From NCBI RefSeq assembly GCF_002269385.1, contig NZ_CP022957.1, positions 4,207,001-4,271,000 of the forward strand: DNA of 64,000 nt, given 5' to 3'. The position numbers and the translations under genes were made by a program. The stretch comes from Maribacter cobaltidurans. GTDB lineage: Bacteria; Bacteroidota; Bacteroidia; Flavobacteriales; Flavobacteriaceae. The notes under the pieces were generated by a model. It had not been told where the DNA came from, searched no databases, and saw nothing but the letters and a program-made list of their open reading frames with translations. Positions 1 to 64,000 of the stretch are shown one piece after another (positions within the stretch are counted from its first letter, which is position 1; every line of letters begins with the position of its first letter).

Positions 1-1142
1 GATCGGTATGCCTTGTCATTGGAAGCCAATTCCTTAATAACCTCCATCTCCGTTTTGGAGTGGGAGAGCATATCCACAAAATTGTAAACGATTACTGTAA
101 GGTCATTGTCCTTTTGAGATTTAAAATTTTGTGATAAATGCTTTCCTTGTTTTAGGCTGCTTATTTTGTGGTATTCCCATTTTAAATCTAACCCTAATCT
201 TTTTAGCTGTTCCCCTAAAAACTTATCTTCAAAAAGATTTTTACCTCCGTCATCGGTATCATTCTTCCACCATTCTGGATATTTCTTTTCCATATCCAAA
301 GGGGTAAGTCCAGAGAAAATGGCATTTCGGGCATATTGTGTGGCTGTAGGCAAAATACTGAAGTACGATTTTTCTTTGGTCTTTTTGTAAAAGGAGCTTA
401 CCGTGTCCTCAAAGGAATACCATTGGTCATATCTTAAATTGTCTACAACGACCAACAATGTTTTTTCCTCTTTTATTTCAGGGGTAATCCAGTTTTTAAA
501 AAGGGTGTGCGATAGTATTGGGGCATCACCACCGTTGAACCAATCTTCATAATTTTTGTCCACAAACTTGCCAAATTGGTTGTTGGCTTCCACTTTTTGG
601 GATTCTAATATTTCGAACATACCGCTATCCTCGATCTGCTCCAGTTGAAGCTCCCAGTAAATCAACTTCTTGTATAATTCTGTCCATTCCTCATAGGAAT
701 TGACCATGGACATGTTCATGGCAATTTTCCGAAACTCCTGTTGGTAGCTACTGGTCGTTTTTTCCGAAACCAATCTGGAATGGTCCAGACTTTTTTTAAG
801 GGATAACAGAATCTGATTGGGATTTACCGGTTTTATCAAATAATCGGCAATCTTGGAACCTATGGCTTCCTCCATAATAAACTCCTCTTCACTCTTGGTA
901 ATCATCACAACCGGGAGAGAGGAGTCTATTACCTTTATTTCGCTCAAGGTTTCCAACCCGGAAATTCCAGGCATGTTTTCGTCCAGGAACACAATATCTA
1001 CCCTAGTCTTTTCCAGTTCTTCCAAAGCCTCCTGTCCGCTTTGGCAGGTGATAACTTCGTAGTTTTTATTTTGAAGGAAGAGAATGTGTGGTTTTAAAAG
1101 GTCCACTTCATCATCTACCCATAGAATTTTTATTTTGTTCAT
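1..1142 (-). CDS. porX: PorX-type response regulator with PglZ domain (3' end outside window)
   Basis: The minus strand reads open from an ATG at 1142 to the window edge, giving about 380 residues without a stop. Residues 1-120 form a receiver domain: acidic pair D10/D11, phospho-acceptor D54 in VFLDENMPG, T82 and K104 in LIKPVNP. A helical linker follows, and from about residue 227 a PglZ / alkaline-phosphatase-like domain begins (VVVDNLRYDQW, then PTATQYARNAIFSG). This order is that of PorX, the cytoplasmic regulator that works with the kinase PorY in control of the type IX secretion system and gliding in Bacteroidota. The C-terminus is missing only because the window ends. The gene is divergent from the HD-domain gene at 1264. 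Family assignment is firm; the link to secretion is from known homologues. Confidence 0.9.
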   Translation of the reverse strand, partial: MNKIKILWVDDEVDLLKPHILFLQNKNYEVITCQSGQEALEELEKTRVDIVFLDENMPGISGLETLSEIKVIDSSLPVVMITKSEEEFIMEEAIGSKIADYLIKPVNPNQILLSLKKSLDHSRLVSEKTTSSYQQEFRKIAMNMSMVNSYEEWTELYKKLIYWELQLEQIEDSGMFEILESQKVEANNQFGKFVDKNYEDWFNGGDAPILSHTLFKNWITPEIKEEKTLLVVVDNLRYDQWYSFEDTVSSFYKKTKEKSYFSILPTATQYARNAIFSGLTPLDMEKKYPEWWKNDTDDGGKNLFEDKFLGEQLKRLGLDLKWEYHKISSLKQGKHLSQNFKSQKDNDLTVIVYNFVDMLSHSKTEMEVIKELASNDKAYR

Positions 1143-1227
1143 TCAATCGTTTTAATCGATTTTGTCATTTGACATTTGCCCCGATTCCTAGTGATAATTC
1201 AAACAAGGCGGTGTTGTTACATTTAAC

Positions 1228-1235
1228 TAACTTTG
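1228..1235 (+). promoter_or_regulatory. Putative -7 box (TAACTTTG)
   Basis: TAACTTTG matches the Bacteroidota -7 consensus TAnnTTTG and sits 28 bases before the HD-domain gene. No well spaced -33 TTG is seen, so only half of the promoter is supported. Confidence 0.35.
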
Positions 1236-1263
1236 AAAAATATATCAAACTTCCTAGGATTTA

Positions 1264-2493
1264 ATGAAACCCAAAAAGCTTACCATATTTAATGACCCAA
1301 TTTACGGATTTATTAGGATTCCCAGCGATTTGATTTTTGATCTGATTGCACACCCATACTTTCAGCGTTTGCGCAGAATTTCGCAAATGGGCCTTTCTTA
1401 CATGGTATATCCAGGTGCGCACCACACAAGGTTTCATCATGCCTTGGGCAGCATGTATTTAATGCAAAAATCAATTCAGGTACTTCGGTTCAAAGGTATT
1501 GAGATAACGGATACAGATGAAAAAGGGTTGTTGGGTGCCATTCTTTTGCACGACATTGGCCATGGCCCCTTTTCCCATGCCATGGAACATAGTATTGTGA
1601 ACGGTATCAGTCATGAGCATATTTCCCTGCAGTTCATGAAAGTATTGAACGACAGTTTTCATGGCGAATTAGACGAAGCCATCGCCATATTTACGGGCAA
1701 GCATCCAAAAAAATTCTTAAATCAGTTGGTTTCCAGTCAGCTCGATATGGACCGATTGGATTATCTCAAGCGGGATAGTTTTTATACTGGGGTTTCTGAA
1801 GGGAATACCAATGCGGATCGACTTATTACCATGCTGAACGTTGTGGATGGAAATCTGCTTGTGGAAGAAAAAGGGATTTACTCCGTTGAAAAATTCTTAA
1901 TGGCCAGAAGGTTTATGTACTGGCAGGTGTACCTGCATAAAACCGGGGTCGTTGCCGAACAAATTTTAATCAGTATTCTAAAAAGGGCCAGATACTTATT
2001 GAATGAAGGGACAATGTTAAGGGCCAGTAGGGCGCTTTTGTTTTTTTTGAAGAACGATATCAACAAAACTAATTTTGATAACAAGGTGCTTCATCAATTC
2101 TCCAAATTGGATGATGTTGATATCCTTTCTGCGGTCAAGGATTGGCAAGATGAAGATGACAAGATACTCTGCACACTTTGTAGAATGTTAGTTGACAGAA
2201 AGCTTTTGCATATTAAGGTTAGGAAAGAACCCGTTAATGAGTTAAAATTGGCAAAAAAAAGAAAAAAAGTAGGGGAATTGCTGAACCTGAATTCCGATGA
2301 TGAAATCTCCTATTTTATTTTCACTGGAGCAATTGAAAACAGGGCCTATAACCAAACGAGTCAGAACATTAACATTCTTCGTAAGAATGGTAAAATTGTT
2401 GATGTTGCCAAACTTTCTGACCATCTGAATTTAAGCGCACTCTCTAATACGGTGACCAAATATTATATCTGTTACCCTAAAGATGCCGTATAA
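1264..2493 (+). CDS. HD-domain phosphohydrolase (COG1078/dGTPase-like)
   Basis: A 409-residue soluble protein. The HD signature is clear: H58/H59 in TRFHHALGS, the metal pair H96-D97 in LLHDIGHGPFSH, and a later Asp in SSQLDMDRLDYLKRDS. The spacing matches the YdhJ/COG1078 branch of HD hydrolases, which are related to dNTP triphosphohydrolases. The substrate cannot be told from sequence; a nucleotide is likely. In Bacteroidota this gene is commonly found just upstream of lpxD, as here, where the LpxD ATG follows its stop by 23 bases. A TAnnTTTG box lies upstream. No truncation or missing metal ligand is seen. Confidence 0.85.
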   Translation: MKPKKLTIFNDPIYGFIRIPSDLIFDLIAHPYFQRLRRISQMGLSYMVYPGAHHTRFHHALGSMYLMQKSIQVLRFKGIEITDTDEKGLLGAILLHDIGHGPFSHAMEHSIVNGISHEHISLQFMKVLNDSFHGELDEAIAIFTGKHPKKFLNQLVSSQLDMDRLDYLKRDSFYTGVSEGNTNADRLITMLNVVDGNLLVEEKGIYSVEKFLMARRFMYWQVYLHKTGVVAEQILISILKRARYLLNEGTMLRASRALLFFLKNDINKTNFDNKVLHQFSKLDDVDILSAVKDWQDEDDKILCTLCRMLVDRKLLHIKVRKEPVNELKLAKKRKKVGELLNLNSDDEISYFIFTGAIENRAYNQTSQNINILRKNGKIVDVAKLSDHLNLSALSNTVTKYYICYPKDAV

Positions 2494-2503
2494 CAATTTT
2501 TCT

Positions 2504-2511
2504 TACATTTG
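2504..2511 (+). promoter_or_regulatory. Putative -7 box just before lpxD (TACATTTG)
   Basis: TACATTTG fits TAnnTTTG and ends only 5 bases before the chosen lpxD ATG at 2517. If used, the mRNA would start at or next to the ATG, giving a leaderless or nearly leaderless transcript. No -33 TTG is visible. Confidence 0.25.
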
Positions 2512-2516
2512 TGCCC

Positions 2517-3533
2517 ATGGTGTTTACAGCAGGTCAAATTGCGGGTATATTAGAGGGTGAAGTCCATGGAAATCCAGAGATATCCGTACATAAATTGGCC
2601 AAAATTGAAGAAGGGGAAAAAGGGTCTTTGACCTTTTTGGCAAATCCAAAATATACTTCATTTATATACAAGACAAAGGCTTCTATTACCATTGTAAACA
2701 AGGATTTTGTTCCTGAACAAGATTTGGAGACAACACTTATAAAAGTAGAGGATGCCTATAAATCTTTTTCCAAATTATTGGAATATTATAATCAGGTTAA
2801 AAACAATAAGATTGGCATTGAGGAGCCAGTGTTTAAATCGGAAACAGCCACCTTTGGAAATGATTTATACCTTGGAGCCTTTTCCTATATAGGCAGTAAT
2901 GTGGTCATAGGCCACAATGTTAAGATATATCCTAATGTATATATTGGTGATAATGTAAAAATTGGTGACAATGTGGTCGTTTTTGCAGGTGCCAAAATTT
3001 ATTCGGAAAGTATCATTGGGAACAATTGTGTTGTTCACAGTGGTGTAATTATCGGTGCTGATGGTTTTGGTTTTACACCTAATTCCGAAGGGGAATTCAC
3101 CAAAGTGCCCCAAACCGGAAATGTCATTCTGGAAGACAATGTAGATGTTGGTGCTGGAACTACGATAGACAGGGCAACCTTAGGTTCTACTATACTAAGA
3201 AAAGGCGTTAAACTTGATAATCAAATACAGATTGCACATAATGTAGAGATTGGTGAACATACCGTGATTGCGGCCCAAACCGGAGTAGCAGGTTCTACCA
3301 AGATAGGGAAACACTGCATGATCGGTGGTCAGGTCGGTATCGTAGGACATATTGTAATAGGCAACAATGTACGCATACAGGCACAGTCAGGAATTGGAAG
3401 AAACGTAAAAGACAATGAGGTTTTACAGGGTTCACCAGCTTTAAATTATGGAGACTTTAATAAGTCCTATGTACACTTTAAAAACTTACCTAAAATAATC
3501 AATAGAATCGACAACTTGGAAAATAAGGATTGA
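2517..3533 (+). CDS. lpxD: UDP-3-O-acylglucosamine N-acyltransferase LpxD
   Basis: Adds the second hydroxyacyl chain (N-acylation) of lipid A precursor using acyl-ACP. The protein has 338 residues. The N-terminal uridine-binding domain (MVFTAGQIAGILEGEVHG) is followed by a left-handed beta-helix of hexapeptide repeats (about residues 105-300), with the catalytic His region near QIAHNVEIGEHT and a short C-terminal helix. The frame is also open from a GTG at 2511, but the ATG at 2517 aligns with the usual LpxD N-terminus (M-x-F-T-A-x-Q-I) and is preferred. It is followed after 2 bases by lpxC/fabZ, so the two are probably co-transcribed. A second LpxD-like gene lies at 6381. Confidence 0.93.
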   Translation: MVFTAGQIAGILEGEVHGNPEISVHKLAKIEEGEKGSLTFLANPKYTSFIYKTKASITIVNKDFVPEQDLETTLIKVEDAYKSFSKLLEYYNQVKNNKIGIEEPVFKSETATFGNDLYLGAFSYIGSNVVIGHNVKIYPNVYIGDNVKIGDNVVVFAGAKIYSESIIGNNCVVHSGVIIGADGFGFTPNSEGEFTKVPQTGNVILEDNVDVGAGTTIDRATLGSTILRKGVKLDNQIQIAHNVEIGEHTVIAAQTGVAGSTKIGKHCMIGGQVGIVGHIVIGNNVRIQAQSGIGRNVKDNEVLQGSPALNYGDFNKSYVHFKNLPKIINRIDNLENKD

Positions 3534-3535
3534 CG

Positions 3536-4933
3536 ATGAATACAACTGAAAAACAACGCACTATTGCGAAGGAAGTATCCCTCACAGGTGTTGGTCTACA
3601 TACTGGGGAGAACGTAACCATAAAATTTGTTCCTGCACCCGAAGATCACGGCTATAAATTTAAGCGTGTAGACCTTGAAGGTGAACCGGTCATTGAGGCC
3701 GATGCCAATTATGTGGTGAATACGCAGCGAGGCACCAATCTAGAAAAGAATGGTGTTAAGATTCATACTTCGGAGCATGTTTTGGCCGCTCTCGTAGGTT
3801 TGGAAATAGATAACGTACTTATTGAGTTGGATTCTCCGGAGCCACCTATAATGGATGGTTCGGCCAAGTTTTTTGTAGAAGCCCTTGAAGGCGCCGGTAT
3901 TGTTGAGCAAAAATCTTTCCGGGAAGAATATGTGGTCAAGGATGTCCTTAATTATAAGGATGAGGCTACGGGAAGTGAGATTACCATTATTCCTGCCGAT
4001 GAATATCAAGTGACCACAATGGTCGATTTTGGAACCAAGGTCTTGGGAACCCAGAATGCCACCCTCGAAAAATTATCGGATTTTAAGGACGAAATTTCAG
4101 CGGCACGTACATTCAGTTTTTTACATGAACTGGAAATGCTATTGGAAAACGGACTCATTAAGGGAGGTGACCTTAACAATGCCATCGTTTATGTGGACAA
4201 GGAAATTTCTGAGGCTACCATGAAGAAGTTGGAAAAGGCCTTCAATAAAGAGAAACTTTCCGTAAAACCCAATGGTATTTTGGACAACCTTACCTTACAT
4301 CAGCCCAATGAAGCTGCACGTCATAAATTGCTGGACGTTGTAGGGGACTTGGCTTTGGCCGGTACTCGGATTCGTGGTAAGGTCATTGCCAACAAACCGG
4401 GTCATTTCGTAAACACCCAGTTCGCAAAAAAGCTATCCAAAATCATAAAGTTGGAGAAAAGAAATAATGTGCCCAAATACGATTTGAGTCAAACTCCTCT
4501 AATGGATGTTACTCAAATCATGAAGATGTTGCCTCATAGGCCTCCATTTTTATTGGTCGATAAAATTTTGGAATTATCAGATACCCATGTCGTTGGTGTA
4601 AAGAATGTTACCATGAACGAGCCATTCTTCGTGGGTCATTTCCCCGGTGCACCTGTTATGCCAGGGGTTTTACAAGTGGAGGCTATGGCTCAGACAGGTG
4701 GAATTCTGGTGTTGAGTACTGTTCCTGATCCTGAAAACTACCTAACTTTCTTTATGAAAATGGACAATGTAAAGTTTAAGCGTCAAGTTCTTCCCGGGGA
4801 TACCTTGATATTTAAATGTGATTTAATTTCACCTATCAGAAGAGGTATTTGTCATATGCAGGCTTACGCCTATGCCAACGATAAATTAGTTTCAGAAGCG
4901 GAATTGATGGCCCAAATCGTAAAATCAAAATAA
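3536..4933 (+). CDS. lpxC/fabZ: Bifunctional UDP-3-O-acyl-GlcNAc deacetylase / 3-hydroxyacyl-ACP dehydratase
   Basis: A natural fusion typical of Bacteroidota, 465 residues. Residues 1-305 are LpxC, the zinc deacetylase that commits to lipid A synthesis: zinc ligands H81 (HTSEHVLAAL), H263 and D267 (RHKLLDVVGDLAL), and general acid H290. Residues 325-465 are FabZ, the hotdog dehydratase of fatty acid elongation: LPHRPPFLLVDKI, catalytic H368 in VGHFPGAPVMPG and E382 in QVEAMAQ. The two halves compete for or supply the same 3-hydroxyacyl-ACP pool. The ATG at 3536 is preferred to the TTG at 3530, which overlaps the lpxD stop. All catalytic residues are present. Confidence 0.96.
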   Translation: MNTTEKQRTIAKEVSLTGVGLHTGENVTIKFVPAPEDHGYKFKRVDLEGEPVIEADANYVVNTQRGTNLEKNGVKIHTSEHVLAALVGLEIDNVLIELDSPEPPIMDGSAKFFVEALEGAGIVEQKSFREEYVVKDVLNYKDEATGSEITIIPADEYQVTTMVDFGTKVLGTQNATLEKLSDFKDEISAARTFSFLHELEMLLENGLIKGGDLNNAIVYVDKEISEATMKKLEKAFNKEKLSVKPNGILDNLTLHQPNEAARHKLLDVVGDLALAGTRIRGKVIANKPGHFVNTQFAKKLSKIIKLEKRNNVPKYDLSQTPLMDVTQIMKMLPHRPPFLLVDKILELSDTHVVGVKNVTMNEPFFVGHFPGAPVMPGVLQVEAMAQTGGILVLSTVPDPENYLTFFMKMDNVKFKRQVLPGDTLIFKCDLISPIRRGICHMQAYAYANDKLVSEAELMAQIVKSK

Positions 4934-4943
4934 TCAAAGTAGT

Positions 4944-5729
4944 ATGAATCAACCGCTCGCCTATGTTCATCCAGGGGCCAAAATTGCAAAGAACGTGGTC
5001 ATTGAACCTTTTACCACCATTCATAATAATGTAACAATTGGTGAAGGAACCTGGATCGGTTCAAATGTCACGATTATGGAAGGTGCAAGAATCGGTAAAA
5101 ACTGCAATATTTTTCCAGGTGCGGTCATTTCTGCGCCACCGCAGGATTTAAAATATAAAGGAGAGGAAACTACCGTAATTATAGGAAACGGAACTACGAT
5201 ACGGGAGTGTGCTACCATTCACAAGGGAACTTCAGACCGTATGAAAACGGTCATTGGCAAGAACTGCCTTATTATGGCGTATTGCCATGTTGCCCACGAT
5301 TGTCTGGTAGGGAACAATTGTATTTTTTCAAATAATTCAACTTTGGCCGGACATGTAACCATTGGTGACAATGTTATTTTGGCCGGTTTGGTGGCGGTAC
5401 ATCAATTTGTTTCTGTAGGTCAGCATGCTTTTGTAACCGGAGGTTCCTTGGTACGAAAAGATGTTCCTCCTTATGTAAAGGCGGCAAGGGAACCACTTTC
5501 TTATGTAGGTATAAATTCCGTAGGTCTTAGACGAAGAGGATATCAGTCGGAAAAAATTAGGGAGATTCAGAATATATATAGAATTCTATATCAGAAAAAT
5601 TACAACAATACCCAGGCGGTTCAAATTTTGGAAGCCGAAATGGAAGCAACCCCTGAAAGGGATGAAATCCTTCAATTTATACGGGATTCACAACGTGGAA
5701 TCATGAAAGGATATTTCAGTCATAATTAA
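4944..5729 (+). CDS. lpxA: UDP-N-acetylglucosamine O-acyltransferase LpxA
   Basis: Transfers 3-hydroxyacyl from ACP to UDP-GlcNAc, the first step of lipid A. The 261 residues are the normal family length. A long left-handed beta-helix of hexapeptide repeats runs from about residue 10 to 190. The catalytic His region is in YCHVAHDCLVGNN, with the acyl-chain ruler region after LAGHVTIGDN, and an alpha-helical C-terminal domain (about 195-261) follows. It starts 10 bases after lpxC/fabZ, so it belongs to the same transcript. No anomalies. Confidence 0.95.
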   Translation: MNQPLAYVHPGAKIAKNVVIEPFTTIHNNVTIGEGTWIGSNVTIMEGARIGKNCNIFPGAVISAPPQDLKYKGEETTVIIGNGTTIRECATIHKGTSDRMKTVIGKNCLIMAYCHVAHDCLVGNNCIFSNNSTLAGHVTIGDNVILAGLVAVHQFVSVGQHAFVTGGSLVRKDVPPYVKAAREPLSYVGINSVGLRRRGYQSEKIREIQNIYRILYQKNYNNTQAVQILEAEMEATPERDEILQFIRDSQRGIMKGYFSHN

Positions 5730-5735
5730 TTACTT

Positions 5736-5743
5736 TAATTTCG
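5736..5743 (+). promoter_or_regulatory. Putative -7 box before efp (TAATTTCG)
   Basis: TAATTTCG is one base off TAnnTTTG. It lies 60 bases before efp, in the 74-base gap after lpxA. No convincing -33 element. Confidence 0.3.
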
Positions 5744-5803
5744 CATCTATCGAATTTTTCATGGTAGTTCATCATAAAATCATCATTTTAAGTAAATCAT
5801 AGC

Positions 5804-6370
5804 ATGGCATCTACATCGGATATTAGAAAAGGATTATGTATTAGATATAATAACGATATCTATAAGATTATTGAGTTTTTACACGTAAAACCAGGGAAAG
5901 GACCTGCTTTTGTGAGGACAAAGCTGAAAAGTGTTTCTACAGGAAAGGTTTTGGACAATACTTTTTCCGCTGGACATAAGATAGAGGATGTTCGCGTGGA
6001 AACCAGATCATACCAATTTTTATATGCGGAAGGGGAAACCTATCATTTTATGAATACGGAGGATTATAATCAAATTACTCTACAGGAAAGTGCCTTGGAT
6101 GCTCCCGGTCTTTTGAAAGAAGGAGAGATTGTAAAGATTATGTTCAATACGGAGGATAGTATGCCGTTATCCGTTGATATGCCTGCCAGTGTGGTTTTGG
6201 AAATAACCTATACAGAACCAGGTGTCAAGGGAAATACCGCAACCAATGCCACAAAGCCTGCCAAGGTTGAAACGGGGGCAGAGGTAAATGTTCCTTTGTT
6301 CATCAACGAGGGGGATAAAATAAAAATCGACACATCTAGCGGTTCTTATATGGAACGCGTAAAAGAATAA
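5804..6370 (+). CDS. efp: Translation elongation factor P
   Basis: Relieves ribosome stalling at polyproline. The 188 residues have the three-domain EF-P layout: an N-terminal KOW-like domain (1-65) with the exposed loop KPGKGPAFVR, whose Lys at the tip (about residue 32) is the site modified or used in EF-P; a central OB fold; and a C-terminal OB fold ending GSYMERVKE. The gene sits between lpxA and a second LpxD-like gene, an arrangement common in Flavobacteriaceae. It probably has its own promoter in the 74-base gap. Confidence 0.96.
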   Translation: MASTSDIRKGLCIRYNNDIYKIIEFLHVKPGKGPAFVRTKLKSVSTGKVLDNTFSAGHKIEDVRVETRSYQFLYAEGETYHFMNTEDYNQITLQESALDAPGLLKEGEIVKIMFNTEDSMPLSVDMPASVVLEITYTEPGVKGNTATNATKPAKVETGAEVNVPLFINEGDKIKIDTSSGSYMERVKE

Positions 6371-6380
6371 TACCAATTCC

Positions 6381-7316
6381 TTGAAATTTCCTACCACATT
6401 CACACTTAAACAGATTTCCGAAATCATCCAAACTGACTATGTTGGTGATTCGGACTTTCCTGTTCTGGGTATGAACGAAATTCACGTGGTGGAGAACGGC
6501 GATATTGTGTTTGTGGACCATCCAAAATACTATGATAAGGCCCTAAATTCAAAAGCCACGGTAATTCTAATCAACAAAAAGGTTGATTGTCCTGAGGGAA
6601 AGGCCTTGTTAATTTCGGATGATCCATTTAGGGATTTCAATACATTGACGCATTATTTCAGTCCTTTTGTTGCCTCGGCAAGAATGATTTCCAATTCCGC
6701 CAAAATAGGAAGGAACACCATAATACAGCCCAACGTTTTTATTGGAAATAATGTCACTATTGGTGATAATTGTCTTATTCACGCCAATGTGAGTATATAT
6801 GATAACTGTGTCATTGGAAATGGGGTTACGATTCACTCAGGGTCCGTATTGGGCGCAGATGCATTTTACTATAAAAATAGGCCCGAAGGGTTTGATAAAT
6901 TGCTGTCGGGAGGAAGGGTAGTGTTGAAAGATAATGTAGACCTTGGTGCCTTGTGTACTATAGATAGGGGAGTTACGGGTGATACGACAATAGGTGAAGG
7001 AACTAAGTTGGACAATCAAGTACACGTAGGTCATGATACTGTAATCGGCAAAAAATGTTTGATCGCTTCCCAAACGGGAATAGCAGGTTGTGTCATCATT
7101 GAGGACGAAGTAACCTTGTGGGGCCAAGTGGGCACCAATAGTGGAATTACCATTGGTAAGAAGGCGGTCATTATGGGTCAGACTGGCGTTACGAAATCGG
7201 TCAAGGGAGAAAAGAGCTATTTTGGCACTCCCATAGAAGAATCAAGGGAAAAGTTAAAGCAGTTGGCCTACATCAAAAAAATTCCTGATATCATAAAAAA
7301 ACTAGAGAACAAATAA
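6381..7316 (+). CDS. Second LpxD-like acyltransferase (UDP-3-O-acylglucosamine N-acyltransferase family)
   Basis: A 311-residue LpxD paralogue. The N-terminal domain (KFPTTFTLKQISEIIQ) matches the LpxD uridine-binding domain, and a hexapeptide beta-helix covers about residues 100-270 with the His-containing QVHVGHDTVIGKK at the place of the LpxD active site. The start is taken as TTG at 6381, 10 bases after efp. The first ATG is at 6471, inside the conserved domain, so it would delete conserved sequence. Flavobacteria often keep this copy beside efp. Whether it acylates lipid A with a different chain or another sugar nucleotide cannot be told here. Confidence 0.82.
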   Translation: MKFPTTFTLKQISEIIQTDYVGDSDFPVLGMNEIHVVENGDIVFVDHPKYYDKALNSKATVILINKKVDCPEGKALLISDDPFRDFNTLTHYFSPFVASARMISNSAKIGRNTIIQPNVFIGNNVTIGDNCLIHANVSIYDNCVIGNGVTIHSGSVLGADAFYYKNRPEGFDKLLSGGRVVLKDNVDLGALCTIDRGVTGDTTIGEGTKLDNQVHVGHDTVIGKKCLIASQTGIAGCVIIEDEVTLWGQVGTNSGITIGKKAVIMGQTGVTKSVKGEKSYFGTPIEESREKLKQLAYIKKIPDIIKKLENK

Positions 7317-7351
7317 GAAGCAGAATACTTTAGTATTCATGGACAAACATA

Positions 7352-7359
7352 TATTTTTG
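7352..7359 (+). promoter_or_regulatory. Putative -7 box before sucD (TATTTTTG)
   Basis: TATTTTTG matches TAnnTTTG exactly and lies 24 bases before the sucD ATG in a 67-base gap. No clear TTG at the expected distance. Confidence 0.4.
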
Positions 7360-7383
7360 TAAAAATAAAAACCAAACAGCAGT

Positions 7384-8256
7384 ATGAGCGTTTTAGTAAA
7401 TAAGGATTCCAAAATAATTGTACAAGGATTTACAGGAAGTGAGGGTACTTTTCATGCCCAACAAATGATTGAATATGGCACGAATATCGTCGGAGGAGTT
7501 ACCCCGGGAAAAGGAGGTCAGGAACATTTGGGAAAACCTGTTTTCAACACCGTTAGTGAAGCTGTTGAAAAGGTTGGTGCCGATACTACGATTATTTTTG
7601 TTCCGCCAGCATTTGCAGCCGACGCTATTATGGAAGCTGCCAATGCAGGAATTAAAGTCATCATTACCATTACAGAGGGCATCCCTGTTGCCGACATGGT
7701 AATCGCGGCCAATTATATAAAAGGAAAGGATTGTAGACTAATAGGACCTAACTGTCCTGGTGTTATTACCCCAGGCGAGGCCAAAGTGGGTATCATGCCT
7801 GGTTTCGTATTTAAGAAAGGTAATATTGGAATCGTTTCTAAGTCCGGTACGCTTACCTATGAGGCTGCTGATCAAGTGGTAAGACAAGGTTTGGGTATTA
7901 CAACGGCCATAGGTATTGGAGGTGACCCAATTATTGGAACAACGACCAAGGAAGCTGTAGAACTTCTGATTAATGACCCTGAAACGGAATGTGTGGTAAT
8001 GATCGGTGAAATTGGTGGTCAGTTAGAGGCGGATGCCGCAAAATGGTATAAGGAAAGTGGTAGCAAAAAGCCGATTGTTGGTTTTATAGCCGGTGAAACT
8101 GCCCCTGCAGGTAGAACTATGGGACATGCAGGAGCCATTGTTGGAGGTAGCGATGATACCGCTCAGGCCAAAAAGAAAATTATGAGGGAACATGGAATCC
8201 ATGTAGTTGATTCTCCAGCTGAAATCGGGGTCAAAGTAAAGGAGGTAATGTCTTAA
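7384..8256 (+). CDS. sucD: Succinyl-CoA ligase (ADP-forming) subunit alpha
   Basis: TCA-cycle enzyme subunit that carries the phosphohistidine intermediate and binds CoA. The length of 290 residues is standard. Visible features: the CoA-binding Rossmann start ([13 protein letters not shown]), [20 protein letters not shown], the serine-containing [10 protein letters not shown] and the active His in [13 protein letters not shown] near residue 246. The beta subunit gene (sucC) is not in this window, so the two subunits are encoded apart, as is common in Bacteroidota. Its own promoter box and a strong terminator make it a single-gene unit. Confidence 0.96.
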
Positions 8257-8277
8257 TACATTCCTAAAATCTATATT

Positions 8278-8304
8278 AAATCCCGTTAGTACGGGATTTT
8301 TTTT
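8278..8304 (+). terminator. Rho-independent terminator after sucD
   Basis: A perfect 9-bp stem (AAATCCCGT / ACGGGATTT) with a 4-base loop TAGT is followed by a T run. It lies 22 bases after the sucD stop. Confidence 0.9.
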
Positions 8305-8326
8305 CGCCTATATATTAAACAAAACT

Positions 8327-8334
8327 TATATTTG
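8327..8334 (+). promoter_or_regulatory. Putative -7 box before fabG (TATATTTG)
   Basis: TATATTTG matches TAnnTTTG exactly, 27 bases before the fabG ATG and just after the sucD terminator. No -33 TTG can be assigned. Confidence 0.45.
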
Positions 8335-8361
8335 ATAAACGTCGTTACAAATAAGAATTAA

Positions 8362-9111
8362 ATGAAACTGTTAGAGGGAAAAAATGTTATCATTACAGGT
8401 GCTAGCCGAGGTATAGGAAAGGGCATCGCTAAAGTGTTTGCAGAAAATGGGGCCAATGTAGCCTTTACCTATAGTTCAAGTGAGGGCCCTGCCTTGGAAT
8501 TGGAAAAGGAGCTGAGTGCCCTGGGTGTAAAGGCAAAGGCGTATAAAAGCAACGCGGCAAGCTATGCCGAGGCCGAAACGCTCGTAACGGAGGTGTTGAA
8601 GGATTTTGACGGTGTAATCGATGTGTTGATCAATAACGCAGGTATTACCAAGGACAATTTATTGATGCGCATGTCCGAGGACGATTTTGACACGGTAATG
8701 GACATCAACTTGAAGTCTGTTTTTAATATGACCAAAGCCACACAGCGTACATTCCTAAAACAACGGAAAGGCTCTATTATCAATATGAGCAGTGTGGTAG
8801 GGGTAAAAGGAAATGCAGGACAGACCAACTATGCAGCTTCCAAGGCTGGTATGATTGGGTTTACTAAATCAGTAGCGTTGGAATTGGGCTCGAGAAATAT
8901 ACGTTGTAATGCTATTGCCCCGGGTTTCATAGAAACGGAAATGACCGAGAAGCTGGATGAAAAAACCGTTCAAGGTTGGAGGGATGGAATACCCTTGAAG
9001 CGGGGAGGAACCACAGAGGACATAGCAAATGCATGCCTTTTCTTCGCCTCGGATTTATCGGCTTATGTTACCGGGCAAGTACTTAATGTGGACGGTGGCA
9101 TGTTAACATAG
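8362..9111 (+). CDS. fabG: 3-oxoacyl-ACP reductase FabG
   Basis: NADPH-dependent ketoreductase of type II fatty acid synthesis, 249 residues. It is a short-chain dehydrogenase with the cofactor motif TGASRGIGKG near residues 13-21, NNAG near 91, the catalytic Ser in INMSSVVG, and YAASKAG carrying the Tyr/Lys pair. The C-terminus (ASDLSAYVTGQVLNVDGGML) is the FabG-type ending. It stands alone behind its own -7 box. SDR enzymes are easily misnamed, but the match to FabG proper is strong throughout. Confidence 0.92.
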   Translation: MKLLEGKNVIITGASRGIGKGIAKVFAENGANVAFTYSSSEGPALELEKELSALGVKAKAYKSNAASYAEAETLVTEVLKDFDGVIDVLINNAGITKDNLLMRMSEDDFDTVMDINLKSVFNMTKATQRTFLKQRKGSIINMSSVVGVKGNAGQTNYAASKAGMIGFTKSVALELGSRNIRCNAIAPGFIETEMTEKLDEKTVQGWRDGIPLKRGGTTEDIANACLFFASDLSAYVTGQVLNVDGGMLT

Positions 9112-9171
9112 CCCATACTTTCCGTCCAAGGTTTCCCTTGGAATTACCGTTGTAAATACCTTGATAGATTC

Positions 9172-11196
9172 ATGCAAACTGAAACAGTACTACTTATTTT
9201 ATTGGCTACTATCGTGGCCATATCTGTAGCACTGTTTCACTATTTTTTCAAGAATAAAAATCGGGGTAAACTTTACATAACACTCGCCTTTCTTAGGTTT
9301 TTAGGAGTTTTTGGTATTTTATTGCTCTTGATCAATCCCAAATTTTCAAAAACTACCTATACTGTTGAGAAATCGGTTTTGACCCTGTTGACGGACAATT
9401 CTACTTCCGTAAAGAATAGTGAAGAGGACATTAAATCTGTTCTGTCCTCTTTGGATAATGCTGATGAACTCAAAAATCGGTTTATAATCAATCACTATGC
9501 CTTCGGTGAAGACCTCGAACCTACGGATAGTTTATCCTTTACTGACAAACTCACCAATATATACAAACCACTTTCAAGTTTAAACGAAGCATACCGCAGA
9601 AAGCAAAGTACCGTGCTTCTCATTTCGGATGGAAACCAAAATGTAGGAAGGGATTATGCGTATATCACGGACACAAGCAAACCGGTTTATACCTTAACTG
9701 TGGGGGATACTACGGCGTACGAAGATGTGAGCATCGGTCCAATAAACACGAATACCTATGCCTTTCTAAACAATAAGTTTCCCTTGGAAACCTATGTAAG
9801 ATATCAGGGAAGTGGTGAAATATCCACTAAAGTAACTATAAGGGTAGGGAATCAAACCGTCTTTTCAGAGCAAATACGTTTATCGGAATCCAATAATCTA
9901 AAAAGTATAGAAACATTAATAGACGCTAATACTGTTGGGCTGAAAAAATTGGTGGTAAGTGCTGAACAAATTCCATCGGAAAAAAATACCGTTAACAACA
10001 CAAGGGAAACTACGGTTGAAGTTATTGATGAAAAGACTAATGTTGGGATTGTTTCTGAGGTTCTTCATCCTGATTTAGGAGCTTTTAAAAAGGCGATTGA
10101 AAGTAACGAACAACGAAAGGTCTATTTTTTGAAACCGAATTCACCCAAGGAAAAGTGGGATGATACGTATATTTTTATTCTGTATGAGCCTACAAGAAAT
10201 TTCAGTTCCCTATTTGATTATATTAAGAATAATAAATCCAGCCATTTGATTGTAACCGGGGTAAATACCGACTTCAATTTTTTAAATAAGGCACAGGACA
10301 ATTTTAACATTGAACAGGGTTATCCGGCCCAAGAGGTATTTGGTCAATTGAACCCAGGCTTTTCAAATTTCGACATTTCCGATTTTGAAATAAGCGGTTT
10401 TCCTCCTTTGACCAGTGACGCCGGTCCCATAACGTTTCAATCCGCATATGATGTTTTGTTGGATACTGAAATTAAAGGGGTAAACATCAATTCTCCTATG
10501 CTGAGCATTATGGATGGAAATTCTTGGAGAAAAGGGATTTGGCTAGGTACGGATATATGGAGATGGAGAGCACAAACTTATCGAGATACAGGTGATTTTT
10601 CCAATTTTGATACGTTTTTGGGAAAACTGGTAAGATACCTATCAGGAAATTCAAAAAGGGACAGGCTTAACCTGGAATACAACAATTTGTTTGAAGGTAG
10701 TAATGCCGCAATAATAACGGCTACTTATTTTGACCAAGCGTATTTGTTCGATCCAAATGCAACACTGAATATCACCATAACCAATAAGGATAATGCTAAT
10801 TCATCCAAGAGATCAATGGCTATTATGAACGGGTATTATCAAGCGGATTTAAGTGACCTTTCCCCTGGGGATTACGAATTCAGCATCAATGTGGAAGGGG
10901 AGAATATTTCCAAAAATGGGAGGTTTGTAATTTCTGACTTTGACTTGGAGAAGCAATTTGTTTCAAGTGATTATAAGAAAATGGCGGCACTTGCCAATAG
11001 CACCGGAGGATCCTCTTTTTTTCCCTCACAGATAAATCAGTTAATAGAAGAACTGGCTACCAAGGATACCTTTGTTCCTAGGCAGAAAAGCGTCGAAAAT
11101 GTCGTATCTTTGGTAGACTACAGGATACTCTTGGCTATTATCGTTTTAGCTTTCACGTTGGAGTGGTTCCTTAGAAAATATAACGGACTAATTTAA
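9172..11196 (+). CDS. Membrane-anchored VWA-like protein of unknown function
   Basis: A 674-residue protein with two N-terminal membrane helices (about residues 5-25 and 38-57) and one near the C-terminus (about 652-668), so most of it faces one side of the membrane. After the second helix the sequence resembles a von Willebrand A fold: LLTDNSTSV fits a DxSxS MIDAS motif and VLLISDGNQNVG fits the later Asp strand. The large middle and C-terminal part is probably beta-rich. Proteins of this layout are widespread in Bacteroidota without assigned function; related BatA/BatB-type proteins sit in aerotolerance operons. The SPFH gene starts 11 bases after its stop, so the two are likely one operon. 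Confidence 0.72.
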   Translation: MQTETVLLILLATIVAISVALFHYFFKNKNRGKLYITLAFLRFLGVFGILLLLINPKFSKTTYTVEKSVLTLLTDNSTSVKNSEEDIKSVLSSLDNADELKNRFIINHYAFGEDLEPTDSLSFTDKLTNIYKPLSSLNEAYRRKQSTVLLISDGNQNVGRDYAYITDTSKPVYTLTVGDTTAYEDVSIGPINTNTYAFLNNKFPLETYVRYQGSGEISTKVTIRVGNQTVFSEQIRLSESNNLKSIETLIDANTVGLKKLVVSAEQIPSEKNTVNNTRETTVEVIDEKTNVGIVSEVLHPDLGAFKKAIESNEQRKVYFLKPNSPKEKWDDTYIFILYEPTRNFSSLFDYIKNNKSSHLIVTGVNTDFNFLNKAQDNFNIEQGYPAQEVFGQLNPGFSNFDISDFEISGFPPLTSDAGPITFQSAYDVLLDTEIKGVNINSPMLSIMDGNSWRKGIWLGTDIWRWRAQTYRDTGDFSNFDTFLGKLVRYLSGNSKRDRLNLEYNNLFEGSNAAIITATYFDQAYLFDPNATLNITITNKDNANSSKRSMAIMNGYYQADLSDLSPGDYEFSINVEGENISKNGRFVISDFDLEKQFVSSDYKKMAALANSTGGSSFFPSQINQLIEELATKDTFVPRQKSVENVVSLVDYRILLAIIVLAFTLEWFLRKYNGLI

Positions 11197-11207
11197 ACAG
11201 AACAATA

Positions 11208-12023
11208 ATGGACAGATTGCCAAAAATTGCCTTACCGGCAATATTTATCTTTATAGTGTTAGTTATCTTAATATCCAAATCGGCCGTGACCATAGGTTCG
11301 GGAGAAGCGGGAGTACTCTACAAAACTTTTGGTAACGGGGTCGTAACGGACCAACCACCCATGGGTGAAGGATTTCACCTAGTTGCTCCATGGAACAAGG
11401 TTTTTGTATACGAAGTAAGGCAACAAGAGGTGTTCGAAAAAATGAACGTGCTCTCTAGCAATGGTTTGGATATCAAGCTGGATGCATCCGCTTGGTTTCA
11501 ACCCAAATACGACGACTTGGGCAAATTACATCAGGAAAAGGGAGAAGATTATGTTCAACGTGTTTTATTGCCTACCATACGATCTGCTGCAAGATCTGTA
11601 GTTGGCCGTTATACCCCAGAACAGCTTTATTCAAGTAAAAGGGATGCCATTCAAATGGAAATATTTGAAGAAACCAAAAAAATCGTAAATGATGAATACA
11701 TTCAATTAAACGAAATCTTGGTACGTGATGTAACCTTGCCTCCCACTATAAAGGACGCCATAGAACGTAAATTAAAGCAGGAACAAGAGTCCTTGGAATA
11801 TGAGTTTCGATTGATTACCGCAGAAAAAGAAGCAGAAAAAGTTAGGATTGAAGCACAGGGTAAGGCAGATGCGAATAGGATATTGAGTGCCTCATTGAAC
11901 GATCAAATTTTAAGGGATAAGGGTATAGATGCTACGCTTCGTATGTCAGAATCCCCAAATGCCAAGGTAATCGTAATAGGTGGGGGAGAATCCGGTCTAC
12001 CTCTGATTCTAGGAAATAACTAA
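11208..12023 (+). CDS. SPFH/prohibitin family membrane protein
   Basis: A 271-residue protein with one N-terminal membrane helix (residues 8-28), an SPFH/Band 7 domain (about 30-195: GEAGVLYKTFGNG, then a domain core ending VRDVTLPPTIKDAIERK) and a C-terminal coiled coil rich in Glu/Lys/Ala (about 190-235). This is the prohibitin-like layout: ring-forming scaffold proteins that organise the inner membrane and often bind the FtsH protease. It follows the VWA-like gene by 11 bases, so the two products may act together. No terminator is seen directly after it; the next strong one is the his attenuator. Confidence 0.88.
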   Translation: MDRLPKIALPAIFIFIVLVILISKSAVTIGSGEAGVLYKTFGNGVVTDQPPMGEGFHLVAPWNKVFVYEVRQQEVFEKMNVLSSNGLDIKLDASAWFQPKYDDLGKLHQEKGEDYVQRVLLPTIRSAARSVVGRYTPEQLYSSKRDAIQMEIFEETKKIVNDEYIQLNEILVRDVTLPPTIKDAIERKLKQEQESLEYEFRLITAEKEAEKVRIEAQGKADANRILSASLNDQILRDKGIDATLRMSESPNAKVIVIGGGESGLPLILGNN

Positions 12024-12093
12024 TTTATATAAATTGTTATTTTTCAAAAATATTCTTTTAAACAAGAAAATTAAATTTTACTTTTACGTCGTA

Positions 12094-12150
12094 ATGAGAA
12101 AAAACAATAATACACATCATCATTTTTATACTTGCTCTCAAGCGAGGTAA
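12094..12150 (+). CDS. hisL: Histidine operon leader peptide (18 aa, three consecutive His codons)
   Basis: A short open frame encodes MRKNNNTHHHFYTCSQAR. Three His codons (12115-12123) stand in a row, followed by a stop at 12148-12150, 31 bases before a perfect terminator hairpin and 106 bases before hisG. The codon run, the position and the base pairing downstream are those of a ribosome-mediated attenuator: scarce His-tRNA would stall the ribosome on the CAT codons. There is no clear Shine-Dalgarno sequence, as is usual in this group. The name hisL is given by function and position, not by similarity to the enterobacterial peptide. Confidence 0.85.
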   Translation: MRKNNNTHHHFYTCSQAR

Positions 12151-12197
12151 AAATGTATTGTAGTATTACAAACATATTTTAAAACCCGTTTGAGCAA
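12132..12197 (+). promoter_or_regulatory. Antiterminator pairing of the his attenuator
   Basis: The end of the leader-peptide frame, TTGCTC (12132-12137) and AAGCG (12140-12144), can pair with CGTTT (12187-12191) and GAGCAA (12192-12197). The result is 11 base pairs, one of them G-U, with a 2-base bulge at 12138-12139. The downstream arm is the 5' arm and loop of the terminator hairpin, so the two structures exclude each other. A ribosome stalled on the His codons would leave 12132-12144 free, while one that reaches the stop at 12148 would cover it and let the terminator form. Read directly from the sequence; the mechanism is inferred from the known his/trp attenuators. Confidence 0.78.
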
Positions 12198-12216
12198 TCA
12201 AACGGGTTTTGTTTTT
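12181..12216 (+). terminator. Attenuator terminator upstream of hisG
   Basis: A perfect 13-bp stem (12181-12193 with 12198-12210) closes on the 4-base loop GCAA and is followed by GTTTTT. It lies between the His leader peptide and hisG, so it is placed to end transcription before the operon. Confidence 0.9.
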
Positions 12217-12256
12217 GGCTCTGATAGTATTTGCCAACTAAAATTAAAAATCAATA

Positions 12257-13114
12257 ATGACAAAGATTAGGATTGCTATTCAAAAATCGGGAAGACTCAA
12301 TGAAGACTCTCTTCAGATTCTAAAGGACTGTGGTATTTCCATTGACAATGGAAAAGATCAGCTAAAAGCCTCTAGCCGGAACTTCCCCATGGAGGTGTTT
12401 TACCTGAGGAACGGGGATATTCCCCAGTATTTAAGGGACGGTGTGGTGGATGTTGCCATCATTGGTGAAAATGTATTGATAGAAAAGGGAGCCGACATTT
12501 CCATTGCGGAAAAACTTGGTTTTTCAAAATGCAAGGTGTCCTTGGCGGTACCTAAGTCGGTCAAGTATAAATCCGTTCAGGATTTTGAAGGAAAACGCAT
12601 TGCTACGTCCTACCCCAATACCGTTACCAACTATTTGAAAGAGAAAGGGGTAAATGCAGAGCTTCATATCATTAATGGTTCTGTAGAGATTGCACCAAAT
12701 ATTGGATTGGCGGATGCCATTTGTGATATTGTTTCCAGTGGCAGCACCTTGTTCAAGAACAATTTAAAGGAGGTAGAAGTGATGTTGACCAGTGAGGCGG
12801 TATTGGCCGTTTCCCCAAAAATAACGGAGGAGCGCAAAGCTATACTTAAAAGATTACAGTTTAGGATACAATCCGTATTAAGGGCCAGGAAATCAAAATA
12901 TGTGCTTTTGAATGCCCCTAACGAGAAATTACAGGAAATACTAAAGTTATTGCCCGGGATGCGCAGTCCTACGGTATTGCCCCTAGCTGAGGAAGGCTGG
13001 AGCTCGGTTCATACGGTAATAGATAAGGATACCTTTTGGGAGGTAATCGATGAATTGAAGAAGGTTGGTGCTGAAGGTATTTTGGTTTGTCCTATTGAGA
13101 AAATGGTTTTATAA
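12257..13114 (+). CDS. hisG: ATP phosphoribosyltransferase HisG (long form)
   Basis: First enzyme of histidine synthesis, joining ATP and PRPP. The 285 residues are the long, self-sufficient form. A periplasmic-binding-like catalytic domain (IAIQKSGRLNEDS at the start, DICDIVSSGSTLFKNNLKE as PRPP-binding loop near 155-172) is followed from about residue 205 by the regulatory ACT-like domain that binds histidine. Feedback inhibition by His is therefore expected, on top of attenuation at 12094-12216. It is first in the operon; the 81-base gap to hisD carries a degenerate intergenic repeat. Confidence 0.96.
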   Translation: MTKIRIAIQKSGRLNEDSLQILKDCGISIDNGKDQLKASSRNFPMEVFYLRNGDIPQYLRDGVVDVAIIGENVLIEKGADISIAEKLGFSKCKVSLAVPKSVKYKSVQDFEGKRIATSYPNTVTNYLKEKGVNAELHIINGSVEIAPNIGLADAICDIVSSGSTLFKNNLKEVEVMLTSEAVLAVSPKITEERKAILKRLQFRIQSVLRARKSKYVLLNAPNEKLQEILKLLPGMRSPTVLPLAEEGWSSVHTVIDKDTFWEVIDELKKVGAEGILVCPIEKMVL

Positions 13115-13195
13115 AGGCTATTGGCTGTTAGCATTTTGCTATGAGCTTTAAATTATTACTAATTATATGCCAAGGGCTAATTGCTATTTAAAAAA
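13115..13195. repeat. Degenerate ATTGGCTGTTAGC-type intergenic repeat
   Basis: The hisG-hisD gap holds GGCTATTGGCTGTTAGC, then GCTATGAGC and GGGCTAATTGCTAT. These are short variations on a TTGGCTATTAGC theme. The same theme on the opposite strand appears at 47190-47310 and 49290-49420. Such low-complexity tracts are common between flavobacterial genes and look like slipped or expanded repeats. It carries no gene and lies inside the his operon. Confidence 0.6.
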
Positions 13196-14509
13196 ATGAA
13201 CAAGATTTATAACCCTAGTAGAGAATCGTGGTCCACTATACTTAAACGACCTACGCAGACCGTATCCGATATTGAGGATATTGTTGATACTGTTTTTACC
13301 GAAGTAAAAAAAGGAGGGGATTCCATTTTGAAAACGTATACGGAGAAGTTTGATGGAGTTTCTTTGGACGCCCTTAGGGTGACCAAAGAAGAAGTAAATC
13401 AGGCGAGCCTGTATGTTCTGGAAGAATTGAAAAAAGCCATTCAATTGGCCAAAAGGAATATTGAGGAATTCCACAAGGCTCAAAAAACAGAAAGAGTTTT
13501 CGTAACTACTGCACCTGGGGTAGATTGTTGGCAAGAAAAACGACCTATTCAAAAGGTGGGTCTTTACATCCCTGGAGGTACTGCGCCCTTGTTTTCTACG
13601 ATTCTCATGTTGGCCATCCCGGCCAAATTGGCCGGATGCAAGGAAATTGTTCTATGCACGCCACCAAACAAAGAAGGCAAAGTGAATCCCGCTATCTTAT
13701 ATACAGCAGCACTTTGCGGGGTTACGAAAATTTTTAAAGTAGGGGGCATCCAAGCCATTGCGGGAATGACTTTTGGAACGGAGTCGGTTCCACAAGTGTA
13801 TAAGATTTTTGGTCCGGGCAACCAATATGTAACGGTTGCGAAGCAAATAGCGACCAAATATGGCGTGGCCATAGATATGCCAGCAGGTCCTAGTGAACTT
13901 TTGGTTTTTGCAGATGATTCCGCAAATCCGGTTTTTGTAGCCTCTGATTTATTGAGCCAAGCCGAACACGGTGTGGATAGCCAGGTTATTTTAGTCTCAA
14001 CTTCAAAGGAACTATTGGATAAAGTGGAAGTTGAAGTAGAAATTCAATTGGAGGATTTACCAAGAAAGGAAATTGCGAAAAAAGCGATAGAAAATAGCAA
14101 ACTCATCTATGTAAATGATAAAAAATATGCCGTTGATTTGATCAATGAATACGGACCCGAACATTATATTATTTGTGCTGAAGATGAGGACTTTTTTATC
14201 GAAAATGTGGAGAATGCCGGGTCGGTATTTATTGGGAATTACACTCCGGAAAGTGCTGGCGACTATGCTTCCGGAACCAACCATACCTTGCCCACTAATG
14301 GATACGCAAAACAATACAGTGGGGTGAATCTTGATAGTTTTATGAAAAGTATGACGTTTCAGAAAATAACCCCAGATGGTATCCAAAATATTGGTAAAGC
14401 GATAGAATTAATGGCGGAAGCCGAAGGGTTGCAGGCGCATAAAAATGCGGTAACCTTACGATTGAATGAAATAACTAAAGCCATTTCGAGCGAAGTCGGG
14501 AAATCATAA
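13196..14509 (+). CDS. hisD: Histidinol dehydrogenase
   Basis: Catalyses the last two oxidations from histidinol to histidine. The 437 residues are the normal length. Visible features: GLYIPGGTAPLFSTILM, the glycine-rich GPGNQYVTVAKQIA, DMPAGPSELLVFAD, zinc/substrate ligands around LLSQAEHGVDSQVILV, and the C-terminal ASGTNHTLPTNGYAK. The ATG at 13196 is chosen over an upstream TTG at 13181, which would add five residues not in the family. It ends one base before hisC. Confidence 0.96.
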   Translation: MNKIYNPSRESWSTILKRPTQTVSDIEDIVDTVFTEVKKGGDSILKTYTEKFDGVSLDALRVTKEEVNQASLYVLEELKKAIQLAKRNIEEFHKAQKTERVFVTTAPGVDCWQEKRPIQKVGLYIPGGTAPLFSTILMLAIPAKLAGCKEIVLCTPPNKEGKVNPAILYTAALCGVTKIFKVGGIQAIAGMTFGTESVPQVYKIFGPGNQYVTVAKQIATKYGVAIDMPAGPSELLVFADDSANPVFVASDLLSQAEHGVDSQVILVSTSKELLDKVEVEVEIQLEDLPRKEIAKKAIENSKLIYVNDKKYAVDLINEYGPEHYIICAEDEDFFIENVENAGSVFIGNYTPESAGDYASGTNHTLPTNGYAKQYSGVNLDSFMKSMTFQKITPDGIQNIGKAIELMAEAEGLQAHKNAVTLRLNEITKAISSEVGKS

Positions 14510-14510
14510 T

Positions 14511-15557
14511 ATGAAGGTGTTCGATTTAAATAATTTGATTCGTCAAAACGTAAAAGGTCTAAAGCCCTATTCCTCTGCTCGGGACGAGTATGTATCGGAT
14601 GGTTCGGAAATGATTTTTTTGGACGCCAATGAAAACCCCTTTCAGAATGGTGTCAATCGATATCCCGATCCGCAACAAAGAGGTTTAAAGTCCGTCTTGG
14701 CCCAACAGAAAGGTGTTCGGCAGGAAAATATACTCTTGGGAAACGGTAGCGACGAAGTACTGGATATCCTTTACAGGGCCTTTTGTGAACCAAAAGTGGA
14801 CAATATCATTACCTTACCACCAACATATGGTATGTATAAGGTTTTAGCGGATATCAACGTAGTTGAAAATAGGGAAGTATTATTAATGGATGACTTTCAG
14901 CCAGATGTTGAATCTATTTTGAAAAACGTAGATTCACATACCAAATTGGTATTTCTTTGCTCTCCCAACAACCCAACAGGAAATAGCTTTCAGGTTTCCA
15001 AAATTGAAAATTTGTTGTCATCTTTCAATGGTCTGGTAGTTATTGATGAGGCTTATATTGATTTTTCTTCCGAGGAAAGTTGGGTTGCCAAATTATCCGA
15101 ATACCCAAATTTGGTGATAACGCAAACCTTGTCCAAGGCCTATGGGATGGCGGGAATCCGCTTGGGTATATGCCTTGCGTCGGAAGAAATCATTGCTGTC
15201 TTAAATAAAATTAAACCACCTTATAATGTGAACGAACTTACCCAACAGCGCGCTATGGAAAGGGTGTTGAATCGGGAGGAAATTAACAAAGAAGTCGAAA
15301 ACATCCTTAAAGAAAGAAGGGTATTAGAACAAACGTTGAAAACCATTCAATTTGTTGAACAAGTATATCCAACCGATGCCAATTTTATTCTTGCGAGAGT
15401 GGATGATGCGTCGCTCAGATATGAACAATTGTTGGAGAAAGGGATTGTCATTAGAAATAGAACTACCCAGCCCCTTTGTGAAAACAAATTGAGATTTACG
15501 GTTGGGACGCATAGGGAAAATGAATTTTTGATAAAGGCCTTAAAAGAATTACCATGA
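14511..15557 (+). CDS. hisC: Histidinol-phosphate aminotransferase
   Basis: PLP-dependent fold-type I aminotransferase, 348 residues. Motifs: [19 protein letters not shown] at the N-terminus, [11 protein letters not shown] near residue 77, [19 protein letters not shown], and the PLP lysine in [14 protein letters not shown] near residue 212. It starts directly after hisD and its stop overlaps the hisB start by 4 bases (ATGA), so hisC and hisB are translationally coupled. Confidence 0.96.
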
Positions 15558-16735
15558 AAATAGAAAATGCAAAAAATAGTTCCCCCATTGGGGGCGGAGG
15601 GGGCCGAAAAGTCCTATTTGTAGATAGGGACGGCACCATCATTAAGGAAACTGCGGACGAGCAGATTGATGCTTTTGAAAAAATGATTTTCTATCCAAAG
15701 GCATTTACTTTTTTGGGTAAAATCGCCAAGGAACTGGATTATGAACTCGTCATGATTACCAATCAGGATGGCTTGGGGACGGACTCTTTCCCGGAAGATA
15801 CCTTTTGGCCGGTTCATAATTTCATTTTAAAATCGTTCGAAAACGAAGGTGTTGTTTTTGATAAGGTCTTTTTGGATAGAACCTTTCCACATGAGAATGC
15901 AGATACCAGAAAACCCGGTACTGGACTCCTTACGGAATATTTCTCCAACGAATACGACCTTGAAAATTCCTTTGTTATTGGCGACCGACTAACGGACATT
16001 GAATTGGCAAAGAATTTAGGTTCCAAAGGTATTTTTATTAATGACCAGACGAATTTGGGGACCAATGAGATTACGGTAAAACGGGAAGCATTGGATGATA
16101 TCATCGCCTTGGAAAGCAACGACTGGGAAAAAATCTATGAGTTTTTAAAACTGAAGGATAGAACGGCGACTACCCACCGAAAAACCAACGAAACGGATAT
16201 CCTTATCGAGTTGAATTTAGATGGAACAGGAAAAAGCGATATCAAAACCGGGTTAGCGTTTTTCGACCATATGCTGGACCAATTGGCGCGTCATGGACAA
16301 ATGGACCTGAAAATTAAGGTAGACGGGGACTTGGAAGTAGACGAACACCATACCATTGAGGATACCGGTATTGCCTTAGGGGAAGTCTTTTATAACGCCT
16401 TGGGCAATAAATTGGGTATCGAACGATACGGATTTTGTTTACCGATGGATGATTGTTTGGCACAGGTAGCTATCGACTTTGGAGGTAGAAATTGGTTAGT
16501 TTGGGATGCCGAATTTAAACGCGAAAAAATAGGGGATATGCCTACGGAGATGTTCCATCATTTTTTCAAATCCTTTTCGGATGGGGCCAAAGCCAATCTT
16601 AATATTAAAGCAGAGGGTACAAACGAGCATCATAAGATTGAAGCAATTTTCAAGGCCTTTGCCAAAAGCATTAAAATGGCGGTAAAACGGGATGTAGAAA
16701 AAATGGTGCTACCATCTACGAAGGGCGTGTTATGA
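15554..16735 (+). CDS. hisB: Bifunctional histidinol-phosphatase / imidazoleglycerol-phosphate dehydratase
   Basis: Residues about 18-175 are a HAD phosphatase: nucleophile motif [16 protein letters not shown], then [16 protein letters not shown]. Residues about 200-393 are the IGP dehydratase with paired metal motifs [27 protein letters not shown], and later MFHHFFKSF and [15 protein letters not shown]. The start ATG overlaps the hisC stop. Between that ATG and the usual family start lies an unusual extension of about 17 residues ([19 protein letters not shown]), encoded partly by a G/C-run repeat at 15581-15603. No alternative ATG exists before the DRDGT motif, so the extension is probably translated. 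Confidence 0.95.
15581..15603. repeat. Short G/C-run palindromic repeat inside hisB
   Basis: TCCCCCATTGGGGGCGGAGGGGG contains the palindromic pair CCCCCA/TTGGGGG plus a third G run. It sits in frame at codons 10-17 of hisB and encodes SPIGGGGG. Its composition is foreign to the AT-rich surroundings. Similar short G-run elements occur dispersed in Bacteroidota genomes (general knowledge), so an insertion into the hisB 5' end is likely. Confidence 0.6.
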
Positions 16736-17313
16736 AAATTGTTATAATAAATTATGGAGCTGGTAATATTCAAAGCATCAAGTTTGCCATAAAAAGGTTG
16801 GGGTACGATGCTGTTCTAAGCAATGATGCCGACGAAATATGCCAAGCCGACAAAGTTATTTTTCCTGGGGTAGGCGAGGCCAGCAGCGCCATGAAAAAAC
16901 TGAGGGAAAGCCAATTGGACCAATTGATTCCGAATCTTACCCAGCCGGTTTTGGGTATCTGTTTGGGAATGCAGTTGATGTGCAACGGTTCAGAAGAGGG
17001 TAATACAAATGGCCTAGGTATTTTTGATGTTGATGTTGTACGATTTTCCAAAAAATTTAAGGTGCCTCAGATAGGATGGAATCAGATTTCAGACCTCAAA
17101 TCACCATTGTTTAAAGGGGTAAAGGAAAATAGCCATATTTATTTGGTACACAGTTATTATGCTCCCGTTTGTAAACAGACCATAGCCACTTCTTCATACG
17201 ATATGGATTACAGTGCCGCTTTGCAGAGCAACAATTTTTATGGTACGCAATTTCACCCAGAGAAGAGCAGCGATGTAGGGGAACAGATTTTACGGAATTT
17301 CTTAAACATGTAG
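16732..17313 (+). CDS. hisH: Imidazole glycerol phosphate synthase, glutaminase subunit
   Basis: Class I glutamine amidotransferase that feeds ammonia to HisF, 193 residues. The triad is visible: Cys in [16 protein letters not shown] near residue 78, and His and Glu in [11 protein letters not shown] near 175. [15 protein letters not shown] opens the protein as in other HisH. The start overlaps the hisB stop by 4 bases. Its partner hisF lies four genes downstream. Confidence 0.96.
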
Positions 17314-17315
17314 TC

Positions 17316-17735
17316 ATGGCAGATTATTTTATTTCAGAGGATAAAACATTACTGGATATTGAAGCAATCCAAGAGTTCATTGCCAAAACATATTGGGGCG
17401 ATGGTAGAACCTTGATGGACGTGAGAAAAACCGTAGAAAATTCATTTTGTTTTGGAATGTATACACACGAAAAAAAGCAGATAGGTTTTGCCAGGGTGGT
17501 GACAGACTATATTTATTTTGGATACTTTATGGATGTAATAATTCTTGAAGAATATCAAGGACGGGGGTATGGTAAAGTTTTAATCGGACATATGCTTGAA
17601 CATCCATTAATCAAAAACTTAAAGACAGTTGCACTTAAAACAAAGGATGCCCACTCTTTATATGAAAAATTTGGTTTTAACAAGATTGGGAATTCTAAAT
17701 TGTGGATGTCAATCGATAGGCAAAAATTACTTTAA
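17316..17735 (+). CDS. GNAT family N-acetyltransferase inside the his operon
   Basis: A 139-residue single-domain acetyltransferase. The acetyl-CoA loop [16 protein letters not shown] fits the (Q/R)xxGxG/A pattern of GNAT motif A, followed by [16 protein letters not shown] of motif B. It lies 2 bases after hisH and 2 bases before hisA, so it is co-transcribed and probably translationally linked. No role in histidine synthesis is known for such a protein. Substrate unknown; it could be a passenger or protect or modify an intermediate. Confidence 0.85.
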
Positions 17736-17737
17736 AA

Positions 17738-18475
17738 ATGAGAATTATTCCGGCTATTGATATCATTGAAGGGAAGTGTGTACGGCTTTCCAAAGGAGAT
17801 TATGATACCAAGAAAATCTATAATGAAAATCCGCTTGAGGTCGCAAAGGAGTTTGAGGCCCATGGTATACAATACTTGCATTTGGTAGATTTGGATGGTG
17901 CAAAATCCAAGCATATCGTAAACCATAAAGTTTTGGAACAAATTGCATCACGGACGACATTAAAAATTGATTTTGGAGGCGGTTTAAAAACCGATAAGGA
18001 TTTGCAAATCGCCTTTGAAAGTGGCGCAAACCAGATTACCGGTGGAAGCATTGCGGTAAAGAATAGAGAGATTTTTCTAGGCTGGTTAGATGAACATGGG
18101 GCGGAAAGGATAATTCTTGGGGCCGATGCGATGGAAGAAAAAGTGGCCGTTTCCGGATGGCAGGAAGAATCGACCGAAGACCTCATTCCTTTTATTCAGG
18201 AATATCAAAAAAAAGGTATTCGCTATGTAATCTGTACCGATATTTCCAAGGATGGAATGCTACAAGGACCCTCGTTTCAATTGTATGAAAAAATACTTAA
18301 GGAAACATCATCTGAAAACCCCATAAAGCTAATCGCTTCAGGTGGAATCTCAACTTTTGACGAGCTTCCAAAACTGGCGGAACTAGGTTGTGAGGGTGCC
18401 ATAATTGGCAAAGCTATTTATGAAAACCGAATTACGTTAAAACAATTGGAAGATTTTATACTGAAACATGGATAA
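17738..18475 (+). CDS. hisA: ProFAR isomerase HisA
   Basis: (Beta/alpha)8-barrel isomerase converting ProFAR to PRFAR, 245 residues. It opens with [22 protein letters not shown], which holds the catalytic Asp (D8) and the Val-Arg-Leu signature. [16 protein letters not shown] carries the second catalytic Asp, and [13 protein letters not shown] is the second phosphate-binding loop. It is close in sequence to HisF but the ends identify HisA. It overlaps the next gene by 8 bases. Confidence 0.95.
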
Positions 18476-18983
18476 GGAATCACAACTAATAGAGGAGTTG
18501 GTCAAAAATGCCCTGTACCGGATGGACGAAAGTACACGGATGATCAAAAAAAGTCTTGAAAACTTAACCGATAACGAGATTTGGCAAAAACCAAATGATT
18601 CCCTCAACAGTATCGGGAACCTTATCCTTCACCTATGTGGAAATATGACCCAATACATTATTTCTTCTTTGGGCGAAATGGAAGATAAGCGAAATAGAGA
18701 TGCCGAGTTTCAAACCAAAGATGGGCTTACCAAGGATGAATCGATTAAAAAACTTGAGAATACAGTGGATGATGCCAAAAGAGTCATTTTTGACGCAAAG
18801 CCGGAGCAACTGGTTAAGATTCGTTCCGTCCAAGGCTTTTCCTTTTCCGGGGTAGGGGTCATTATGCATGCAGTGGAACATTTTTCCTACCACACAGGCC
18901 AAATCGCTTTTTGGGTAAAACTTTTAAGGGATAAGGATCTTGGTTTTTATGATGGATTGGATTTGAATACTAAAAATAAATAA
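18468..18983 (+). CDS. DinB-superfamily protein (DUF1572-like) inside the his operon
   Basis: A 171-residue helical protein. The pattern of metal-binding histidines fits the DinB/YfiT four-helix bundle: His in [16 protein letters not shown], then [16 protein letters not shown] near residue 138-153. The start overlaps the hisA stop by 8 bases, so it is coupled to the his genes. DinB proteins include bacillithiol/mycothiol-dependent transferases and many of unknown role. There is no known step in histidine synthesis for it. A second DinB protein is at 27996. Confidence 0.82.
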
Positions 18984-19007
18984 CGTCACGCTGAACAATC
19001 GATAAGA

Positions 19008-19763
19008 ATGCTTGCAAAAAGAATAATACCCTGTTTGGACATCAAGGATGGCAGAACTGTAAAGGGCGTCAATTTTGTAGATTTAAGAGATGCGGGTGAT
19101 CCCGTGGAATTAGCAGAAATCTATAGTCGGGAAGGTGCCGATGAGTTGGTTTTTTTGGATATTTCGGCAACGGAACAAAAAAGGAAAACCTTGGCGGATT
19201 TGGTGTATCACGTAGCTGAAAAGGTGAGTATTCCATTTACGGTAGGTGGTGGTATATCCTCGGTTGAAGATGTGGATATTTTACTTCAGAATGGAGCGGA
19301 CAAGGTGTCCATAAATTCCTCTGCAGTTAAGAATCCCCAATTGATCAACGATTTGGTCGCCAAATTCGGTTCGCAATGCATTGTTGTGGCAATCGATGCT
19401 AAACAGATAAATGGAGAGTGGATTGTGCACCTGGTGGGTGGAAAAGTGCCCACGGAACGTAAGTTGTTTGAATGGGCAAAGGAAGTGGAAGAACGTGGCG
19501 CCGGTGAAATTTTGTTTACCTCCATGGATCACGATGGGACCAAGAATGGATTTGCCGATGAAGCCCTTTCAAAATTATCTAGGGAATTGAACATCCCAAT
19601 TATAGCCTCCGGAGGTGCGGGAAATATTCAGCATTTTACCGATACTTTTAACCTGGGACTGGCCGATGCAGCCTTGGCCGCCAGTGTTTTTCATTTTAAG
19701 GAAATTAAAATCAGGGATTTAAAGGAGGAATTAAAAAAAGAAGGAATCCCCGTTAGAATTTAG
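19008..19763 (+). CDS. hisF: Imidazole glycerol phosphate synthase, cyclase subunit
   Basis: (Beta/alpha)8 barrel that closes the imidazole ring with ammonia from HisH and releases AICAR; 251 residues. [20 protein letters not shown] has the catalytic Asp (D11). [14 protein letters not shown] (here [11 protein letters not shown]), [15 protein letters not shown] with the second Asp, and [13 protein letters not shown] complete the family pattern. A gap of 24 bases follows the DinB gene. Confidence 0.96.
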
Positions 19764-19783
19764 AATCAAGCAAAAAGGAATCG

Positions 19784-20479
19784 ATGAAAAAAATTGGACT
19801 TATTGGTGGTATCACGTGGCAATCGACACAATTATATTATCAGTATTTAAATGAAGCTGCGAATAAAGCTCTTGGCGAGTCACATTCCTGTAAGTTAATA
19901 CTGGAGTCGGTGGATTTTCAAGAAATTTCAGAGAAGCAAAGTAATGGAGATTGGGAATCTCTAAATACCGATTTTGCCGAAATTGGAAAGAGATTGGAAA
20001 ATGCTGGAGCGGAGGTTATTCTAATCGGTGCCAATACCATGCATCTTTGTGCGGATAGCATAAAAGAAAATACGGGAATACCCCTGTTACATATTGCCGA
20101 AGCCACAGGGGAGGCCATTATTGACCAAGGATTGGACAAAGTTCTCTTGTTGGGCACCAAATACACTATGGGGCTTGATTTTTATAAGGATATTCTAAAG
20201 AATCAATTTGGAATAACGACTATGGTTCCCAGTGAAGCGGACCAAGAGTTGGTTCACAGCATTATTTATACGGAACTTGCAAAAGGAATTATCATGCCCA
20301 ATTCCAGAAAGGAGTACCAAGCCATTATAGGTAAAGCGGAAGAACTGGGGGCACAAGGGGTAATTTTAGGCTGTACGGAAATCCCGCTATTGATACAGCA
20401 GGAACATAGCAATATTCCTACCTTTGATACTACACAAATACATGCAAATGCGGCCGTGAAATTTGCACTGGCCAAATAG
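19784..20479 (+). CDS. Aspartate/glutamate racemase family protein
   Basis: A 231-residue amino-acid racemase of the Asp/Glu/hydantoin racemase superfamily. It opens with MKKIGLIGGITWQSTQLYYQ. The first active-site region reads ILIGANTMHLCAD, with Ala where many family members have the first catalytic Cys. The second reads GVILGCTEIPLLI, with Cys present. This one-Cys pattern resembles the YgeA-type broad-specificity racemases. It sits 20 bases after hisF and 9 bases before hisIE. A role in histidine metabolism is not known; supply of D-amino acid is a guess. Confidence 0.85.
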   Translation: MKKIGLIGGITWQSTQLYYQYLNEAANKALGESHSCKLILESVDFQEISEKQSNGDWESLNTDFAEIGKRLENAGAEVILIGANTMHLCADSIKENTGIPLLHIAEATGEAIIDQGLDKVLLLGTKYTMGLDFYKDILKNQFGITTMVPSEADQELVHSIIYTELAKGIIMPNSRKEYQAIIGKAEELGAQGVILGCTEIPLLIQQEHSNIPTFDTTQIHANAAVKFALAK

Positions 20480-20488
20480 AACTATCAC

Positions 20489-21088
20489 ATGAAAGTTGAT
20501 TTTAAAAAGAATACGAACGGACTTGTTCCTGCCATCATCCAAGATGCCAGAACAAAAAATGTGCTCATGTTGGGCTATATGAACGAAGAAGCCTTGCAAA
20601 AGACTCAAGAAAGTGGAAAGGTTACGTTTTATAGCCGAACTAAGGAGCGTCTATGGACCAAAGGCGAGGAAAGCGGAAATTTTCTACACGTGGTGAGCAT
20701 CAAGAATGATTGTGATAACGACACGCTTTTGATTTCTGTCGATCCGGTTGGACCTACCTGCCATACCGGAAGCGATACCTGTTGGAACGAGGAAAACACT
20801 TCTAGTTTCGGTTTCTTTTCAGAATTGGAAAATACGATTGCGCAACGCAGGAAAGCGGCCAAAGGAGATACCTCTTATGTGGCGTCCCTTTTTGAAAAGG
20901 GCATCAACAAAATTGCACAAAAAGTAGGGGAGGAGGCAGTTGAAACCGTTATAGAGGCCATGGACAATAAGGATGACCTGTTTCTTTACGAAAGTGCCGA
21001 TTTACTTTTTCACTATTTGATTCTATTACAGGCGAAAGGATTTACCTTGAAGGATATTGAAGCCGAATTGATGAAGCGCAAGAAATAA
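20489..21088 (+). CDS. hisIE: Bifunctional phosphoribosyl-AMP cyclohydrolase / phosphoribosyl-ATP pyrophosphatase
   Basis: Catalyses steps 2 and 3 of the pathway. Residues 1-105 are HisI: MLGYMNEEALQKTQESGKVTFYSR and the metal-binding DCDNDTLL, GPTCHTGSDTCW. Residues 110-199 are HisE: helical, with the acidic KIAQKVGEEAVETVIEA. It is the last gene of the operon; the next gene is convergent after 15 bases and no terminator hairpin is visible between them. Confidence 0.96.
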   Translation: MKVDFKKNTNGLVPAIIQDARTKNVLMLGYMNEEALQKTQESGKVTFYSRTKERLWTKGEESGNFLHVVSIKNDCDNDTLLISVDPVGPTCHTGSDTCWNEENTSSFGFFSELENTIAQRRKAAKGDTSYVASLFEKGINKIAQKVGEEAVETVIEAMDNKDDLFLYESADLLFHYLILLQAKGFTLKDIEAELMKRKK

Positions 21089-21103
21089 GCAATTTAGAGT
21101 ATT

Positions 21104-21832
21104 TTAAGGTTCAAGTCGCCTTACTCTAATATTCTTAAAATATACCCGCTGTCCATGATGTTGAAACATGATGTGCCCTTCCTTATCCGAATGAAACTCT
21201 GGATTTTCCTTGAACTTGCTTTGCCCCAGTAATTCCTTCATTTCCGGACTGTCCATAGTAAAATCAATCACTTTTTTTCCATTTAACCAATGCTCAACAT
21301 GGCCATTATTATGAATAAGTTTGGCTGTATTAAAGTCTCCAATGGGTTTCAATTCTTTGTTTACGGGTTTGATTAAATCATACAGGGAACCAGCGGACCG
21401 CACAGCGAGGGTGTCATAAAAATTCTCGTCATCCAAGATCTGTAGTTCATAATTGTCCAACCAATTGGGACTGTTTCCGTTTCCAGATTCCATGGTCAAG
21501 TCTTCTTGCATATGAAAGAAAACTCCGGAATTGGCGGCAGTATCCACGGCCCACTCATACTCCAATTCAAAATCCTTAAAACGCTCTTTTGTAATCAAAT
21601 CCCTATTGGTCGTATACGGATTGGCAATTAAAGCCTCATTTTCGACATACCAGATTTCTTGAGGAAATTCGTCCATTCCGTACCCTCTTAGGGCATTGGT
21701 CGATATTCCATCGAAAAGGACGATCCAATCATTCTGGGCTTGGGGCTCAGCTTTGGGCACGGATTTCTTTTTGTTGGAATCACAAGAACATACTAGGCCG
21801 AAAATTAGGACAATGCTTAATAGTTTTTTCAT
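21104..21832 (-). CDS. DUF1080 (3-keto-disaccharide hydrolase-like) lipoprotein
   Basis: A 242-residue exported lipoprotein: a signal peptide with lipobox LVCSC places the lipid Cys near residue 17. The mature part is a DUF1080 concanavalin-like beta-sandwich: IVLFDGISTNALRGYG at its start, FELEYEWAVDTAANSGVFF, then NYELQILDDEN and the ending MFQHHGQRVYFKNIRVR. Members bind or cleave sugars, some as 3-keto-glucoside hydrolases. It is convergent with hisIE, and the pyridoxamine oxidase-like gene lies upstream on the same strand 38 bases away. Confidence 0.85.
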   Translation of the reverse strand: MKKLLSIVLIFGLVCSCDSNKKKSVPKAEPQAQNDWIVLFDGISTNALRGYGMDEFPQEIWYVENEALIANPYTTNRDLITKERFKDFELEYEWAVDTAANSGVFFHMQEDLTMESGNGNSPNWLDNYELQILDDENFYDTLAVRSAGSLYDLIKPVNKELKPIGDFNTAKLIHNNGHVEHWLNGKKVIDFTMDSPEMKELLGQSKFKENPEFHSDKEGHIMFQHHGQRVYFKNIRVRRLEP

Positions 21833-21870
21833 TTTTTTGTTGGTTGTTTTGGTGTTACAAATCTTATTAT

Positions 21871-22416
21871 TTATTCTTTTAAAATCTTCGTTTCGAATCC
21901 GTCAATGCTTTGGGTGTTCTTGTTTTTCCAATATTCCCTAATTTTTTCCTCGCCCTGTTTTTCAGCCCAAAGGTTTAAGGTGGTGCGTTCCTCTTTGTAA
22001 TCCATAAAAGGTACGGCAAAGCCACAAGATGTTTGAACTAAATCCACTTGCATTTCTATAATTTGTCTGGCTCCCGCATTCGGGGGAAATAAATGGGCGT
22101 ATTTTTTAAATCCTTCATCACGCTTGTGAAAAATTTTTGCGTTTCCGTAAAGTCTTAATATCATGGGTTTTCCCTCAAAGGCACAGAACATAATGGTCAT
22201 TCTATTGTTTTTGATAAGATGTGCCGCCGTTTCGTTACCGCTCCCGGTCAAGTTTAACCAAACTACTTTATTTTCATTGATAACCCTAAAACTATCGGTT
22301 CCTTTTGGGGATATATTCACTCGGCCATCAGAAGCGGCCGTCCCAACGAAGAATATATGCTGATTTTCAATAAACGACCTTTGTTCGGAACCTATTCCTG
22401 GTAACTTTTTCCCCAT
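21871..22416 (-). CDS. Pyridoxamine 5'-phosphate oxidase family protein
   Basis: A 181-residue FMN-binding split barrel of the PNPOx-like type: FVGTAASDGRVNISPKGTDSF at the N-terminal strand pair, VWLNLTGSGNETAAHLIKNNRMTIMFCAFEG as core. It is not the biosynthetic PdxH, which is longer at the N-terminus with other motifs. Family members reduce flavin/F420-linked substrates or bind heme; the substrate is unknown here. The 292-base gap upstream (22417-22708) shows no gene. Confidence 0.85.
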   Translation of the reverse strand: MGKKLPGIGSEQRSFIENQHIFFVGTAASDGRVNISPKGTDSFRVINENKVVWLNLTGSGNETAAHLIKNNRMTIMFCAFEGKPMILRLYGNAKIFHKRDEGFKKYAHLFPPNAGARQIIEMQVDLVQTSCGFAVPFMDYKEERTTLNLWAEKQGEEKIREYWKNKNTQSIDGFETKILKE

Positions 22417-22708
22417 ATGGATTTTCTAATTTCTTAACGACTGGAAATTTACTAATTTAATTGTTCTTTGATTTTAGACATAAACTACTTTTCTATAAGA
22501 AGTATTCGCCTGCTTTCACTACTATACTATGAAAATACTTTGAGTCCATATCACCTTAATTTACTATCTGTTTCTATTTGAAGAAGATAAATGTTACCTG
22601 TACTCAAATTGATCTAGTGATATTTAATTAATCCATAGGTTTAGTATAGGCCTATGTAATTGAAAATCCTTTTCGTATTTTTAAATAACAACTTTCAAAT
22701 AATTTAAT

Positions 22709-23305
22709 ATGACAGTACTTGGCAAGATTAAGTGGGTTTTGGGAATACTAATGATTTTTGTATTGATCATTGCTACAAATCTCATCGACCGAAATAATTT
22801 CTTAAGGGTTAGGGATTCCGTTACCACCATTTATGAGGATCGCCTGGTAGTCAAGGATATTATTTTTGAAATTGCTCGATATATACAGGAAAAGGAACTT
22901 GCCATGGTACGGAAAGATTCCACTTATTATTCTGGTAGAGCTACGGGGATAGATGACAAGATTCAAAATTTGATTCTTCGCTATCAAGAAACCAAATTGA
23001 CCAAAGAAGAGGCAAAGGTCTTTGATGATCTCAAAGAAAATCTAGTGGAATTGGAAGCTCAAGAAGCTAAATTTGTTGAATCCGGTAAGACACAAAAAGA
23101 ACCACTCCAATCAAGTATTGATGATGTCAAAGAAAATCTTTACGACCTTTCACAAATTCAGTTGAGAGAAGGTAGCCGTCAAATGAATATTAGTAAAAAG
23201 GCCGTGGACACTGTAGAATTGTTCACCCAACTTGAAATCTATGTACTGATCTTTCTTGCCGTACTGGTTCAGATAATTATCATCTATAATCCAAAGAAAA
23301 ATTAA
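22709..23305 (+). CDS. Orphan 4-helix-bundle (4HB_MCP-like) membrane sensor
   Basis: A 198-residue protein with two membrane helices (about 8-24 and 172-191) enclosing a helical, coiled-coil extracytoplasmic region of about 145 residues. The layout is that of the ligand-binding part of methyl-accepting chemotaxis proteins (4HB_MCP). No HAMP, kinase or MCP signalling domain follows; the protein ends seven residues after the second helix. It stands alone between a 292-base and a 226-base non-coding stretch. It could be a sensor that signals through a partner, or a structural protein. Function not assigned. Confidence 0.65.
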   Translation: MTVLGKIKWVLGILMIFVLIIATNLIDRNNFLRVRDSVTTIYEDRLVVKDIIFEIARYIQEKELAMVRKDSTYYSGRATGIDDKIQNLILRYQETKLTKEEAKVFDDLKENLVELEAQEAKFVESGKTQKEPLQSSIDDVKENLYDLSQIQLREGSRQMNISKKAVDTVELFTQLEIYVLIFLAVLVQIIIIYNPKKN

Positions 23306-23531
23306 GAAAGGTATTTGGTAATTGAGGTGTATTGTTTAACTGTCGTTTACGGGATAATTTTAGGACAGGTACAGGTTTGAACAATTACTGTTGGATTCAG
23401 TGTGCCTTGAGCAAAGTTAAAGGATAGTCAATCAACGTTCCGAGAATTTTTTTGAGTTGTGGATTTGGTTTCATTCCTTATTTTGTAGTAACCTAAATTT
23501 TATAATTTGTTAGAACGTTACCTGTTCGGTT

Positions 23532-24248
23532 CTATTTATTCAAAAGGTACTTCGTTATGTTCTCATGTCCCTCACGTTCGGCAATGATCAAGGCAGTATC
23601 GCCATTGTCCATTTTCATTGTAATTGATGCATTATTTTCAATAAGAAGTTTTACCAAGTCCAAATTTCCTCTATGCACTGCGGAATGTAAAGGGGTCACA
23701 TTTTGCATTTGAACTGCATTTACATCCGCTCCGTTTTCAATGAATAGCTTACAAAGTTCATAGTTCTCTTTTGCCATAGCAGCATGCAATGCATTGACCT
23801 TTGATGGATTTGTAGCCGATAAATTTGGGTCGGCCCCTAATTCAACCAATGATTTTGCGATTTTGGTCTGATTGAAAAAAGCAGCTAAGGACAACGGTGT
23901 GAAACCATCATTGGAATGCGTATTTAACAAGTCAAAGCCAGGTTTATTCAAATAATCATTTACAATATCAGTCTTGCCACAAACAATAGCTTCGTAAAAT
24001 GAAAATGATTTCCTTAACTCTATGGCTTGCTCAAAAGCTTTTTCAAGTCCACTGTAGGCAATCATCATCAGACCTGAACTACCATTTTCATCTTTAAGAC
24101 TTAAGACATCAGAATTTTCTTTGATAAGGGATATGGCTTTGTCTTCTTCTTTATTTTTTATATGCGTTTTGAGTAATTCAAGCATCTCATTTGTTTTAAG
24201 TGTTAGACCGATTAGGGTGAATAAAAATAAGGATATTAACGTTTTCAA
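23532..24248 (-). CDS. Ankyrin-repeat protein with signal peptide
   Basis: A 238-residue protein. The first 19 residues (MKTLISLFLFTLIGLTLKT) look like a signal peptide or anchor. At least four ankyrin repeats follow: GFTPLSLAAFFNQTKIAKSL, VNALHAAMAKENYELCKLF, VTPLHSAVHRGNLDLVKLL and DTALIIAEREGHENITKYL. Ankyrin repeats bind other proteins; export suggests an envelope or periplasmic role. It is the first of a run of minus-strand accessory genes to 30.3 kb. Confidence 0.82.
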   Translation of the reverse strand: MKTLISLFLFTLIGLTLKTNEMLELLKTHIKNKEEDKAISLIKENSDVLSLKDENGSSGLMMIAYSGLEKAFEQAIELRKSFSFYEAIVCGKTDIVNDYLNKPGFDLLNTHSNDGFTPLSLAAFFNQTKIAKSLVELGADPNLSATNPSKVNALHAAMAKENYELCKLFIENGADVNAVQMQNVTPLHSAVHRGNLDLVKLLIENNASITMKMDNGDTALIIAEREGHENITKYLLNK

Positions 24249-24296
24249 AATACTATCTTTTCTCCAAAAGAAAGGATAAAACCCTTGCCTGAATTA

Positions 24297-25133
24297 CTAC
24301 ATATCACCTTTTCGTAATTCACTTGGTGATTGACCAACAATATTCTTAAAATAATTACTAAAGTTGCCAAGGCTTGAATAGCCAATATCAAAAGTAATCT
24401 CTTTTATGGTTTTGTCAGTTTCCAATAGTTGACGTTTGGCCTCTTGAATTCTTTTATTTGAAATGTATTGGAATGGTGTGACGCCAAAAATTTGATTAAA
24501 ATTCCGTAATAAATGATTTTCTGATAGCAGAGCGATGTTTGCCAATTCTTGTAATCTTAAATTTTTATGATAATTGCAGTCTATAAAATCCTTGACGAAC
24601 AGAACCCGTTGATAAAGCTCTTCCCGAGTAGCTTTCTTTTTTGAAGTCAATCGATGGGTGTCAAGTAAAGTAGTATTGTTTTGTAGTAATATGGCATTTA
24701 GTAGCTGATAATAAAATTCATCCTTTTCAAGCTCATCCATTCCAAGATTGGATTTCTTCCGGCCTATTTTTAGTAATTCGGAGACCTTTCCACTATGGTG
24801 GTAGTTTCTTTCAAATAGCTTGATGCCCTGGTGCTGTTTCACATTTAAATCAAGCAATTGTTCGTCTGTAGCATTTAAACCTGAAACTACGTCCGAAACA
24901 AATTCAGGGGAGAAGAACACACAAAAAGATTCGGTTTCTTTAGCACTATCTATATTCAAGCGATATTTGGTGCATTCGTTTAATACAAGAAAATTGGTTT
25001 GGTCAACTTGATATTCACGCTGTTTCACTTGATAATCAGCCTTGTCTCCATAGAAAGATTTTACGGACAAGAAGCAATCACCGGACCATTGGTATTTTTG
25101 GGCTTGCTGATGTATGATAAAATTACTAATCAT
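24297..25133 (-). CDS. AraC family transcriptional regulator
   Basis: A 278-residue regulator. The N-terminal ~170 residues are likely a cupin-like sensing domain (SGDCFLSVKSFYGD, FFSPEFVSDVV). The C-terminal ~95 residues are two helix-turn-helix motifs of AraC type: LQELANIALLSENHLLRNFNQ and TIKEITFDIGYSSLGNFSNYF, ending GQSPSELRKGDM. It lies 48 bases upstream of the ankyrin gene on the same strand, so it may control that gene. Ligand unknown. Confidence 0.88.
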   Translation of the reverse strand: MISNFIIHQQAQKYQWSGDCFLSVKSFYGDKADYQVKQREYQVDQTNFLVLNECTKYRLNIDSAKETESFCVFFSPEFVSDVVSGLNATDEQLLDLNVKQHQGIKLFERNYHHSGKVSELLKIGRKKSNLGMDELEKDEFYYQLLNAILLQNNTTLLDTHRLTSKKKATREELYQRVLFVKDFIDCNYHKNLRLQELANIALLSENHLLRNFNQIFGVTPFQYISNKRIQEAKRQLLETDKTIKEITFDIGYSSLGNFSNYFKNIVGQSPSELRKGDM

Positions 25134-25146
25134 AAACTATTTATTT

Positions 25147-25206
25147 TGCTTCAACGGTGGGTCCACATGGTGTTGTGAGCTTATGTTCACAATGAACATC
25201 ATATAT
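25147..25206 (-). repeat. Cassette-like boundary sequence, copy 1
   Basis: On the minus strand this gap reads ATGTTCATTGTGAACATAAG, then CTCACAACACCATG and a GTTG-containing end. It matches copy 2 at 26041-26098 over about 55 bases (ATGTTCATT..GAgCATAAGCTyACAA..CCAT). Each copy lies between the 3' end of a DUF6090 gene and the 5' end of the next minus-strand gene. No gene. Confidence 0.5.
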
Positions 25207-25221
25207 ATAGTTCAACCTTCG

Positions 25222-25980
25222 TTATTTAATTTGATTGTCAATAATGGCTATTATTTGCTCTATTTGTTGTTTGAGTTCGACGTATCTCCCTTCTAAAAAG
25301 CCAGAAGTAGCAATGAATCCCACAAGTCGATTATCGAATTCTATTGAACGCAATAGATGTAAGTTACTGTCTAAAAACTTGCCCCTGTCTATGCCAAACG
25401 TTTCACCGTAAGCATCAAAAACCATTCTACGCATACTCACTTTATCCTGTCCAAAATCCAATAAGGCATCCCTATGTTTGGACAACTCATTATTTTCTTG
25501 AAATCGTATTCTTAGCATTAGGCCATCGAGCGTGGCCAGTGCATTTTTTAGTTCCTTGTTTTGAAAAATATTCAGTTTACCGGAACTTATTATTTCATTG
25601 GTTACTCCAGAGCCAGGACGATATTGAACTTCTGAATTCACTGCGCCAAAAAATAGTTTTCCAAATTCCTTTTCCGTTATTTCGGGAGTATTCGGCCCAG
25701 TATACCTTGATAATTCCTTAGCATATTTTATTAGGTCGGTATTTAGGTCTATTACACGATTTACTTCGACCAGGTTGTTCTCAAATTCCTTTTTTAATGC
25801 AAATAGATAGTCTTGCTCTAGTTCACTTTGCTTCCTAGATTCATTTAAATTATTGATCTGCAACGCAATCAAAATTCCAATAACAACAAGGATTATTTCA
25901 CCAAAGGCGTAAATCAGATATTTACTGAATTTATTTTCTGAGAGTAATTGTTGCCGAATACGTCTAAAGAATTTTATCAT
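25222..25980 (-). CDS. DUF6090 family protein, paralogue 1
   Basis: A 252-residue protein. The first ~48 residues (MIKFFRRIRQQLLSENKFSK then GEIILVVIGILIALQINN) are the family's conserved head with one membrane helix at about 26-46. The rest is helical and variable. It shares the head almost exactly, also at DNA level, with the genes at 26115, 26966 and 29521. DUF6090 proteins are abundant, often tandem, in marine Flavobacteria and have no known function. Orientation is probably a short cytoplasmic N-terminus with an extracytoplasmic helical body (positive residues precede the helix). Confidence 0.82.
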   Translation of the reverse strand: MIKFFRRIRQQLLSENKFSKYLIYAFGEIILVVIGILIALQINNLNESRKQSELEQDYLFALKKEFENNLVEVNRVIDLNTDLIKYAKELSRYTGPNTPEITEKEFGKLFFGAVNSEVQYRPGSGVTNEIISSGKLNIFQNKELKNALATLDGLMLRIRFQENNELSKHRDALLDFGQDKVSMRRMVFDAYGETFGIDRGKFLDSNLHLLRSIEFDNRLVGFIATSGFLEGRYVELKQQIEQIIAIIDNQIK

Positions 25981-26040
25981 TGGTTATTGGTTTCTAGAAA
26001 GGTAGGATAAATATTTGACCCATAGAGCGGGAAATACTGA

Positions 26041-26098
26041 CGCACAACCGTGCGTGTATATGGCTTTGTAAGCTTATGCTCCAAATGAACATGACACA
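26041..26098 (-). repeat. Cassette-like boundary sequence, copy 2
   Basis: On the minus strand the gap reads ATGTTCATTTGGAGCATAAG, CTTACAAAGCCATATACACG and CACGGTTGTGCG. The first part matches copy 1 (25147-25206). The end resembles GTATACAAACCGTTGTGC found before the DUF6090 gene at 27760 and the HEPN-like gene at 36622. It lies between paralogues 2 and 1. Confidence 0.5.
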
Positions 26099-26114
26099 TA
26101 TTGTGGCACTTTCT

Positions 26115-26837
26115 TTATTCTCTCCTTGTCAGCTCTTTTTCAATAAGATAAATCACATTTTTTGTTTGCTCCACTGCTACTTCCTTATAATTGGTTGAAC
26201 TTTTCCTTAGATTATCTCTAAAACTTACCATGTTAAAAAACTCTTTATCCTTTAACCAACTATCATAATCATTGGGAATCCAACCGCTATTATTGTTACT
26301 CAAATGCTTTTGGAAAAGTGGGATTACCACAGCTGACCAAAGTTGGTCTTCAATCCTTCTAGTTTCTTGCATGAGTTTTGGGTAATCCACTTCAAATAAA
26401 TTTACGATTTCTATTCTTAAACTATCTGATTGGATTAATTCTAGTCCGGAAGATTTTAAGGTTTGAAATGCCGAAGAAACCAAAATAACGTCTGGTGCAT
26501 AATCTATATCGGACAAATAGCTTGGAATGGAATCACTATACGGTAGATTACTATTGGGAAGATTTAATATGTAACTAAAGCTTCTAACACTCTTAACCTG
26601 CTTATCAATATCGTTTTCAAGATTTGCAATATTTATTTTAAGATTCGTTTTTAATTCATTCAATAAAGTAAGTTCCCTTGTATTCATTTTATTGGTTTCA
26701 TTCCAATTATTAATTTGAAGCGCAATCAGGATTCCAATGACCACCAAAATAATTTCACCAATTGCATAGAGAAGGTATTTACTGAATTTGCTTTCAGAGA
26801 GCAGTTGTTGCCGGATATGTCTAAAGAATTTTATCAT
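26115..26837 (-). CDS. DUF6090 family protein, paralogue 2
   Basis: A 240-residue member with the conserved head MIKFFRHIRQQLLSESKFSK and the single membrane helix GEIILVVIGILIALQINNWN. The variable body differs from paralogue 1 over almost its whole length, with segments such as SSAFQTLKSSGLELIQSDSL matching the common DUF6090 pattern 'SG-x-L-x-L-I'. It lies 134 bases upstream of paralogue 1 on the same strand. Function unknown. Confidence 0.82.
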   Translation of the reverse strand: MIKFFRHIRQQLLSESKFSKYLLYAIGEIILVVIGILIALQINNWNETNKMNTRELTLLNELKTNLKINIANLENDIDKQVKSVRSFSYILNLPNSNLPYSDSIPSYLSDIDYAPDVILVSSAFQTLKSSGLELIQSDSLRIEIVNLFEVDYPKLMQETRRIEDQLWSAVVIPLFQKHLSNNNSGWIPNDYDSWLKDKEFFNMVSFRDNLRKSSTNYKEVAVEQTKNVIYLIEKELTRRE

Positions 26838-26965
26838 TGGTTTGAGGTTTCTGTTAACGTAGCAAAAGATTCTCGGCTATAAGGAGGAGAGAAAAAGTCA
26901 TTACATATACAAATTGTCACCTTTCGTTTTAATTAATTCATCATTTTAAATTTGAAGAATTCCAT

Positions 26966-27760
26966 TTAATATGGATTGAATTTTTTTGGCTCCAAGTCAG
27001 GGTATTTGGCATGGACTATTGAATCTATTTGAGCAATGTCCATATGTAGCCGTTTATAGTTAACCTCGATTCTTGAAGTAAAAAAATTAAGATCGGTCAA
27101 GAGATTTGCAAATTCCCTGTTTTGAAATAACTTCTCGGAGTTGGAAGGGAAAACGGAGTTATGGTGAATAGTTACTCTTTTTGCCCCATTGTTAAATACA
27201 GATCTCACTTTGGTCCTATCTGTATTCCGATTTAAAAATGGTCGTACTTGTTCGTCCACAAAGCGGTTTTGAATTTCCTCAAACTTTATCAAGGACTCCT
27301 GATTGCGTTTCAAGTCAGCCAGTTTTTTACGGAGTACGGGAGAAGAAATAAGCTTGAAATCGCCCGAAGCACTAAGTACATCATACAGCGTGGTAGGTCT
27401 TCCCGAAACCCAAACCCACGTAAGTTTATCTAAATCTTGATTAAAAATTTTCTCGCTATAATTGTATTCAATATCGTTGATTCTGGACAATATTCGTTCA
27501 GTGGCAGCAAGTACTTCCAACATCGTGTTACTTCCATACTGTAGAAGAAATTTATTGAATTCCAATTCCTCTGAAAGATCTTGAAATATACGCTGCTCTT
27601 CCAGGGAATTTATTCGTTCCTGGTTCCATGTATTGATTTGCAACGCAATCAAAATTCCGATGACAACAAGGATTATTTCACCAAAGGCGTAAATCAGATG
27701 TTTACTGAATTTATTTTCAGAGAGCAGTTTTTGCCGGATCCGTCTAAAGAATTTGATCAT
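26966..27760 (-). CDS. DUF6090 family protein, paralogue 3
   Basis: A 264-residue member: conserved head MIKFFRRIRQKLLSENKFSK, membrane helix GEIILVVIGILIALQINTWN, then a helical body with the family core LSASGDFKLISSPVLRKKLA. At DNA level its first ~135 bases are nearly the same as those of paralogue 1, while the remainder has diverged. Together with paralogues 1 and 2 it forms a tandem set of three on the minus strand. Confidence 0.82.
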   Translation of the reverse strand: MIKFFRRIRQKLLSENKFSKHLIYAFGEIILVVIGILIALQINTWNQERINSLEEQRIFQDLSEELEFNKFLLQYGSNTMLEVLAATERILSRINDIEYNYSEKIFNQDLDKLTWVWVSGRPTTLYDVLSASGDFKLISSPVLRKKLADLKRNQESLIKFEEIQNRFVDEQVRPFLNRNTDRTKVRSVFNNGAKRVTIHHNSVFPSNSEKLFQNREFANLLTDLNFFTSRIEVNYKRLHMDIAQIDSIVHAKYPDLEPKKFNPY

Positions 27761-27784
27761 TGGTTATTGGTTGGTCATAATGAA

Positions 27785-27801
27785 GCACAACGGTTTGTAT
27801 A
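27785..27801 (-). repeat. Cassette-like boundary motif TATACAAACCGTTGTGC
   Basis: TATACAAACCGTTGTGC on the minus strand, 24 bases upstream of DUF6090 paralogue 3. Close variants occur at 36639-36655 (TTATACAATTGTTGTGC), 35588-35604 (TATTCAAACCGTTGGGA), 26041-26063 and 29131-29153, each next to an accessory gene. The 235-base gap around it (27761-27995) otherwise holds a dispersed 'cttcgacttcgcccag' type repeat at 27880-27900 and no gene. Confidence 0.5.
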
Positions 27802-27995
27802 ACCGTCTGTCACGGATTAAGTTAGTGATTATTTTCCGTTACGCAGAGATGTTGGCAATTCCTAGTGGATTTTCGCTCTGGGCGAAGTCGAAGAGTAGTC
27901 CATCCGCAAACTAGAGCGAAGGGACTGATGAACTACTTAAAAAATCAATATCAGTAAATACGTTGCGGTTATTTATTGTTGGCTTGAGAGTTCTT

Positions 27996-28463
27996 TTAAT
28001 CCCATATTTTTGGTCTATCAATTTTCATTGCTCTTAAATACGACAAGAATTGTCCTGCATGAACAGATTCGTGATATCCAATCCGTAATAAATATTTTGC
28101 AAGAATTTTATTGTCTCCATTTCCTGGGTGAACGATTTCGGTTTCGTTTAATTGCTTATCTGAAAATTGTCTAACACTTTCCAAAAATGTTATTCTAAAA
28201 GGCTCGGCAAATTCAAGTTCATTTTTTAGGTTTATGAATGGACGGTTTTTCCAAGGTGTTGTATAATTTGTCATATCTCCTTGATTAATAATAATATTCC
28301 AGCCATAATCAGCCTCCAAAACGTGTCTTATCATTTCTGACGCACTCATTGCTTTTGCGTCAGGTTTCCAATTATAATAGTCTACAGGCAGTCCGTTCCA
28401 AAGCTTTATACTTCTTCTCCGTATTTCTGTGAAATTTAAAATTAAGAGCTCAGATTGGTTCAT
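27996..28463 (-). CDS. DinB family protein
   Basis: A 155-residue helical protein of the DinB superfamily. Candidate metal ligands: His in ASEMIRHVLEADYGWN near residue 47 and HESVHAGQFLSYL near 129-133. It ends with MKIDRPKIWD, typical of Bacteroidota DinB proteins. It is one of the single-gene units in the minus-strand accessory run and is not close to the DinB protein in the his operon. Function unknown; thiol-dependent transferases are the known members. Confidence 0.82.
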   Translation of the reverse strand: MNQSELLILNFTEIRRRSIKLWNGLPVDYYNWKPDAKAMSASEMIRHVLEADYGWNIIINQGDMTNYTTPWKNRPFINLKNELEFAEPFRITFLESVRQFSDKQLNETEIVHPGNGDNKILAKYLLRIGYHESVHAGQFLSYLRAMKIDRPKIWD

Positions 28464-28589
28464 TTTCTTTGTTTTCTAGAATGTGGTAATACATTATAGC
28501 TAACTGTGGGTATTTGATTAGTTGCAGACATTTCATGAAAGCTGAGCGTAGTCGACATCATTTATAGCCTTTGTTTTGGTGTCGTATTT

Positions 28590-29126
28590 TTATACATTAA
28601 ACTCTTTCGGATATTCAACCATTCCATTTACTCCTTTCAGTCCGTTTTCAACCAATTCAATTACCATACAATTTTCTTTCGGAACTTCAAATGGCAATTC
28701 TATTCCGTACTTATCCGCTTGTTCATATCCGAATCTAGGATAGTATTTTTCGTGTCCTAAAAGAACGATTGATTTATACCCTAATTCTTTTGCTTTTTTG
28801 TGCGATTCAAGTATTAGTTTTTCACCAATTCCTTTTCCTTGAAATTCAGGTAATACAGAAACAGGTGCCAACGCCAATGAATCGAATTCAGCCGACTCAT
28901 TCTTGATTTTAAGTTTCGTCAATAGAATATGTCCAATTACATTTCCGTCAATTTCCGCTACTATTGATAGTTCAGGAATGAAAGCGTCTGATTTTCTTAA
29001 TCCTTCGACTAAAAACTGTTCAGTGTTGTCTGCAAATTCAGCGTCTTTAAAAGCACTTTCAATTACGTTGAAGACATCTTGGTAGTCGTTTCTAGTTTCT
29101 TGACGTAATATCATTTCCGTTTTCAT
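28590..29126 (-). CDS. GNAT family N-acetyltransferase (YhbS-like)
   Basis: About 178 residues from the ATG at 29126. The upstream extension to 29171 would add MHTPRDTHRTQSVVH, which overlaps a repeat motif and is not part of the fold. GNAT motif A is LPEFQGKGIGEKLILESHKK, motif B is IVLLGHEKYYPRFGYEQA, and the N-terminal strand is ILRQETRNDYQDVFNVIESAF. This pattern is the YhbS/PA4866-like predicted acetyltransferase group. Substrate unknown. It is a single-gene unit in the accessory run. Confidence 0.85.
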   Translation of the reverse strand: MKTEMILRQETRNDYQDVFNVIESAFKDAEFADNTEQFLVEGLRKSDAFIPELSIVAEIDGNVIGHILLTKLKIKNESAEFDSLALAPVSVLPEFQGKGIGEKLILESHKKAKELGYKSIVLLGHEKYYPRFGYEQADKYGIELPFEVPKENCMVIELVENGLKGVNGMVEYPKEFNV

Positions 29127-29130
29127 ATGA

Positions 29131-29153
29131 ACCACGGATTGTGTACGGTGCGT
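29131..29153 (-). repeat. Cassette-like boundary motif upstream of GNAT gene
   Basis: On the minus strand it reads ACGCACCGTACACAATCCGT followed by GGT, directly before the GNAT start. It resembles the TACAAACCGTTG(T/G)G motif seen before other accessory genes. Weaker match than the copies at 27785 and 35588. Confidence 0.35.
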
Positions 29154-29252
29154 ATCCCGTGGGGTATGCACTATACTCCGAGTTGTACTTTCGTTAGTTA
29201 CATTTTTTATTTCTTAAAAGTTTTATAGGTTCTTTCATTTTATTATCTAAGA

Positions 29253-29575
29253 TTAGAATAAATATTGTTTTTGTCTAATATACATTGCAACTAGAAATAC
29301 AAGATTATCCTGTGACTTTAAAAATGTTTTGTGGTTTTTATAGTTTTTCCAATTGTTACTTGGCAATAATTGAACAATCTCTTTTCCAAGCTCTTTCTTT
29401 AAATAGTCAAATTCTTGCATTCCAACTTCCGTTGCTGACTCATAATTAATCATCCTTTTATTGATTTCGTTACGATTTTCTTGAAGTAAATCCAATATAT
29501 TCTCCAAAAAAGTATTGTACTCAATAAGTCTGTTTTTCAATTGGATATCTGTTATCAATTTTAATTTCCCCTTCA
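29253..29575 (-). pseudogene. 3' remnant of a DUF6090 gene
   Basis: A 107-codon frame opening right after an in-frame TAA, with only a TTG available as start. It encodes KLKLITDIQLKNRLIEYNTF and onward, which aligns with the middle of DUF6090 proteins (compare DFKLISSPVLRKKLADLKRN in paralogue 3). The conserved head and membrane helix are absent. It overlaps the 3' end of the intact gene at 29521 in another frame. It looks like the tail of a fifth paralogue left after recombination or deletion against its neighbour. Probably not functional. Confidence 0.6.
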
Positions 29576-30342
29576 ATTATTTCGAGCATATTTATTATCC
29601 TCATACGCAAAGTCTGTGATTGCATGTTTGTAATTTGATGATGTGTAATTACTTGGCTTACGATACCTTCCAATTCAACATCTTCAAGAGCCTTGGTCAA
29701 ATTCAAGCTTTTTTTTGTTGGCTTTATGGTGAATTTATTTTTTGATTCTTTGTCTAATGCCTCAGTTGGGGAATATCCATCTTTCCATAAGTTATTATTT
29801 ACGTTCCTTGAAACTCCCAATCTGAGATAACAAGGCAATAAAATTTCTGTCCTAAATTTTTGATACTCTAATTCAAGTTCTTGCACTTGAAATACTTCAG
29901 AGGACCAATTAGATAAAAATCTCACCAGGGCATCATTATTTATTAAGCGAAGATTTTCTGAACCAACGATATCATTTTTAATGGGGTCAAAAGTCGGGTC
30001 TCTGAATAATATCCACAATGATTGATAGACCCTATCTTCATTAATTGAATTAGGATTATCTATTTGACTTAGCAAATTGTTGCAGGCTTCAAGTGCCTCG
30101 TTTCTCATTAGTATTTTTTCATCTAATTGATTCAGATTACTTTGATATTCACTTTTTAATTGTTTTAGAATTAATTGCTCCTTGGCTAATTCTTTCTGTT
30201 TCTCATTCCAATTATTGATGCTCAAAGCAATAAGAATCCCAATTACTACAAGAATTATTTCTCCAATAGCATAAATCAGATATTTACTGAATTTGTTTTC
30301 CGAAAGAAGTCGCTGCCGGATTCGACGAAAGAATTTGATCAT
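29521..30342 (-). CDS. DUF6090 family protein, paralogue 4
   Basis: A 273-residue member with the head MIKFFRRIRQRLLSENKFSK, membrane helix GEIILVVIGILIALSINNWN and a long helical body (ENLRLINNDALVRFLSNWSS is the family core). It ends IEGEIKIDNRYPI. The last 55 bases overlap the remnant at 29253 in a different frame. It is the most 5' gene of the minus-strand array and is separated from the IS remnant by 95 bases. Confidence 0.82.
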   Translation of the reverse strand: MIKFFRRIRQRLLSENKFSKYLIYAIGEIILVVIGILIALSINNWNEKQKELAKEQLILKQLKSEYQSNLNQLDEKILMRNEALEACNNLLSQIDNPNSINEDRVYQSLWILFRDPTFDPIKNDIVGSENLRLINNDALVRFLSNWSSEVFQVQELELEYQKFRTEILLPCYLRLGVSRNVNNNLWKDGYSPTEALDKESKNKFTIKPTKKSLNLTKALEDVELEGIVSQVITHHQITNMQSQTLRMRIINMLEIIEGEIKIDNRYPIEKQTY

Positions 30343-30398
30343 TAGAGGTTGGTTTCTCTAAAGATATGATATTTATCAAATTGGTGAATTCAAATAAT

Positions 30399-30437
30399 GT
30401 CCTGTCCTGAAATATGGCTACAGGTTAATAATTAAGT
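30399..30437 (-). mobile_element. Probable IS3-type element end
   Basis: The sequence TGTCCTGTCCTGAAATATGG followed by CTACAGG lies just beyond the stop of the transposase remnant. IS3-family elements of Bacteroidota often end in a 'TGTCCTGAAAT'-like terminal repeat, so this may be the surviving right end. The left end was not found. Confidence 0.4.
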
Positions 30438-30719
30438 TTAAGCTGTTTTTAAATATACCATATTCGGGGTTTTATATTCTAAAGATAAATGTAATCTTAC
30501 CTCATTGTATAATTTGATTGCATTTTTGGCCGTACGCTTGGCTTGGCCCAGGCCATCAAAAGTCTGGTCAAGGTAGAACTCGTCCTTTAGGATGCCGTTC
30601 ACAAGTTCTGCCGGGGCGTTCTCGTAGCAATGGTTATCCTCTGTCAAACTGATCGCGATGTTGTTTCTTTTTTCCGTTGATAAGTTTGTCCAGAATTTTG
30701 AGTCTGACCAATTCTGCAT
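30438..30719 (-). pseudogene. IS3-family transposase (OrfB) C-terminal remnant
   Basis: 93 codons matching the end of an IS3 OrfB integrase core: ENAPAELVNGILKDEFYLDQ, with the catalytic Glu region at the start, then AKNAIKLYNEVRLHLSLEYK and TPNMVYLK. The DDE domain upstream is missing and the first 30 residues do not fit, so the copy is truncated and dead. It marks a past insertion at the edge of the DUF6090 array. Confidence 0.82.
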
Positions 30720-31119
30720 ACGTATGGTGAATTTGTCATTCTTATAAATAATGTTTGAAATTATATAGCCTTTATTCAGGGATTTTCAAAATTAACTACA
30801 GCGACCTGTTGAACGCAGTTTGGTGATTTTTATGGAAAAATAGCACAACCCTTCAACTATGAATGTGATAACGGACTACCATATTTATTACTTCCATAGT
30901 ATTTCGACCGCGGTGCGCAGCGCCGCATCTGTTTTCGATTTTGCCGTATTGAAGTATAACTTGCCTTACCGAATTGATTTGAGCATTGAATTATGGTAGT
31001 TTGACAACTTAAGTGAACGGCTGAAAGCTGATTGGGGTAGGGGAAGACTGTATCTGGGTTATAGCGCTCTCCATACCAATCCTTTTCTAAATAGATGTTC
31101 TTGAATACTGGACCTGTGA
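30720..31119. other. Non-coding stretch between IS remnant and glycosyltransferase
   Basis: No gene is seen. There is a GC-rich patch near 30906-30930 (GCGGTGCGCAGCGCCGC), unlike its AT-rich surroundings. ACTACCATA at 30875 and TATGGTAGT at 30992 form a 9-bp inverted pair about 108 bases apart. A 'tagcacaaccc' sequence at 30841 resembles the cassette-boundary motif. It is probably debris of mobile DNA. Confidence 0.4.
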
Positions 31120-32637
31120 CTATCTTTCAGAGAAGTCATATAAATTAAGAAAGTTGGGGTAGCCTGCACTTTCGAAGTGTTTTTCTTCAATCAACTCAGC
31201 CTCCTCACTGAAAATACCCTGTATGTCCTTAGGTGATAAGGTTGGGTTCATTTCCGGTCTAAAACCAGTAAACAGGAACCACACTCGTTTATTTCCTTTT
31301 AACTGCTCCAAATCTTTTAAATATGCTCCAGTAGAAATATTATAATCGTATTGCCCCAAAATGTAATCTTGGACACCATACTTTGGGCCATAATAGTGCA
31401 TGTACAAATCACCTGAACCTTGAACATAAAGCACATCCCCGGCTTGCTTGTGCTCATTGTAATAAGTGAGCATTTTCTTAACGGGTTCCGACTCGATCGG
31501 TAGACTGCTTACACCCAAAATAATGACCAAGACCGAAGGTAATACAATGATTACGCCTATGGCATTTGTCAACCATGGCTTTGCCCAACTAAAATTCTTT
31601 TCTAAAATCGATAAGCTGATCATCGGAAGCAATAAGAAGGGCCATAAACCATAATAGGCTGTTCTTCCAACCATGGGTAAAATGTAAAAACTCACTAGCC
31701 CTATCATCATAATAAAAGGAAGTACAAGTATAAAAAGATCGATTCTTTTATGCTTTATGATGGGATAAAAGGAGATTGAAGACAGTAGCAAAATAATAAT
31801 ACATAATAATACAATCATTGGATTATTACTTCCAATTACGGTGAGGAAGTCACCAAGGCCTAGTATGATTTGTTTGGGAAAGAACAAGACATATTCCATC
31901 ACTTTGGAGGGTGGAAACATATTGCTATGATGCTCAGACATAGCTATGGCTACTTCAGGTGAAATTATAAATTTGGCGTAAATAATATTCCAAACTCCAC
32001 CTAATAGCCATAAAATAAACATTGGCATATAGGACCTCAGTGGGATATCTTTTCTTTTTAGAAACAAGATGGATGTGATAGCCAACACAAAGACACTCGC
32101 CGGAAAAGAAGCAGAGGCCCCAAGGAAACCAATTAATCCAAAAATTAACCTCTCTTTCTTAGAGAGCGTTCGTTCCAGCATTGTGAGACTGGTCCAAACA
32201 AAGAACATTAAGAACAAAATGTCTCCAGTATAGGGTTTGGCATTGAATGACTGCCACCAGGAACCCAATACAGTAGCCATGAAAAACACGGCAAGGACTA
32301 ACTTTGTTGAATTAACAAACTTTCTGGCAATCAAATAGAACAGCCATAAAGCCATGAGAGAGGCAATAAAGGGATAGAAGCGAAAAGCCATTTCCGTGCT
32401 ACCTATAAGTGTATAGAAAAACTTCTGGATCATATAAAAGCCTACAGGTGCTACCTGATTGTATGCTGGTTGCTGTGTCATTAATTCCCAAAAGGACATA
32501 TTTTCAATATTGACAACGGAGAAGAGTTCATCCTTCCACATACTGGGTTCCGCGAAGAACTGAATGGCACGTATTACAATACCCATTAAAAAAGCAATGA
32601 AAAGGAAAATTTTGACAAATAAAGATTGATGTTTCAT
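31120..32637 (-). CDS. GT39/ArnT-like membrane glycosyltransferase
   Basis: A 505-residue protein with about ten membrane helices and a soluble C-terminal part of about 110 residues. The first outer loop holds MWKDELFSVVN, the acidic 'DE' site of the GT-C fold glycosyltransferases (PMT/ArnT type), followed by the family-like GFYMIQKFFYTLIGSTEMAF. Such enzymes move a sugar from a polyprenyl-phosphate donor to protein or lipid. The acceptor is unknown. It stands alone, facing the same way as the AraC/TPR gene 123 bases upstream. Confidence 0.75.
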   Translation of the reverse strand: MKHQSLFVKIFLFIAFLMGIVIRAIQFFAEPSMWKDELFSVVNIENMSFWELMTQQPAYNQVAPVGFYMIQKFFYTLIGSTEMAFRFYPFIASLMALWLFYLIARKFVNSTKLVLAVFFMATVLGSWWQSFNAKPYTGDILFLMFFVWTSLTMLERTLSKKERLIFGLIGFLGASASFPASVFVLAITSILFLKRKDIPLRSYMPMFILWLLGGVWNIIYAKFIISPEVAIAMSEHHSNMFPPSKVMEYVLFFPKQIILGLGDFLTVIGSNNPMIVLLCIIILLLSSISFYPIIKHKRIDLFILVLPFIMMIGLVSFYILPMVGRTAYYGLWPFLLLPMISLSILEKNFSWAKPWLTNAIGVIIVLPSVLVIILGVSSLPIESEPVKKMLTYYNEHKQAGDVLYVQGSGDLYMHYYGPKYGVQDYILGQYDYNISTGAYLKDLEQLKGNKRVWFLFTGFRPEMNPTLSPKDIQGIFSEEAELIEEKHFESAGYPNFLNLYDFSER

Positions 32638-32760
32638 AAGTTTTTTGAATCATGTAGTAACTCAAAAATACTCCTGCACACATCCTATTACATATTGATG
32701 ACGTTGCATTCCATTGCAATCTCGTCTTATAATGTTGCAATCAGTATGAATTATGTTGTA

Positions 32761-34191
32761 TCACAAAACGGACTCGTAATTTCCCAGATTCATCCTTCCT
32801 AGGAGTTGAAGAAATTCTGGGTTGTCGTGAAGAAATTCGAAATGGAAATCGTACTTGATTTTACTCAAATCCAAAAGCTTCTGGTCGTAAGCTTTGTTCA
32901 GCCATGTCATTGTTTGACCCTCATCCTCTAAAAGCGCATAGGCTTTCGCAATAAAATAAGCATCTGCCCACTCGTCCTGCTTGCTGACTATTTCGTCTAT
33001 GATCAACTGATAGCTACGCTTAAGTCTTTCAGTCTGATTTGTTGACATTAGCTTAAATTCAATAGCCAGTCCCACTTTTTCGCTATAACTGGCCAATGCT
33101 TTCAAAGCGCTATCTATCTTGTTCTGTTTATAAAAAACTACAGATTCATACCAATAGCTATTGGCTTCATTCTTGTCGATTTCCTTAGCGGAGGCTAATT
33201 CAGAAAGTGCTTTTTCATACTCACCAAGTACTATGTATTGCTCTGCGGATAAGAGATAATGATAGATGAATATCGGACATTCAGCTTTCGCATTCTCTAT
33301 CAGCGATCTTGCGGCCTGAAGATTTCCTGTCACGAATGTTTGAAAATGGCCGAAATAAAACTGGGTCATGCAATTGTTGGGATCATTCTTTAAGGACAAT
33401 TGAAACTGTTCGCTAGCAGTTTCCCAGTGCCAGTCACATTGGTAATAGATCATGCCCAAAATGCGGTGAGCCTCTGAATAGTCGGAGTCGATGGCAAGTG
33501 CCTGACGGGCATGCTTTTCTGCTTTTAAAGAATTCTCTTTTGAGATTCTAGGGTAGCAGCTGTAATAGTTTATTTCAGCCAGGCCAATATAACTGGGCGT
33601 GTAGTTAGTGTCGGCAGCCAGGCTTTTGTAATAATAGTCCGCTGCTTTCTGAAAGCTTTCAGGCGTAAACTGGTACATTAGATGTTGCCCCTTAACATAG
33701 GCTACTTCTGCCTCTGTTTTAGGATTTTCATCTTCCAATTGTCTATAAGTGGACCCGCTAAAGTAGAAGGCCGAAACAAGCACCAATACTAAAAAGGTAG
33801 CGATGCCCAGCAGGATCGATTTACTGTATCGCTTTGGTTCTAGTTTAATAATAGGAGTATCATCCTGAGCGGAAGCGCGGGCTTCACCTGGAGTGCAGCC
33901 AAAACGATCTTTATAACAGGAATTAAAATAGGCAGGGCTCTTAAAGCCTACCTGGTACGCAATTTCAGCAATGGTTAATTCAGTGGAAACAAGCAGTTTT
34001 TGTGCATGGGATAAGCGGTGCTCTTTAATAAGCTGACTAGCCGATTTGCCAGTCTGCGCATGTATTTTTCGATGCAATTGTGACCTGCTCAGACATAGTT
34101 CGTCTGCCAATTCCGTAACACTGAAATTTTCATTTGAAGCTAGTTTATCCAGTATAGCCTCAACGCGCTTTAAAAAATTTGCCTCACCCAT
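32761..34191 (-). CDS. AraC-type HTH regulator with membrane helix and TPR domain
   Basis: A 476-residue one-component regulator with inverted order. Residues about 10-105 are an AraC DNA-binding domain at the N-terminus (TELADELCLSRSQLHRKIHA, IAEIAYQVGFKSPAYFNSCY). A membrane helix spans about 125-145. The C-terminal 320 residues are tetratricopeptide-like helices (AEINYYSC, YSEAHRILGMIYYQCDWHWE, YEKALSELASAKEIDKNEAN). DNA-binding would be cytoplasmic and the TPR part outside the inner membrane, as in other Bacteroidota membrane-bound AraC/TPR regulators. Targets unknown. Confidence 0.85.
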   Translation of the reverse strand: MGEANFLKRVEAILDKLASNENFSVTELADELCLSRSQLHRKIHAQTGKSASQLIKEHRLSHAQKLLVSTELTIAEIAYQVGFKSPAYFNSCYKDRFGCTPGEARASAQDDTPIIKLEPKRYSKSILLGIATFLVLVLVSAFYFSGSTYRQLEDENPKTEAEVAYVKGQHLMYQFTPESFQKAADYYYKSLAADTNYTPSYIGLAEINYYSCYPRISKENSLKAEKHARQALAIDSDYSEAHRILGMIYYQCDWHWETASEQFQLSLKNDPNNCMTQFYFGHFQTFVTGNLQAARSLIENAKAECPIFIYHYLLSAEQYIVLGEYEKALSELASAKEIDKNEANSYWYESVVFYKQNKIDSALKALASYSEKVGLAIEFKLMSTNQTERLKRSYQLIIDEIVSKQDEWADAYFIAKAYALLEDEGQTMTWLNKAYDQKLLDLSKIKYDFHFEFLHDNPEFLQLLGRMNLGNYESVL

Positions 34192-34675
34192 GCCCTAATA
34201 AAGTTAAACATATTCTCTATACTTACTTTTGTAGAGGATAAAAATCTGCTTAATTAACTGGAGCTAAGCATAGGGATACGCGTAACAGTGGTTGACTATT
34301 TCACCACCATATGAAGCATGGGGCAACTGGTATATCATTGTATTATTTTGATATTACCATGTCTCTTGAGGTTTCTATAACGAGACACCTAGTCCAAATC
34401 GGTTTATACAATCTACTTACCCTATCTTTCTAGCGTATTGTTTAAACACGGTTTTAGTTTTTTCAGTGCAAAGGATTCCTTTTAAGGAGTCCGACCACAA
34501 TTAATGATACACCGCTTAAGTTTGATTCTCTTTTAATTGTTAGTGTAAATCAGAAAGAACAAAAGAGAGAATTAATTTTTTTATAATTAGTAACGTAGTT
34601 ATTCTTATTGTTTTATCCAATCTGTATTAAATAGCTGTAACAAATCGATGTTTTCATTGTCATTAAAAAAAAACA
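34192..34675. other. 484-base stretch without a gene
   Basis: No coding frame is supported. A TACTTTTG -7-like box occurs near 34227 on the plus strand. GGATTCCTTTTAAGGAGTCC (34466-34490) is an imperfect palindrome. The last 120 bases before 34676 are strongly AT-rich and probably hold the promoter of the membrane-protein gene. Confidence 0.4.
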
Positions 34676-35305
34676 ATGGAAACATTTCGAAAAATAGGAT
34701 TAATATCGATTCCCTTAACCTTTATATTTGCCGGTATTGGAATGATTTGGTTGCTTAACGTAGATAATGCATCGGGGCATTTTTTTGATAAACTAATAAG
34801 TCATCGAAATGATTGGCTGGGAGCGCATGTTATTTTATTATTAAGTACAGTTTTCTTGTTGCCTACAGCTATAAGCATCCGCCTTAGTTTACATCATAAG
34901 ATAGTTGGAAAAATAGCCACAAGTTTAGTTGTTATAATTGCTCTAACAAGTATTTTATTAGCTGGACAATACGCTATTGATTTTGTTATGCCATTGCTAG
35001 CAGATGCCGGAGGAGAAGCTAGACAAGTCTATGGTATGCTTTACAATACTCTTTTAATAGACACTTTGTTTTATAAATTACCTAACATGGTTTTTTTAGC
35101 TTTATTTTTATTAACGTGTACTTTATTTTGGAAGAAAAATATGCCGAAGAAAATCAGTATTATTTTATTAATTAACTGGTTATTTGTATTAATAGGGAAC
35201 TTAATAGACCCTTTATTTCAGCGAATAGCTATTGTATTTTTGGCTTTTTCTTTTGTACCTTATATGTATTTTATTTGGAAGTATGATAAGCTAGATGTCG
35301 GATAA
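34676..35305 (+). CDS. Six-helix membrane protein of unknown function
   Basis: A 209-residue very hydrophobic protein with about six membrane helices (about 9-29, 48-68, 78-100, 131-150, 158-177, 181-201). A long hydrophilic loop of about 25 residues (LADAGGEARQVYGMLYNT) lies between helices 3 and 4. No catalytic motif is recognised. It reads opposite to the flanking genes, has lower GC than its neighbours (AT-rich codons throughout) and is followed by a cassette-like non-coding segment, so recent acquisition is likely. Confidence 0.6.
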   Translation: METFRKIGLISIPLTFIFAGIGMIWLLNVDNASGHFFDKLISHRNDWLGAHVILLLSTVFLLPTAISIRLSLHHKIVGKIATSLVVIIALTSILLAGQYAIDFVMPLLADAGGEARQVYGMLYNTLLIDTLFYKLPNMVFLALFLLTCTLFWKKNMPKKISIILLINWLFVLIGNLIDPLFQRIAIVFLAFSFVPYMYFIWKYDKLDVG

Positions 35306-35656
35306 TGTGCTACAACGCCGCGCTATGTACGCCATCTGCGGAGGCAGTGGGCGAGTTGAAGTGCTGGTGGCGAATTTTAAGGAAATATAGCAAAATCCGA
35401 TCAACAATGCTGTGTGAATCTGACTTCCTATTGATCACACGGCATTGTTCTTCAAGGACTCCGCGTTAGCGGAGGTACCCTTGTTGGATTTTAAGGTGTT
35501 TGGAATAAAATTAGTCGACTAGCTTTTGGTGCGGGAATTGCGCAGCAATGTAGCGACTTGGTTGAGGCCGGAGGCTTTCAAAATCCGTCCCAACGGTTTG
35601 AATATGGTGCGTTTGGCATTTTAACGCTCCACACTTTCTGTTTACTTATATGTTTC
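35306..35656. other. 351-base structured non-coding segment (possible recombination site)
   Basis: The segment begins GTGCTACAACGCCGCGCTAT just after the membrane-protein stop. It contains a 15-bp inverted repeat with one G-T pair (35403-35417 with 35435-35449, 17-base loop). A perfect 6-bp hairpin CTCCGC-gtta-GCGGAG (35459-35474) follows. It ends with the boundary motif CCCAACGGTTTGAATATGGT plus GCGTTTGGC at 35589-35617. No coding frame is supported. The design recalls a cassette recombination site or the remains of one. Confidence 0.5.
35588..35617 (-). repeat. Cassette-like boundary motif (TATTCAAACCGTTGGGA)
   Basis: On the minus strand: GCCAAACGCACCATATTCAA then ACCGTTGGGA. It follows the HEPN-like gene on that strand and matches TATACAAACCGTTGTGC at 27785-27801 in 14 of 17 bases. 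Confidence 0.5.
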
Positions 35657-36622
35657 TTAAAAGCTATCATCCTTAATACTAGCACCATCTGCCAAATGCT
35701 CTATATTTTTTGTTGTGCTTAGTGTTTTATCATCAAGGTCAGTAAGTAAATCTGAAACATATTTAAGAAGTGAAATCACCTTCAAACTATTAATTTCTGT
35801 TCCATAATCAGTACTTATTCCGTGTAAAATTTCATGTCTATTTAATTTACAAGGAAACTTACCAATATCTTGTTCTCTTGCCATTATAGGTGTCTGATTT
35901 TGAAGTGGTGATAAATACAAACTCAAGAAATTTTCAGCCGATTTTTCTAATTCTGCTATTACTTCTGGTAAAAATTTATATTTCTTATTCTTTTTCTCCT
36001 TAATGAAGAACTTCTTTTTTGTGAAATCAAAGCAAATACCATCGACTTGTGTTAAAACAGAAGGAATTAAAAGAGAGTAATTACCATCTTCGAACGAGTT
36101 TTTTATACTTTTTAAGATTTCTTTTCTATTGTAGTGTCTTTTAATCAATTTTTCAAAAATATCGTCAATGTTGGTTTTATAGTAATCTACTAACATTTCA
36201 TCTGCTAAATCTACTCGCTTGTCTTTTATGTTGTAAGCAACTTTTGATGGCAAATTCAATTCACTTTCTAAGTCAATAAACCAACCGTGTTGAGCAATAA
36301 GTAAAAAATACTCAGGTGTTTCTTTTGCGTATTCTTTTAGCCTTTCTCCAATTTTTTTAAAAGCTTCTAAATGCTCTAAAAATGGATTTTCAAATTTGGG
36401 TATGGAGGTATAAATCTTATTTATATTCTCAAAAGACTTTTGAAAATTCATTAATGGCTCAGCAAGTTTTTTTTGAAGTTCCAAAGTTGGTTCAATTGCC
36501 TTTTGTATCGCTTTAGATTGCTCAGCTAACTGCTCTTGAAATTTTCTCATCGGTTCTGTAATCTTGGCAATTTCCCGATAAGGCTTCATCATTCTTTCTA
36601 TATGTTCTCTTAATTTATCCAA
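35657..36622 (-). CDS. Coiled-coil protein with HEPN-like Rx4H motif, possible defence RNase
   Basis: A 321-residue protein of no firm family. Residues about 1-115 are charged amphipathic helices with a repeated pattern (EPMRKFQEQLAEQSKAIQKA, EPTLELQKKLAEPLMNFQKS), probably a coiled coil. Residues 120-320 are a helical domain ending in KLNRHEILHGISTDYGTE followed by SLKVISLLKYVSDLL. RHEILH fits the Rx4-6H catalytic signature of HEPN ribonucleases, seen in many abortive-infection and toxin proteins. The flanking boundary motifs on both sides (35588, 36639) suggest it moves as a single-gene cassette. Function is inference; no antitoxin gene is adjacent. Confidence 0.55.
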   Translation of the reverse strand: MDKLREHIERMMKPYREIAKITEPMRKFQEQLAEQSKAIQKAIEPTLELQKKLAEPLMNFQKSFENINKIYTSIPKFENPFLEHLEAFKKIGERLKEYAKETPEYFLLIAQHGWFIDLESELNLPSKVAYNIKDKRVDLADEMLVDYYKTNIDDIFEKLIKRHYNRKEILKSIKNSFEDGNYSLLIPSVLTQVDGICFDFTKKKFFIKEKKNKKYKFLPEVIAELEKSAENFLSLYLSPLQNQTPIMAREQDIGKFPCKLNRHEILHGISTDYGTEINSLKVISLLKYVSDLLTDLDDKTLSTTKNIEHLADGASIKDDSF

Positions 36623-36638
36623 TGTCTTTTTACATTAA

Positions 36639-36655
36639 GCACAACAATTGTATAA
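36639..36655 (-). repeat. Cassette-like boundary motif upstream of HEPN-like gene
   Basis: TTATACAATTGTTGTGC on the minus strand, 16 bases before the HEPN-like start. It matches the copy at 27785-27801 closely and in the same relation to a start codon. Confidence 0.5.
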
Positions 36656-36781
36656 ACTTACCTAGGTACGTTTATTTCTATTTTGTGTGTAACAAGATAC
36701 TTCTTTTCAAATAGTGAACTAATACTGCATAACACTAGTTTATAATGTGTTATCAACAATTACATCAGAAAAAGGCTACTA

Positions 36782-36855
36782 ATAATACCAAAACATTTTT
36801 TAAAAGTGTGTGTACCTCTTTTGCCCCAAAGCACGAGGATATTTTGTTCTCTGAG
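36782..36855 (-). pseudogene. Degenerate DUF1853 3'-end remnant, copy C
   Basis: On the minus strand one frame reads LREQNILVLWGKRGTHTFKK then CFG. It parallels LRLLKQNAPMLWIKKGTDTF then EKCFVV at the end of the intact DUF1853 gene (46308-47123). DNA identity is roughly 70% over 70 bases by eye. Nothing of the rest of the gene is present. Same orientation as the intact gene and as copy B at 44295. The surrounding gap (36623-36948) holds no gene. Confidence 0.5.
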
Positions 36856-36877
36856 GTGAGGGGATGGGCTAACCCTT

Positions 36878-36920
36878 AAAAAACGACTCCCCAAACCGTT
36901 GGGCTGTGGGGAGTCGTTTT
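36878..36920 (-). terminator. Terminator after the DUF2807 gene
   Basis: On the minus strand the perfect stem AAAACGACTCCCC / GGGGAGTCGTTTT (13 bp) encloses a 15-base loop and is followed by TTAAGG. It lies 28 bases past the DUF2807 stop and separates this operon from the remnant at 36782. Confidence 0.88.
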
Positions 36921-36948
36921 GCATAGCTATTTTTTTAGGGCATTCTGG

Positions 36949-37671
36949 TTAGTTGCGTTGCCGTACCTTGGAATCCCCGGTAAGGTGTTGGTGTACCACA
37001 GTCGCATTGCCCTGGTAGTTTAGAACGCTGTCGCCACTGGCTTCCACATCGATCGTTCCGCTTACGGAAAGGGACGCTTGGCTATCCCCGGTAAGGTCAA
37101 TGATAAGGTCTGCCACCTGCAGGTCATAGTCCCTAAACGTACTATCACCGCTTAAACGGGCATTGACGTTTTCGGCATACCCAAACAGATCTGCTGTGGA
37201 ATCGCCGCGAAGGTCCACCCGTAGTCGGTCAACATCCATTTCACCGGTAAAATGGCTATCCCCATAAACCGTAATGGAAGCATTATCGGCTAGGATAAGA
37301 TCTTCCACATCCACAGAGGAGTCCCCATAAACTTCAAAATCGGTAATGTTCCTTGTGGTAATATACGCCCTTAGGGTAGGATTTCCCCGTAGGATAACCT
37401 TATTTTCCAGACCGATCTTCAAGGTATTGCCGCTCTTGAACACGTCAATTTTTCTATGTAGGTTATCGTTGGCCGTTATGGCTATGTTTTCCTCGGTTTC
37501 GGAAAAGCGAACGTACACCTCAAAATCGCCCGATATTTCCAATCTTTGGTAATCGGAAAAGGCATATTCTACCGTGGTTACTTCGTCCAATGCGGTAATG
37601 ACCTGATGGTCACAGGAACTAAACAGGATGCTTGCGGCCATACAAAGGCCCATGATAATTTTTGTTTTCAT
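36949..37671 (-). CDS. DUF2807 (GIN-domain) putative auto-transporter adhesin, lipoprotein
   Basis: A 240-residue exported protein: the signal peptide ends in a lipobox (ILFSSC), giving a lipid Cys near residue 19. The mature part is a DUF2807/GIN head domain: EYAFSDYQRLEISGDFEVYV then a regular beta-helix in which the phrase 'GDS' recurs about every 20 residues (YGDSSVDVEDL, YGDSHFTGEMDV, RGDSTADLFGY, SGDSTFRDYDL, TGDSQASLSVS, SGDSVLNYQG). Proteins of this type sit on the cell surface or periplasm; role unknown. It ends the ECF-linked block, 127 bases after the small ORF. Confidence 0.88.
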   Translation of the reverse strand: MKTKIIMGLCMAASILFSSCDHQVITALDEVTTVEYAFSDYQRLEISGDFEVYVRFSETEENIAITANDNLHRKIDVFKSGNTLKIGLENKVILRGNPTLRAYITTRNITDFEVYGDSSVDVEDLILADNASITVYGDSHFTGEMDVDRLRVDLRGDSTADLFGYAENVNARLSGDSTFRDYDLQVADLIIDLTGDSQASLSVSGTIDVEASGDSVLNYQGNATVVHQHLTGDSKVRQRN

Positions 37672-37797
37672 TGTATTGCTGATTGATGAATTGATTATGA
37701 TTTATGCGATAATCATGATTTAAATTCTCCGAGACTTGTCTCGAAATAAAAATGTCTTTTCTTTTAATGCCTCATCGGCTTGCCCCTAGGGAGTTTA

Positions 37798-37938
37798 CTA
37801 TGCCGATTGTACGGGCAACCAACGGAACGGAACGGGTGACCATTCTTGGTCTTTGTTCAACGTATAGACTTGGTTGTTCTGCGTAAACACCCGTACCGTG
37901 GCAATGGTTTCAGGCGTTGACGGATGTTCCTTTTCCAT
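37798..37938 (-). CDS. Small hypothetical protein (46 aa), translationally coupled
   Basis: An ATG overlapping the stop of the outer-membrane protein gene (TAATG at 37936-37940) opens a 46-codon frame: MEKEHPSTPETIATVRVFTQ then NNQVYTLNKDQEWSPVPFRW and LPVQSA. The amino-acid composition is normal for a real protein, and the stop/start overlap is typical of coupled genes. No signal peptide or membrane helix. It could be a small partner of the outer-membrane protein. Not recognised; support is context only. Confidence 0.5.
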   Translation of the reverse strand: MEKEHPSTPETIATVRVFTQNNQVYTLNKDQEWSPVPFRWLPVQSA

Positions 37939-38603
37939 TAGTCCAGTTTTTTCTTGTACCGGTTGCGCCCCATATTAAAAACGCCCAGTTTTACGCCAAT
38001 TCCTCCGGAGAAACCATTGATCCTGTCCAGGGGACTGTCCGCCAATTCGATTTCACTGGAGAATCTATATCGTACCCCGGCTTCCAACTGTACATATCTG
38101 GAAATATTAAAGAGAACGTTCATCCCCGGTTCCAGTATAAAGACGGCATCCAAATCGTCTTCGTTCAAATCCACATCCTCCTCATGTACAATGTCGTCAT
38201 GGTTTACATAACCTACGGCCCCGCCGCCAATAAGTACGGGAAAAGAAAGGCTTACCTTGGATTTTCCAAAAAGAATGGGCTCTAAATGTAGGCCGCCATA
38301 AACGGCAATGATATCATCATTACTGCTGTTTCTGGGGTTGAATACATCCTGTTCAGAGTAAAGGACGTTGGCCATAAAACCCACCTCAAACTGTCTGTTG
38401 GCGACGTAGGCGACCTTTAGTCCGCCTATGTAGGTGTCCTTGTCGTCAATTTCGCCAAAATAGGTGGAAAGGCCTAGATATACGCCATGTACCACGTTTT
38501 TTCGATCATTAAAGGTGATGTATTCCTCGTCCTGATTCTGGGAAAATCCAAGGATACCGAATAAAAGAAAGAGTAGGAGTGCTGTTGTTTTTTGATTGTT
38601 CAT
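37938..38603 (-). CDS. Outer-membrane beta-barrel-like protein of the ECF regulon
   Basis: About 221 residues from the ATG at 38603, which opens a clear signal peptide (MNNQKTTALLLFLLFGILGF then SQ). The frame is open to 38639, but a promoter at 38632-38660 starts transcription inside that stretch, so 38603 is the start. The mature part alternates polar and hydrophobic residues with Gly-rich turns (VHGVYLGLSTYFGEIDD, QLEAGVRYRFSSEIELAD, GFSGGIGVKLGVFNMG), as in small 8-stranded barrels. The last strand ends just before a basic tail. It is preceded by its own ECF-type promoter. Confidence 0.75.
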   Translation of the reverse strand: MNNQKTTALLLFLLFGILGFSQNQDEEYITFNDRKNVVHGVYLGLSTYFGEIDDKDTYIGGLKVAYVANRQFEVGFMANVLYSEQDVFNPRNSSNDDIIAVYGGLHLEPILFGKSKVSLSFPVLIGGGAVGYVNHDDIVHEEDVDLNEDDLDAVFILEPGMNVLFNISRYVQLEAGVRYRFSSEIELADSPLDRINGFSGGIGVKLGVFNMGRNRYKKKLD

Positions 38604-38631
38604 TTTTTGATTGATTGAATGATTTATGTTT

Positions 38632-38660
38632 AAAGACAATTGTTAATTAAAAGGGTTGCA
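38632..38660 (-). promoter_or_regulatory. ECF-type promoter before the outer-membrane protein gene
   Basis: On the minus strand TGCAACCC (38653-38660), a 13-base spacer and TTGTCTTT (38632-38639). The same elements with the same spacing stand before the ECF sigma gene (40855-40883) and, on the plus strand, before the TonB receptor (40919-40947). The predicted start of transcription is about 20 bases before the ATG at 38603. Confidence 0.72.
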
Positions 38661-38675
38661 TGGAACAAGACTTTT

Positions 38676-39764
38676 TTAATCGTTAATTGTTACAATTCCC
38701 TTACTACCGCTAATGGAAATGTGTCCGGTTTTGGAGTCTCCGTAGGTGGCTTCGATTTTTCTGAGTTTTTTTCCATTATCGAGCATATCAGATCGCACGT
38801 TTTCAAAACTTTTGGGAAGCCTTACCACGCCCTGCTCCAGGGTGGCATCGAACCGATGAGAAAACTCACCGACATTCAGGGTAATGTCCGATGATTCCTG
38901 TTCAATGATAATTTGGGCATCGGGTTGCCCAATACCGTAGATCACAAAATCGGCAATTTTTAAGTCGAGCCCCACATCGTCCATAAGTTTTTGCAACTTA
39001 AAGGTGGAAAATTTTAAACTCCCAAAAACGGAACCGACCTCGTTAATGGCAATCTCGTCCTTATTCGAGTCCAATTCCAAAGCATTGGCCTTACCGATTT
39101 TTATTTCGCTTCCTTCGGTGGTCAGGCGTAAATTTTTGGCTTCGTCCATGGTCAATTCCCCATTCTCCAACATAATAGTCGCATAGTCCAGGTTTTTGGC
39201 CCTGATTTTTCCAAAGGTCAGTTTAATATCCGCCTTGTTCAGGCCATCGTTCAACCATAGGTCACCATGCTCCAAAACCACGTGGAGCGGCCCGATCCAA
39301 TCCTCGATAAAAATGTCCCCGAACCTGTTGGTGATATCCAGTTTGGCTTTATTGGGCAAAAACACTTCATAGTCTATTTGCACACGGCTTCGGTCCGTAT
39401 CAATGGGATTGGCCTTGTTAAAGAAATCTGCGAACCAGCCAGAATTTCGGTTGGCGATGACGGAAACCACAGATATAAAACTACTGTTGGACTTTATTTC
39501 GGGGCGAATACGGTCCAACAACTCTTTCGCGTCTTCCCGCTTTCTGTGGTTCACCTTTACGTCCATGACCACTTTTACCTTGTTCTGGTCCCAACCGGTC
39601 AAGGTAATATTACCGTATTTGTTCTCCAATTGGAGTTCGCCGTTCTCCGATAACGAAAAACTTTTTTCAACGGTCTTGGATACCCTCTCCTGTGCCATGC
39701 CCACCATAGTGAGCAGCATTAGGGCCGTCCATAGGAAGCTTTTATAATGTGTATCCGTATTCAT
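38676..39764 (-). CDS. DUF4097-like putative adhesin / beta-helix protein
   Basis: About 362 residues from the ATG at 39764, chosen because a signal peptide (FLWTALMLLTMVGMAQ) follows it directly. The mature protein begins ERVSKTVEKSFSLSENGELQ then NKYGNITLTGWDQNKVKV, the DUF4097 pattern (a short beta-helix of 'G-x-I-x-V' repeats), continuing with FGDIFIEDW and ENGELTMDEAKNL. It is exported; similar proteins are found with ECF sigma / anti-sigma pairs in Bacteroidota. The start overlaps the upstream anti-sigma-like gene by 23 bases. Confidence 0.8.
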   Translation of the reverse strand: MNTDTHYKSFLWTALMLLTMVGMAQERVSKTVEKSFSLSENGELQLENKYGNITLTGWDQNKVKVVMDVKVNHRKREDAKELLDRIRPEIKSNSSFISVVSVIANRNSGWFADFFNKANPIDTDRSRVQIDYEVFLPNKAKLDITNRFGDIFIEDWIGPLHVVLEHGDLWLNDGLNKADIKLTFGKIRAKNLDYATIMLENGELTMDEAKNLRLTTEGSEIKIGKANALELDSNKDEIAINEVGSVFGSLKFSTFKLQKLMDDVGLDLKIADFVIYGIGQPDAQIIIEQESSDITLNVGEFSHRFDATLEQGVVRLPKSFENVRSDMLDNGKKLRKIEATYGDSKTGHISISGSKGIVTIND

Positions 39765-40281
39765 GGTTCGTTTTTTTAGATTCGTTAATCTGATGTAATA
39801 AGTTCTCAATGAGCTCAATACGTGTTTTATAGTTGGCCACGATGGCCGCTAGCACTTGCTCATTGTCCAGGTTGTTGTGCATTTCCTTGCGCAGTACCTC
39901 ATATTCTGCGTCCAGTTCGTCCATAAAGGATAAAAATTCCGTTTTATCGGCTTCGCTTAAATATTGGTTCTTACGGACCAATTCCACTTGGTAGGCAACC
40001 AAATCCTGATAGTGCATATCTATTTCAAGCAATTCCTTGGACACATATTGTTCCTGCGGGTTATTCGTGTTGAAATATGCCAAACCAAAAATGGTGGCCA
40101 GTCCTATAATCAATGTCACACTTGCCGCAACATGAAACATAGGGCGTTTCCAAAGGGGAATGACCTTTGGGGTATCTTTTTCCAGTTCTGCCGATATGTG
40201 TGCCCATAACTTGGCCTTGTCCGCAGTGTGTTCATCGAAGGCACCGGCATTTTCCCTAATATGTTTTTCAAAATTGTCCAT
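39742..40281 (-). CDS. Putative anti-sigma factor (single membrane helix)
   Basis: A 179-residue protein: cytoplasmic N-terminus (MDNFEKHIRENAGAFDEHTA then DKAKLWAHISAEL) of about 48 residues, one membrane helix at about 50-70 (FHVAASVTLIIGLATIFGLAY), and a C-terminal helical, acidic coiled-coil domain outside. Its position right behind the ECF sigma gene, touching it at one base (40281), and this layout are typical of anti-sigma factors, though no zinc motif is seen. It probably holds the sigma factor at the membrane and senses the periplasm. Confidence 0.72.
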   Translation of the reverse strand: MDNFEKHIRENAGAFDEHTADKAKLWAHISAELEKDTPKVIPLWKRPMFHVAASVTLIIGLATIFGLAYFNTNNPQEQYVSKELLEIDMHYQDLVAYQVELVRKNQYLSEADKTEFLSFMDELDAEYEVLRKEMHNNLDNEQVLAAIVANYKTRIELIENLLHQINESKKTNHEYGYTL

Positions 40282-40823
40282 TACAATTCCTTTACGATTT
40301 CCAATAATTTTCTTTTGGCTCTGTGGTATTGTGATTTTGAGGTACTGGTGGTAATGTCCAGTATTTCTGCAATCTCCACATGGTCATATCCTTCAACTAG
40401 ATACAGGTTGATAATTTGCTTATATCCGTCGGGCAATTGTGCAATGCCCTGTTTTACCTTTTTAATGTCCACCGCTTCGTTCTCCATCGTTTCTTCTTCC
40501 TGTGATAAGTGAAAGGCGTGTTGTTCCATCGGTACTAGGTCAATCCGCTTTGCCTTTAGATGGTTGATGCTTTTATTGATTACGATGCGCTTTAACCAGG
40601 CACCAAAACTGCTTTCATATTTAAAGCGTTCTAAATTTCTAAAGGCATCCACAAAACTGTCCTGCACAATATCCTCGGCATCTTCCTTATTTCCCAAAAA
40701 CCGAAGCCCCACATTATACATGGCATCCACGTAAAGGCTATAGAGTTCGTACTGAGAACTGCTATGCCCCGCTTTGGAACGTTCCACTAGGGATTGATGT
40801 GTAAATCGAATATCGGTTTCCAC
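40281..40823 (-). CDS. ECF RNA polymerase sigma factor
   Basis: About 180 residues from the GTG at 40823. Region 2 is clear (YVDAMYNVGLRFLGNKEDAE then DIVQDSFVDAFRNLERFK, GAWLKRIVINKSINHL) and so is region 4 (QLPDGYKQIINLYLVEGYDH then VEIAEILDITTSTSKSQYHRAK). The frame is open up to 40928, but an ECF promoter at 40855-40883 places the RNA start near 40848, which rules out the upstream ATG; the GTG is the first good start downstream. It is probably autoregulated and drives the neighbouring barrel and TonB genes. Confidence 0.9.
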   Translation of the reverse strand: METDIRFTHQSLVERSKAGHSSSQYELYSLYVDAMYNVGLRFLGNKEDAEDIVQDSFVDAFRNLERFKYESSFGAWLKRIVINKSINHLKAKRIDLVPMEQHAFHLSQEEETMENEAVDIKKVKQGIAQLPDGYKQIINLYLVEGYDHVEIAEILDITTSTSKSQYHRAKRKLLEIVKEL

Positions 40824-40854
40824 GTAATTAGGTTGATGCCGTATGGTTGAATTA

Positions 40855-40883
40855 AAAGACAAAGGAAAAAAGAAAGGGTTGCA
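40855..40883 (-). promoter_or_regulatory. ECF-type autoregulatory promoter of the sigma gene
   Basis: Minus strand: TGCAACCC (40876-40883), 13-base spacer, TTGTCTTT (40855-40862). Same elements and spacing as at 38632-38660 and 40919-40947. GGGTTGCAC here and GTGCAACCC at 40918-40926 form a 9-bp inverted repeat because the two divergent promoters face away from each other. Confidence 0.72.
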
Positions 40884-40918
40884 CTTGGGACAAAAAAAAT
40901 TAAAAAAAAGGTAAAGGG

Positions 40919-40947
40919 TGCAACCCATTTGTTTTCATACTGTCTAT
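40919..40947 (+). promoter_or_regulatory. ECF-type promoter of the TonB receptor gene
   Basis: Plus strand: TGCAACCC (40919-40926), 13-base spacer, CTGTCTAT (40940-40947), 45 bases before the ATG at 40993. Third copy of the promoter design, divergent from that of the sigma gene. Confidence 0.7.
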
Positions 40948-40992
40948 TGGTGGTGTAAAATGTAGTTCAACCATCAAAAACAAAATCAAAAA

Positions 40993-43398
40993 ATGAACAG
41001 ACAATTAAATGGAATCTCGGCCGTCTGGAGGAAAATGGGGGTGTTCTGGATACTCCTCATGGGTTCCTTCCTAACGATGGGACAGACATCCCATACCATA
41101 AGCGGTACCATTACCGACCATGCCAACGGCGAAACCCTTTTTGGGGCTTCGGTGTTTTTATCAGGCACCAGCATAGGCGGCATTACGAATGAATATGGAT
41201 TTTATTCCATTACGGCTCCCGAGGGCGACTATGTACTTCATATTTCCTACATGGGTTATACCGATATCAATCTAAACATCCATTTGAATCAAGACCTTAA
41301 GCAGGATATTGAAATTTCCGAGTTTGCCACCGAGCTTAACGAAGTGGATGTTATTGCAGAGGAACCCGAAAAGGCCCTTCTCAGAAAACCGGAAATGAGC
41401 GTTCTTAAAATGAACGTGGGCACAGTGAAACAAATTCCCGTGGTCCTCGGCGAAGTGGATGTGCTAAAGTCACTTCAGATGTTGCCTGGGGTGACCAATA
41501 ACGGCGAAGGCTCTGGAGGCTTCCATGTGCGTGGCGGGGCCCAGGACCAGAATTTGGTCTTATTGGACGAGGCCATTATCTACAATACCTCACATATGTT
41601 CGGTTTCTTTTCCGTGTTCAATGCCGATGCCATAAAAGATTTAAAACTTTACAAAGGAGGCATTCCAGCACGATTTGGGGGCAGGGTTTCCTCCGTGTTG
41701 GATATTCGCCAAAAAGATGGCAACAGCAAGAAATTTGCGCTTACGGGCGGCATAGGTGCCATTTCCAGTAGGCTCACTGCAGAAGGCCCCATGTTTGGCA
41801 ACAAGGGTTCTTTTTTGGTCGCGGGCAGGCGTTCGTATATCGACTTATTTTTAAAGGCTGCAGGAGAGGAGAATAGTGCCATGTTCTACGACCTTAACCT
41901 AAAGACCAACTATAGCATCAATGCCAACAACCGACTCTTTTTAAGCGGGTATTTTGGTCGGGATAGTTTTGAACTGGGACAATCTTTTACCAGCAGTTAT
42001 GGGAATGCATCAGGCAATCTACGGTGGAACCATATTTTTAATGACCGACTCTTCTCCAATCTTTCCGCCATCGTGAGTCGGTATGATTATGACCTGAATC
42101 TCGATTTTGAAAAGTTTGAATGGATTTCGTCCATCAACAACTACAACCTCAAATATGATTTTAAATATTATTTGAACGATGTCTTCACCCTTGATTTTGG
42201 GGCAAGCGGTCTCTTTTATGAGTTTGACCCCGGACAAATCCGACCAACTTCGGAAACCTCTTCAATTAACCCACTGTCCTTAGATCAAAAAAGGGCCTTT
42301 GAAAGTGGCCTGTACATAAACGCCGAACATAAATTGACCGATAGGCTTACGGCCCAATATGGTCTGCGATACAGTGCCTTTAGCCGATTGGGAGGCCAAC
42401 CTATATCCAATTATGAAAACGACCTACCCGTGGTTTACAACTCCCGTTTGGGAATCTATGAGCGGGGAAGGGTCATGGGGGAGACCCAATATTCAAAAAG
42501 TGAGTCCATTAAAAGTTTCAACAATTTGGAACCTAGGGTTTCCTTGGCCTATTTACTTAATGAAAATACATCCGTAAAGGCCGGGTTTTCCCGTGCCGCG
42601 CAGTATATCCATTTATTGTCCAACACCTCTTCCGTGACCCCGTTGGATGTTTGGACGCCTAGCGGACCTTTTATCAAACCACAATTATCCAATCAATATG
42701 CCTTGGGCTATTTTCAGGATTTTAAGGATAAAAAGTACTCCTTGGAAGTGGAGGGGTATTACAAGACCGTGGATAATAGGATCGATTACATCGATGGGTC
42801 CGAGCTTATCGGACAAAACACCATTGAGACCGAAATATTAAATGGTGAAATGCGGGCCTACGGTTTGGAATTGCTGTTTCGCAAGAACGAAGGGAAATTG
42901 ACAGGTTGGGTCGCCTATACCCTTTCCAAATCGGAACAACGAACGCCGGGAGGTTCTGCCGGTGGGCCGGGAATAAACAATGGGGATTGGTACAATACTT
43001 TTTTTGACCGCACACACGATATTTCGATTACAGGTACCTATGCCTTCAACGATCAATGGAGCGTAGGGGGTAATATGGTCTTTCAAACGGGAAGACCGGT
43101 GACCTATCCCAATGGACAATACGAATATGAGGGGATGTCCATTGCCAGCTACTCGGCAAGAAATTCGGACCGCTTGCCCGCGTACCATCGCATGGATGCA
43201 TCCCTGACCTACAGACCAAAAAAATATGAAACCAAACGCTTTAAGGGGGAATGGGTCCTGAGCGTGTATAACCTATATCACCGTAAGAATGCGGCTTCCA
43301 TATCCTTTGCCCAAAACTTTGAAACCGGGGCGAACGAAGCAACCCGAACTGCCATTTTTGGCATTTTACCCTCAATTACGTACAATTTTAAATTTTGA
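40993..43398 (+). CDS. TonB-dependent receptor with N-terminal carboxypeptidase-like domain
   Basis: An 801-residue outer-membrane receptor. A signal peptide (about 1-33) is followed by a carboxypeptidase-D-like domain (SGTITDHANGETLFGASVFL, about 34-115) and then the plug (PVVLGEVDVLKSLQMLPGVT, GGFHVRGGAQDQNLVLLDEA) and a 22-strand barrel, ending in Phe (SITYNFKF). It takes up an unknown large nutrient with TonB energy. It is followed by a DUF4249 lipoprotein, the usual partner in Bacteroidota, and lies behind an ECF-type promoter. No susC-type partner (susD) is present. Pathway not determined. Confidence 0.9.
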   Translation: MNRQLNGISAVWRKMGVFWILLMGSFLTMGQTSHTISGTITDHANGETLFGASVFLSGTSIGGITNEYGFYSITAPEGDYVLHISYMGYTDINLNIHLNQDLKQDIEISEFATELNEVDVIAEEPEKALLRKPEMSVLKMNVGTVKQIPVVLGEVDVLKSLQMLPGVTNNGEGSGGFHVRGGAQDQNLVLLDEAIIYNTSHMFGFFSVFNADAIKDLKLYKGGIPARFGGRVSSVLDIRQKDGNSKKFALTGGIGAISSRLTAEGPMFGNKGSFLVAGRRSYIDLFLKAAGEENSAMFYDLNLKTNYSINANNRLFLSGYFGRDSFELGQSFTSSYGNASGNLRWNHIFNDRLFSNLSAIVSRYDYDLNLDFEKFEWISSINNYNLKYDFKYYLNDVFTLDFGASGLFYEFDPGQIRPTSETSSINPLSLDQKRAFESGLYINAEHKLTDRLTAQYGLRYSAFSRLGGQPISNYENDLPVVYNSRLGIYERGRVMGETQYSKSESIKSFNNLEPRVSLAYLLNENTSVKAGFSRAAQYIHLLSNTSSVTPLDVWTPSGPFIKPQLSNQYALGYFQDFKDKKYSLEVEGYYKTVDNRIDYIDGSELIGQNTIETEILNGEMRAYGLELLFRKNEGKLTGWVAYTLSKSEQRTPGGSAGGPGINNGDWYNTFFDRTHDISITGTYAFNDQWSVGGNMVFQTGRPVTYPNGQYEYEGMSIASYSARNSDRLPAYHRMDASLTYRPKKYETKRFKGEWVLSVYNLYHRKNAASISFAQNFETGANEATRTAIFGILPSITYNFKF

Positions 43399-43400
43399 TC

Positions 43401-44249
43401 ATGAAAACATTGATAAAACTATATATACCACTAATACTATTCTTATTGGTGTCGTGCCAAGATGTAATTGACGTCGAGTTACAGAGCGGTCCCGAACGAT
43501 TGGTCGTGGAAGCTTCTTTGGACTGGGAGAAAGGAACTACGGGAAACCGGCAGACCATTCGTTTGACAAAGTCTTCCACCTATTTTAAGACCAATTCCGT
43601 TGAAGAGGTCCAAGGAGCGATGGTTACCGTAACCAACACAAATACAGGCGATTCCTTCAATTTTGTGGACCAGAATAATGGTAATTACGTTACCACGAAT
43701 TTTCAACCCATTATTGGTAATTCCTATGCCTTGCGGATTGAATATGGTGGACAGGTTTATTCGGCCTCAGAAACCATGACTTCCGTGGCGGAGATTACGG
43801 ATATTTTCCAGACACGTGACGACGGTTTTAGTGATACCGATTTGGAAGTGCACATAAGCTTCACCGATCCTATTGAAGAAGGGAACAATTATCTTTTTAA
43901 GTTTCAAAAACAGGGCGACCTGTTACCCCTTTTTGAAAATGCCGAGGATGAATTTGTAAACGGTAACGAAATAGATTGGTGGTTTGAAATTGAAGAAGAT
44001 GAAGTGGACGGGTTGGAACCCTTTCAGCCGGGTGATGTTGTATCTATTGAAATGTATGGCATATCCAGGGCTTACTACGATTACATTAAGATTCTTATTG
44101 ATCAAATGGATGGGGCAGGTTTATTTTCTTCAACTCCCGTACCTGTACGTGGTAATTGTATCAATGAAACCAACCCAGAGGACTATGCCTATGGTTATTT
44201 TCGGTTGACGGAAGTTAACCGTGCTACCTATACCTTTACGGAAGATTAA
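43401..44249 (+). CDS. DUF4249 domain lipoprotein (TonB receptor partner)
   Basis: A 282-residue lipoprotein with a lipobox (FLLVSCQDVID, lipid Cys near residue 19). The mature part follows the DUF4249 pattern: LVVEASLDWEKGTTG, an Ig-like beta domain, and ETMTSVAEI. It begins 2 bases after the TonB receptor stop and probably forms a surface lid for it, as for other receptor/DUF4249 pairs. The ATG at 43401 is preferred to a TTG at 43395, which overlaps the receptor stop. Confidence 0.88.
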   Translation: MKTLIKLYIPLILFLLVSCQDVIDVELQSGPERLVVEASLDWEKGTTGNRQTIRLTKSSTYFKTNSVEEVQGAMVTVTNTNTGDSFNFVDQNNGNYVTTNFQPIIGNSYALRIEYGGQVYSASETMTSVAEITDIFQTRDDGFSDTDLEVHISFTDPIEEGNNYLFKFQKQGDLLPLFENAEDEFVNGNEIDWWFEIEEDEVDGLEPFQPGDVVSIEMYGISRAYYDYIKILIDQMDGAGLFSSTPVPVRGNCINETNPEDYAYGYFRLTEVNRATYTFTED

Positions 44250-44264
44250 TTTGGTTGATGCTGG

Positions 44265-44296
44265 AAATGCCGGGTTTCTAGAGCCTGGCATTTTTT
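44265..44296 (+). terminator. Terminator after the TonB/DUF4249 operon
   Basis: Stem AAATGCCGGG / CCTGGCATTT (10 bp with one G-T pair), 8-base loop, then TTTT. It lies 16 bases after the DUF4249 stop. Its T run overlaps the end of the DUF1853 remnant B. Confidence 0.78.
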
Positions 44297-44400
44297 ACCA
44301 CCAAACCACAAAACACTTTTCAAAAGTGTCAGTCCCTTTTTTGACCCAAAGCATGGGCGCATTTTGCTTAAGGTGGTGCAAATTTATAGTAATGCGGCTT
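44295..44400 (-). pseudogene. DUF1853 3'-end remnant, copy B
   Basis: The minus strand encodes HHLKQNAPMLWVKKGTDTFE then KCFVVWW and stop. It differs from the end of the intact DUF1853 protein (LRLLKQNAPMLWIKKGTDTF then EKCFVVWW) in only a few residues. DNA identity is about 85-90% over the first 85 bases and fades beyond 44390. The upstream two thirds of the gene are absent. It lies in direct orientation with the intact gene 2 kb away and with copy C at 36782. The remaining gap to 44445 contains the 14-bp palindrome at 44407-44420. Confidence 0.8.
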
Positions 44401-44406
44401 TAAAAA

Positions 44407-44420
44407 ATGGGAATTCCCAT
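44407..44420. repeat. 14-bp perfect palindrome
   Basis: ATGGGAATTCCCAT lies between the DUF1853 remnant B and the response regulator stop. It could be an operator or a recombination end; no T run follows. Confidence 0.45.
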
Positions 44421-44445
44421 ACACATTTATTTGGAGAGGTCCCTG

Positions 44446-44817
44446 TTAACTGGCCAACTTTTGTTGTATAACTTTTATTTTTTCAGAAGTTAGGGGTTTT
44501 TCCAAATAAGCTATGACAGAGGGGTAACTTTCAGCTCTTTCCCTATCTTCATTACGGTTGGAAGACGTGAGCATTGCAATTTTTGCGCCCTGGCAAAGTG
44601 ACCTGGATTCTTTTTCTTGTAAGAATTCCCACCCGTCCATAATGGGCATATTTATGTCTAGAAAAATCAGATCTGGGCAATCCTTTTCAAGAAAATGGAA
44701 GGCATCCAGGCCATTCAGTACTTCATGTACCTCTTCCAGTCCTTCTTTCCTCAATGCTATTTTATGTATGAAGTTAGTGGTCTCATCATCTTCAATTAAT
44801 AGTACTTTACTATTCAT
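44446..44817 (-). CDS. Single-domain response regulator
   Basis: A 123-residue receiver domain without output: acidic residues in LLIEDDETTN, phospho-acceptor in LIFLDINMPIMDG, Thr/Ser in AMLTSSNRN and Lys in LEKPLTSEK. The start overlaps the stop of the kinase gene by 8 bases, so the two are coupled and form a pair. Because it has no DNA-binding domain, it acts by protein contact or as a phosphate relay. Confidence 0.92.
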   Translation of the reverse strand: MNSKVLLIEDDETTNFIHKIALRKEGLEEVHEVLNGLDAFHFLEKDCPDLIFLDINMPIMDGWEFLQEKESRSLCQGAKIAMLTSSNRNEDRERAESYPSVIAYLEKPLTSEKIKVIQQKLAS

Positions 44818-46003
44818 GTATGTTGGTTTTAAAATGGATACGGAATAAGGCCCCTAGACCCGGCTTGCTCTCTACTTCAATCTTACCATCATGTGAATCT
44901 ACGATGGATTTAACGATATACATTCCCACACCCATACCATTTATACCGGTGTGCAATCGCCTAAAGAGTCCAAATATTTTTTCTTTGTACTTGGCAGAAT
45001 CAAACCCGATGCCATTATCCTTTACACTTAATATTACATTACCTTTCTCTTTGGTAGTTTTCACTTCGAGAATCAAGGGTTTGTTGGGGTCTTTGTACTT
45101 GACGGCATTGGTTAGCAGGTTTTGCATAATACTTTTTAAATGCAAGCTTGGATAGTCAATTTCAGGAGCTTCTGAAAAATCCTCGGATATCGTGGCATTG
45201 GCTTCATCCAGCTGTTGTGCTATACTTTCCTTAAGTTCAACAAAAATTTGAGCAAAATTTAAACGTTCGTTCTTATAAGCGAGGGTTGCCTTAAAATTAA
45301 TGATATCATTTAAGGCGTTTACCTTTTTTGACAGAATTTCTACATTCTTTCGCAACTTGCCAAACACTTCTCTATCGTATTCGTCAGTTATAGCATCCAC
45401 ACTTATCATGTTTGATAAAGTAACGATATTGGTCACAGGTGCCTTTAAATCATGGGCGGACACATAGGAAAAATCGGCCAGTTCCTTATTCTTGGATTCA
45501 ATTTCTTTGGTATACCGTTTTACTTGGGCCATCTGTGTCAACAAGGCTTGATTGGTTTCCTTTAGTTTACGTTCCGCCAGTTTACGCGGTGTAATATCCT
45601 TTATAAAGACATGCACCAGAGGTTGTCCATCCAAAATGTATTTACAGGGTGTCGCTTCCGCCTTAAAAACCGAACCATCCTTTCTCTTAAAACTGGTTTC
45701 AACACTTAGTTTGGTCACGTGTTTTATTTTCTCCAAAACCTCTCCAGAATGGTCGATTTCATCTTCGGTATGCAAATCAAGAACACTTTTTTCCAAGAGT
45801 TCTTTATGGGAATATCCGAACATTTCAACGGCACTATCATTTGCGTTTAGAATGTTCATTTCAATATCGTGCACGAGGATGGGAATTACAGCGTATTTGA
45901 ATATTTGTTGATAAATATCCCCGTGGCTGTAAAGCTGTTTAAAGTCATTTAGAGGATTGTCCACACTTGGTGTAGGGGCCATCGTTTTTTTCTCTTTCTC
46001 CAT
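44810..46003 (-). CDS. PAS-domain sensor histidine kinase
   Basis: A 397-residue soluble kinase without membrane helices. Residues about 30-150 are a PAS domain (KYAVIPILVHDIEMNILNAN, FKRKDGSVFKAEATPCKY). A coiled coil leads to HisKA (DFSYVSAHDLKAPVTNIVT, phospho-His about 187) and HATPase (MQNLLTNAVKYKDP, VKDNGIGFDSA, GMGVGMYIVKSIVDSHDG). It senses a cytoplasmic signal through PAS and passes phosphate to the coupled response regulator. Confidence 0.92.
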   Translation of the reverse strand: MEKEKKTMAPTPSVDNPLNDFKQLYSHGDIYQQIFKYAVIPILVHDIEMNILNANDSAVEMFGYSHKELLEKSVLDLHTEDEIDHSGEVLEKIKHVTKLSVETSFKRKDGSVFKAEATPCKYILDGQPLVHVFIKDITPRKLAERKLKETNQALLTQMAQVKRYTKEIESKNKELADFSYVSAHDLKAPVTNIVTLSNMISVDAITDEYDREVFGKLRKNVEILSKKVNALNDIINFKATLAYKNERLNFAQIFVELKESIAQQLDEANATISEDFSEAPEIDYPSLHLKSIMQNLLTNAVKYKDPNKPLILEVKTTKEKGNVILSVKDNGIGFDSAKYKEKIFGLFRRLHTGINGMGVGMYIVKSIVDSHDGKIEVESKPGLGALFRIHFKTNIHE

Positions 46004-46307
46004 GCATATTTCATTTAATAACTACGTCCCTTACAAGAATCCGTTTGAAGTTCTTGATAATAAGCTTTCAGACCCGATAATAATAAGCTTCTTAAATTTT
46101 GACCTATTACAATAAATGTAAGAAAACTTCCTGTTAATTAAAACGACTAAACATTGAATATTTTGAAAATAGGCGTCAGAGGATTCAAAACTCACCTATT
46201 CGGAATAGCCAAAACCAGTTGCTTGCCTACAGTTTGTAACCAGTAAGCTGGTTTTTTTGATAGATTTTAGAAAGTATAAGGCAGTACTAAATATTTAGTA
46301 CCCAAGA
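46004..46307. other. 304-base stretch with a possible terminator for DUF1853
   Basis: No gene is seen. AAAACCAG at 46211-46218 and CTGGTTTT at 46248-46255 form an 8-bp stem with partly paired interior (CTT/AAG) and T runs on either strand. It may end the DUF1853 transcript. The rest is AT-rich and probably holds the kinase promoter. Confidence 0.4.
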
Positions 46308-47123
46308 TCACCACCATACCACAAAACATTTTTCAAACGTGTCAGTCCCTTTTTTGATCCAGAGCATGGGCGCATTTTGTTTGAGCAGGCGCAGGTTTAC
46401 CTCCAAGAGGGTTTCGAAATGGGAGGCCCAAGGAACGTCTTCATGGGGTGCCACCACCCATTCCGTTTTATAGGGAATATAGAATTCAAAGGCTTTAAAA
46501 ATATCAGCTTGTAAATCGGCCAATCTAAGCCAATACCCCGAGATACATTGCGGGTTGAGGGGCCGTATGTTTATGGGGTTGCTATTATAAGGTTCAAATA
46601 ATTGGGCCTTATAACAGGCCTGGTGGCCAATTTCTTGAGTGGAAATGCCCTGTTCGGCCAGTATTTGCCGCCCAACTTGGGAGTGGAGCAGGGTAAACTG
46701 CTCGTTTTTTATTTTTTCCATTTTAGTAAAGAACATGTCCCGCCGGTTGGGACCCATGAGTTGATGTATGGGTTCTGAAATCTTTGGGTCGATGATATAG
46801 AACTTATAGGTTAGTTCTACATGAATAAGTTGACCTGTAGTTTTGTTCTTAAAGATATAATCGATTTCCCCAAGGGTCTGTTTTCCCTTGCGTACAGGTA
46901 AATTGAACAATAAAATCTCGTAGTCCAAAGAATGATCGAGCAATTGTTTGCACACCTGTTCCATTTGATGGCCCAGACGTAGGTTTTGGGGAATGGGAGT
47001 AGGGGTAAAGTCGGACAAATCTACCTGTGGAAACTCAAATTGGCGAATACCGAATTGCGTTTTGGTCCATAGGGGCGGAGTGTTTAGAAATCCGGTGAAT
47101 TGTCTGGCTAGGTGGGAGGACAC
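46308..47123 (-). CDS. DUF1853 family protein
   Basis: A 271-residue cytoplasmic protein. The start MSSHLARQFTGFLNTPPLW and the core IDYIFKNKTTGQLIHVELTY then KFYIIDP fit DUF1853. The E-x-D / 'E-L-x-Y-K' arrangement (GEIDYIF and HVELTYKFY) recalls a PD-(D/E)xK nuclease fold, which has been suggested for this family by such motifs. It ends KKGTDTFEKCFVVWW. Short copies of its 3' end occur at 44295 and 36782. Function unproven. Confidence 0.82.
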   Translation of the reverse strand: MSSHLARQFTGFLNTPPLWTKTQFGIRQFEFPQVDLSDFTPTPIPQNLRLGHQMEQVCKQLLDHSLDYEILLFNLPVRKGKQTLGEIDYIFKNKTTGQLIHVELTYKFYIIDPKISEPIHQLMGPNRRDMFFTKMEKIKNEQFTLLHSQVGRQILAEQGISTQEIGHQACYKAQLFEPYNSNPINIRPLNPQCISGYWLRLADLQADIFKAFEFYIPYKTEWVVAPHEDVPWASHFETLLEVNLRLLKQNAPMLWIKKGTDTFEKCFVVWW

Positions 47124-47134
47124 GGAGGTTAGTT

Positions 47135-47310
47135 AAAAGTTTTAAGTTACTCGTTATAAGTGAAAAACTGAAAATGAAAAATGAAAAGTATCAATTAGCA
47201 ATAAACCAAATTCCAAAATCTCAATTTTCCTATCTCAAATTACAAATTCTAAAAGCAACTGCCAACCACCAACCGCCAACTAACAACCAACCCCCAATAG
47301 CCAACCGAGT
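47135..47310. repeat. Low-complexity repeat tract (CCAACCACCAAC / caataGCCAAC)
   Basis: Short, drifting copies of 'aaattccaaaatctcaa' and 'ccaacc(a/g)cc' fill the gap between DUF1853 and the lipoprotein gene: GCCAACCACCAACCGCCAAC, TAACAACCAACCCCCAATAG, CCAACC. The same theme occurs at 49290-49420 and, inverted, at 13115-13195. A short plus-strand frame across it is not credible. Confidence 0.6.
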
Positions 47311-47341
47311 GCACCCAAATTGCCCAGAAAGGAATTACTAT

Positions 47342-49111
47342 TTAATTATAATTTTCCTTGATTTCTTTAAGAAGGGAAGCGACTACTGCGGTATTGCCTT
47401 CATGGTTTCTGCGCATCCAAAAGGAATAGGACCATAACTTTCGGTGGTAAGAGGCCGTGTCGTCCTGCATAATTTCCTGTAAAAAGGGATGTTGGTCCTG
47501 TGCGGAAGTTCCATAGGCGCCTGGCTCATAATCCGACGCTATTTTTTGTTGGTTTAGACTATCCGTTAATTGGTAGGCCTTTACCAATAAAAGTTCGTGA
47601 TCCGGATTTTTCTTAAGGTGGTCATAGCTATGTAGTAAATCGTTTACGGTCCGGTCCAACTTTAAATTTTTGTAGGTGTCCATGTCCACCATATCAAAAA
47701 AATGAGCCTTATATAAATTCCAAATAGCGAAAATGTTCTCCGACGACCTATCCACGCGGTAAACGAGGTATGGTATCAATTTACTTTCCAATGATTGGTC
47801 TGCAAGTAGGTCCCTGTAATACCCATCATGTCTTTCCTTAGCAGAAACAAAATCCGGCAAGGCCAAATAGATATCGTTAAAATATTTGGTCACAATATCG
47901 CCATAATCAGAATCGATATAATTATTGAAATAGTGTTCCTTTTGCCGAACAAAATAATACTGGAGGAAATCCATAATCTTCATTTCAGCCCCACTGCCCC
48001 AGGGAATAGGGTCAATTTGGTTGCTGCCCAGAACTTCTTCGACCGAATTCATATGCGTTTTGGGAAAGTCAAAATAGTTCGTTTTGATTTTTTGGTGATA
48101 AATTTCCGGTATCCGCTGTGGTAGACCTTGCAAAATGGTTCCATCTATGGCCTTATAGGATTCTGATGGCCTGAGTTCAAAGGGTAATTCCTTGGTCTTA
48201 TCCGCATTGAACCACGAACCTGAAATACTACCGTCCGCCGAAAAGGTGCCCGTAAAATGGCCAGTAACTTCATTGGTCTCGGGATTGGTTTCCCGCAACT
48301 GAACTGACCCATCAGAAACCTCACCATAAATGGATAAGGACCTATTCGTATTTTCATAATGATATTGTCCATGGATGGAACTATCGTAGAGTCTTAGATT
48401 TGCCTGAATCGCGTATTTTTCCGCAATCGTGCCGACATAATACCGACTTCCAAAAGTGGCCTCGTTCTTTTCTAGGGCCGCATTCAGAAGCTTCTTGGCA
48501 GTTGCCACGATGGTATTGTAATCGTCCGTTCCCAAAGTCCCCGAAGCTGCAATCCGCTTGTCATAAGATGCTCCCGAAAAGGTTTGTTTGCCATTTTTGG
48601 GAAACTCGCCCATGTAGGTAAAAGGAACAATGTTTGAATTCCAGGGTATATAGTAGGTGGCCATACAGGTTTGGCCGTCATGGTTAAAACCCTCTATCAA
48701 TACAACTTCTGAATTTTCATCGAAATAGCACTGATACGACCCATTTAGACCCAAAGCTTCATCGTGCCAAGAGACCAAAGATACCTTGGCATTATGAAAA
48801 TAGACATCCCCGTAGATATCCCCTGACTCCGCGTAGCGCTGGTAAAGAAAGTTTTTATGGTCCAATTCGGAATAGCGTCCGCAGATTTGTATAAAATGAT
48901 TCTGAATTTCCCGCAAAGTATTTGTATCAGTGATAATCTCATGCTCCCCTGTAGCTATATTGGAAATCAATTGCGCTTCCTCGGCAAAATTATCCATGGA
49001 TGAATCCTTCTTTCCATGGGAATTACAGGCATATAGTATACACACTAGTACTAGGGCCACAGCTGACTGAAAAGTGTTCCCGCAACGTATTGATGCTTTC
49101 AAAGTAATCAT
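47342..49111 (-). CDS. Large lipoprotein of unknown function
   Basis: A 589-residue protein with a signal peptide and lipobox (CILYACNSHGKK, lipid Cys near residue 29). The middle third contains weakly repeated beta strands ('GSYQCYFDENSEVVLIEGFN', 'GHFTGTFSADGSISGSWFN', 'RLYDSSIHGQYHYENTN') like the MORN-type or amyloid-like patterns of stress-response lipoproteins. The C-terminal half is helical and charged. No catalytic motif recognised. It is flanked on both sides by the low-complexity repeat tracts and stands alone. Confidence 0.6.
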   Translation of the reverse strand: MITLKASIRCGNTFQSAVALVLVCILYACNSHGKKDSSMDNFAEEAQLISNIATGEHEIITDTNTLREIQNHFIQICGRYSELDHKNFLYQRYAESGDIYGDVYFHNAKVSLVSWHDEALGLNGSYQCYFDENSEVVLIEGFNHDGQTCMATYYIPWNSNIVPFTYMGEFPKNGKQTFSGASYDKRIAASGTLGTDDYNTIVATAKKLLNAALEKNEATFGSRYYVGTIAEKYAIQANLRLYDSSIHGQYHYENTNRSLSIYGEVSDGSVQLRETNPETNEVTGHFTGTFSADGSISGSWFNADKTKELPFELRPSESYKAIDGTILQGLPQRIPEIYHQKIKTNYFDFPKTHMNSVEEVLGSNQIDPIPWGSGAEMKIMDFLQYYFVRQKEHYFNNYIDSDYGDIVTKYFNDIYLALPDFVSAKERHDGYYRDLLADQSLESKLIPYLVYRVDRSSENIFAIWNLYKAHFFDMVDMDTYKNLKLDRTVNDLLHSYDHLKKNPDHELLLVKAYQLTDSLNQQKIASDYEPGAYGTSAQDQHPFLQEIMQDDTASYHRKLWSYSFWMRRNHEGNTAVVASLLKEIKENYN

Positions 49112-49465
49112 TTTTGAATTTTGGGTAAGTTGAATCCATCTAACGTTATTTGTAGGAAAAGTATTGCTTTTTCTGGAATGTTTTTGAAAATTCAGGCTAT
49201 TTTAAAACTGTATTACTCCCTTTGTTTATCCAATCTTAAAATCGAGGAAGATCTTTTAACGAGTATAACCAACCAAAAGCAATCGCTATAATAGTTCAGA
49301 GTTAAAAGTTTCTAGTTAATAGTTGGTTTACAATTTACAATAGACAATTACTAGAAAACCAAAATCCCAAATCCCAAAAGCCAATAGCTAATCGCCAACA
49401 GCCAATCAACGTTAACATTTCCTAAAAAGCATTCACATCACGTTCAAATATGTTAATTTTATAAT
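49112..49465. repeat. 354-base gap with low-complexity repeat tract
   Basis: From about 49290 to 49420 the sequence repeats the theme 'aatcccaaatcccaaaagcc' and GCCAATAGCTAATCGCCAAC then AGCCAATC, as at 47135-47310. The first 170 bases are AT-rich without features. TAATTTTA at 49453 may be a weak -7 box for the VWA gene. No gene. Confidence 0.55.
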
Positions 49466-50626
49466 ATGGCTATGAATACAAGAAAAGGATTTCGGTTTGT
49501 GCCTTATGAAGCACCGGAACAATCTCCTTTTGAAAAACTATTTGATATTTTTCAGGAACTCATCACCCATACTTCGGGCGATTTTGACGAGGCCATAGAT
49601 TGGCTACGCGAATTAGATAAGGAGTATGAGCTCACCGATGAGAACTATACCATTGATGACTTTATAGAAGATTTGAAGGCCAAAGGGTACATTCAGGAAG
49701 AATTTGAGGACGGCGGCGGTGAAATGGGGGAAGAAGGTGAGAATGGAGAAGGCTCTGGCGGTGGAAATATCTCCATCACGGCAAAAATGGAACGTATAAT
49801 TCGTCAGCGCGCTTTGGACCAAATCTTCGGAAAACTAAAACGCAGCGGGGCTGGGAATCACAAAACGGGAAAATCTGGACAGGGAGATGAACATACCGGC
49901 GATTTCAGGGAATACCGATATGGAGACGGACTGGAACACATTTCCATGACCGAAAGCCTTAAAAATGCCCAGGTGAACCATGGCATAGGTAGTTTTAATT
50001 TAAGCGAGGAAGACCTCGTCGTGGAGGATACCCAATACAAGGCACAAATGAGTACCATTCTGATGATCGACATCAGTCACAGTATGATTCTCTATGGGGA
50101 AGACAGGATAACCCCGGCGAAAAAGGTGGCCATGGCCTTATCGGAACTCATTACCACCCGATATCCGAAGGATACCTTGGATATTTTGGTCTTTGGGAAC
50201 GATGCTTGGCCCATTCCCATAAAGGATTTGCCGTATTTGAAAGTCGGTCCCTATCATACGAACACGGTGGCCGGATTGCAATTGGCCATGGATATGCTTC
50301 GGCGAAAGCGGAACACGAACAAACAGATTTTTATGATTACCGATGGAAAGCCCAGTTGCCTGCGGCTGCCGGATGGTACCTATTATAAAAACAGCGTAGG
50401 CTTGGACGACTATATTGTGGAAAAGTGTTACAATATGGCCCGTCAGGCCCGAAAACTACATATTCCCATTACCACGTTTATGATAGCCCAAGACCCGTAT
50501 TTAATGCAGTTTATCCGTCATTTTACGGAAGCCAATAAAGGGAAGGCCTTCTTTACCGGATTAAAGGGATTGGGAGAAATGATTTTCGAGGATTATGAAG
50601 CAAACAGGAGAAAAAGATTAAAATAG
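49466..50626 (+). CDS. VWA-domain protein (MoxR-linked, CoxE-like)
   Basis: A 386-residue soluble protein. The N-terminal half is helical with an acidic, Gly/Glu-rich linker (about 85-105: EEFEDGGGEMGEEGENGEGS). A VWA domain (about 195-380) carries an intact MIDAS: LMIDISHSMI (DxSxS), the Thr in NTVAG, and FMITDGKPS. This type is encoded next to AAA ATPases of the MoxR / magnesium-chelatase I group, here the gene at 51095. ATG at 49466 and at 49472 are equally possible. It probably acts as metal-dependent chaperone partner with that ATPase. Confidence 0.85.
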   Translation: MAMNTRKGFRFVPYEAPEQSPFEKLFDIFQELITHTSGDFDEAIDWLRELDKEYELTDENYTIDDFIEDLKAKGYIQEEFEDGGGEMGEEGENGEGSGGGNISITAKMERIIRQRALDQIFGKLKRSGAGNHKTGKSGQGDEHTGDFREYRYGDGLEHISMTESLKNAQVNHGIGSFNLSEEDLVVEDTQYKAQMSTILMIDISHSMILYGEDRITPAKKVAMALSELITTRYPKDTLDILVFGNDAWPIPIKDLPYLKVGPYHTNTVAGLQLAMDMLRRKRNTNKQIFMITDGKPSCLRLPDGTYYKNSVGLDDYIVEKCYNMARQARKLHIPITTFMIAQDPYLMQFIRHFTEANKGKAFFTGLKGLGEMIFEDYEANRRKRLK

Positions 50627-50674
50627 GTACGTAGCTGAACGTAATCGAAACTAGTAAAGCATACTTAAAACAAT

Positions 50675-51088
50675 ATGACAGACCACAAGGAGTATTCGGA
50701 CTTTGACTTTGTAGCGGCTTTTCGGCAGTGTACGTTACTCCCAGGCCAATTCTGTCACGAGGCGCATTTGCGCTTGGCATGGCTCTACCTTGGGGAATTT
50801 GGCTTGGACATTACCCTTGTGCGTCTACAAGATGATTTGAAAAAGTATGTGGACTATTGGGGAGCTTCGGATAAGTATAATACAACATTGACCATTGCAT
50901 CCATCCGTGCGGTACATCATTTTATATTAAAGTCTAAATCCCATACCTTTTTGGAATTCATTGCCGAATTCCCAAGGTTAAAATATCAATTCAAGGAAGT
51001 ATTGGGGTGTCATTACACCACCGACATCTTTAATTCCGAAACGGCAAAACACGTTTTTCTAGAACCAGAATTACTACCATTTGATTAA
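50675..51088 (+). CDS. Conserved hypothetical protein (HEAHLRLAW family)
   Basis: A 137-residue helical protein with the core FCHEAHLRLAWLYLGEFGLD and later KYNTTLTIASIRAVHHFILK. Similar short proteins with an 'F-x-H-x-x-H-L-R-L-A-W' motif occur across bacteria without assigned function. The His pairs could bind a metal. It lies 48 bases after the VWA gene and 6 bases before the AAA gene, so it is part of the same operon. Confidence 0.65.
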   Translation: MTDHKEYSDFDFVAAFRQCTLLPGQFCHEAHLRLAWLYLGEFGLDITLVRLQDDLKKYVDYWGASDKYNTTLTIASIRAVHHFILKSKSHTFLEFIAEFPRLKYQFKEVLGCHYTTDIFNSETAKHVFLEPELLPFD

Positions 51089-51094
51089 AAAAAT

Positions 51095-52564
51095 ATGCAA
51101 TTGAACTATAAAGAAATTACAACTTTAGGAGCCTTAAAAAAGGCAGGATATCAATCTAAAAGTATCAAGGACGAACTCAGGGACAATCTTCGTGAAAGGA
51201 TAAAAACAGGAGGAGAGAACTTTACCGGGGTTTGGGGCTATGAGGATTCCGTAATCCCGGAACTGGAACGGGCGATTCTCTCGAGACATAATATCAACCT
51301 ATTGGGATTAAGGGGACAGGCGAAAACACGACTGGCGCGATTGATGGTGAATTTGTTGGACGATTACATTCCCATCGTGGAAGGTTCGGAAATCAATGAT
51401 GATCCCATGTCACCTATGTCCCGCTACGCCAAGGAATTAATAGCCGAAAAAGGAGATGATACGCCTATTGATTGGTTGCCCAAGACTGAAAGGTTCTATG
51501 AGAAACTGGCCACACCGGACGTTACCGTGGCCGATTTAATCGGGGACGTGGACCCAATCAAAGCTGCAAATTTGAAATTGTCCTATGCGGATGATCGAGT
51601 AATTCATTTTGGAATGATACCCAGGGCCAATCGCTGTATTTTCGTCATCAATGAATTACCCGATTTACAGGCACGAATTCAAGTTTCACTTTTCAATATT
51701 TTGGAAGAGGGAGACATTCAGATTAGAGGTTTTAAACTTCGTCTTCCCTTGGATATACAATTTGTATTTACGGCCAATCCAGAGGATTACACCAATAGAG
51801 GGAGTATCGTTACGCCATTGAAGGATAGGATTGGTTCACAAATTTTGACCCATTATCCGGATGATATTGAAACGGCCAGAAAGATTACCGAGCAAGAGGC
51901 CAATTTGGATGAACGACAGTCCGATGCGGTGTATGTACCGGATTTGGCCAAGGACTTATTGGAGCAGATCAGTTTTGAGGCTAGGAACAGTGAGTATGTA
52001 GATGCCAAGAGTGGGGTTAGTGCCCGTACGAGCATTACCGCTTTCGAGAATTTGTTGAGTACGGCGGAACGAAGGGCCCTATTGACCGGTGCGGACAAAA
52101 CAGCGGTACGGTTAAGTGATTTTTTAGGGGTGATTCCGGCAATTACCGGTAAAATTGAATTGGTCTATGAAGGCGAACAGGAAGGTGCCGATGTGGTTGC
52201 GGAAATCTTGATAGACGAAGCGGTAAAATCCCTATTCTCGGAGTATTTCCCCAAAATTAACAAGCTGCAACGCAAGGATGAGGAAACTCCTTATGATGAA
52301 CTGTTACATTGGTTTTTTCAGGGCGAAGGTTTTGAATTATTGGACGATTTTACGGATGAGGAATATAAGCGTGCCTTGGATGGCATTCCTGCACTAAATG
52401 CTTTGATAAAAACCTATCAGCCCGACTATCCAGAAGAGGATGTCTATTTTCTAAAGGAACTGTTGCTATGGGGTCTGGTTTCCCATAAAAAACTGAACAA
52501 GCAACGCTTTGCAGAAGGGTACCAATTCAAGGATCTTTACAGTAGTTTTCTAAAGGATATATAA
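51095..52564 (+). CDS. AAA+ ATPase, magnesium-chelatase / MoxR-like
   Basis: A 489-residue ATPase. Walker A is GLRGQAKTRLARL near residue 68. Walker B reads IFVINELPDL, with Asn before Glu, as is usual in this subgroup. Sensor 1 is FTANPEDYTN, and the arginine-finger region TPLKDRIGSQILTHY follows. The C-terminal part is helical. With the VWA protein (49466) this is the two-component MoxR/VWA or BchI/BchD-like layout for inserting metals or remodelling protein complexes. A strong terminator follows. No chlorophyll genes are near, so it is not a true Mg-chelatase. Confidence 0.88.
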   Translation: MQLNYKEITTLGALKKAGYQSKSIKDELRDNLRERIKTGGENFTGVWGYEDSVIPELERAILSRHNINLLGLRGQAKTRLARLMVNLLDDYIPIVEGSEINDDPMSPMSRYAKELIAEKGDDTPIDWLPKTERFYEKLATPDVTVADLIGDVDPIKAANLKLSYADDRVIHFGMIPRANRCIFVINELPDLQARIQVSLFNILEEGDIQIRGFKLRLPLDIQFVFTANPEDYTNRGSIVTPLKDRIGSQILTHYPDDIETARKITEQEANLDERQSDAVYVPDLAKDLLEQISFEARNSEYVDAKSGVSARTSITAFENLLSTAERRALLTGADKTAVRLSDFLGVIPAITGKIELVYEGEQEGADVVAEILIDEAVKSLFSEYFPKINKLQRKDEETPYDELLHWFFQGEGFELLDDFTDEEYKRALDGIPALNALIKTYQPDYPEEDVYFLKELLLWGLVSHKKLNKQRFAEGYQFKDLYSSFLKDI

Positions 52565-52597
52565 AAAAATCCCTTCCGTAACGGAAGGGATTTTTTG
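52564..52597 (+). terminator. Bidirectional terminator between AAA gene and membrane protein
   Basis: A stem of about 16 bp (AAAAAATCCCTTCCGT with ACGGAAGGGATTTTTT) flanked by A and T runs. Overlapping the end of the AAA gene and 24 bases from the stop of the convergent minus-strand gene, it can serve both. Confidence 0.88.
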
Positions 52598-52620
52598 TTT
52601 GGTTGGGTATTATCTCTATA

Positions 52621-53109
52621 CTAAGAATTCCAATTATCTACATGTTGGTTCATATCGTCAAAAACATAGGTCCCCACAATTTCCCTTCGATAACTAAAGG
52701 CCAGAAATGTAAGTCCTAGCAACAACGTATACAGTGTCATCATTAATATTCCTATAGGTAAAAATGTGCCCGGAATCAAATGGTTCTCGTAGTCCCCATA
52801 GGACAAAAGCGTAATTAAGGTGTCAATAATTTTAAAGAGGTAGACCAAGCTTACCACATAGAGTCCGTATTCCAAATTACGCATGGGAACATCGCTGAGC
52901 TCCCGTTCCTTTATTTTAAACCACATCACATATAGAAACACGAGATGTACCAACGAAAGGATGGGGAAAATGTAATTGTCTACCTTAAAAAAGTAGAACT
53001 TATTGGTATACAGTCCGTAAAAACTGAACACATTTAACATAAGAATGCTGATCAGGGATAATAAAAGCGTACGCTTCCATGTCAAAATTCTTTTTATGGA
53101 TTTTAGCAT
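52621..53109 (-). CDS. Four-helix membrane protein, function unknown
   Basis: A 162-residue protein with four membrane helices (about 12-32, 45-65, 82-102 and 116-138) and a short hydrophilic tail. No enzymatic motif. Convergent with the AAA gene; probably monocistronic. Not recognised beyond being a small integral membrane protein typical of Flavobacteriaceae. Confidence 0.6.
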   Translation of the reverse strand: MLKSIKRILTWKRTLLLSLISILMLNVFSFYGLYTNKFYFFKVDNYIFPILSLVHLVFLYVMWFKIKERELSDVPMRNLEYGLYVVSLVYLFKIIDTLITLLSYGDYENHLIPGTFLPIGILMMTLYTLLLGLTFLAFSYRREIVGTYVFDDMNQHVDNWNS

Positions 53110-53247
53110 GTTTGGATTGCGGTTATAAATATATTGACTCCTTTCTAAAACGGGCCCAACTTTCTTTTATTCTAAAAATTCGATAAACGGTCTTACAAAA
53201 TAGGGAAAAAACAACTTTAAAATCCCAACCATAGCAATTTCAACGGT

Positions 53248-53685
53248 TTATATTAGCCATTGTTTTGCAATTGCCTTGTTGGAGAATAGAATCAGGGCAA
53301 TGGAAATAACAAGTATCATAACGGACATAACCATGTCGATCATTTCGAATGTTTCAAATGCCTCACTTAAAAAATAATTATAACTCAATTGGCCCAAAAG
53401 ACCAACTAAGGAAATAACGAATACGGGTTTGGCCCAACGTTTTCGTAATAAAAGAAAAATGCATCCTAATGCGCCACCCCAAACGGCAATCGCAAAAGCA
53501 CCCGTAACCCAAGCTGGTTGGTTTTCGTAGAGACTTCGTTCCGCTTCGCTCATTGCGGCGAGTACTTCATCGGATATATAGGCCTGTCCAATATAGGCCA
53601 TTACACCGGCCAAATTCCACAAAAGGGCCAAAACGCTTACGATCCAAAACCACACAGGTGGTTTAACTTTAGTTTCTGTTATCAT
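53248..53685 (-). CDS. Small integral membrane protein (four helices)
   Basis: A 145-residue protein: VWFWIVSVLALLWNLAGVMA, an acidic loop (YISDEVLAAMSEAERSLYEN), then helices at about 61-79, 87-103 and 115-135. Similar sequences are sometimes called 'sugar transporter' in annotations, without evidence. No motif supports transport. Single gene, divergent from truA. Confidence 0.65.
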   Translation of the reverse strand: MITETKVKPPVWFWIVSVLALLWNLAGVMAYIGQAYISDEVLAAMSEAERSLYENQPAWVTGAFAIAVWGGALGCIFLLLRKRWAKPVFVISLVGLLGQLSYNYFLSEAFETFEMIDMVMSVMILVISIALILFSNKAIAKQWLI

Positions 53686-53771
53686 AATTGTTGGTTTTGA
53701 TTAGTTGTGATTAAATTACAAAAAAGTTAAACGCCTAGACCAAAACATAAACTTTTTAAAGTAAGTGCAGC

Positions 53772-54557
53772 ATGCAAAGAACCCGATATTATTATCTGAT
53801 AAGAATCCAATACCTGGGATTTAGATACAGCGGTTGGCAAAAGCAACCCGGGCATAAGACCGTGGAGGGCATGTTGTCCAAAACATTTAAGCATGTTCTT
53901 CCCGATACCAAGTTCAAAATCTTAGGCTCTGGCCGGACAGACGCCAAGGTTTCCGCATTGGATGGGGTTTTTGAACTGTTCTTGGAAAATACACCTTTGT
54001 CGGATTTGGATGCCTTTCTAGGTGTTTTCAATAGGAATCTTCCTCCGGACATTCGGGTTACTGAAATTAAACCTACCACGGAGGATTTCAATATTATAAA
54101 GAACAGCAAATCCAAGGAGTATGTCTATTTGTTTTCCTATGGCGAAAAAAACCACCCTTATTGTGCACCATTTCTTTATAATGTTATTGAGCCTTTGGAT
54201 ATTGAACTTATGCAGGAAGTAGCCCAACTATTTGTGGGGACCTACGACTTTTCTTCTTATACCGCTCGTTTAAAACCCAATACCCAAGTCGTTCGGGCCA
54301 TTGATTATTGTGAAATTCGAGAAAATACATTCATTACGGCCAATTTTTTGCCTGAAAAAAGTTATGCCATGGTGGTTAGGGGCAAGGGTTTTATGCGATA
54401 TCAAATACGGATGATGATGGGCGCGTTGATACAAGTGGGCAAGGGAGAACTAGGAAAGCAGGATATTTTGGACTCTTTGAATCCTGAAAAGAAAATAACG
54501 CTTACCTCAGTGGCCCCAGGGTCGGGACTTCTTTTGAATGAAGTAGTTTTTGATTGA
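53772..54557 (+). CDS. truA: tRNA pseudouridine synthase A family protein (divergent)
   Basis: A 261-residue protein of the TruA fold: IQYLGFRYSGWQKQP at the start, GSGRTDAKVSALDG with the catalytic Asp, and GKGFMRYQIRMMMGALIQVG near residue 202. The active-site signature differs from the usual GRTDAGVHA by KVS in place of GVH; the Asp is present. It may be a TruA paralogue with another target, or a divergent TruA. It precedes corA by 42 bases. Confidence 0.78.
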   Translation: MQRTRYYYLIRIQYLGFRYSGWQKQPGHKTVEGMLSKTFKHVLPDTKFKILGSGRTDAKVSALDGVFELFLENTPLSDLDAFLGVFNRNLPPDIRVTEIKPTTEDFNIIKNSKSKEYVYLFSYGEKNHPYCAPFLYNVIEPLDIELMQEVAQLFVGTYDFSSYTARLKPNTQVVRAIDYCEIRENTFITANFLPEKSYAMVVRGKGFMRYQIRMMMGALIQVGKGELGKQDILDSLNPEKKITLTSVAPGSGLLLNEVVFD

Positions 54558-54585
54558 ATCGGCAACAGGCTTTTGGTTATCTTTA
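54554..54585 (+). promoter_or_regulatory. Putative promoter of corA (TTG-N21-TATCTTTA)
   Basis: TTG at 54554-54556, 21 bases, then TATCTTTA at 54578-54585 (one mismatch to TAnnTTTG). It overlaps the truA stop and ends 14 bases before the corA ATG. Confidence 0.35.
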
Positions 54586-54599
54586 AGTAAAGTTTTTAC

Positions 54600-55691
54600 A
54601 TGGCAAGAAGAAAATTAGGACTACCCAAGCGAAAGAAAAAAGCATCCCGAGTCCAAGGCAAATTAGGTTCGGCCCCTGGAACGGTTAGTTATTTGGGGAA
54701 CAAGGAAAAATCCGACAGTGAGGTCTTTGTGATTTCCTATGATGAGGAGGAGTCAACTACCAAAACACATCTTAAAGTCGATGAAATCCTAAATTATAGG
54801 AAAGGCCCAAAGACTGCTTGGATTAATGTCATCGGAATTACGGACGAGGTTTTTATCGAAGAATTGGGAAAAGGATTCGAACTGAACAATTTGATTTTGG
54901 AGGATGCCGTAAATACGGACCAAAGACCAAAAATAGATGAATATGAAGGATATATTTTTGGAGTATTCAAAATGCTGTACCTCAACGAAAATGATGAAAT
55001 TGTCCCAGAACATATGGCCATGGTCCTTATGGAGAACACCGTGCTGGTCTTTCAAGAAGTAAAGGAAGACGTTTTCCATGGGGTAAGAAATAGGATTGAG
55101 GCAAAATCCGGACGTATACGAACTAGGGGAGCGGATTACCTGTTCTTTGCCCTTTTGGATGCGATAATCGATAATTATTTTTTGGTTTTAGAGCAAATAA
55201 ACCACCGTATTGAACTTTTGGAGGACGAAGTCTATGCCAATCCAAAACCCATAGTGGCCCAGCATATCCAACAATTGAAGAAAGAAGTCCTTAAAATACG
55301 TCGTTGGATTTACCCGGTCAAGGAGTTGGTAAGCAGATTGATAGATTCTGAAAGTCCGTTAATTAAGCATGATACCAAATTATTTCTTCGGGATGCCTTG
55401 GATCACTCCTTAGAAATCAACGAAAGCCTTCAAATATACAGGGAAATGAGTATGAGCCTTATGGAAATGTATATGAGCAATATGAGCAACAAAATGAACG
55501 AGGTCATGAAGGTGCTTACTATAATGGCATCGATTTTTATTCCGTTAACCTTTATTGCCGGAGTTTACGGAATGAACTTTGAAAATATGCCCGAATTGCA
55601 TTACGAATACGGTTACTATGTAGTATGGGTGGTTATGATTCTTCTCTTTGTAGGGATGCTAATTTATTTTAAAAGAAAGGACTGGCTTTAA
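54600..55691 (+). CDS. corA: Magnesium/cobalt transporter CorA
   Basis: A 363-residue protein. A basic N-terminal stretch (ARRKLGLPKRKKKASRVQGK, residues 2-21) precedes the cytoplasmic alpha/beta domain and the long pore helix. The C-terminal pair of membrane helices (about 300-320 and 335-355) encloses YGMNFENMPE, with the GMN selectivity motif. It moves Mg2+ (or Co2+/Ni2+) into the cell as a pentamer. The end FKRKDWL is the usual CorA tail. No regulator nearby. Confidence 0.94.
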   Translation: MARRKLGLPKRKKKASRVQGKLGSAPGTVSYLGNKEKSDSEVFVISYDEEESTTKTHLKVDEILNYRKGPKTAWINVIGITDEVFIEELGKGFELNNLILEDAVNTDQRPKIDEYEGYIFGVFKMLYLNENDEIVPEHMAMVLMENTVLVFQEVKEDVFHGVRNRIEAKSGRIRTRGADYLFFALLDAIIDNYFLVLEQINHRIELLEDEVYANPKPIVAQHIQQLKKEVLKIRRWIYPVKELVSRLIDSESPLIKHDTKLFLRDALDHSLEINESLQIYREMSMSLMEMYMSNMSNKMNEVMKVLTIMASIFIPLTFIAGVYGMNFENMPELHYEYGYYVVWVVMILLFVGMLIYFKRKDWL

Positions 55692-55821
55692 ACATTTGTT
55701 GAACATCCCTCAACTTATGGTCAGAATTGGTTTTGGTTGTTATTTTTATTGAACCAACAAAAGTTAATCGCTTTTGCGTCAGTCATTTGGGTAAATTCAA
55801 TGTATATTAAAATTAGGAAAG

Positions 55822-55847
55822 ATGTAATGATAAGAGATACATTACAT
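55822..55847. promoter_or_regulatory. Perfect 8-bp inverted repeat upstream of the secreted-protein gene
   Basis: ATGTAATG (55822-55829) and CATTACAT (55840-55847), 10 bases apart, lie 31-56 bases before the ATG at 55878. The symmetric arms separated by one DNA turn suit a dimeric regulator. No T run follows, so it is not a terminator. Confidence 0.4.
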
Positions 55848-55877
55848 ACTATTTATGAATCTTAAAATTTTAGTATA

Positions 55878-56411
55878 ATGAATAAGATAAAGATAATAAT
55901 GGTCGGTTTACTTTTTGTAAGCGGGGTTGTGTTGGCACAGGAAAATAATTCCGAAGTTTTACAAACCACGACTTCCAAAACCTATAATGTAAACATGGGA
56001 GACAAAATGGTAAAGAGATCGGTTGAAATTACCACAGAAAGAGAAAACGCCATTATGCATGATGAAAAGGATGCCGACAAGGTGGATCAGACTAGAATCA
56101 TGGACAGTGTTGCTACTATTACCAAAACAGTAAAAATAGACAATGATGAAGATGACGCTTTTGACGAAAAAATAGTTTTCAGTTATGAATCGGATGATTC
56201 GGAAGACTTTGTTTTGGTAAGCAATGCCGATGAACTCGTTGTTGCTATAGATGAAGGAAGCAGCCTTGAAATACTGGAGAGTATGAACTTGAAATCCAAA
56301 GAAACTATGGGAACGAAGGCGACTTATGTTTTCACTGATGAAAGAGGTAAGGAAATTGAGTTTTACGTAGAAGAATACAACAAGGCTTGGGACATGAACG
56401 ATTCCAAATAA
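55878..56411 (+). CDS. Secreted acidic protein of unknown function
   Basis: A 177-residue protein with a signal peptide (IIMVGLLFVSGVVLAQ, cut near residue 21). The mature part is acidic and rich in Asp/Glu/Val and Ser (KIDNDEDDAFDEKIVFSYES), with no recognised domain. It is probably periplasmic or outer. It has its own terminator and an upstream inverted repeat, so it is expressed as a single gene. Confidence 0.65.
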   Translation: MNKIKIIMVGLLFVSGVVLAQENNSEVLQTTTSKTYNVNMGDKMVKRSVEITTERENAIMHDEKDADKVDQTRIMDSVATITKTVKIDNDEDDAFDEKIVFSYESDDSEDFVLVSNADELVVAIDEGSSLEILESMNLKSKETMGTKATYVFTDERGKEIEFYVEEYNKAWDMNDSK

Positions 56412-56436
56412 GCAGACTAAATAAATTGCTTGAAAA

Positions 56437-56472
56437 AGATAAAGGAGCCAAATTAATGGCTCCTTTATTATT
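56437..56472 (+). terminator. Terminator between the secreted-protein gene and cysM
   Basis: Stem AAAGGAGCCA / TGGCTCCTTT (10 bp) with a loop of 6 bases (AATTAA), followed by ATTATTT. It serves the plus-strand gene and, read from the other strand with its A/T flanks, probably also cysM. Confidence 0.82.
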
Positions 56473-56490
56473 TCTGTGAAGGTTGTTGGA

Positions 56491-57375
56491 CTAATCAAAT
56501 AAATCCGAAGAGAGATATCGGTCTCCCCGGTCGCAGACTATGGAAACAATGACACCGTTATCCAACTGTTCTGCTAGTCTTAAAGCCGCGGTAGCTGCTC
56601 CCCCAGAGCTCATACCCGAAAAAATCCCTTCTTCCTTGGCCAAACGTTTGGCCATTTCTATTGCCTCTTTCTCATTCACTTCCATAACCCTATCTACCTT
56701 GGAAGCATCGAATATTTTAGGCAAATATTCCTTGGGCCATTTGCGAATTCCCGGGATTTTAGCATTGTCCGAAGGTTGTACGCCTACAATCTGTACCTCT
56801 TTATTTTTTTCCTTTAAATAGGTAGAGGTACCCATGATGGTCCCTGTGGTTCCCATAGCAGAAACAAAATGTGTAACTTTTCCTTCGGTATCCTTCCAAA
56901 TTTCTGGTCCTGTTGTCTTATAATGCGCCTTCCAATTATCATCGTTGGCAAATTGATTGACCATTACAAAACCTTCTTCCTTTACCTTATTTTCCGCATA
57001 ATCCCGGGCACCTTCTATACCCACATCGGATGGTGTCAGGGTTACTTTTGCGCCATAGGCCCTCATGGTCTGTACTCGTTCCTTGGTAGAATTCTCTGGC
57101 ATGACCAACTCAATATCCAACCCAAATACGCCCGCAATCATGGCCAAGGCAATCCCGGTATTACCGCTAGTCGCTTCTATAAGTTTGTCAGAAGGCTTTA
57201 AGCTGCCGCGCTCCAAGCCGCTTTTGATCATATTAAAGGCAGCACGATCCTTGACACTTCCGCCAGGGTTATGACCCTCCATCTTAAAAAACAATTTCAC
57301 ATTGGGATTTGTATTTAAGACTCGGGATTCTACCAAAGGGGTATTACCTATAAGGTCGATAATCGATTTAGACAT
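56491..57375 (-). CDS. cysM: Cysteine synthase (CysM/CysK family)
   Basis: PLP enzyme making cysteine from O-acetylserine and sulfide, 294 residues. The PLP lysine is in GGSVKDRAAFNM near residue 42; EATSGNTGIALAMIAG is the substrate loop and SAMGTTGTIMGTS the phosphate loop. Length and C-terminus (CDRGDRYLSSDLFD) fit CysM of the B type. The start overlaps the stop of the serine acetyltransferase gene by 8 bases, so the pair is translationally coupled and together forms the cysteine pathway. Confidence 0.93.
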   Translation of the reverse strand: MSKSIIDLIGNTPLVESRVLNTNPNVKLFFKMEGHNPGGSVKDRAAFNMIKSGLERGSLKPSDKLIEATSGNTGIALAMIAGVFGLDIELVMPENSTKERVQTMRAYGAKVTLTPSDVGIEGARDYAENKVKEEGFVMVNQFANDDNWKAHYKTTGPEIWKDTEGKVTHFVSAMGTTGTIMGTSTYLKEKNKEVQIVGVQPSDNAKIPGIRKWPKEYLPKIFDASKVDRVMEVNEKEAIEMAKRLAKEEGIFSGMSSGGAATAALRLAEQLDNGVIVSIVCDRGDRYLSSDLFD

Positions 57376-58159
57376 CTGTCTGGGTTTTAATTTTTATTTC
57401 AGGTGAATGGTATACGGTACTATTGGCAGGAACCGATGCTGTTAACCAAGCATTTCCCCCAATAACACTATTGGCGCCGATTACCGTATCCCCACCCAAA
57501 ATGGTGGCATTGGCATAGATCGTAACGTTGTTCTCAATGGTAGGGTGTCTTTTGGTCTTTTGTAAATGCTTGGCCACGTAAAGGCCTCCTAGGGTAACTC
57601 CTTGATAAATTTTCACATGGTTTTTTATGATAGCGGTCTCACCGATCACAATCCCCGTTCCATGATCAATATGAAATGAATCCCCAATCTGCGCTCCAGG
57701 ATTGATATCCACACCTGTCTGACGGTGGGCATACTCTGTCATTAATCTAGGTACTAGGGGAAAACCAATGGTATAGAGTTCATGGGCGAGCCGGTAAATC
57801 GCAATTGCATAAAAACCGGGATAGGCCATATAAACTTCCTCAATGGACAGTGAGGCCGGGTCACAATTGACCGTGGCTTCGGCATCCAGATTTAATTTTT
57901 CCAAAATGCCCGGTAATTTTTCTACATAATTGGCCCAAACTTTTTTACATGGTTTTTGGCACTCCCAACAGGCCAGATTTACCAAATTATCAAATTGGGA
58001 CTCTAGTTTTTTCAAATTGTCCGCTACCGGTGTTTCAATATCAAATAGGGTGTAGAACAACAAATCCGTAAAAGTTTCCGTGTCTTTTTTAAGACGGAAA
58101 CGTAAGTTGGGCTGTTTTTTATGAAGGTTGATCTTCTCAACAATGGATAGGTGGCTCAT
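57368..58159 (-). CDS. epsC: Serine O-acetyltransferase
   Basis: Makes O-acetylserine for CysM, 263 residues. An N-terminal helical domain (about 1-140) is followed by the left-handed beta-helix with the catalytic pattern FHIDHGTGIVIGETAIIKNH then VKIYQGVTLGG (His about 167). It ends without the CysK-binding isoleucine tail typical of enteric CysE. The name epsC is used for the Bacteroidota type; cysE would be equally correct. It is the first gene of the epsC-cysM operon. Confidence 0.93.
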   Translation of the reverse strand: MSHLSIVEKINLHKKQPNLRFRLKKDTETFTDLLFYTLFDIETPVADNLKKLESQFDNLVNLACWECQKPCKKVWANYVEKLPGILEKLNLDAEATVNCDPASLSIEEVYMAYPGFYAIAIYRLAHELYTIGFPLVPRLMTEYAHRQTGVDINPGAQIGDSFHIDHGTGIVIGETAIIKNHVKIYQGVTLGGLYVAKHLQKTKRHPTIENNVTIYANATILGGDTVIGANSVIGGNAWLTASVPANSTVYHSPEIKIKTQTDV

Positions 58160-58176
58160 CGGTTTGGTTTATATTT

Positions 58177-58184
58177 CAAAATTA
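58177..58184 (-). promoter_or_regulatory. Putative -7 box of epsC-cysM (TAATTTTG)
   Basis: TAATTTTG on the minus strand fits TAnnTTTG and lies 18 bases before the epsC start. A possible -33 TTG is 26 bases further up, slightly too far. Confidence 0.35.
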
Positions 58185-58252
58185 ACCATTAATTTAAAAG
58201 GTCTTTCTTGCAAATGGTTAACTTTAGCTTAAAATCACAAAGCATAAGTCGC

Positions 58253-58933
58253 ATGTCTCACCCTATAATTACCGAGAAGACCCTAGAATTTTTAACTGAA
58301 TTGAAGAATAACAATAACAGGGATTGGTTTGGTGATCACAAAAGTAGATTTACAACCCATAAAAAAGAAGCGAAAGAGTTTTTTCAAGCCGTGATGGAAA
58401 AACTAAACACACATGATAAAATAGAGAAACTAAAAGTGTTTAGAATCTATAGGGACATTCGGTTTTCCAAGGACAAGACACCGTATAAATATAATTTCTC
58501 CGCATCTTTCACCAGAATGGGTGCCGAAAGAAGGGGTGGTTACTATGTACATATTCAGCCCGAGGGCAGTTTTATCGCCACTGGTTTTTGGAATCCAGAA
58601 AAGGAAGATTTATTACGGATCCGGAAGGAGTGGGAGATAGATGCCACCGAAGTCAGGCGAATAATGGAAAACTATGATTTTCAAAAAATATGGGGCCAAA
58701 TGGAAGGTGAAGAATTGAAAACAGCCCCCAAAGGATTCGATAAAGAGGACCCAAACATTGATTTGATCAGAAAAAAACAATTTATCTTCATTAGAAGATT
58801 TTCGGATAAGGAGGTTGTGGACCCGAATTTTTTGGACACCATAAACGATTCCTTTATGGCAATCCGCCCTTACTTTGATTTAATGAGCAACATATTGACC
58901 ACGAATCTCAATGGAGAGTCCTTACTAGACTAA
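58253..58933 (+). CDS. DUF2461 family protein
   Basis: About 226 residues from the ATG at 58253. An upstream TTG at 58208 would add 15 residues outside the family. DUF2461 features: FLTELKNNNNRDWFGDHKSR, KVFRIYRDIRFSKDKTPYKY then NFSASFTRMG and GYYVHIQPEGSFIATGFWNP. Function unknown; the fold is found across bacteria and yeast. It ends 9 bases into the convergent gene at 58925. Confidence 0.88.
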   Translation: MSHPIITEKTLEFLTELKNNNNRDWFGDHKSRFTTHKKEAKEFFQAVMEKLNTHDKIEKLKVFRIYRDIRFSKDKTPYKYNFSASFTRMGAERRGGYYVHIQPEGSFIATGFWNPEKEDLLRIRKEWEIDATEVRRIMENYDFQKIWGQMEGEELKTAPKGFDKEDPNIDLIRKKQFIFIRRFSDKEVVDPNFLDTINDSFMAIRPYFDLMSNILTTNLNGESLLD

Positions 58934-59332
58934 AACGCCTTCCTCAAAATATTGAATCTGGTCCTGAAGTCTTTTGATGACCATATTCATCATCCTTTTA
59001 TTCAGGGCCGATGAGTTCTTTATGTACTCCGTATATTCCTCAAAGGTAAATTGGCCAATGATCATCCCCTTTAGGGAATTTCTGAATTTAATGTCCTTTT
59101 GAATAGCGTTGGTAATATAGTTTAACCGATTTTCTATGGTTAGACTATAAAATGAGTTTTTCCCCTTTACGATATAATTTTGAAAGGATGCCAGCAGTAA
59201 ATCGTTCTGAAGTTTAATGATCGGGCGCAATGTCTCATTCTGAAAGCGCTCTTCATCACTCATGTTCGGAAGAATTTTTGCTGAAGGAATTTCTGGACGA
59301 ATCTGAAGCAACTTTTGGGACCTGTCGTTCAT
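58925..59332 (-). CDS. Conserved hypothetical protein (helical, 135 aa)
   Basis: A 135-residue mostly helical, charged protein (NDRSQKLLQIRPEIPSAKIL, QNETLRPIIKLQNDLLLASF, FTFEEYTEYIKNSSALNKRM). No signal peptide or membrane helix. Family not recognised, but sequences of this form are common single genes in Flavobacteriaceae ('glyoxalase-unrelated' small proteins). It overlaps the DUF2461 gene tail to tail by 9 bases. Confidence 0.6.
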   Translation of the reverse strand: MNDRSQKLLQIRPEIPSAKILPNMSDEERFQNETLRPIIKLQNDLLLASFQNYIVKGKNSFYSLTIENRLNYITNAIQKDIKFRNSLKGMIIGQFTFEEYTEYIKNSSALNKRMMNMVIKRLQDQIQYFEEGVLV

Positions 59333-59471
59333 TTTGTGCGGTTTTTATAAAGATAGATATAAACACCAAAGGCTTGGGAACGGAATTTATTAGTTTTTAA
59401 CGGGGTTATAAACAATGAACCTTTGGATATGCCCTCACCATTATTTATTATTTTTAAGGATAATTTGAACC

Positions 59472-60365
59472 ATGAAATTCGGAAAAACAGACCACCCAGA
59501 ACTGATAGACTTTAGCTTGCCCAAGGACCATAGGGATACGGAAGTGCTATTAAAAAAGATAGATGACCCAGACACTTTTACCGTTCATATAGGCTGCGCC
59601 AAATGGAATAAACAGGATTTGAAAAACTTTTATCCCAAGGGTACGAAGGATGAATTGGCCTATTATTCCAGACAGTTTAATTGTATTGAGTTGAATGCCA
59701 CTTTCTATCGAATTTTCCCTGCAGAAACGTATCAGAAATGGAAAGAAAAGACCCCTGAAAACTTTATATTTTTTCCTAAGGTAATACAGAACGTAAGTCA
59801 TTTAAGGCGGTTGAACGACCAAGCTTACCCAGTTTTGGAGTCTTATTTAGAAGTTACATCTCTCCTTGAAGAAAAATTAGGCACCATCTTTTTACAAATG
59901 CACAATAATTTTAGCCCAAAGGACTGGAACAGGGTGGTATACTTTGTAGAAAATTGGCCCAAGGAATTTAGGCTTGCCATGGAATTTAGACATACGGATT
60001 GGTTCAATGAGGAAAGTGTGGCACAAGAACTTTATCATTTGTTGGAGGAGAACAATATTGCCAATACTCTGGTGGATACCGCCGGAAGAAGGGATATAAT
60101 GCATATGAGGCTTACCAATGATGAAGCTTTCATTCGCTTTGTAGGGGCAAATCATAAGAGTGATTATTCAAGATTGGACGACTGGATTGAACGATTGGAT
60201 ACGTGGAAGTCCATGGGGCTAAAGAAAATAAATTTCTTTGTACATCAAAATATGGAATTGGAATCTCCTTTGTTATCCGCCTATTTCATTAAGCAAATCA
60301 ACTCAAAATTAGGATGTAACCTAAAGATTCCCAATACTTTGATTGATCCACCTTCACTATTTTAA
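59472..60365 (+). CDS. DUF72 family protein (YecE-like)
   Basis: A 297-residue TIM-barrel protein of DUF72: VHIGCAKWNKQDLKNFYPKG, YYSRQFNCIELNATFYRIFP, FPKVIQNVSHLRRL, MEFRHTDWFNEE and RLTNDEAFIRFVGANH. Members may be linked to DNA metabolism but the reaction is unknown. It is a single gene. All motifs expected for the family are intact. Confidence 0.9.
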   Translation: MKFGKTDHPELIDFSLPKDHRDTEVLLKKIDDPDTFTVHIGCAKWNKQDLKNFYPKGTKDELAYYSRQFNCIELNATFYRIFPAETYQKWKEKTPENFIFFPKVIQNVSHLRRLNDQAYPVLESYLEVTSLLEEKLGTIFLQMHNNFSPKDWNRVVYFVENWPKEFRLAMEFRHTDWFNEESVAQELYHLLEENNIANTLVDTAGRRDIMHMRLTNDEAFIRFVGANHKSDYSRLDDWIERLDTWKSMGLKKINFFVHQNMELESPLLSAYFIKQINSKLGCNLKIPNTLIDPPSLF

Positions 60366-60532
60366 AACAACGACGCCACCTTTGTCATAACAAAGCGTTA
60401 AAAAACGGGAAATACCTTCTGGGTAAACTAATGTAAAGCTAAATTTTACCCTGCTATTTTGAGAATAATGAAGTCTGCCTAACCCTCTTTTTAGATGTTC
60501 ATAAATCCGATTGTTAAATAAAAAAAGGATAA

Positions 60533-60562
60533 TTGAAACCTTTTTTTTTCGTTTTAATTTTG
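60533..60562 (+). promoter_or_regulatory. Promoter of the thioesterase gene (TTG-N19-TAATTTTG)
   Basis: TTG at 60533-60535, 19 bases, TAATTTTG at 60555-60562: both Bacteroidota elements with ideal spacing. The ATG is at 60583. Confidence 0.62.
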
Positions 60563-60582
60563 TGCAATAAAATCAAAATACA

Positions 60583-60984
60583 ATGAGATTCCATACTAGA
60601 AAATTAGTGAAGCCGGAGGATTTGAATTCTAACGGAACTTTATTTGGTGGAAAGGTATTGGCTTGGATCGATGAGGAAGCCGCCCTATATAGTATCATAC
60701 AATTGGAGAATAGCAAGATAGTCACCAAATACATGTCGGAAATCAATTTCATGAGCGCTGCCAAACAGGGAGACGTTGTAGAAATAGGAATTCAGGTCGT
60801 AAAATTTGGTAAAACCTCCTTAACACTTAATTGTGAAGTCCGTAATAAAATGAACCACGAAACTATTGTTACTGTGGACAACATCATTATGGTAAACCTG
60901 GGAGAAAATGGCAAACCTGCCCCACATGGTAAAACCAAAGTGGAATTCGTAAAGGACAGATTAGCGGCTTCGGAAATGTCTTAA
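60583..60984 (+). CDS. Acyl-CoA thioesterase (hotdog fold, YciA/BFIT-like)
   Basis: A 133-residue hotdog protein with the signature DLNSNGTLFGGKVLAWIDEE (catalytic Asn/Asp) and YMSEINFMSAAKQGDVVEIG, ending in a short hydrophilic tail. It cleaves acyl-CoA to free acid and CoA; chain length not determined. It has one of the clearest promoters in the window and is convergent with the dipeptidase gene after 4 bases. Confidence 0.88.
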   Translation: MRFHTRKLVKPEDLNSNGTLFGGKVLAWIDEEAALYSIIQLENSKIVTKYMSEINFMSAAKQGDVVEIGIQVVKFGKTSLTLNCEVRNKMNHETIVTVDNIIMVNLGENGKPAPHGKTKVEFVKDRLAASEMS

Positions 60985-60988
60985 TCCT

Positions 60989-62272
60989 TTAGGACATACT
61001 TTTGGCGATGTCCTGAACCTCGTCCAACACACGAAGAAGGTTTCCGCTCCATAATTTTGCAATTTCCTCTTCCGTATACCCACGCTTAACAAGTTCCAAG
61101 GTAACATTAAAGGTCTCCGAAGCATCTGACCAACCTTCTATGCCGCCACCGCCATCAAAATCGGAGCTAATACCTACATGATCGATTCCGATTAATTTGA
61201 CCATATAGTCTATGTGATCCACAAAATCGGATACGTTCACAGGCTCAGGGGCATCCTTTCTTCCTTCGGCCACGGTTTGTCCCAGTTTGGTAACTTTAGG
61301 GTAATTTTCCATAAATGCTTCTTTTTGGGCATCTGTCAGACTTCGGAATTGGGAACGTTCAAACCATTCAATCCCCAAGGAATCGGCCACCTGTTGGTAT
61401 ATGTTTTTCATGTACTCGGCCCTGGCGTTATGCTTTTCCGTATTGAGGTAAGAACTAAAGGCTACGGTCTGTACCACGCCCCCATTGTCTTTCATCAAAA
61501 GCAACTGCTCATCGTCCAGATTCCGGCTATGGTCACATAATGCCCTAGCGGATGAATGAGAGGCGATTATCGGTGCTTTTGAAAGCGATATCATTTGTTT
61601 CATAGCTTCTTTGGACGGATGCGAGACATCTATCATTATTCCAAGTCTATTCATCTCTTTTACAGCCTGTTTACCCAAATCACTTAAACCATTATGTAAC
61701 CACACGGAATCCCTTTCCCCCGTATTGGAATCGCTAAATTGGCTATGCCCATTGTGCGCTAAGGAAATATATCTGGCGCCTAAATCATGGTAACGTTCAA
61801 ACTCCGACAAATCTTCGCCCATGGGATAGGCGTTCTCAACCCCGATCATGGCCACTTTTTTTCCTTCTGAATGAATTCTTCTTACATCATCTGGAGTAAG
61901 GGCAAGGTTAATTTTATCCGGGGCTATTTCCTCGCAAAGTCTATGGATGGCATCAAATTTGGCCATGGCATTTTCCTTTCCTTTTGCATACCCTTCCGGG
62001 GTTAGGGTATCTTGGCCCGTATATACGATTAACCAAGCCACATCCAGACCACCCTCTTCCATATTGGGCAGGTTTACTTGTGTTTCCAACTTTTGAGTGT
62101 AGTTGATGCTATCTGTAAAATTGGCCACATTAATGTCGTCATGGGTATCCAGGGTAATGACCTTTTCATGGATTCTTAAGGCTTTTTGTTCAATGGATTC
62201 CGTGACTTGTGACTCCTTTTCTTTACAGGCAACAATTGCCAAAATGCTTAAAATATAGGTGTATCGCTTCAT
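60989..62272 (-). CDS. Membrane dipeptidase (renal dipeptidase family) lipoprotein
   Basis: A 427-residue zinc dipeptidase of family M19. The signal peptide ends with a lipobox (LAIVACKEKE, Cys near residue 16). Metal ligands: LDTHDDINVANF (HxD), IGVENAYPMG (Glu), YISLAHNGHSQFSD and IIASHSSARALCDHSRNLDD (His). A helical TIM barrel follows. It likely cleaves periplasmic or surface dipeptides, perhaps D-containing ones. Single gene. Confidence 0.92.
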   Translation of the reverse strand: MKRYTYILSILAIVACKEKESQVTESIEQKALRIHEKVITLDTHDDINVANFTDSINYTQKLETQVNLPNMEEGGLDVAWLIVYTGQDTLTPEGYAKGKENAMAKFDAIHRLCEEIAPDKINLALTPDDVRRIHSEGKKVAMIGVENAYPMGEDLSEFERYHDLGARYISLAHNGHSQFSDSNTGERDSVWLHNGLSDLGKQAVKEMNRLGIMIDVSHPSKEAMKQMISLSKAPIIASHSSARALCDHSRNLDDEQLLLMKDNGGVVQTVAFSSYLNTEKHNARAEYMKNIYQQVADSLGIEWFERSQFRSLTDAQKEAFMENYPKVTKLGQTVAEGRKDAPEPVNVSDFVDHIDYMVKLIGIDHVGISSDFDGGGGIEGWSDASETFNVTLELVKRGYTEEEIAKLWSGNLLRVLDEVQDIAKSMS

Positions 62273-62414
62273 TCTGTAGAAATTAATACCTACAAATAAA
62301 GGCTATTCACAACAAAAAAAGAAGCCTAGGGAACATTTAATTGTGGGTAGAACTCTAATGGGGCATTTTAGTGCCTGATAATAATAACTAAGCCTAAAAA
62401 ATACCAACCAGTTC

Positions 62415-64000
62415 ATGAACGGAGTAAAAACAGAAAATTTACAGAATCAGTTAAAGCATTTGGAATCAACATTATCCAGCTTTTCATTTGAATCCCTAAA
62501 TGCAACTGAGGCAATTACGCTTAAAAGTTCATTTAAGGCATTTAAAGGCCTTATGGAGGCCAAAATATACAATCCTGAAATGCCATTGGATATGGATGCA
62601 ACACATAAAGTTTCCAATGAAGTAAAAGAGGAGGGGAATGTCTTATCCAAAGAAACAAGTTTTATTGCCCACATCAGTCATGAAATACGTACACCCCTAA
62701 ATGGTATTATAGGTTTCACCAATCTTTTGAGGGAGGATAATCTGAACGAGAGTCAAACCAAAAAAGTTAATGCTATCCATATAGCCTCCCAAAATTTGTT
62801 GGAGATTATCAACGAAGTATTGGAATACTCCAAATTATCCTCTGGGATAGAGGATTTTATAGAGATTGACTTCAATTTATCCGGCCTGATCAATGATGTT
62901 GTTTTTTTATGTCAAACATTGTTGGTAGACCGTAAAATAGACCTACAATTAAAAATTGACAAAAGAATACCCGCAACCTTAATAGGTGATCCTTCAAAAT
63001 TATCCCAAATTCTGTTGAACCTTCTTGGGAACTCGATAAAATTTGTGGAAAAAGGGTTTATTCGACTCGAAATATTTTTAAAAGATGTTAGTCAGGACCA
63101 ACATATTATTGAATTTATTGTAAAGGACTCCGGTATAGGTATTTCAGAAGAACAATTGAAGGGAATTTTTCAATGCTTTAAACAAGTTGACCCATACACA
63201 TCCTCAAAATATGGAGGAACGGGGCTTGGCCTATGCATCGTAAAGAAACTGGTTGAAAAACAAGGTGGCGAAATTTCCGCGGAAAGTGAATTGGGTTCAG
63301 GGTCTACATTTACCTTCACCATTCCCTATAAGAAAGGAGTTTCAAGGAATATTCCCAAACAAACCCTAGGTACCATAAATATTCTAAAAGGAAAGGAATT
63401 ATTGAATGGTACCAAGATTTTGGTATTTGAGGATAATCATATGAATCAGCACTTGATCAAAGAGCAATTGCAAAAATGGGGTTGTAAAATATATGTAACC
63501 TCTGATGCGGACAAAGGTATGGGCATCTTAAAAACCCAGACCGTTGATTTGATCTTAATGGACTTGAGGATGCCAGGTTTAAATGGTTTTCAAATCTCCC
63601 GATTGATTCGAGAAGACAGGCAAATTGGAGAAATACCAATAATAGCCGTGAGTGCCGATTTTACAGCACAAGATGAAGAAAATTGTATTGCCTCTGGAAT
63701 CAATGATTTTTTGTTGAAACCCTACACTTTGGATGAATTATTAAAAAAACTCCTGAAGGCCAAGAAGCAAACACCTCTTTCTATGGATAGCAAAGTTTTG
63801 TTAGGTACGGAAATAATTACAGGAAAACCGAACGCAATTTTGGATTTGGAAAGCGTGTTGGAAGATTGTTGCGGTGAAGTGGACGTTTTGGAGGAACTAA
63901 TACGATTATTCAAGCAAAATGTATACGAGTTTATTGGTTCAGTAAAAATAAATCTCAAGCAGGGCACTTTTCATGAAATAGGTTTTGCTGCACATAAGCT
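62415..64000 (+). CDS. Hybrid sensor histidine kinase / response regulator (3' end outside window)
   Basis: The frame is open from an ATG at 62415 to the right edge, about 528 residues. A short N-terminal helical part (about 1-85) precedes HisKA (FIAHISHEIRTPLNGIIGFT, phospho-His about 95), HATPase (LLNLLGNSIKFVEK, VKDSGIGISEEQ, GGTGLGLCIVKKL), a receiver domain (LVFEDNHMNQHLIKEQLQKW, phospho-acceptor in LILMDLRMPGLNG, Lys in DFLLKPYTLDEL) and the start of an Hpt domain (DLESVLEDCCGEVDVLEELI). No membrane helix is seen, so the signal is cytoplasmic. The end is missing. Confidence 0.9.
   Translation, partial: MNGVKTENLQNQLKHLESTLSSFSFESLNATEAITLKSSFKAFKGLMEAKIYNPEMPLDMDATHKVSNEVKEEGNVLSKETSFIAHISHEIRTPLNGIIGFTNLLREDNLNESQTKKVNAIHIASQNLLEIINEVLEYSKLSSGIEDFIEIDFNLSGLINDVVFLCQTLLVDRKIDLQLKIDKRIPATLIGDPSKLSQILLNLLGNSIKFVEKGFIRLEIFLKDVSQDQHIIEFIVKDSGIGISEEQLKGIFQCFKQVDPYTSSKYGGTGLGLCIVKKLVEKQGGEISAESELGSGSTFTFTIPYKKGVSRNIPKQTLGTINILKGKELLNGTKILVFEDNHMNQHLIKEQLQKWGCKIYVTSDADKGMGILKTQTVDLILMDLRMPGLNGFQISRLIREDRQIGEIPIIAVSADFTAQDEENCIASGINDFLLKPYTLDELLKKLLKAKKQTPLSMDSKVLLGTEIITGKPNAILDLESVLEDCCGEVDVLEELIRLFKQNVYEFIGSVKINLKQGTFHEIGFAAHK

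What the first reader, a model, noticed from the sequence alone, without database searches (positions are those of the whole stretch)
38632..40947. Three ECF promoters of identical design define a self-contained regulon
TGCAACCC, exactly 13 bases, then yTGTCTwT occurs at 40855-40883 (-, sigma gene), 40919-40947 (+, TonB receptor) and 38632-38660 (-, barrel protein). No other copy with the -10 part was found in the window. This pins down the start codons of two genes (GTG 40823 and ATG 38603) and suggests that the sigma factor drives itself, an outer-membrane barrel and a TonB receptor with its DUF4249 lipoprotein. The block also holds a putative anti-sigma and two beta-helix surface proteins.
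Basis: partly seen in the sequence, partly recalled or inferred. Interest (0 to 1): 0.75.

Follow-up and report, generated by a model that had tools for sequence, protein, structure and literature searches.

The report
Self-driven sigma factor with three-promoter regulon
A marine bacterium carries a small genetic switch, a sigma factor that very probably recognises one unusual promoter found only before its own operon, an outer-membrane protein gene and a nutrient-receptor gene, and the same switch is conserved in many related bacteria even in some where the receptor gene lies elsewhere in the genome.

Summary
TGCAACCC-N13-YTGTCTWT occurs exactly three times in the window; the shorter TGCAACCC-N13-YTGTCT occurs nowhere else in the 4.64 Mb genome. 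Comparative genomics supports the regulon. The site stands before the sigma gene in 79 of 80 named relatives (the 80th has one mismatch) and in 19 of 19 family genomes, own genome included, with the anti-sigma orthologue. It stands before the best-matching TonB receptor in 16 of 19, five with the receptor far off or on another contig. It is missing from 10 receptor paralogues and 28 fetched loci of other anti-sigma genes; one unfetched, more distant pair (G077) has it. Only spacer 13 is clearly enriched. The design (TGCAAC-N16-TGTC) fits ECF promoters. GTG 40823 is supported; sigma starts with TTG or GTG in 80 of 80 relatives, anti-sigma with ATG in 80 of 80: a possible translational brake. 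Not shown: transcription, signal, substrate, or the claimed beta-helix surface proteins. A new, well-defined member of a known kind; moderate interest.

The parts
40855..40883 (-). ECF promoter of the sigma operon (TGCAAC-N16-TGTC)
   Evidence: same core before the sigma gene in 79 of 80 named relatives and in 19 of 19 family genomes with the orthologue, own genome included
40919..40947 (+). ECF promoter of the TonB receptor / DUF4249 unit
   Evidence: before the best-matching receptor in 16 of 19 genomes (own included), five with the receptor about 1 Mb away or on another contig
38632..38660 (-). ECF promoter of the barrel gene
   Evidence: before the barrel in 16 of 19 genomes (own included), the other three having the barrel 17-46 bases behind the preceding gene; 63 of 77 in the named set
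40281..40823 (-). ECF sigma factor, GTG start
   Evidence: Sigma70_r2 8.2e-16, Sigma70_r4_2 1.5e-13; non-ATG start conserved
39742..40281 (-). putative membrane anti-sigma factor: about 47-residue N-terminal part, one membrane helix (by eye), helical C-terminal domain
   Evidence: overlaps the sigma stop; conserved in synteny; model with helices 52-69, 75-103, 110-136, 141-173; no Pfam family
38676..39764 (-). 362-aa protein with a signal-like N-terminus (by eye), fold unknown, third gene of the sigma operon
   Evidence: overlaps the anti-sigma gene; found in 18 of 18 family loci and 80 of 80 named loci; best family match E 0.025
37938..38603 (-). 221-aa putative outer-membrane barrel protein, ATG 38603
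   Evidence: conserved in the block; no Pfam or PDB sequence match; weak PorQ match E 0.044; no structure predicted
40993..43398 (+). TonB-dependent receptor with CarboxypepD_reg-like domain
   Evidence: PF00593 1e-26, PF13715 1.9e-18, PF07715 6.6e-8
43401..44249 (+). DUF4249 protein (lipoprotein signal by eye), partner gene of the receptor
   Evidence: PF14054 1e-24; follows the receptor in the 8 family loci where both lie in the fetched stretch
36949..37671 (-). DUF2807 protein; membership in the regulon uncertain
   Evidence: PF10988 8.5e-35; found behind the barrel in 11 of 18 family loci; no own site

Best explanation
This is an autoregulated ECF sigma / membrane anti-sigma switch of Flavobacteriaceae with its own promoter language, TGCAACCy-N13-yTGTCTw. 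At rest the anti-sigma holds the sigma factor at the inner membrane. An envelope signal frees it, and the sigma factor then transcribes (1) its own operon, which makes more anti-sigma and so limits the response, (2) an outer-membrane barrel gene, and (3) a TonB receptor with its DUF4249 partner. Shown by sequence: the sites, their uniqueness, and their conservation with the sigma factor across genomes. Inferred: that this sigma factor reads them, release by an envelope signal, and what is imported. The sigma gene is translated from a conserved weak start codon (UUG/GUG) while the overlapping anti-sigma has AUG; I infer that this keeps anti-sigma in excess.
For: Three sites only, genome-wide. 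Strict-pattern co-occurrence with the orthologue: 15 of 19 genomes with it, 3 of 130 without (Fisher p about 2e-14). Sigma site in 79 of 80, plus one with 1 mismatch; 192 of 203 core sites in 967 kb lie at the three genes, reversed control 4. Receptor site kept when unlinked. Receptor paralogues 0 of 10; fetched loci of other anti-sigma genes 0 of 28 at regulon strength. Spacer test: N13 30 hits, N14 5, the other 15 lengths together 9, control 10. Non-ATG sigma start 80 of 80, anti-sigma ATG 80 of 80.
Against: No transcript or binding data. In 3 of 19 genomes the best-matching receptor lacks the site, and 14 of 77 barrels and 12 of 62 receptors in the named set lack an exact core within 400 bases; many of these sit behind another gene of the block on the same strand, so an own promoter may not be needed, but that is my reading. 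The strict pattern also occurs in 3 of 130 genomes without the orthologue, once (G077) before a more distant sigma/anti-sigma pair, so the site is not limited to the close orthologues. The anti-sigma label rests on position, one membrane helix and synteny, not on a family match.
Confidence: 0.88

Rival explanations
1. The sites are ECF promoters, but are read by a different or by several ECF sigma factors of the cell (overlapping regulons), and the local sigma factor is only one of them.
For: The genome has 28 matches to the ECF sigma model. Three other ECF loci of this genome have TG[CT]AAC-N16/17-CGTC upstream, so -35 elements are shared. A more distant sigma gene in G077 has the same site. 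Overlap of ECF regulons is discussed for F. psychrophilum (PMC9723704, passages).
Against: Sites track one sigma/anti-sigma clade: 15 of 19 genomes against 3 of 130, and 28 fetched loci of other anti-sigma genes have no site of regulon strength. The -10 differs (TGTC against CGTC).
Confidence: 0.1
2. The repeated element is the operator of a DNA-binding regulator, not a sigma promoter.
For: A two-part site of fixed spacing could be an operator; a receiver gene and a histidine kinase gene at 44446-46003 lie near by.
Against: The two parts are not inverted repeats of each other; they stand 26-59 bases before the sigma start codon in 78 of 79 sites with an exact core; TGCAAC-N16-TGTC has the layout of ECF promoters (recalled: sigma-W TGAAAC-N16-CGTA); the receiver protein shows a receiver domain only.
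Confidence: 0.02
3. Similarity of the sites is shared descent of a duplicated upstream region without present function.
For: Two of the three sites have only 35 bases between them in one divergent intergenic region.
Against: The spacer letters vary while both boxes stay, across genera; the receptor has the site where it lies apart; other genes carry it in some relatives.
Confidence: 0.01

Closest known systems
Autoregulated ECF sigma / membrane anti-sigma systems (recalled: Bacillus sigma-W/RsiW, E. coli RpoE/RseA)
   Same: sigma gene overlapped by a membrane anti-sigma gene; promoter with AAC in the -35 and 16 bases to the -10; own operon among the targets
   Different: -10 is TGTC, not CGTA/CGTC; tiny regulon of three units; targets are a TonB receptor, DUF4249 and a barrel; the part before the membrane helix is only about 47 residues and has no cysteine, hence no Hx3Cx2C
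SM6 promoters of Flavobacterium psychrophilum (PMC9723704; passages seen)
   Same: ECF-type promoters in the same family, including one before an ECF/anti-sigma pair
   Different: SM6 has a CGT box at -10 and precedes several type IX secretion genes; here TGTC and a receptor/barrel set
Das/Dma systems of Bacteroides, ECF21 (PMC13088901; passages seen)
   Same: Bacteroidota ECF sigma with an adjacent anti-sigma, a third operon gene of unknown function (Dma2), and an outer-membrane barrel involved
   Different: in Dma the barrel is the C-terminal domain of the anti-sigma itself; here it is a separate protein with its own promoter. ECF21 membership of this sigma factor was not tested
Streptomyces SigR/RsrA (PMC5472188; abstract and passages seen)
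   Same: sigma gene with a weak start codon, overlapping anti-sigma gene with ATG
   Different: SigR uses GTC and is repressed by IF3; there TTG and GTG gave excess SigR. Here TTG/GTG, in a phylum that lacks Shine-Dalgarno sites (PMC6847099, passages)
FecI/FecR-type control of TonB receptors (PMC9249621 seen in search listing only; details recalled)
   Same: ECF sigma next to a TonB receptor
   Different: sigma scores below the cut-off of the Bacteroidetes model TIGR02985 (93.7 against 126.4 bits), which I take as the FecI-like one from memory; the anti-sigma of the window has no FecR match

Membership tests
ECF sigma factor | sigma region 2 and region 4 only, about 180 residues | tested here: met
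   PF04542 and PF08281 over cut-off; TIGR02937 92.2 bits over cut-off 42.9
ECF promoter | two conserved boxes with fixed spacing, close to the start of the gene | tested here: met
   N13 in 30 of 44 hits over spacers 6-22, control 10 in all; 26-59 bases before the sigma start codon in 78 of 79
ECF promoter | transcription starts a few bases behind the -10, dependent on the sigma factor | not testable with these tools
   no transcript data held
Class I anti-sigma factor (ASDI) | N-terminal domain of four helices, in about half of them with Hx3Cx2C (PMC7406223, passages) | tested here: inconclusive
   only two helices (2-16, 22-34) precede the membrane helix in the model, at low confidence; no Hx3Cx2C in the sequence; no Pfam match
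FecI/FecR system | FecR domain in the anti-sigma; Bacteroidetes FecI-like sigma subfamily | tested here: not met
Dma dual membrane-spanning anti-sigma | one chain with anti-sigma part, membrane helix, long tether and C-terminal barrel | tested here: not met
   anti-sigma is 179 residues and helical in the model, no barrel; the putative barrel is a separate gene
Translationally throttled sigma (SigR type) | conserved weak start codon that lowers sigma relative to anti-sigma | tested here: inconclusive
   conserved TTG/GTG 80 of 80 against ATG 80 of 80; effect on protein amounts not testable; non-ATG starts are common in ECF genes here (31 of 75)

The most novel reading that the evidence does not exclude
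A conserved ECF regulon of Flavobacteriaceae in which the receptor, barrel and secreted protein it makes also form the outer-membrane sensing arm that frees the sigma factor (a Dma-like system split into separate proteins), with the sigma:anti-sigma ratio fixed by a conserved UUG/GUG start codon on sigma against AUG on anti-sigma.
Probability: 0.2. Interest if true: 0.65.

Novelty: new member of a known kind. Interest (0 to 1): 0.45.

Why it matters
Few ECF promoter sequences are named for Bacteroidota in the papers seen here: the 2020 B. thetaiotaomicron TSS paper says a motif was known for EcfO of B. fragilis but for no B. thetaiotaomicron ECF (PMC7366714, passages); the F. psychrophilum map gives SM6 and a 2025 paper a potential SigW-1 motif (PMC12596196, passages). 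Here a sigma factor, its promoter and a three-unit regulon are matched by sequence across many genera, so the pair can be tested directly and might serve as an orthogonal promoter. It also ties an unexplained receptor/DUF4249 pair to an envelope-type switch, and points to a weak sigma start codon that is conserved across genera.

Tried and rejected
Other regulon members in this genome: the 2-mismatch search gave 16 hits against 16 control hits, so none is claimed. The two copies of the 146-aa protein in this genome have no site (best scores -1.5 and 6.3).

Idea that weak sigma starts go with a membrane anti-sigma neighbour: a first count in this genome looked positive (7 of 12 against 2 of 13, p 0.04; counted by hand, also taking neighbours with four membrane helices). 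A scripted count over 75 ECF-size matches of three genomes (neighbour with one or two membrane helices) did not bear it out: 13 of 29 against 18 of 45 with a callable start, p 0.81, one gene without a candidate start. Left out of that count: 3, 2 and 1 longer sigma matches of G000, G032 and G021, and 5 of the 34 ECF-size matches of G021, which had no locus. So the claim is limited to this subfamily. In 27 paralogous pairs I read 23 with TTG/GTG at the same place and no ATG near by; there the anti-sigma ATG is by construction of my script.

Idea that the anti-sigma's outer domain has a CnrX/CpxP-like fold (from memory): model of moderate confidence (mean pLDDT 71), best PDB match E 0.42, no sequence match of meaning (best E 0.03). 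A first model was poor (mean pLDDT 57). Not claimed.

Named ECF group: the reclassification paper was not held and the papers found were not about this group; not assigned. Searches for prior reports: 'TGCAAC' + ECF + sigma factor + Bacteroid (0 papers), DUF4249 + TonB + sigma factor (0 papers), ECF sigma + Flavobacteri + regulon + anti-sigma + promoter (3 papers), Zobellia galactanivorans + sigma factor + TonB + anti-sigma (3 papers), and wider ones. These cover open PMC papers only; motifs printed in figures alone would be missed.
Full report
OBSERVATION. The pattern TGCAACCC-N13-YTGTCTWT is at 38632-38660 (-), 40855-40883 (-) and 40919-40947 (+) and nowhere else in the window; 0 of 100 shuffles gave a match. 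In the whole genome (one contig, 4,639,957 bases) TGCAACCC-N13-YTGTCT occurs three times, all here, and the control (pattern read backwards) not at all. With two mismatches allowed there are 16 hits and 16 control hits. So the three sites are real and, at this stringency, nothing else stands out.

ANATOMY. On the minus strand: sigma gene 40823-40281 (ECF), overlapping anti-sigma gene 40281-39742, overlapping 362-aa protein 39764-38676, then behind the third site the barrel gene 38603-37938, then DUF2807 at 37671-36949. On the plus strand the receptor 40993-43398 and DUF4249 about 43401-44249.

DOES THE SITE BELONG TO THIS SIGMA FACTOR? The anti-sigma sequence has clear orthologues (E below 1e-35) in 19 of 149 genomes drawn from the family (own genome included), then a gap to about 1e-11. 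All 19 loci have TGCAAC-N16-TGTC before the sigma gene; of 11 fetched loci with distant anti-sigma genes none has it at this spacing (one match with N17). Scanning the same 149 genomes for TGCAACCY-N13-YTGTCTW gave hits in 18: 15 of the 19 with the orthologue and 3 of the 130 without (Fisher p about 2e-14); the control pattern hit 3 of 149. The four missed genomes have sites that break the strict pattern by one or two letters. Of the 30 hits in the 15 genomes, 28 lie at the sigma, barrel or receptor gene, one before a second receptor family (G018), and one inside a gene (G001). Of the three other genomes, G077 has its site before a more distant sigma gene (45% identical) followed by an anti-sigma-like gene, G119's lies inside a gene, and G087 has two copies before a repeated 163-aa gene.

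SEPARATED GENES KEEP THE SITE. The best-matching receptor has the site in 16 of 19 genomes (15 with N13; G090 with N14); G021, G104 and G143 do not. In G017, G018, G019, G108 and G145 the receptor is on another contig or about 1 Mb from the sigma gene, in G032 about 19 kb away, and the site is there. Ten receptor paralogues of 55-63% identity have none. The units are arranged divergently, in tandem or apart. The barrel has the site in 16 of 19; in the other three it starts 17-46 bases behind the preceding gene.

NAMED RELATIVES. One scan of genome contigs gave 80 loci (the best 80 of 485) from genera including Maribacter, Allomuricauda, Flagellimonas, Zobellia, Croceivirga, Aquimarina, Arenibacter, Kriegella and Saonia; the closest are a metagenome bin and Maribacter sp. 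PR1 (99 and 98% sigma identity). The core site precedes the sigma gene in 79 of 80, and L148 has it with one mismatch; the barrel in 63 of 77; the receptor in 50 of 62. Of 203 core sites in 967 kb 192 are at these three genes; the reversed control has 4. The misses were looked at: two barrels have a one-letter variant (L198, L206); L201 has two barrels with the site before the first; 9 of the 14 barrel misses and 10 of the 12 receptor misses are Aquimarina loci in which the gene follows the sigma operon on the same strand; L197 and L199 have a site about 650 bases before the receptor, beyond my 400-base limit. The ten core letters are fixed by my search expression; the informative facts are the hit rate, the variable spacer and the constant length. 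Four further orthologues from an order-level search (395 genomes) also have it, and 28 fetched loci of other anti-sigma genes (two of them the same gene, so 27 distinct) have none of regulon strength: best 13.6 bits, against 15.3 for the weakest of the 192 sites. These 28 are part of more than a hundred distant matches; the G077 pair named above was not among them and does have the site.

SPACER TEST. With the spacer free from 6 to 22 in the 19 genomes: 30 hits at 13, 5 at 14 and 9 over the other 15 lengths; control 10 in all. Three of the five N14 hits are at regulon-type genes: the G090 receptor and the 146-aa protein in G086 and G001.

EXTRA MEMBERS IN RELATIVES. A 146-aa protein with a signal-like N-terminus, downstream of DUF4249, carries a site in L140 and L148 (N13) and in G086 (N14), and an unlinked copy in G001 carries one with N14; G011 and G032 have variants with the first letter changed. 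The two copies in the window's genome carry none. A second TonB receptor family has the site in G018 (L254), and in G143 a receptor that looks like it (by eye, not aligned) is the next gene behind the barrel on the same strand.

PROMOTER CLASS. TGCAAC-N16-TGTC has the layout of ECF promoters (recalled consensus TGAAAC-N16-CGTA of B. subtilis sigma-W). It is not the TAnnTTTG box of the primary sigma factor of Bacteroidota (PMC7366714, passages). It differs from SM6 of F. psychrophilum, which has a CGT box at -10 (PMC9723704, passages), and from TG[CT]AAC-N16/17-CGTC seen before three other ECF genes of this genome.

START CODONS. GTG 40823 lies between the site and the body of the protein; the ATG at 40928 that opens the frame lies upstream of the promoter. 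In the 80 named loci the same position is TTG in 77 and GTG in 3; 79 of the 80 have no in-frame ATG within 20 codons, one has; the anti-sigma starts with ATG in 80 of 80. In the 18 other family genomes the start reads TTG in 13, GTG in 3, CTG in 1 and ATG in 1 (G104). ATG 38603 for the barrel agrees with the relatives (46 of 77 align from residue 1 with ATG, all 77 have an ATG near by). The Streptomyces sigR precedent shows that a weak sigma start can hold sigma below anti-sigma (PMC5472188, abstract and passages); there the codon is GTC, and TTG or GTG relieved the brake, so the parallel is only suggestive. Non-ATG starts are frequent in ECF genes of three genomes generally (31 of 75), and a link to having a membrane anti-sigma neighbour was not supported (p 0.81).

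MECHANISM. Most likely: a membrane anti-sigma with a helical outer domain holds the sigma factor; an envelope cue frees it; the sigma factor transcribes its own operon, the barrel, and the receptor/DUF4249 unit. Shown: sites, uniqueness, conservation, gene content. Inferred: recognition, release, signal, cargo. The outer domain model (block means of pLDDT 77-92 over residues 81-170) has no PDB relative of note.

VERDICT. Confirmed and extended; a new, unusually clean member of a known kind. No paper was found that describes it in the searches named under Tried and rejected, which cover open PMC papers only.

Noticed in passing
ECF loci L264-L288, L291-L311, L313-L341: 31 of 75 ECF sigma genes in three genomes have only TTG/GTG start candidates; paralogous sigma/anti-sigma pairs have TTG/GTG at a conserved place without an ATG near by in 23 of 27. 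Why ECF genes here so often avoid ATG is unexplained.
   Followed up: partly
L265, L267, L281 (window's genome): Other ECF genes of the same genome have TG[CT]AAC-N16/17-CGTC upstream: likely promoters of other ECF sigma factors with CGTC instead of TGTC.
   Followed up: no
L140:1934-2374, L148:2003-2455, L209, L219: A 146-aa protein without a convincing Pfam or NCBIfam match, found in 19 of 20 genomes searched, has joined the regulon in some species.
   Followed up: partly
L254:2972-5302 and L094:3083-5413: A second TonB receptor family apparently recruited to the regulon in two genomes, once by its own site (G018) and once by position behind the barrel (G143); likeness of the two judged by eye.
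   Followed up: partly
G087 (L054, L070): Two identical copies of the strict motif 11 bases before a repeated 163-aa gene in a genome without the sigma orthologue; possibly a duplicated element.
   Followed up: no
window 44446-46003: PAS histidine kinase gene overlapping a single-domain receiver gene, beside the DUF4249 gene; no link to the regulon tested.
   Followed up: no
G000:C1:2761074-2763431 (L119): A 63% identical receptor paralogue in the same genome without the site.
   Followed up: no
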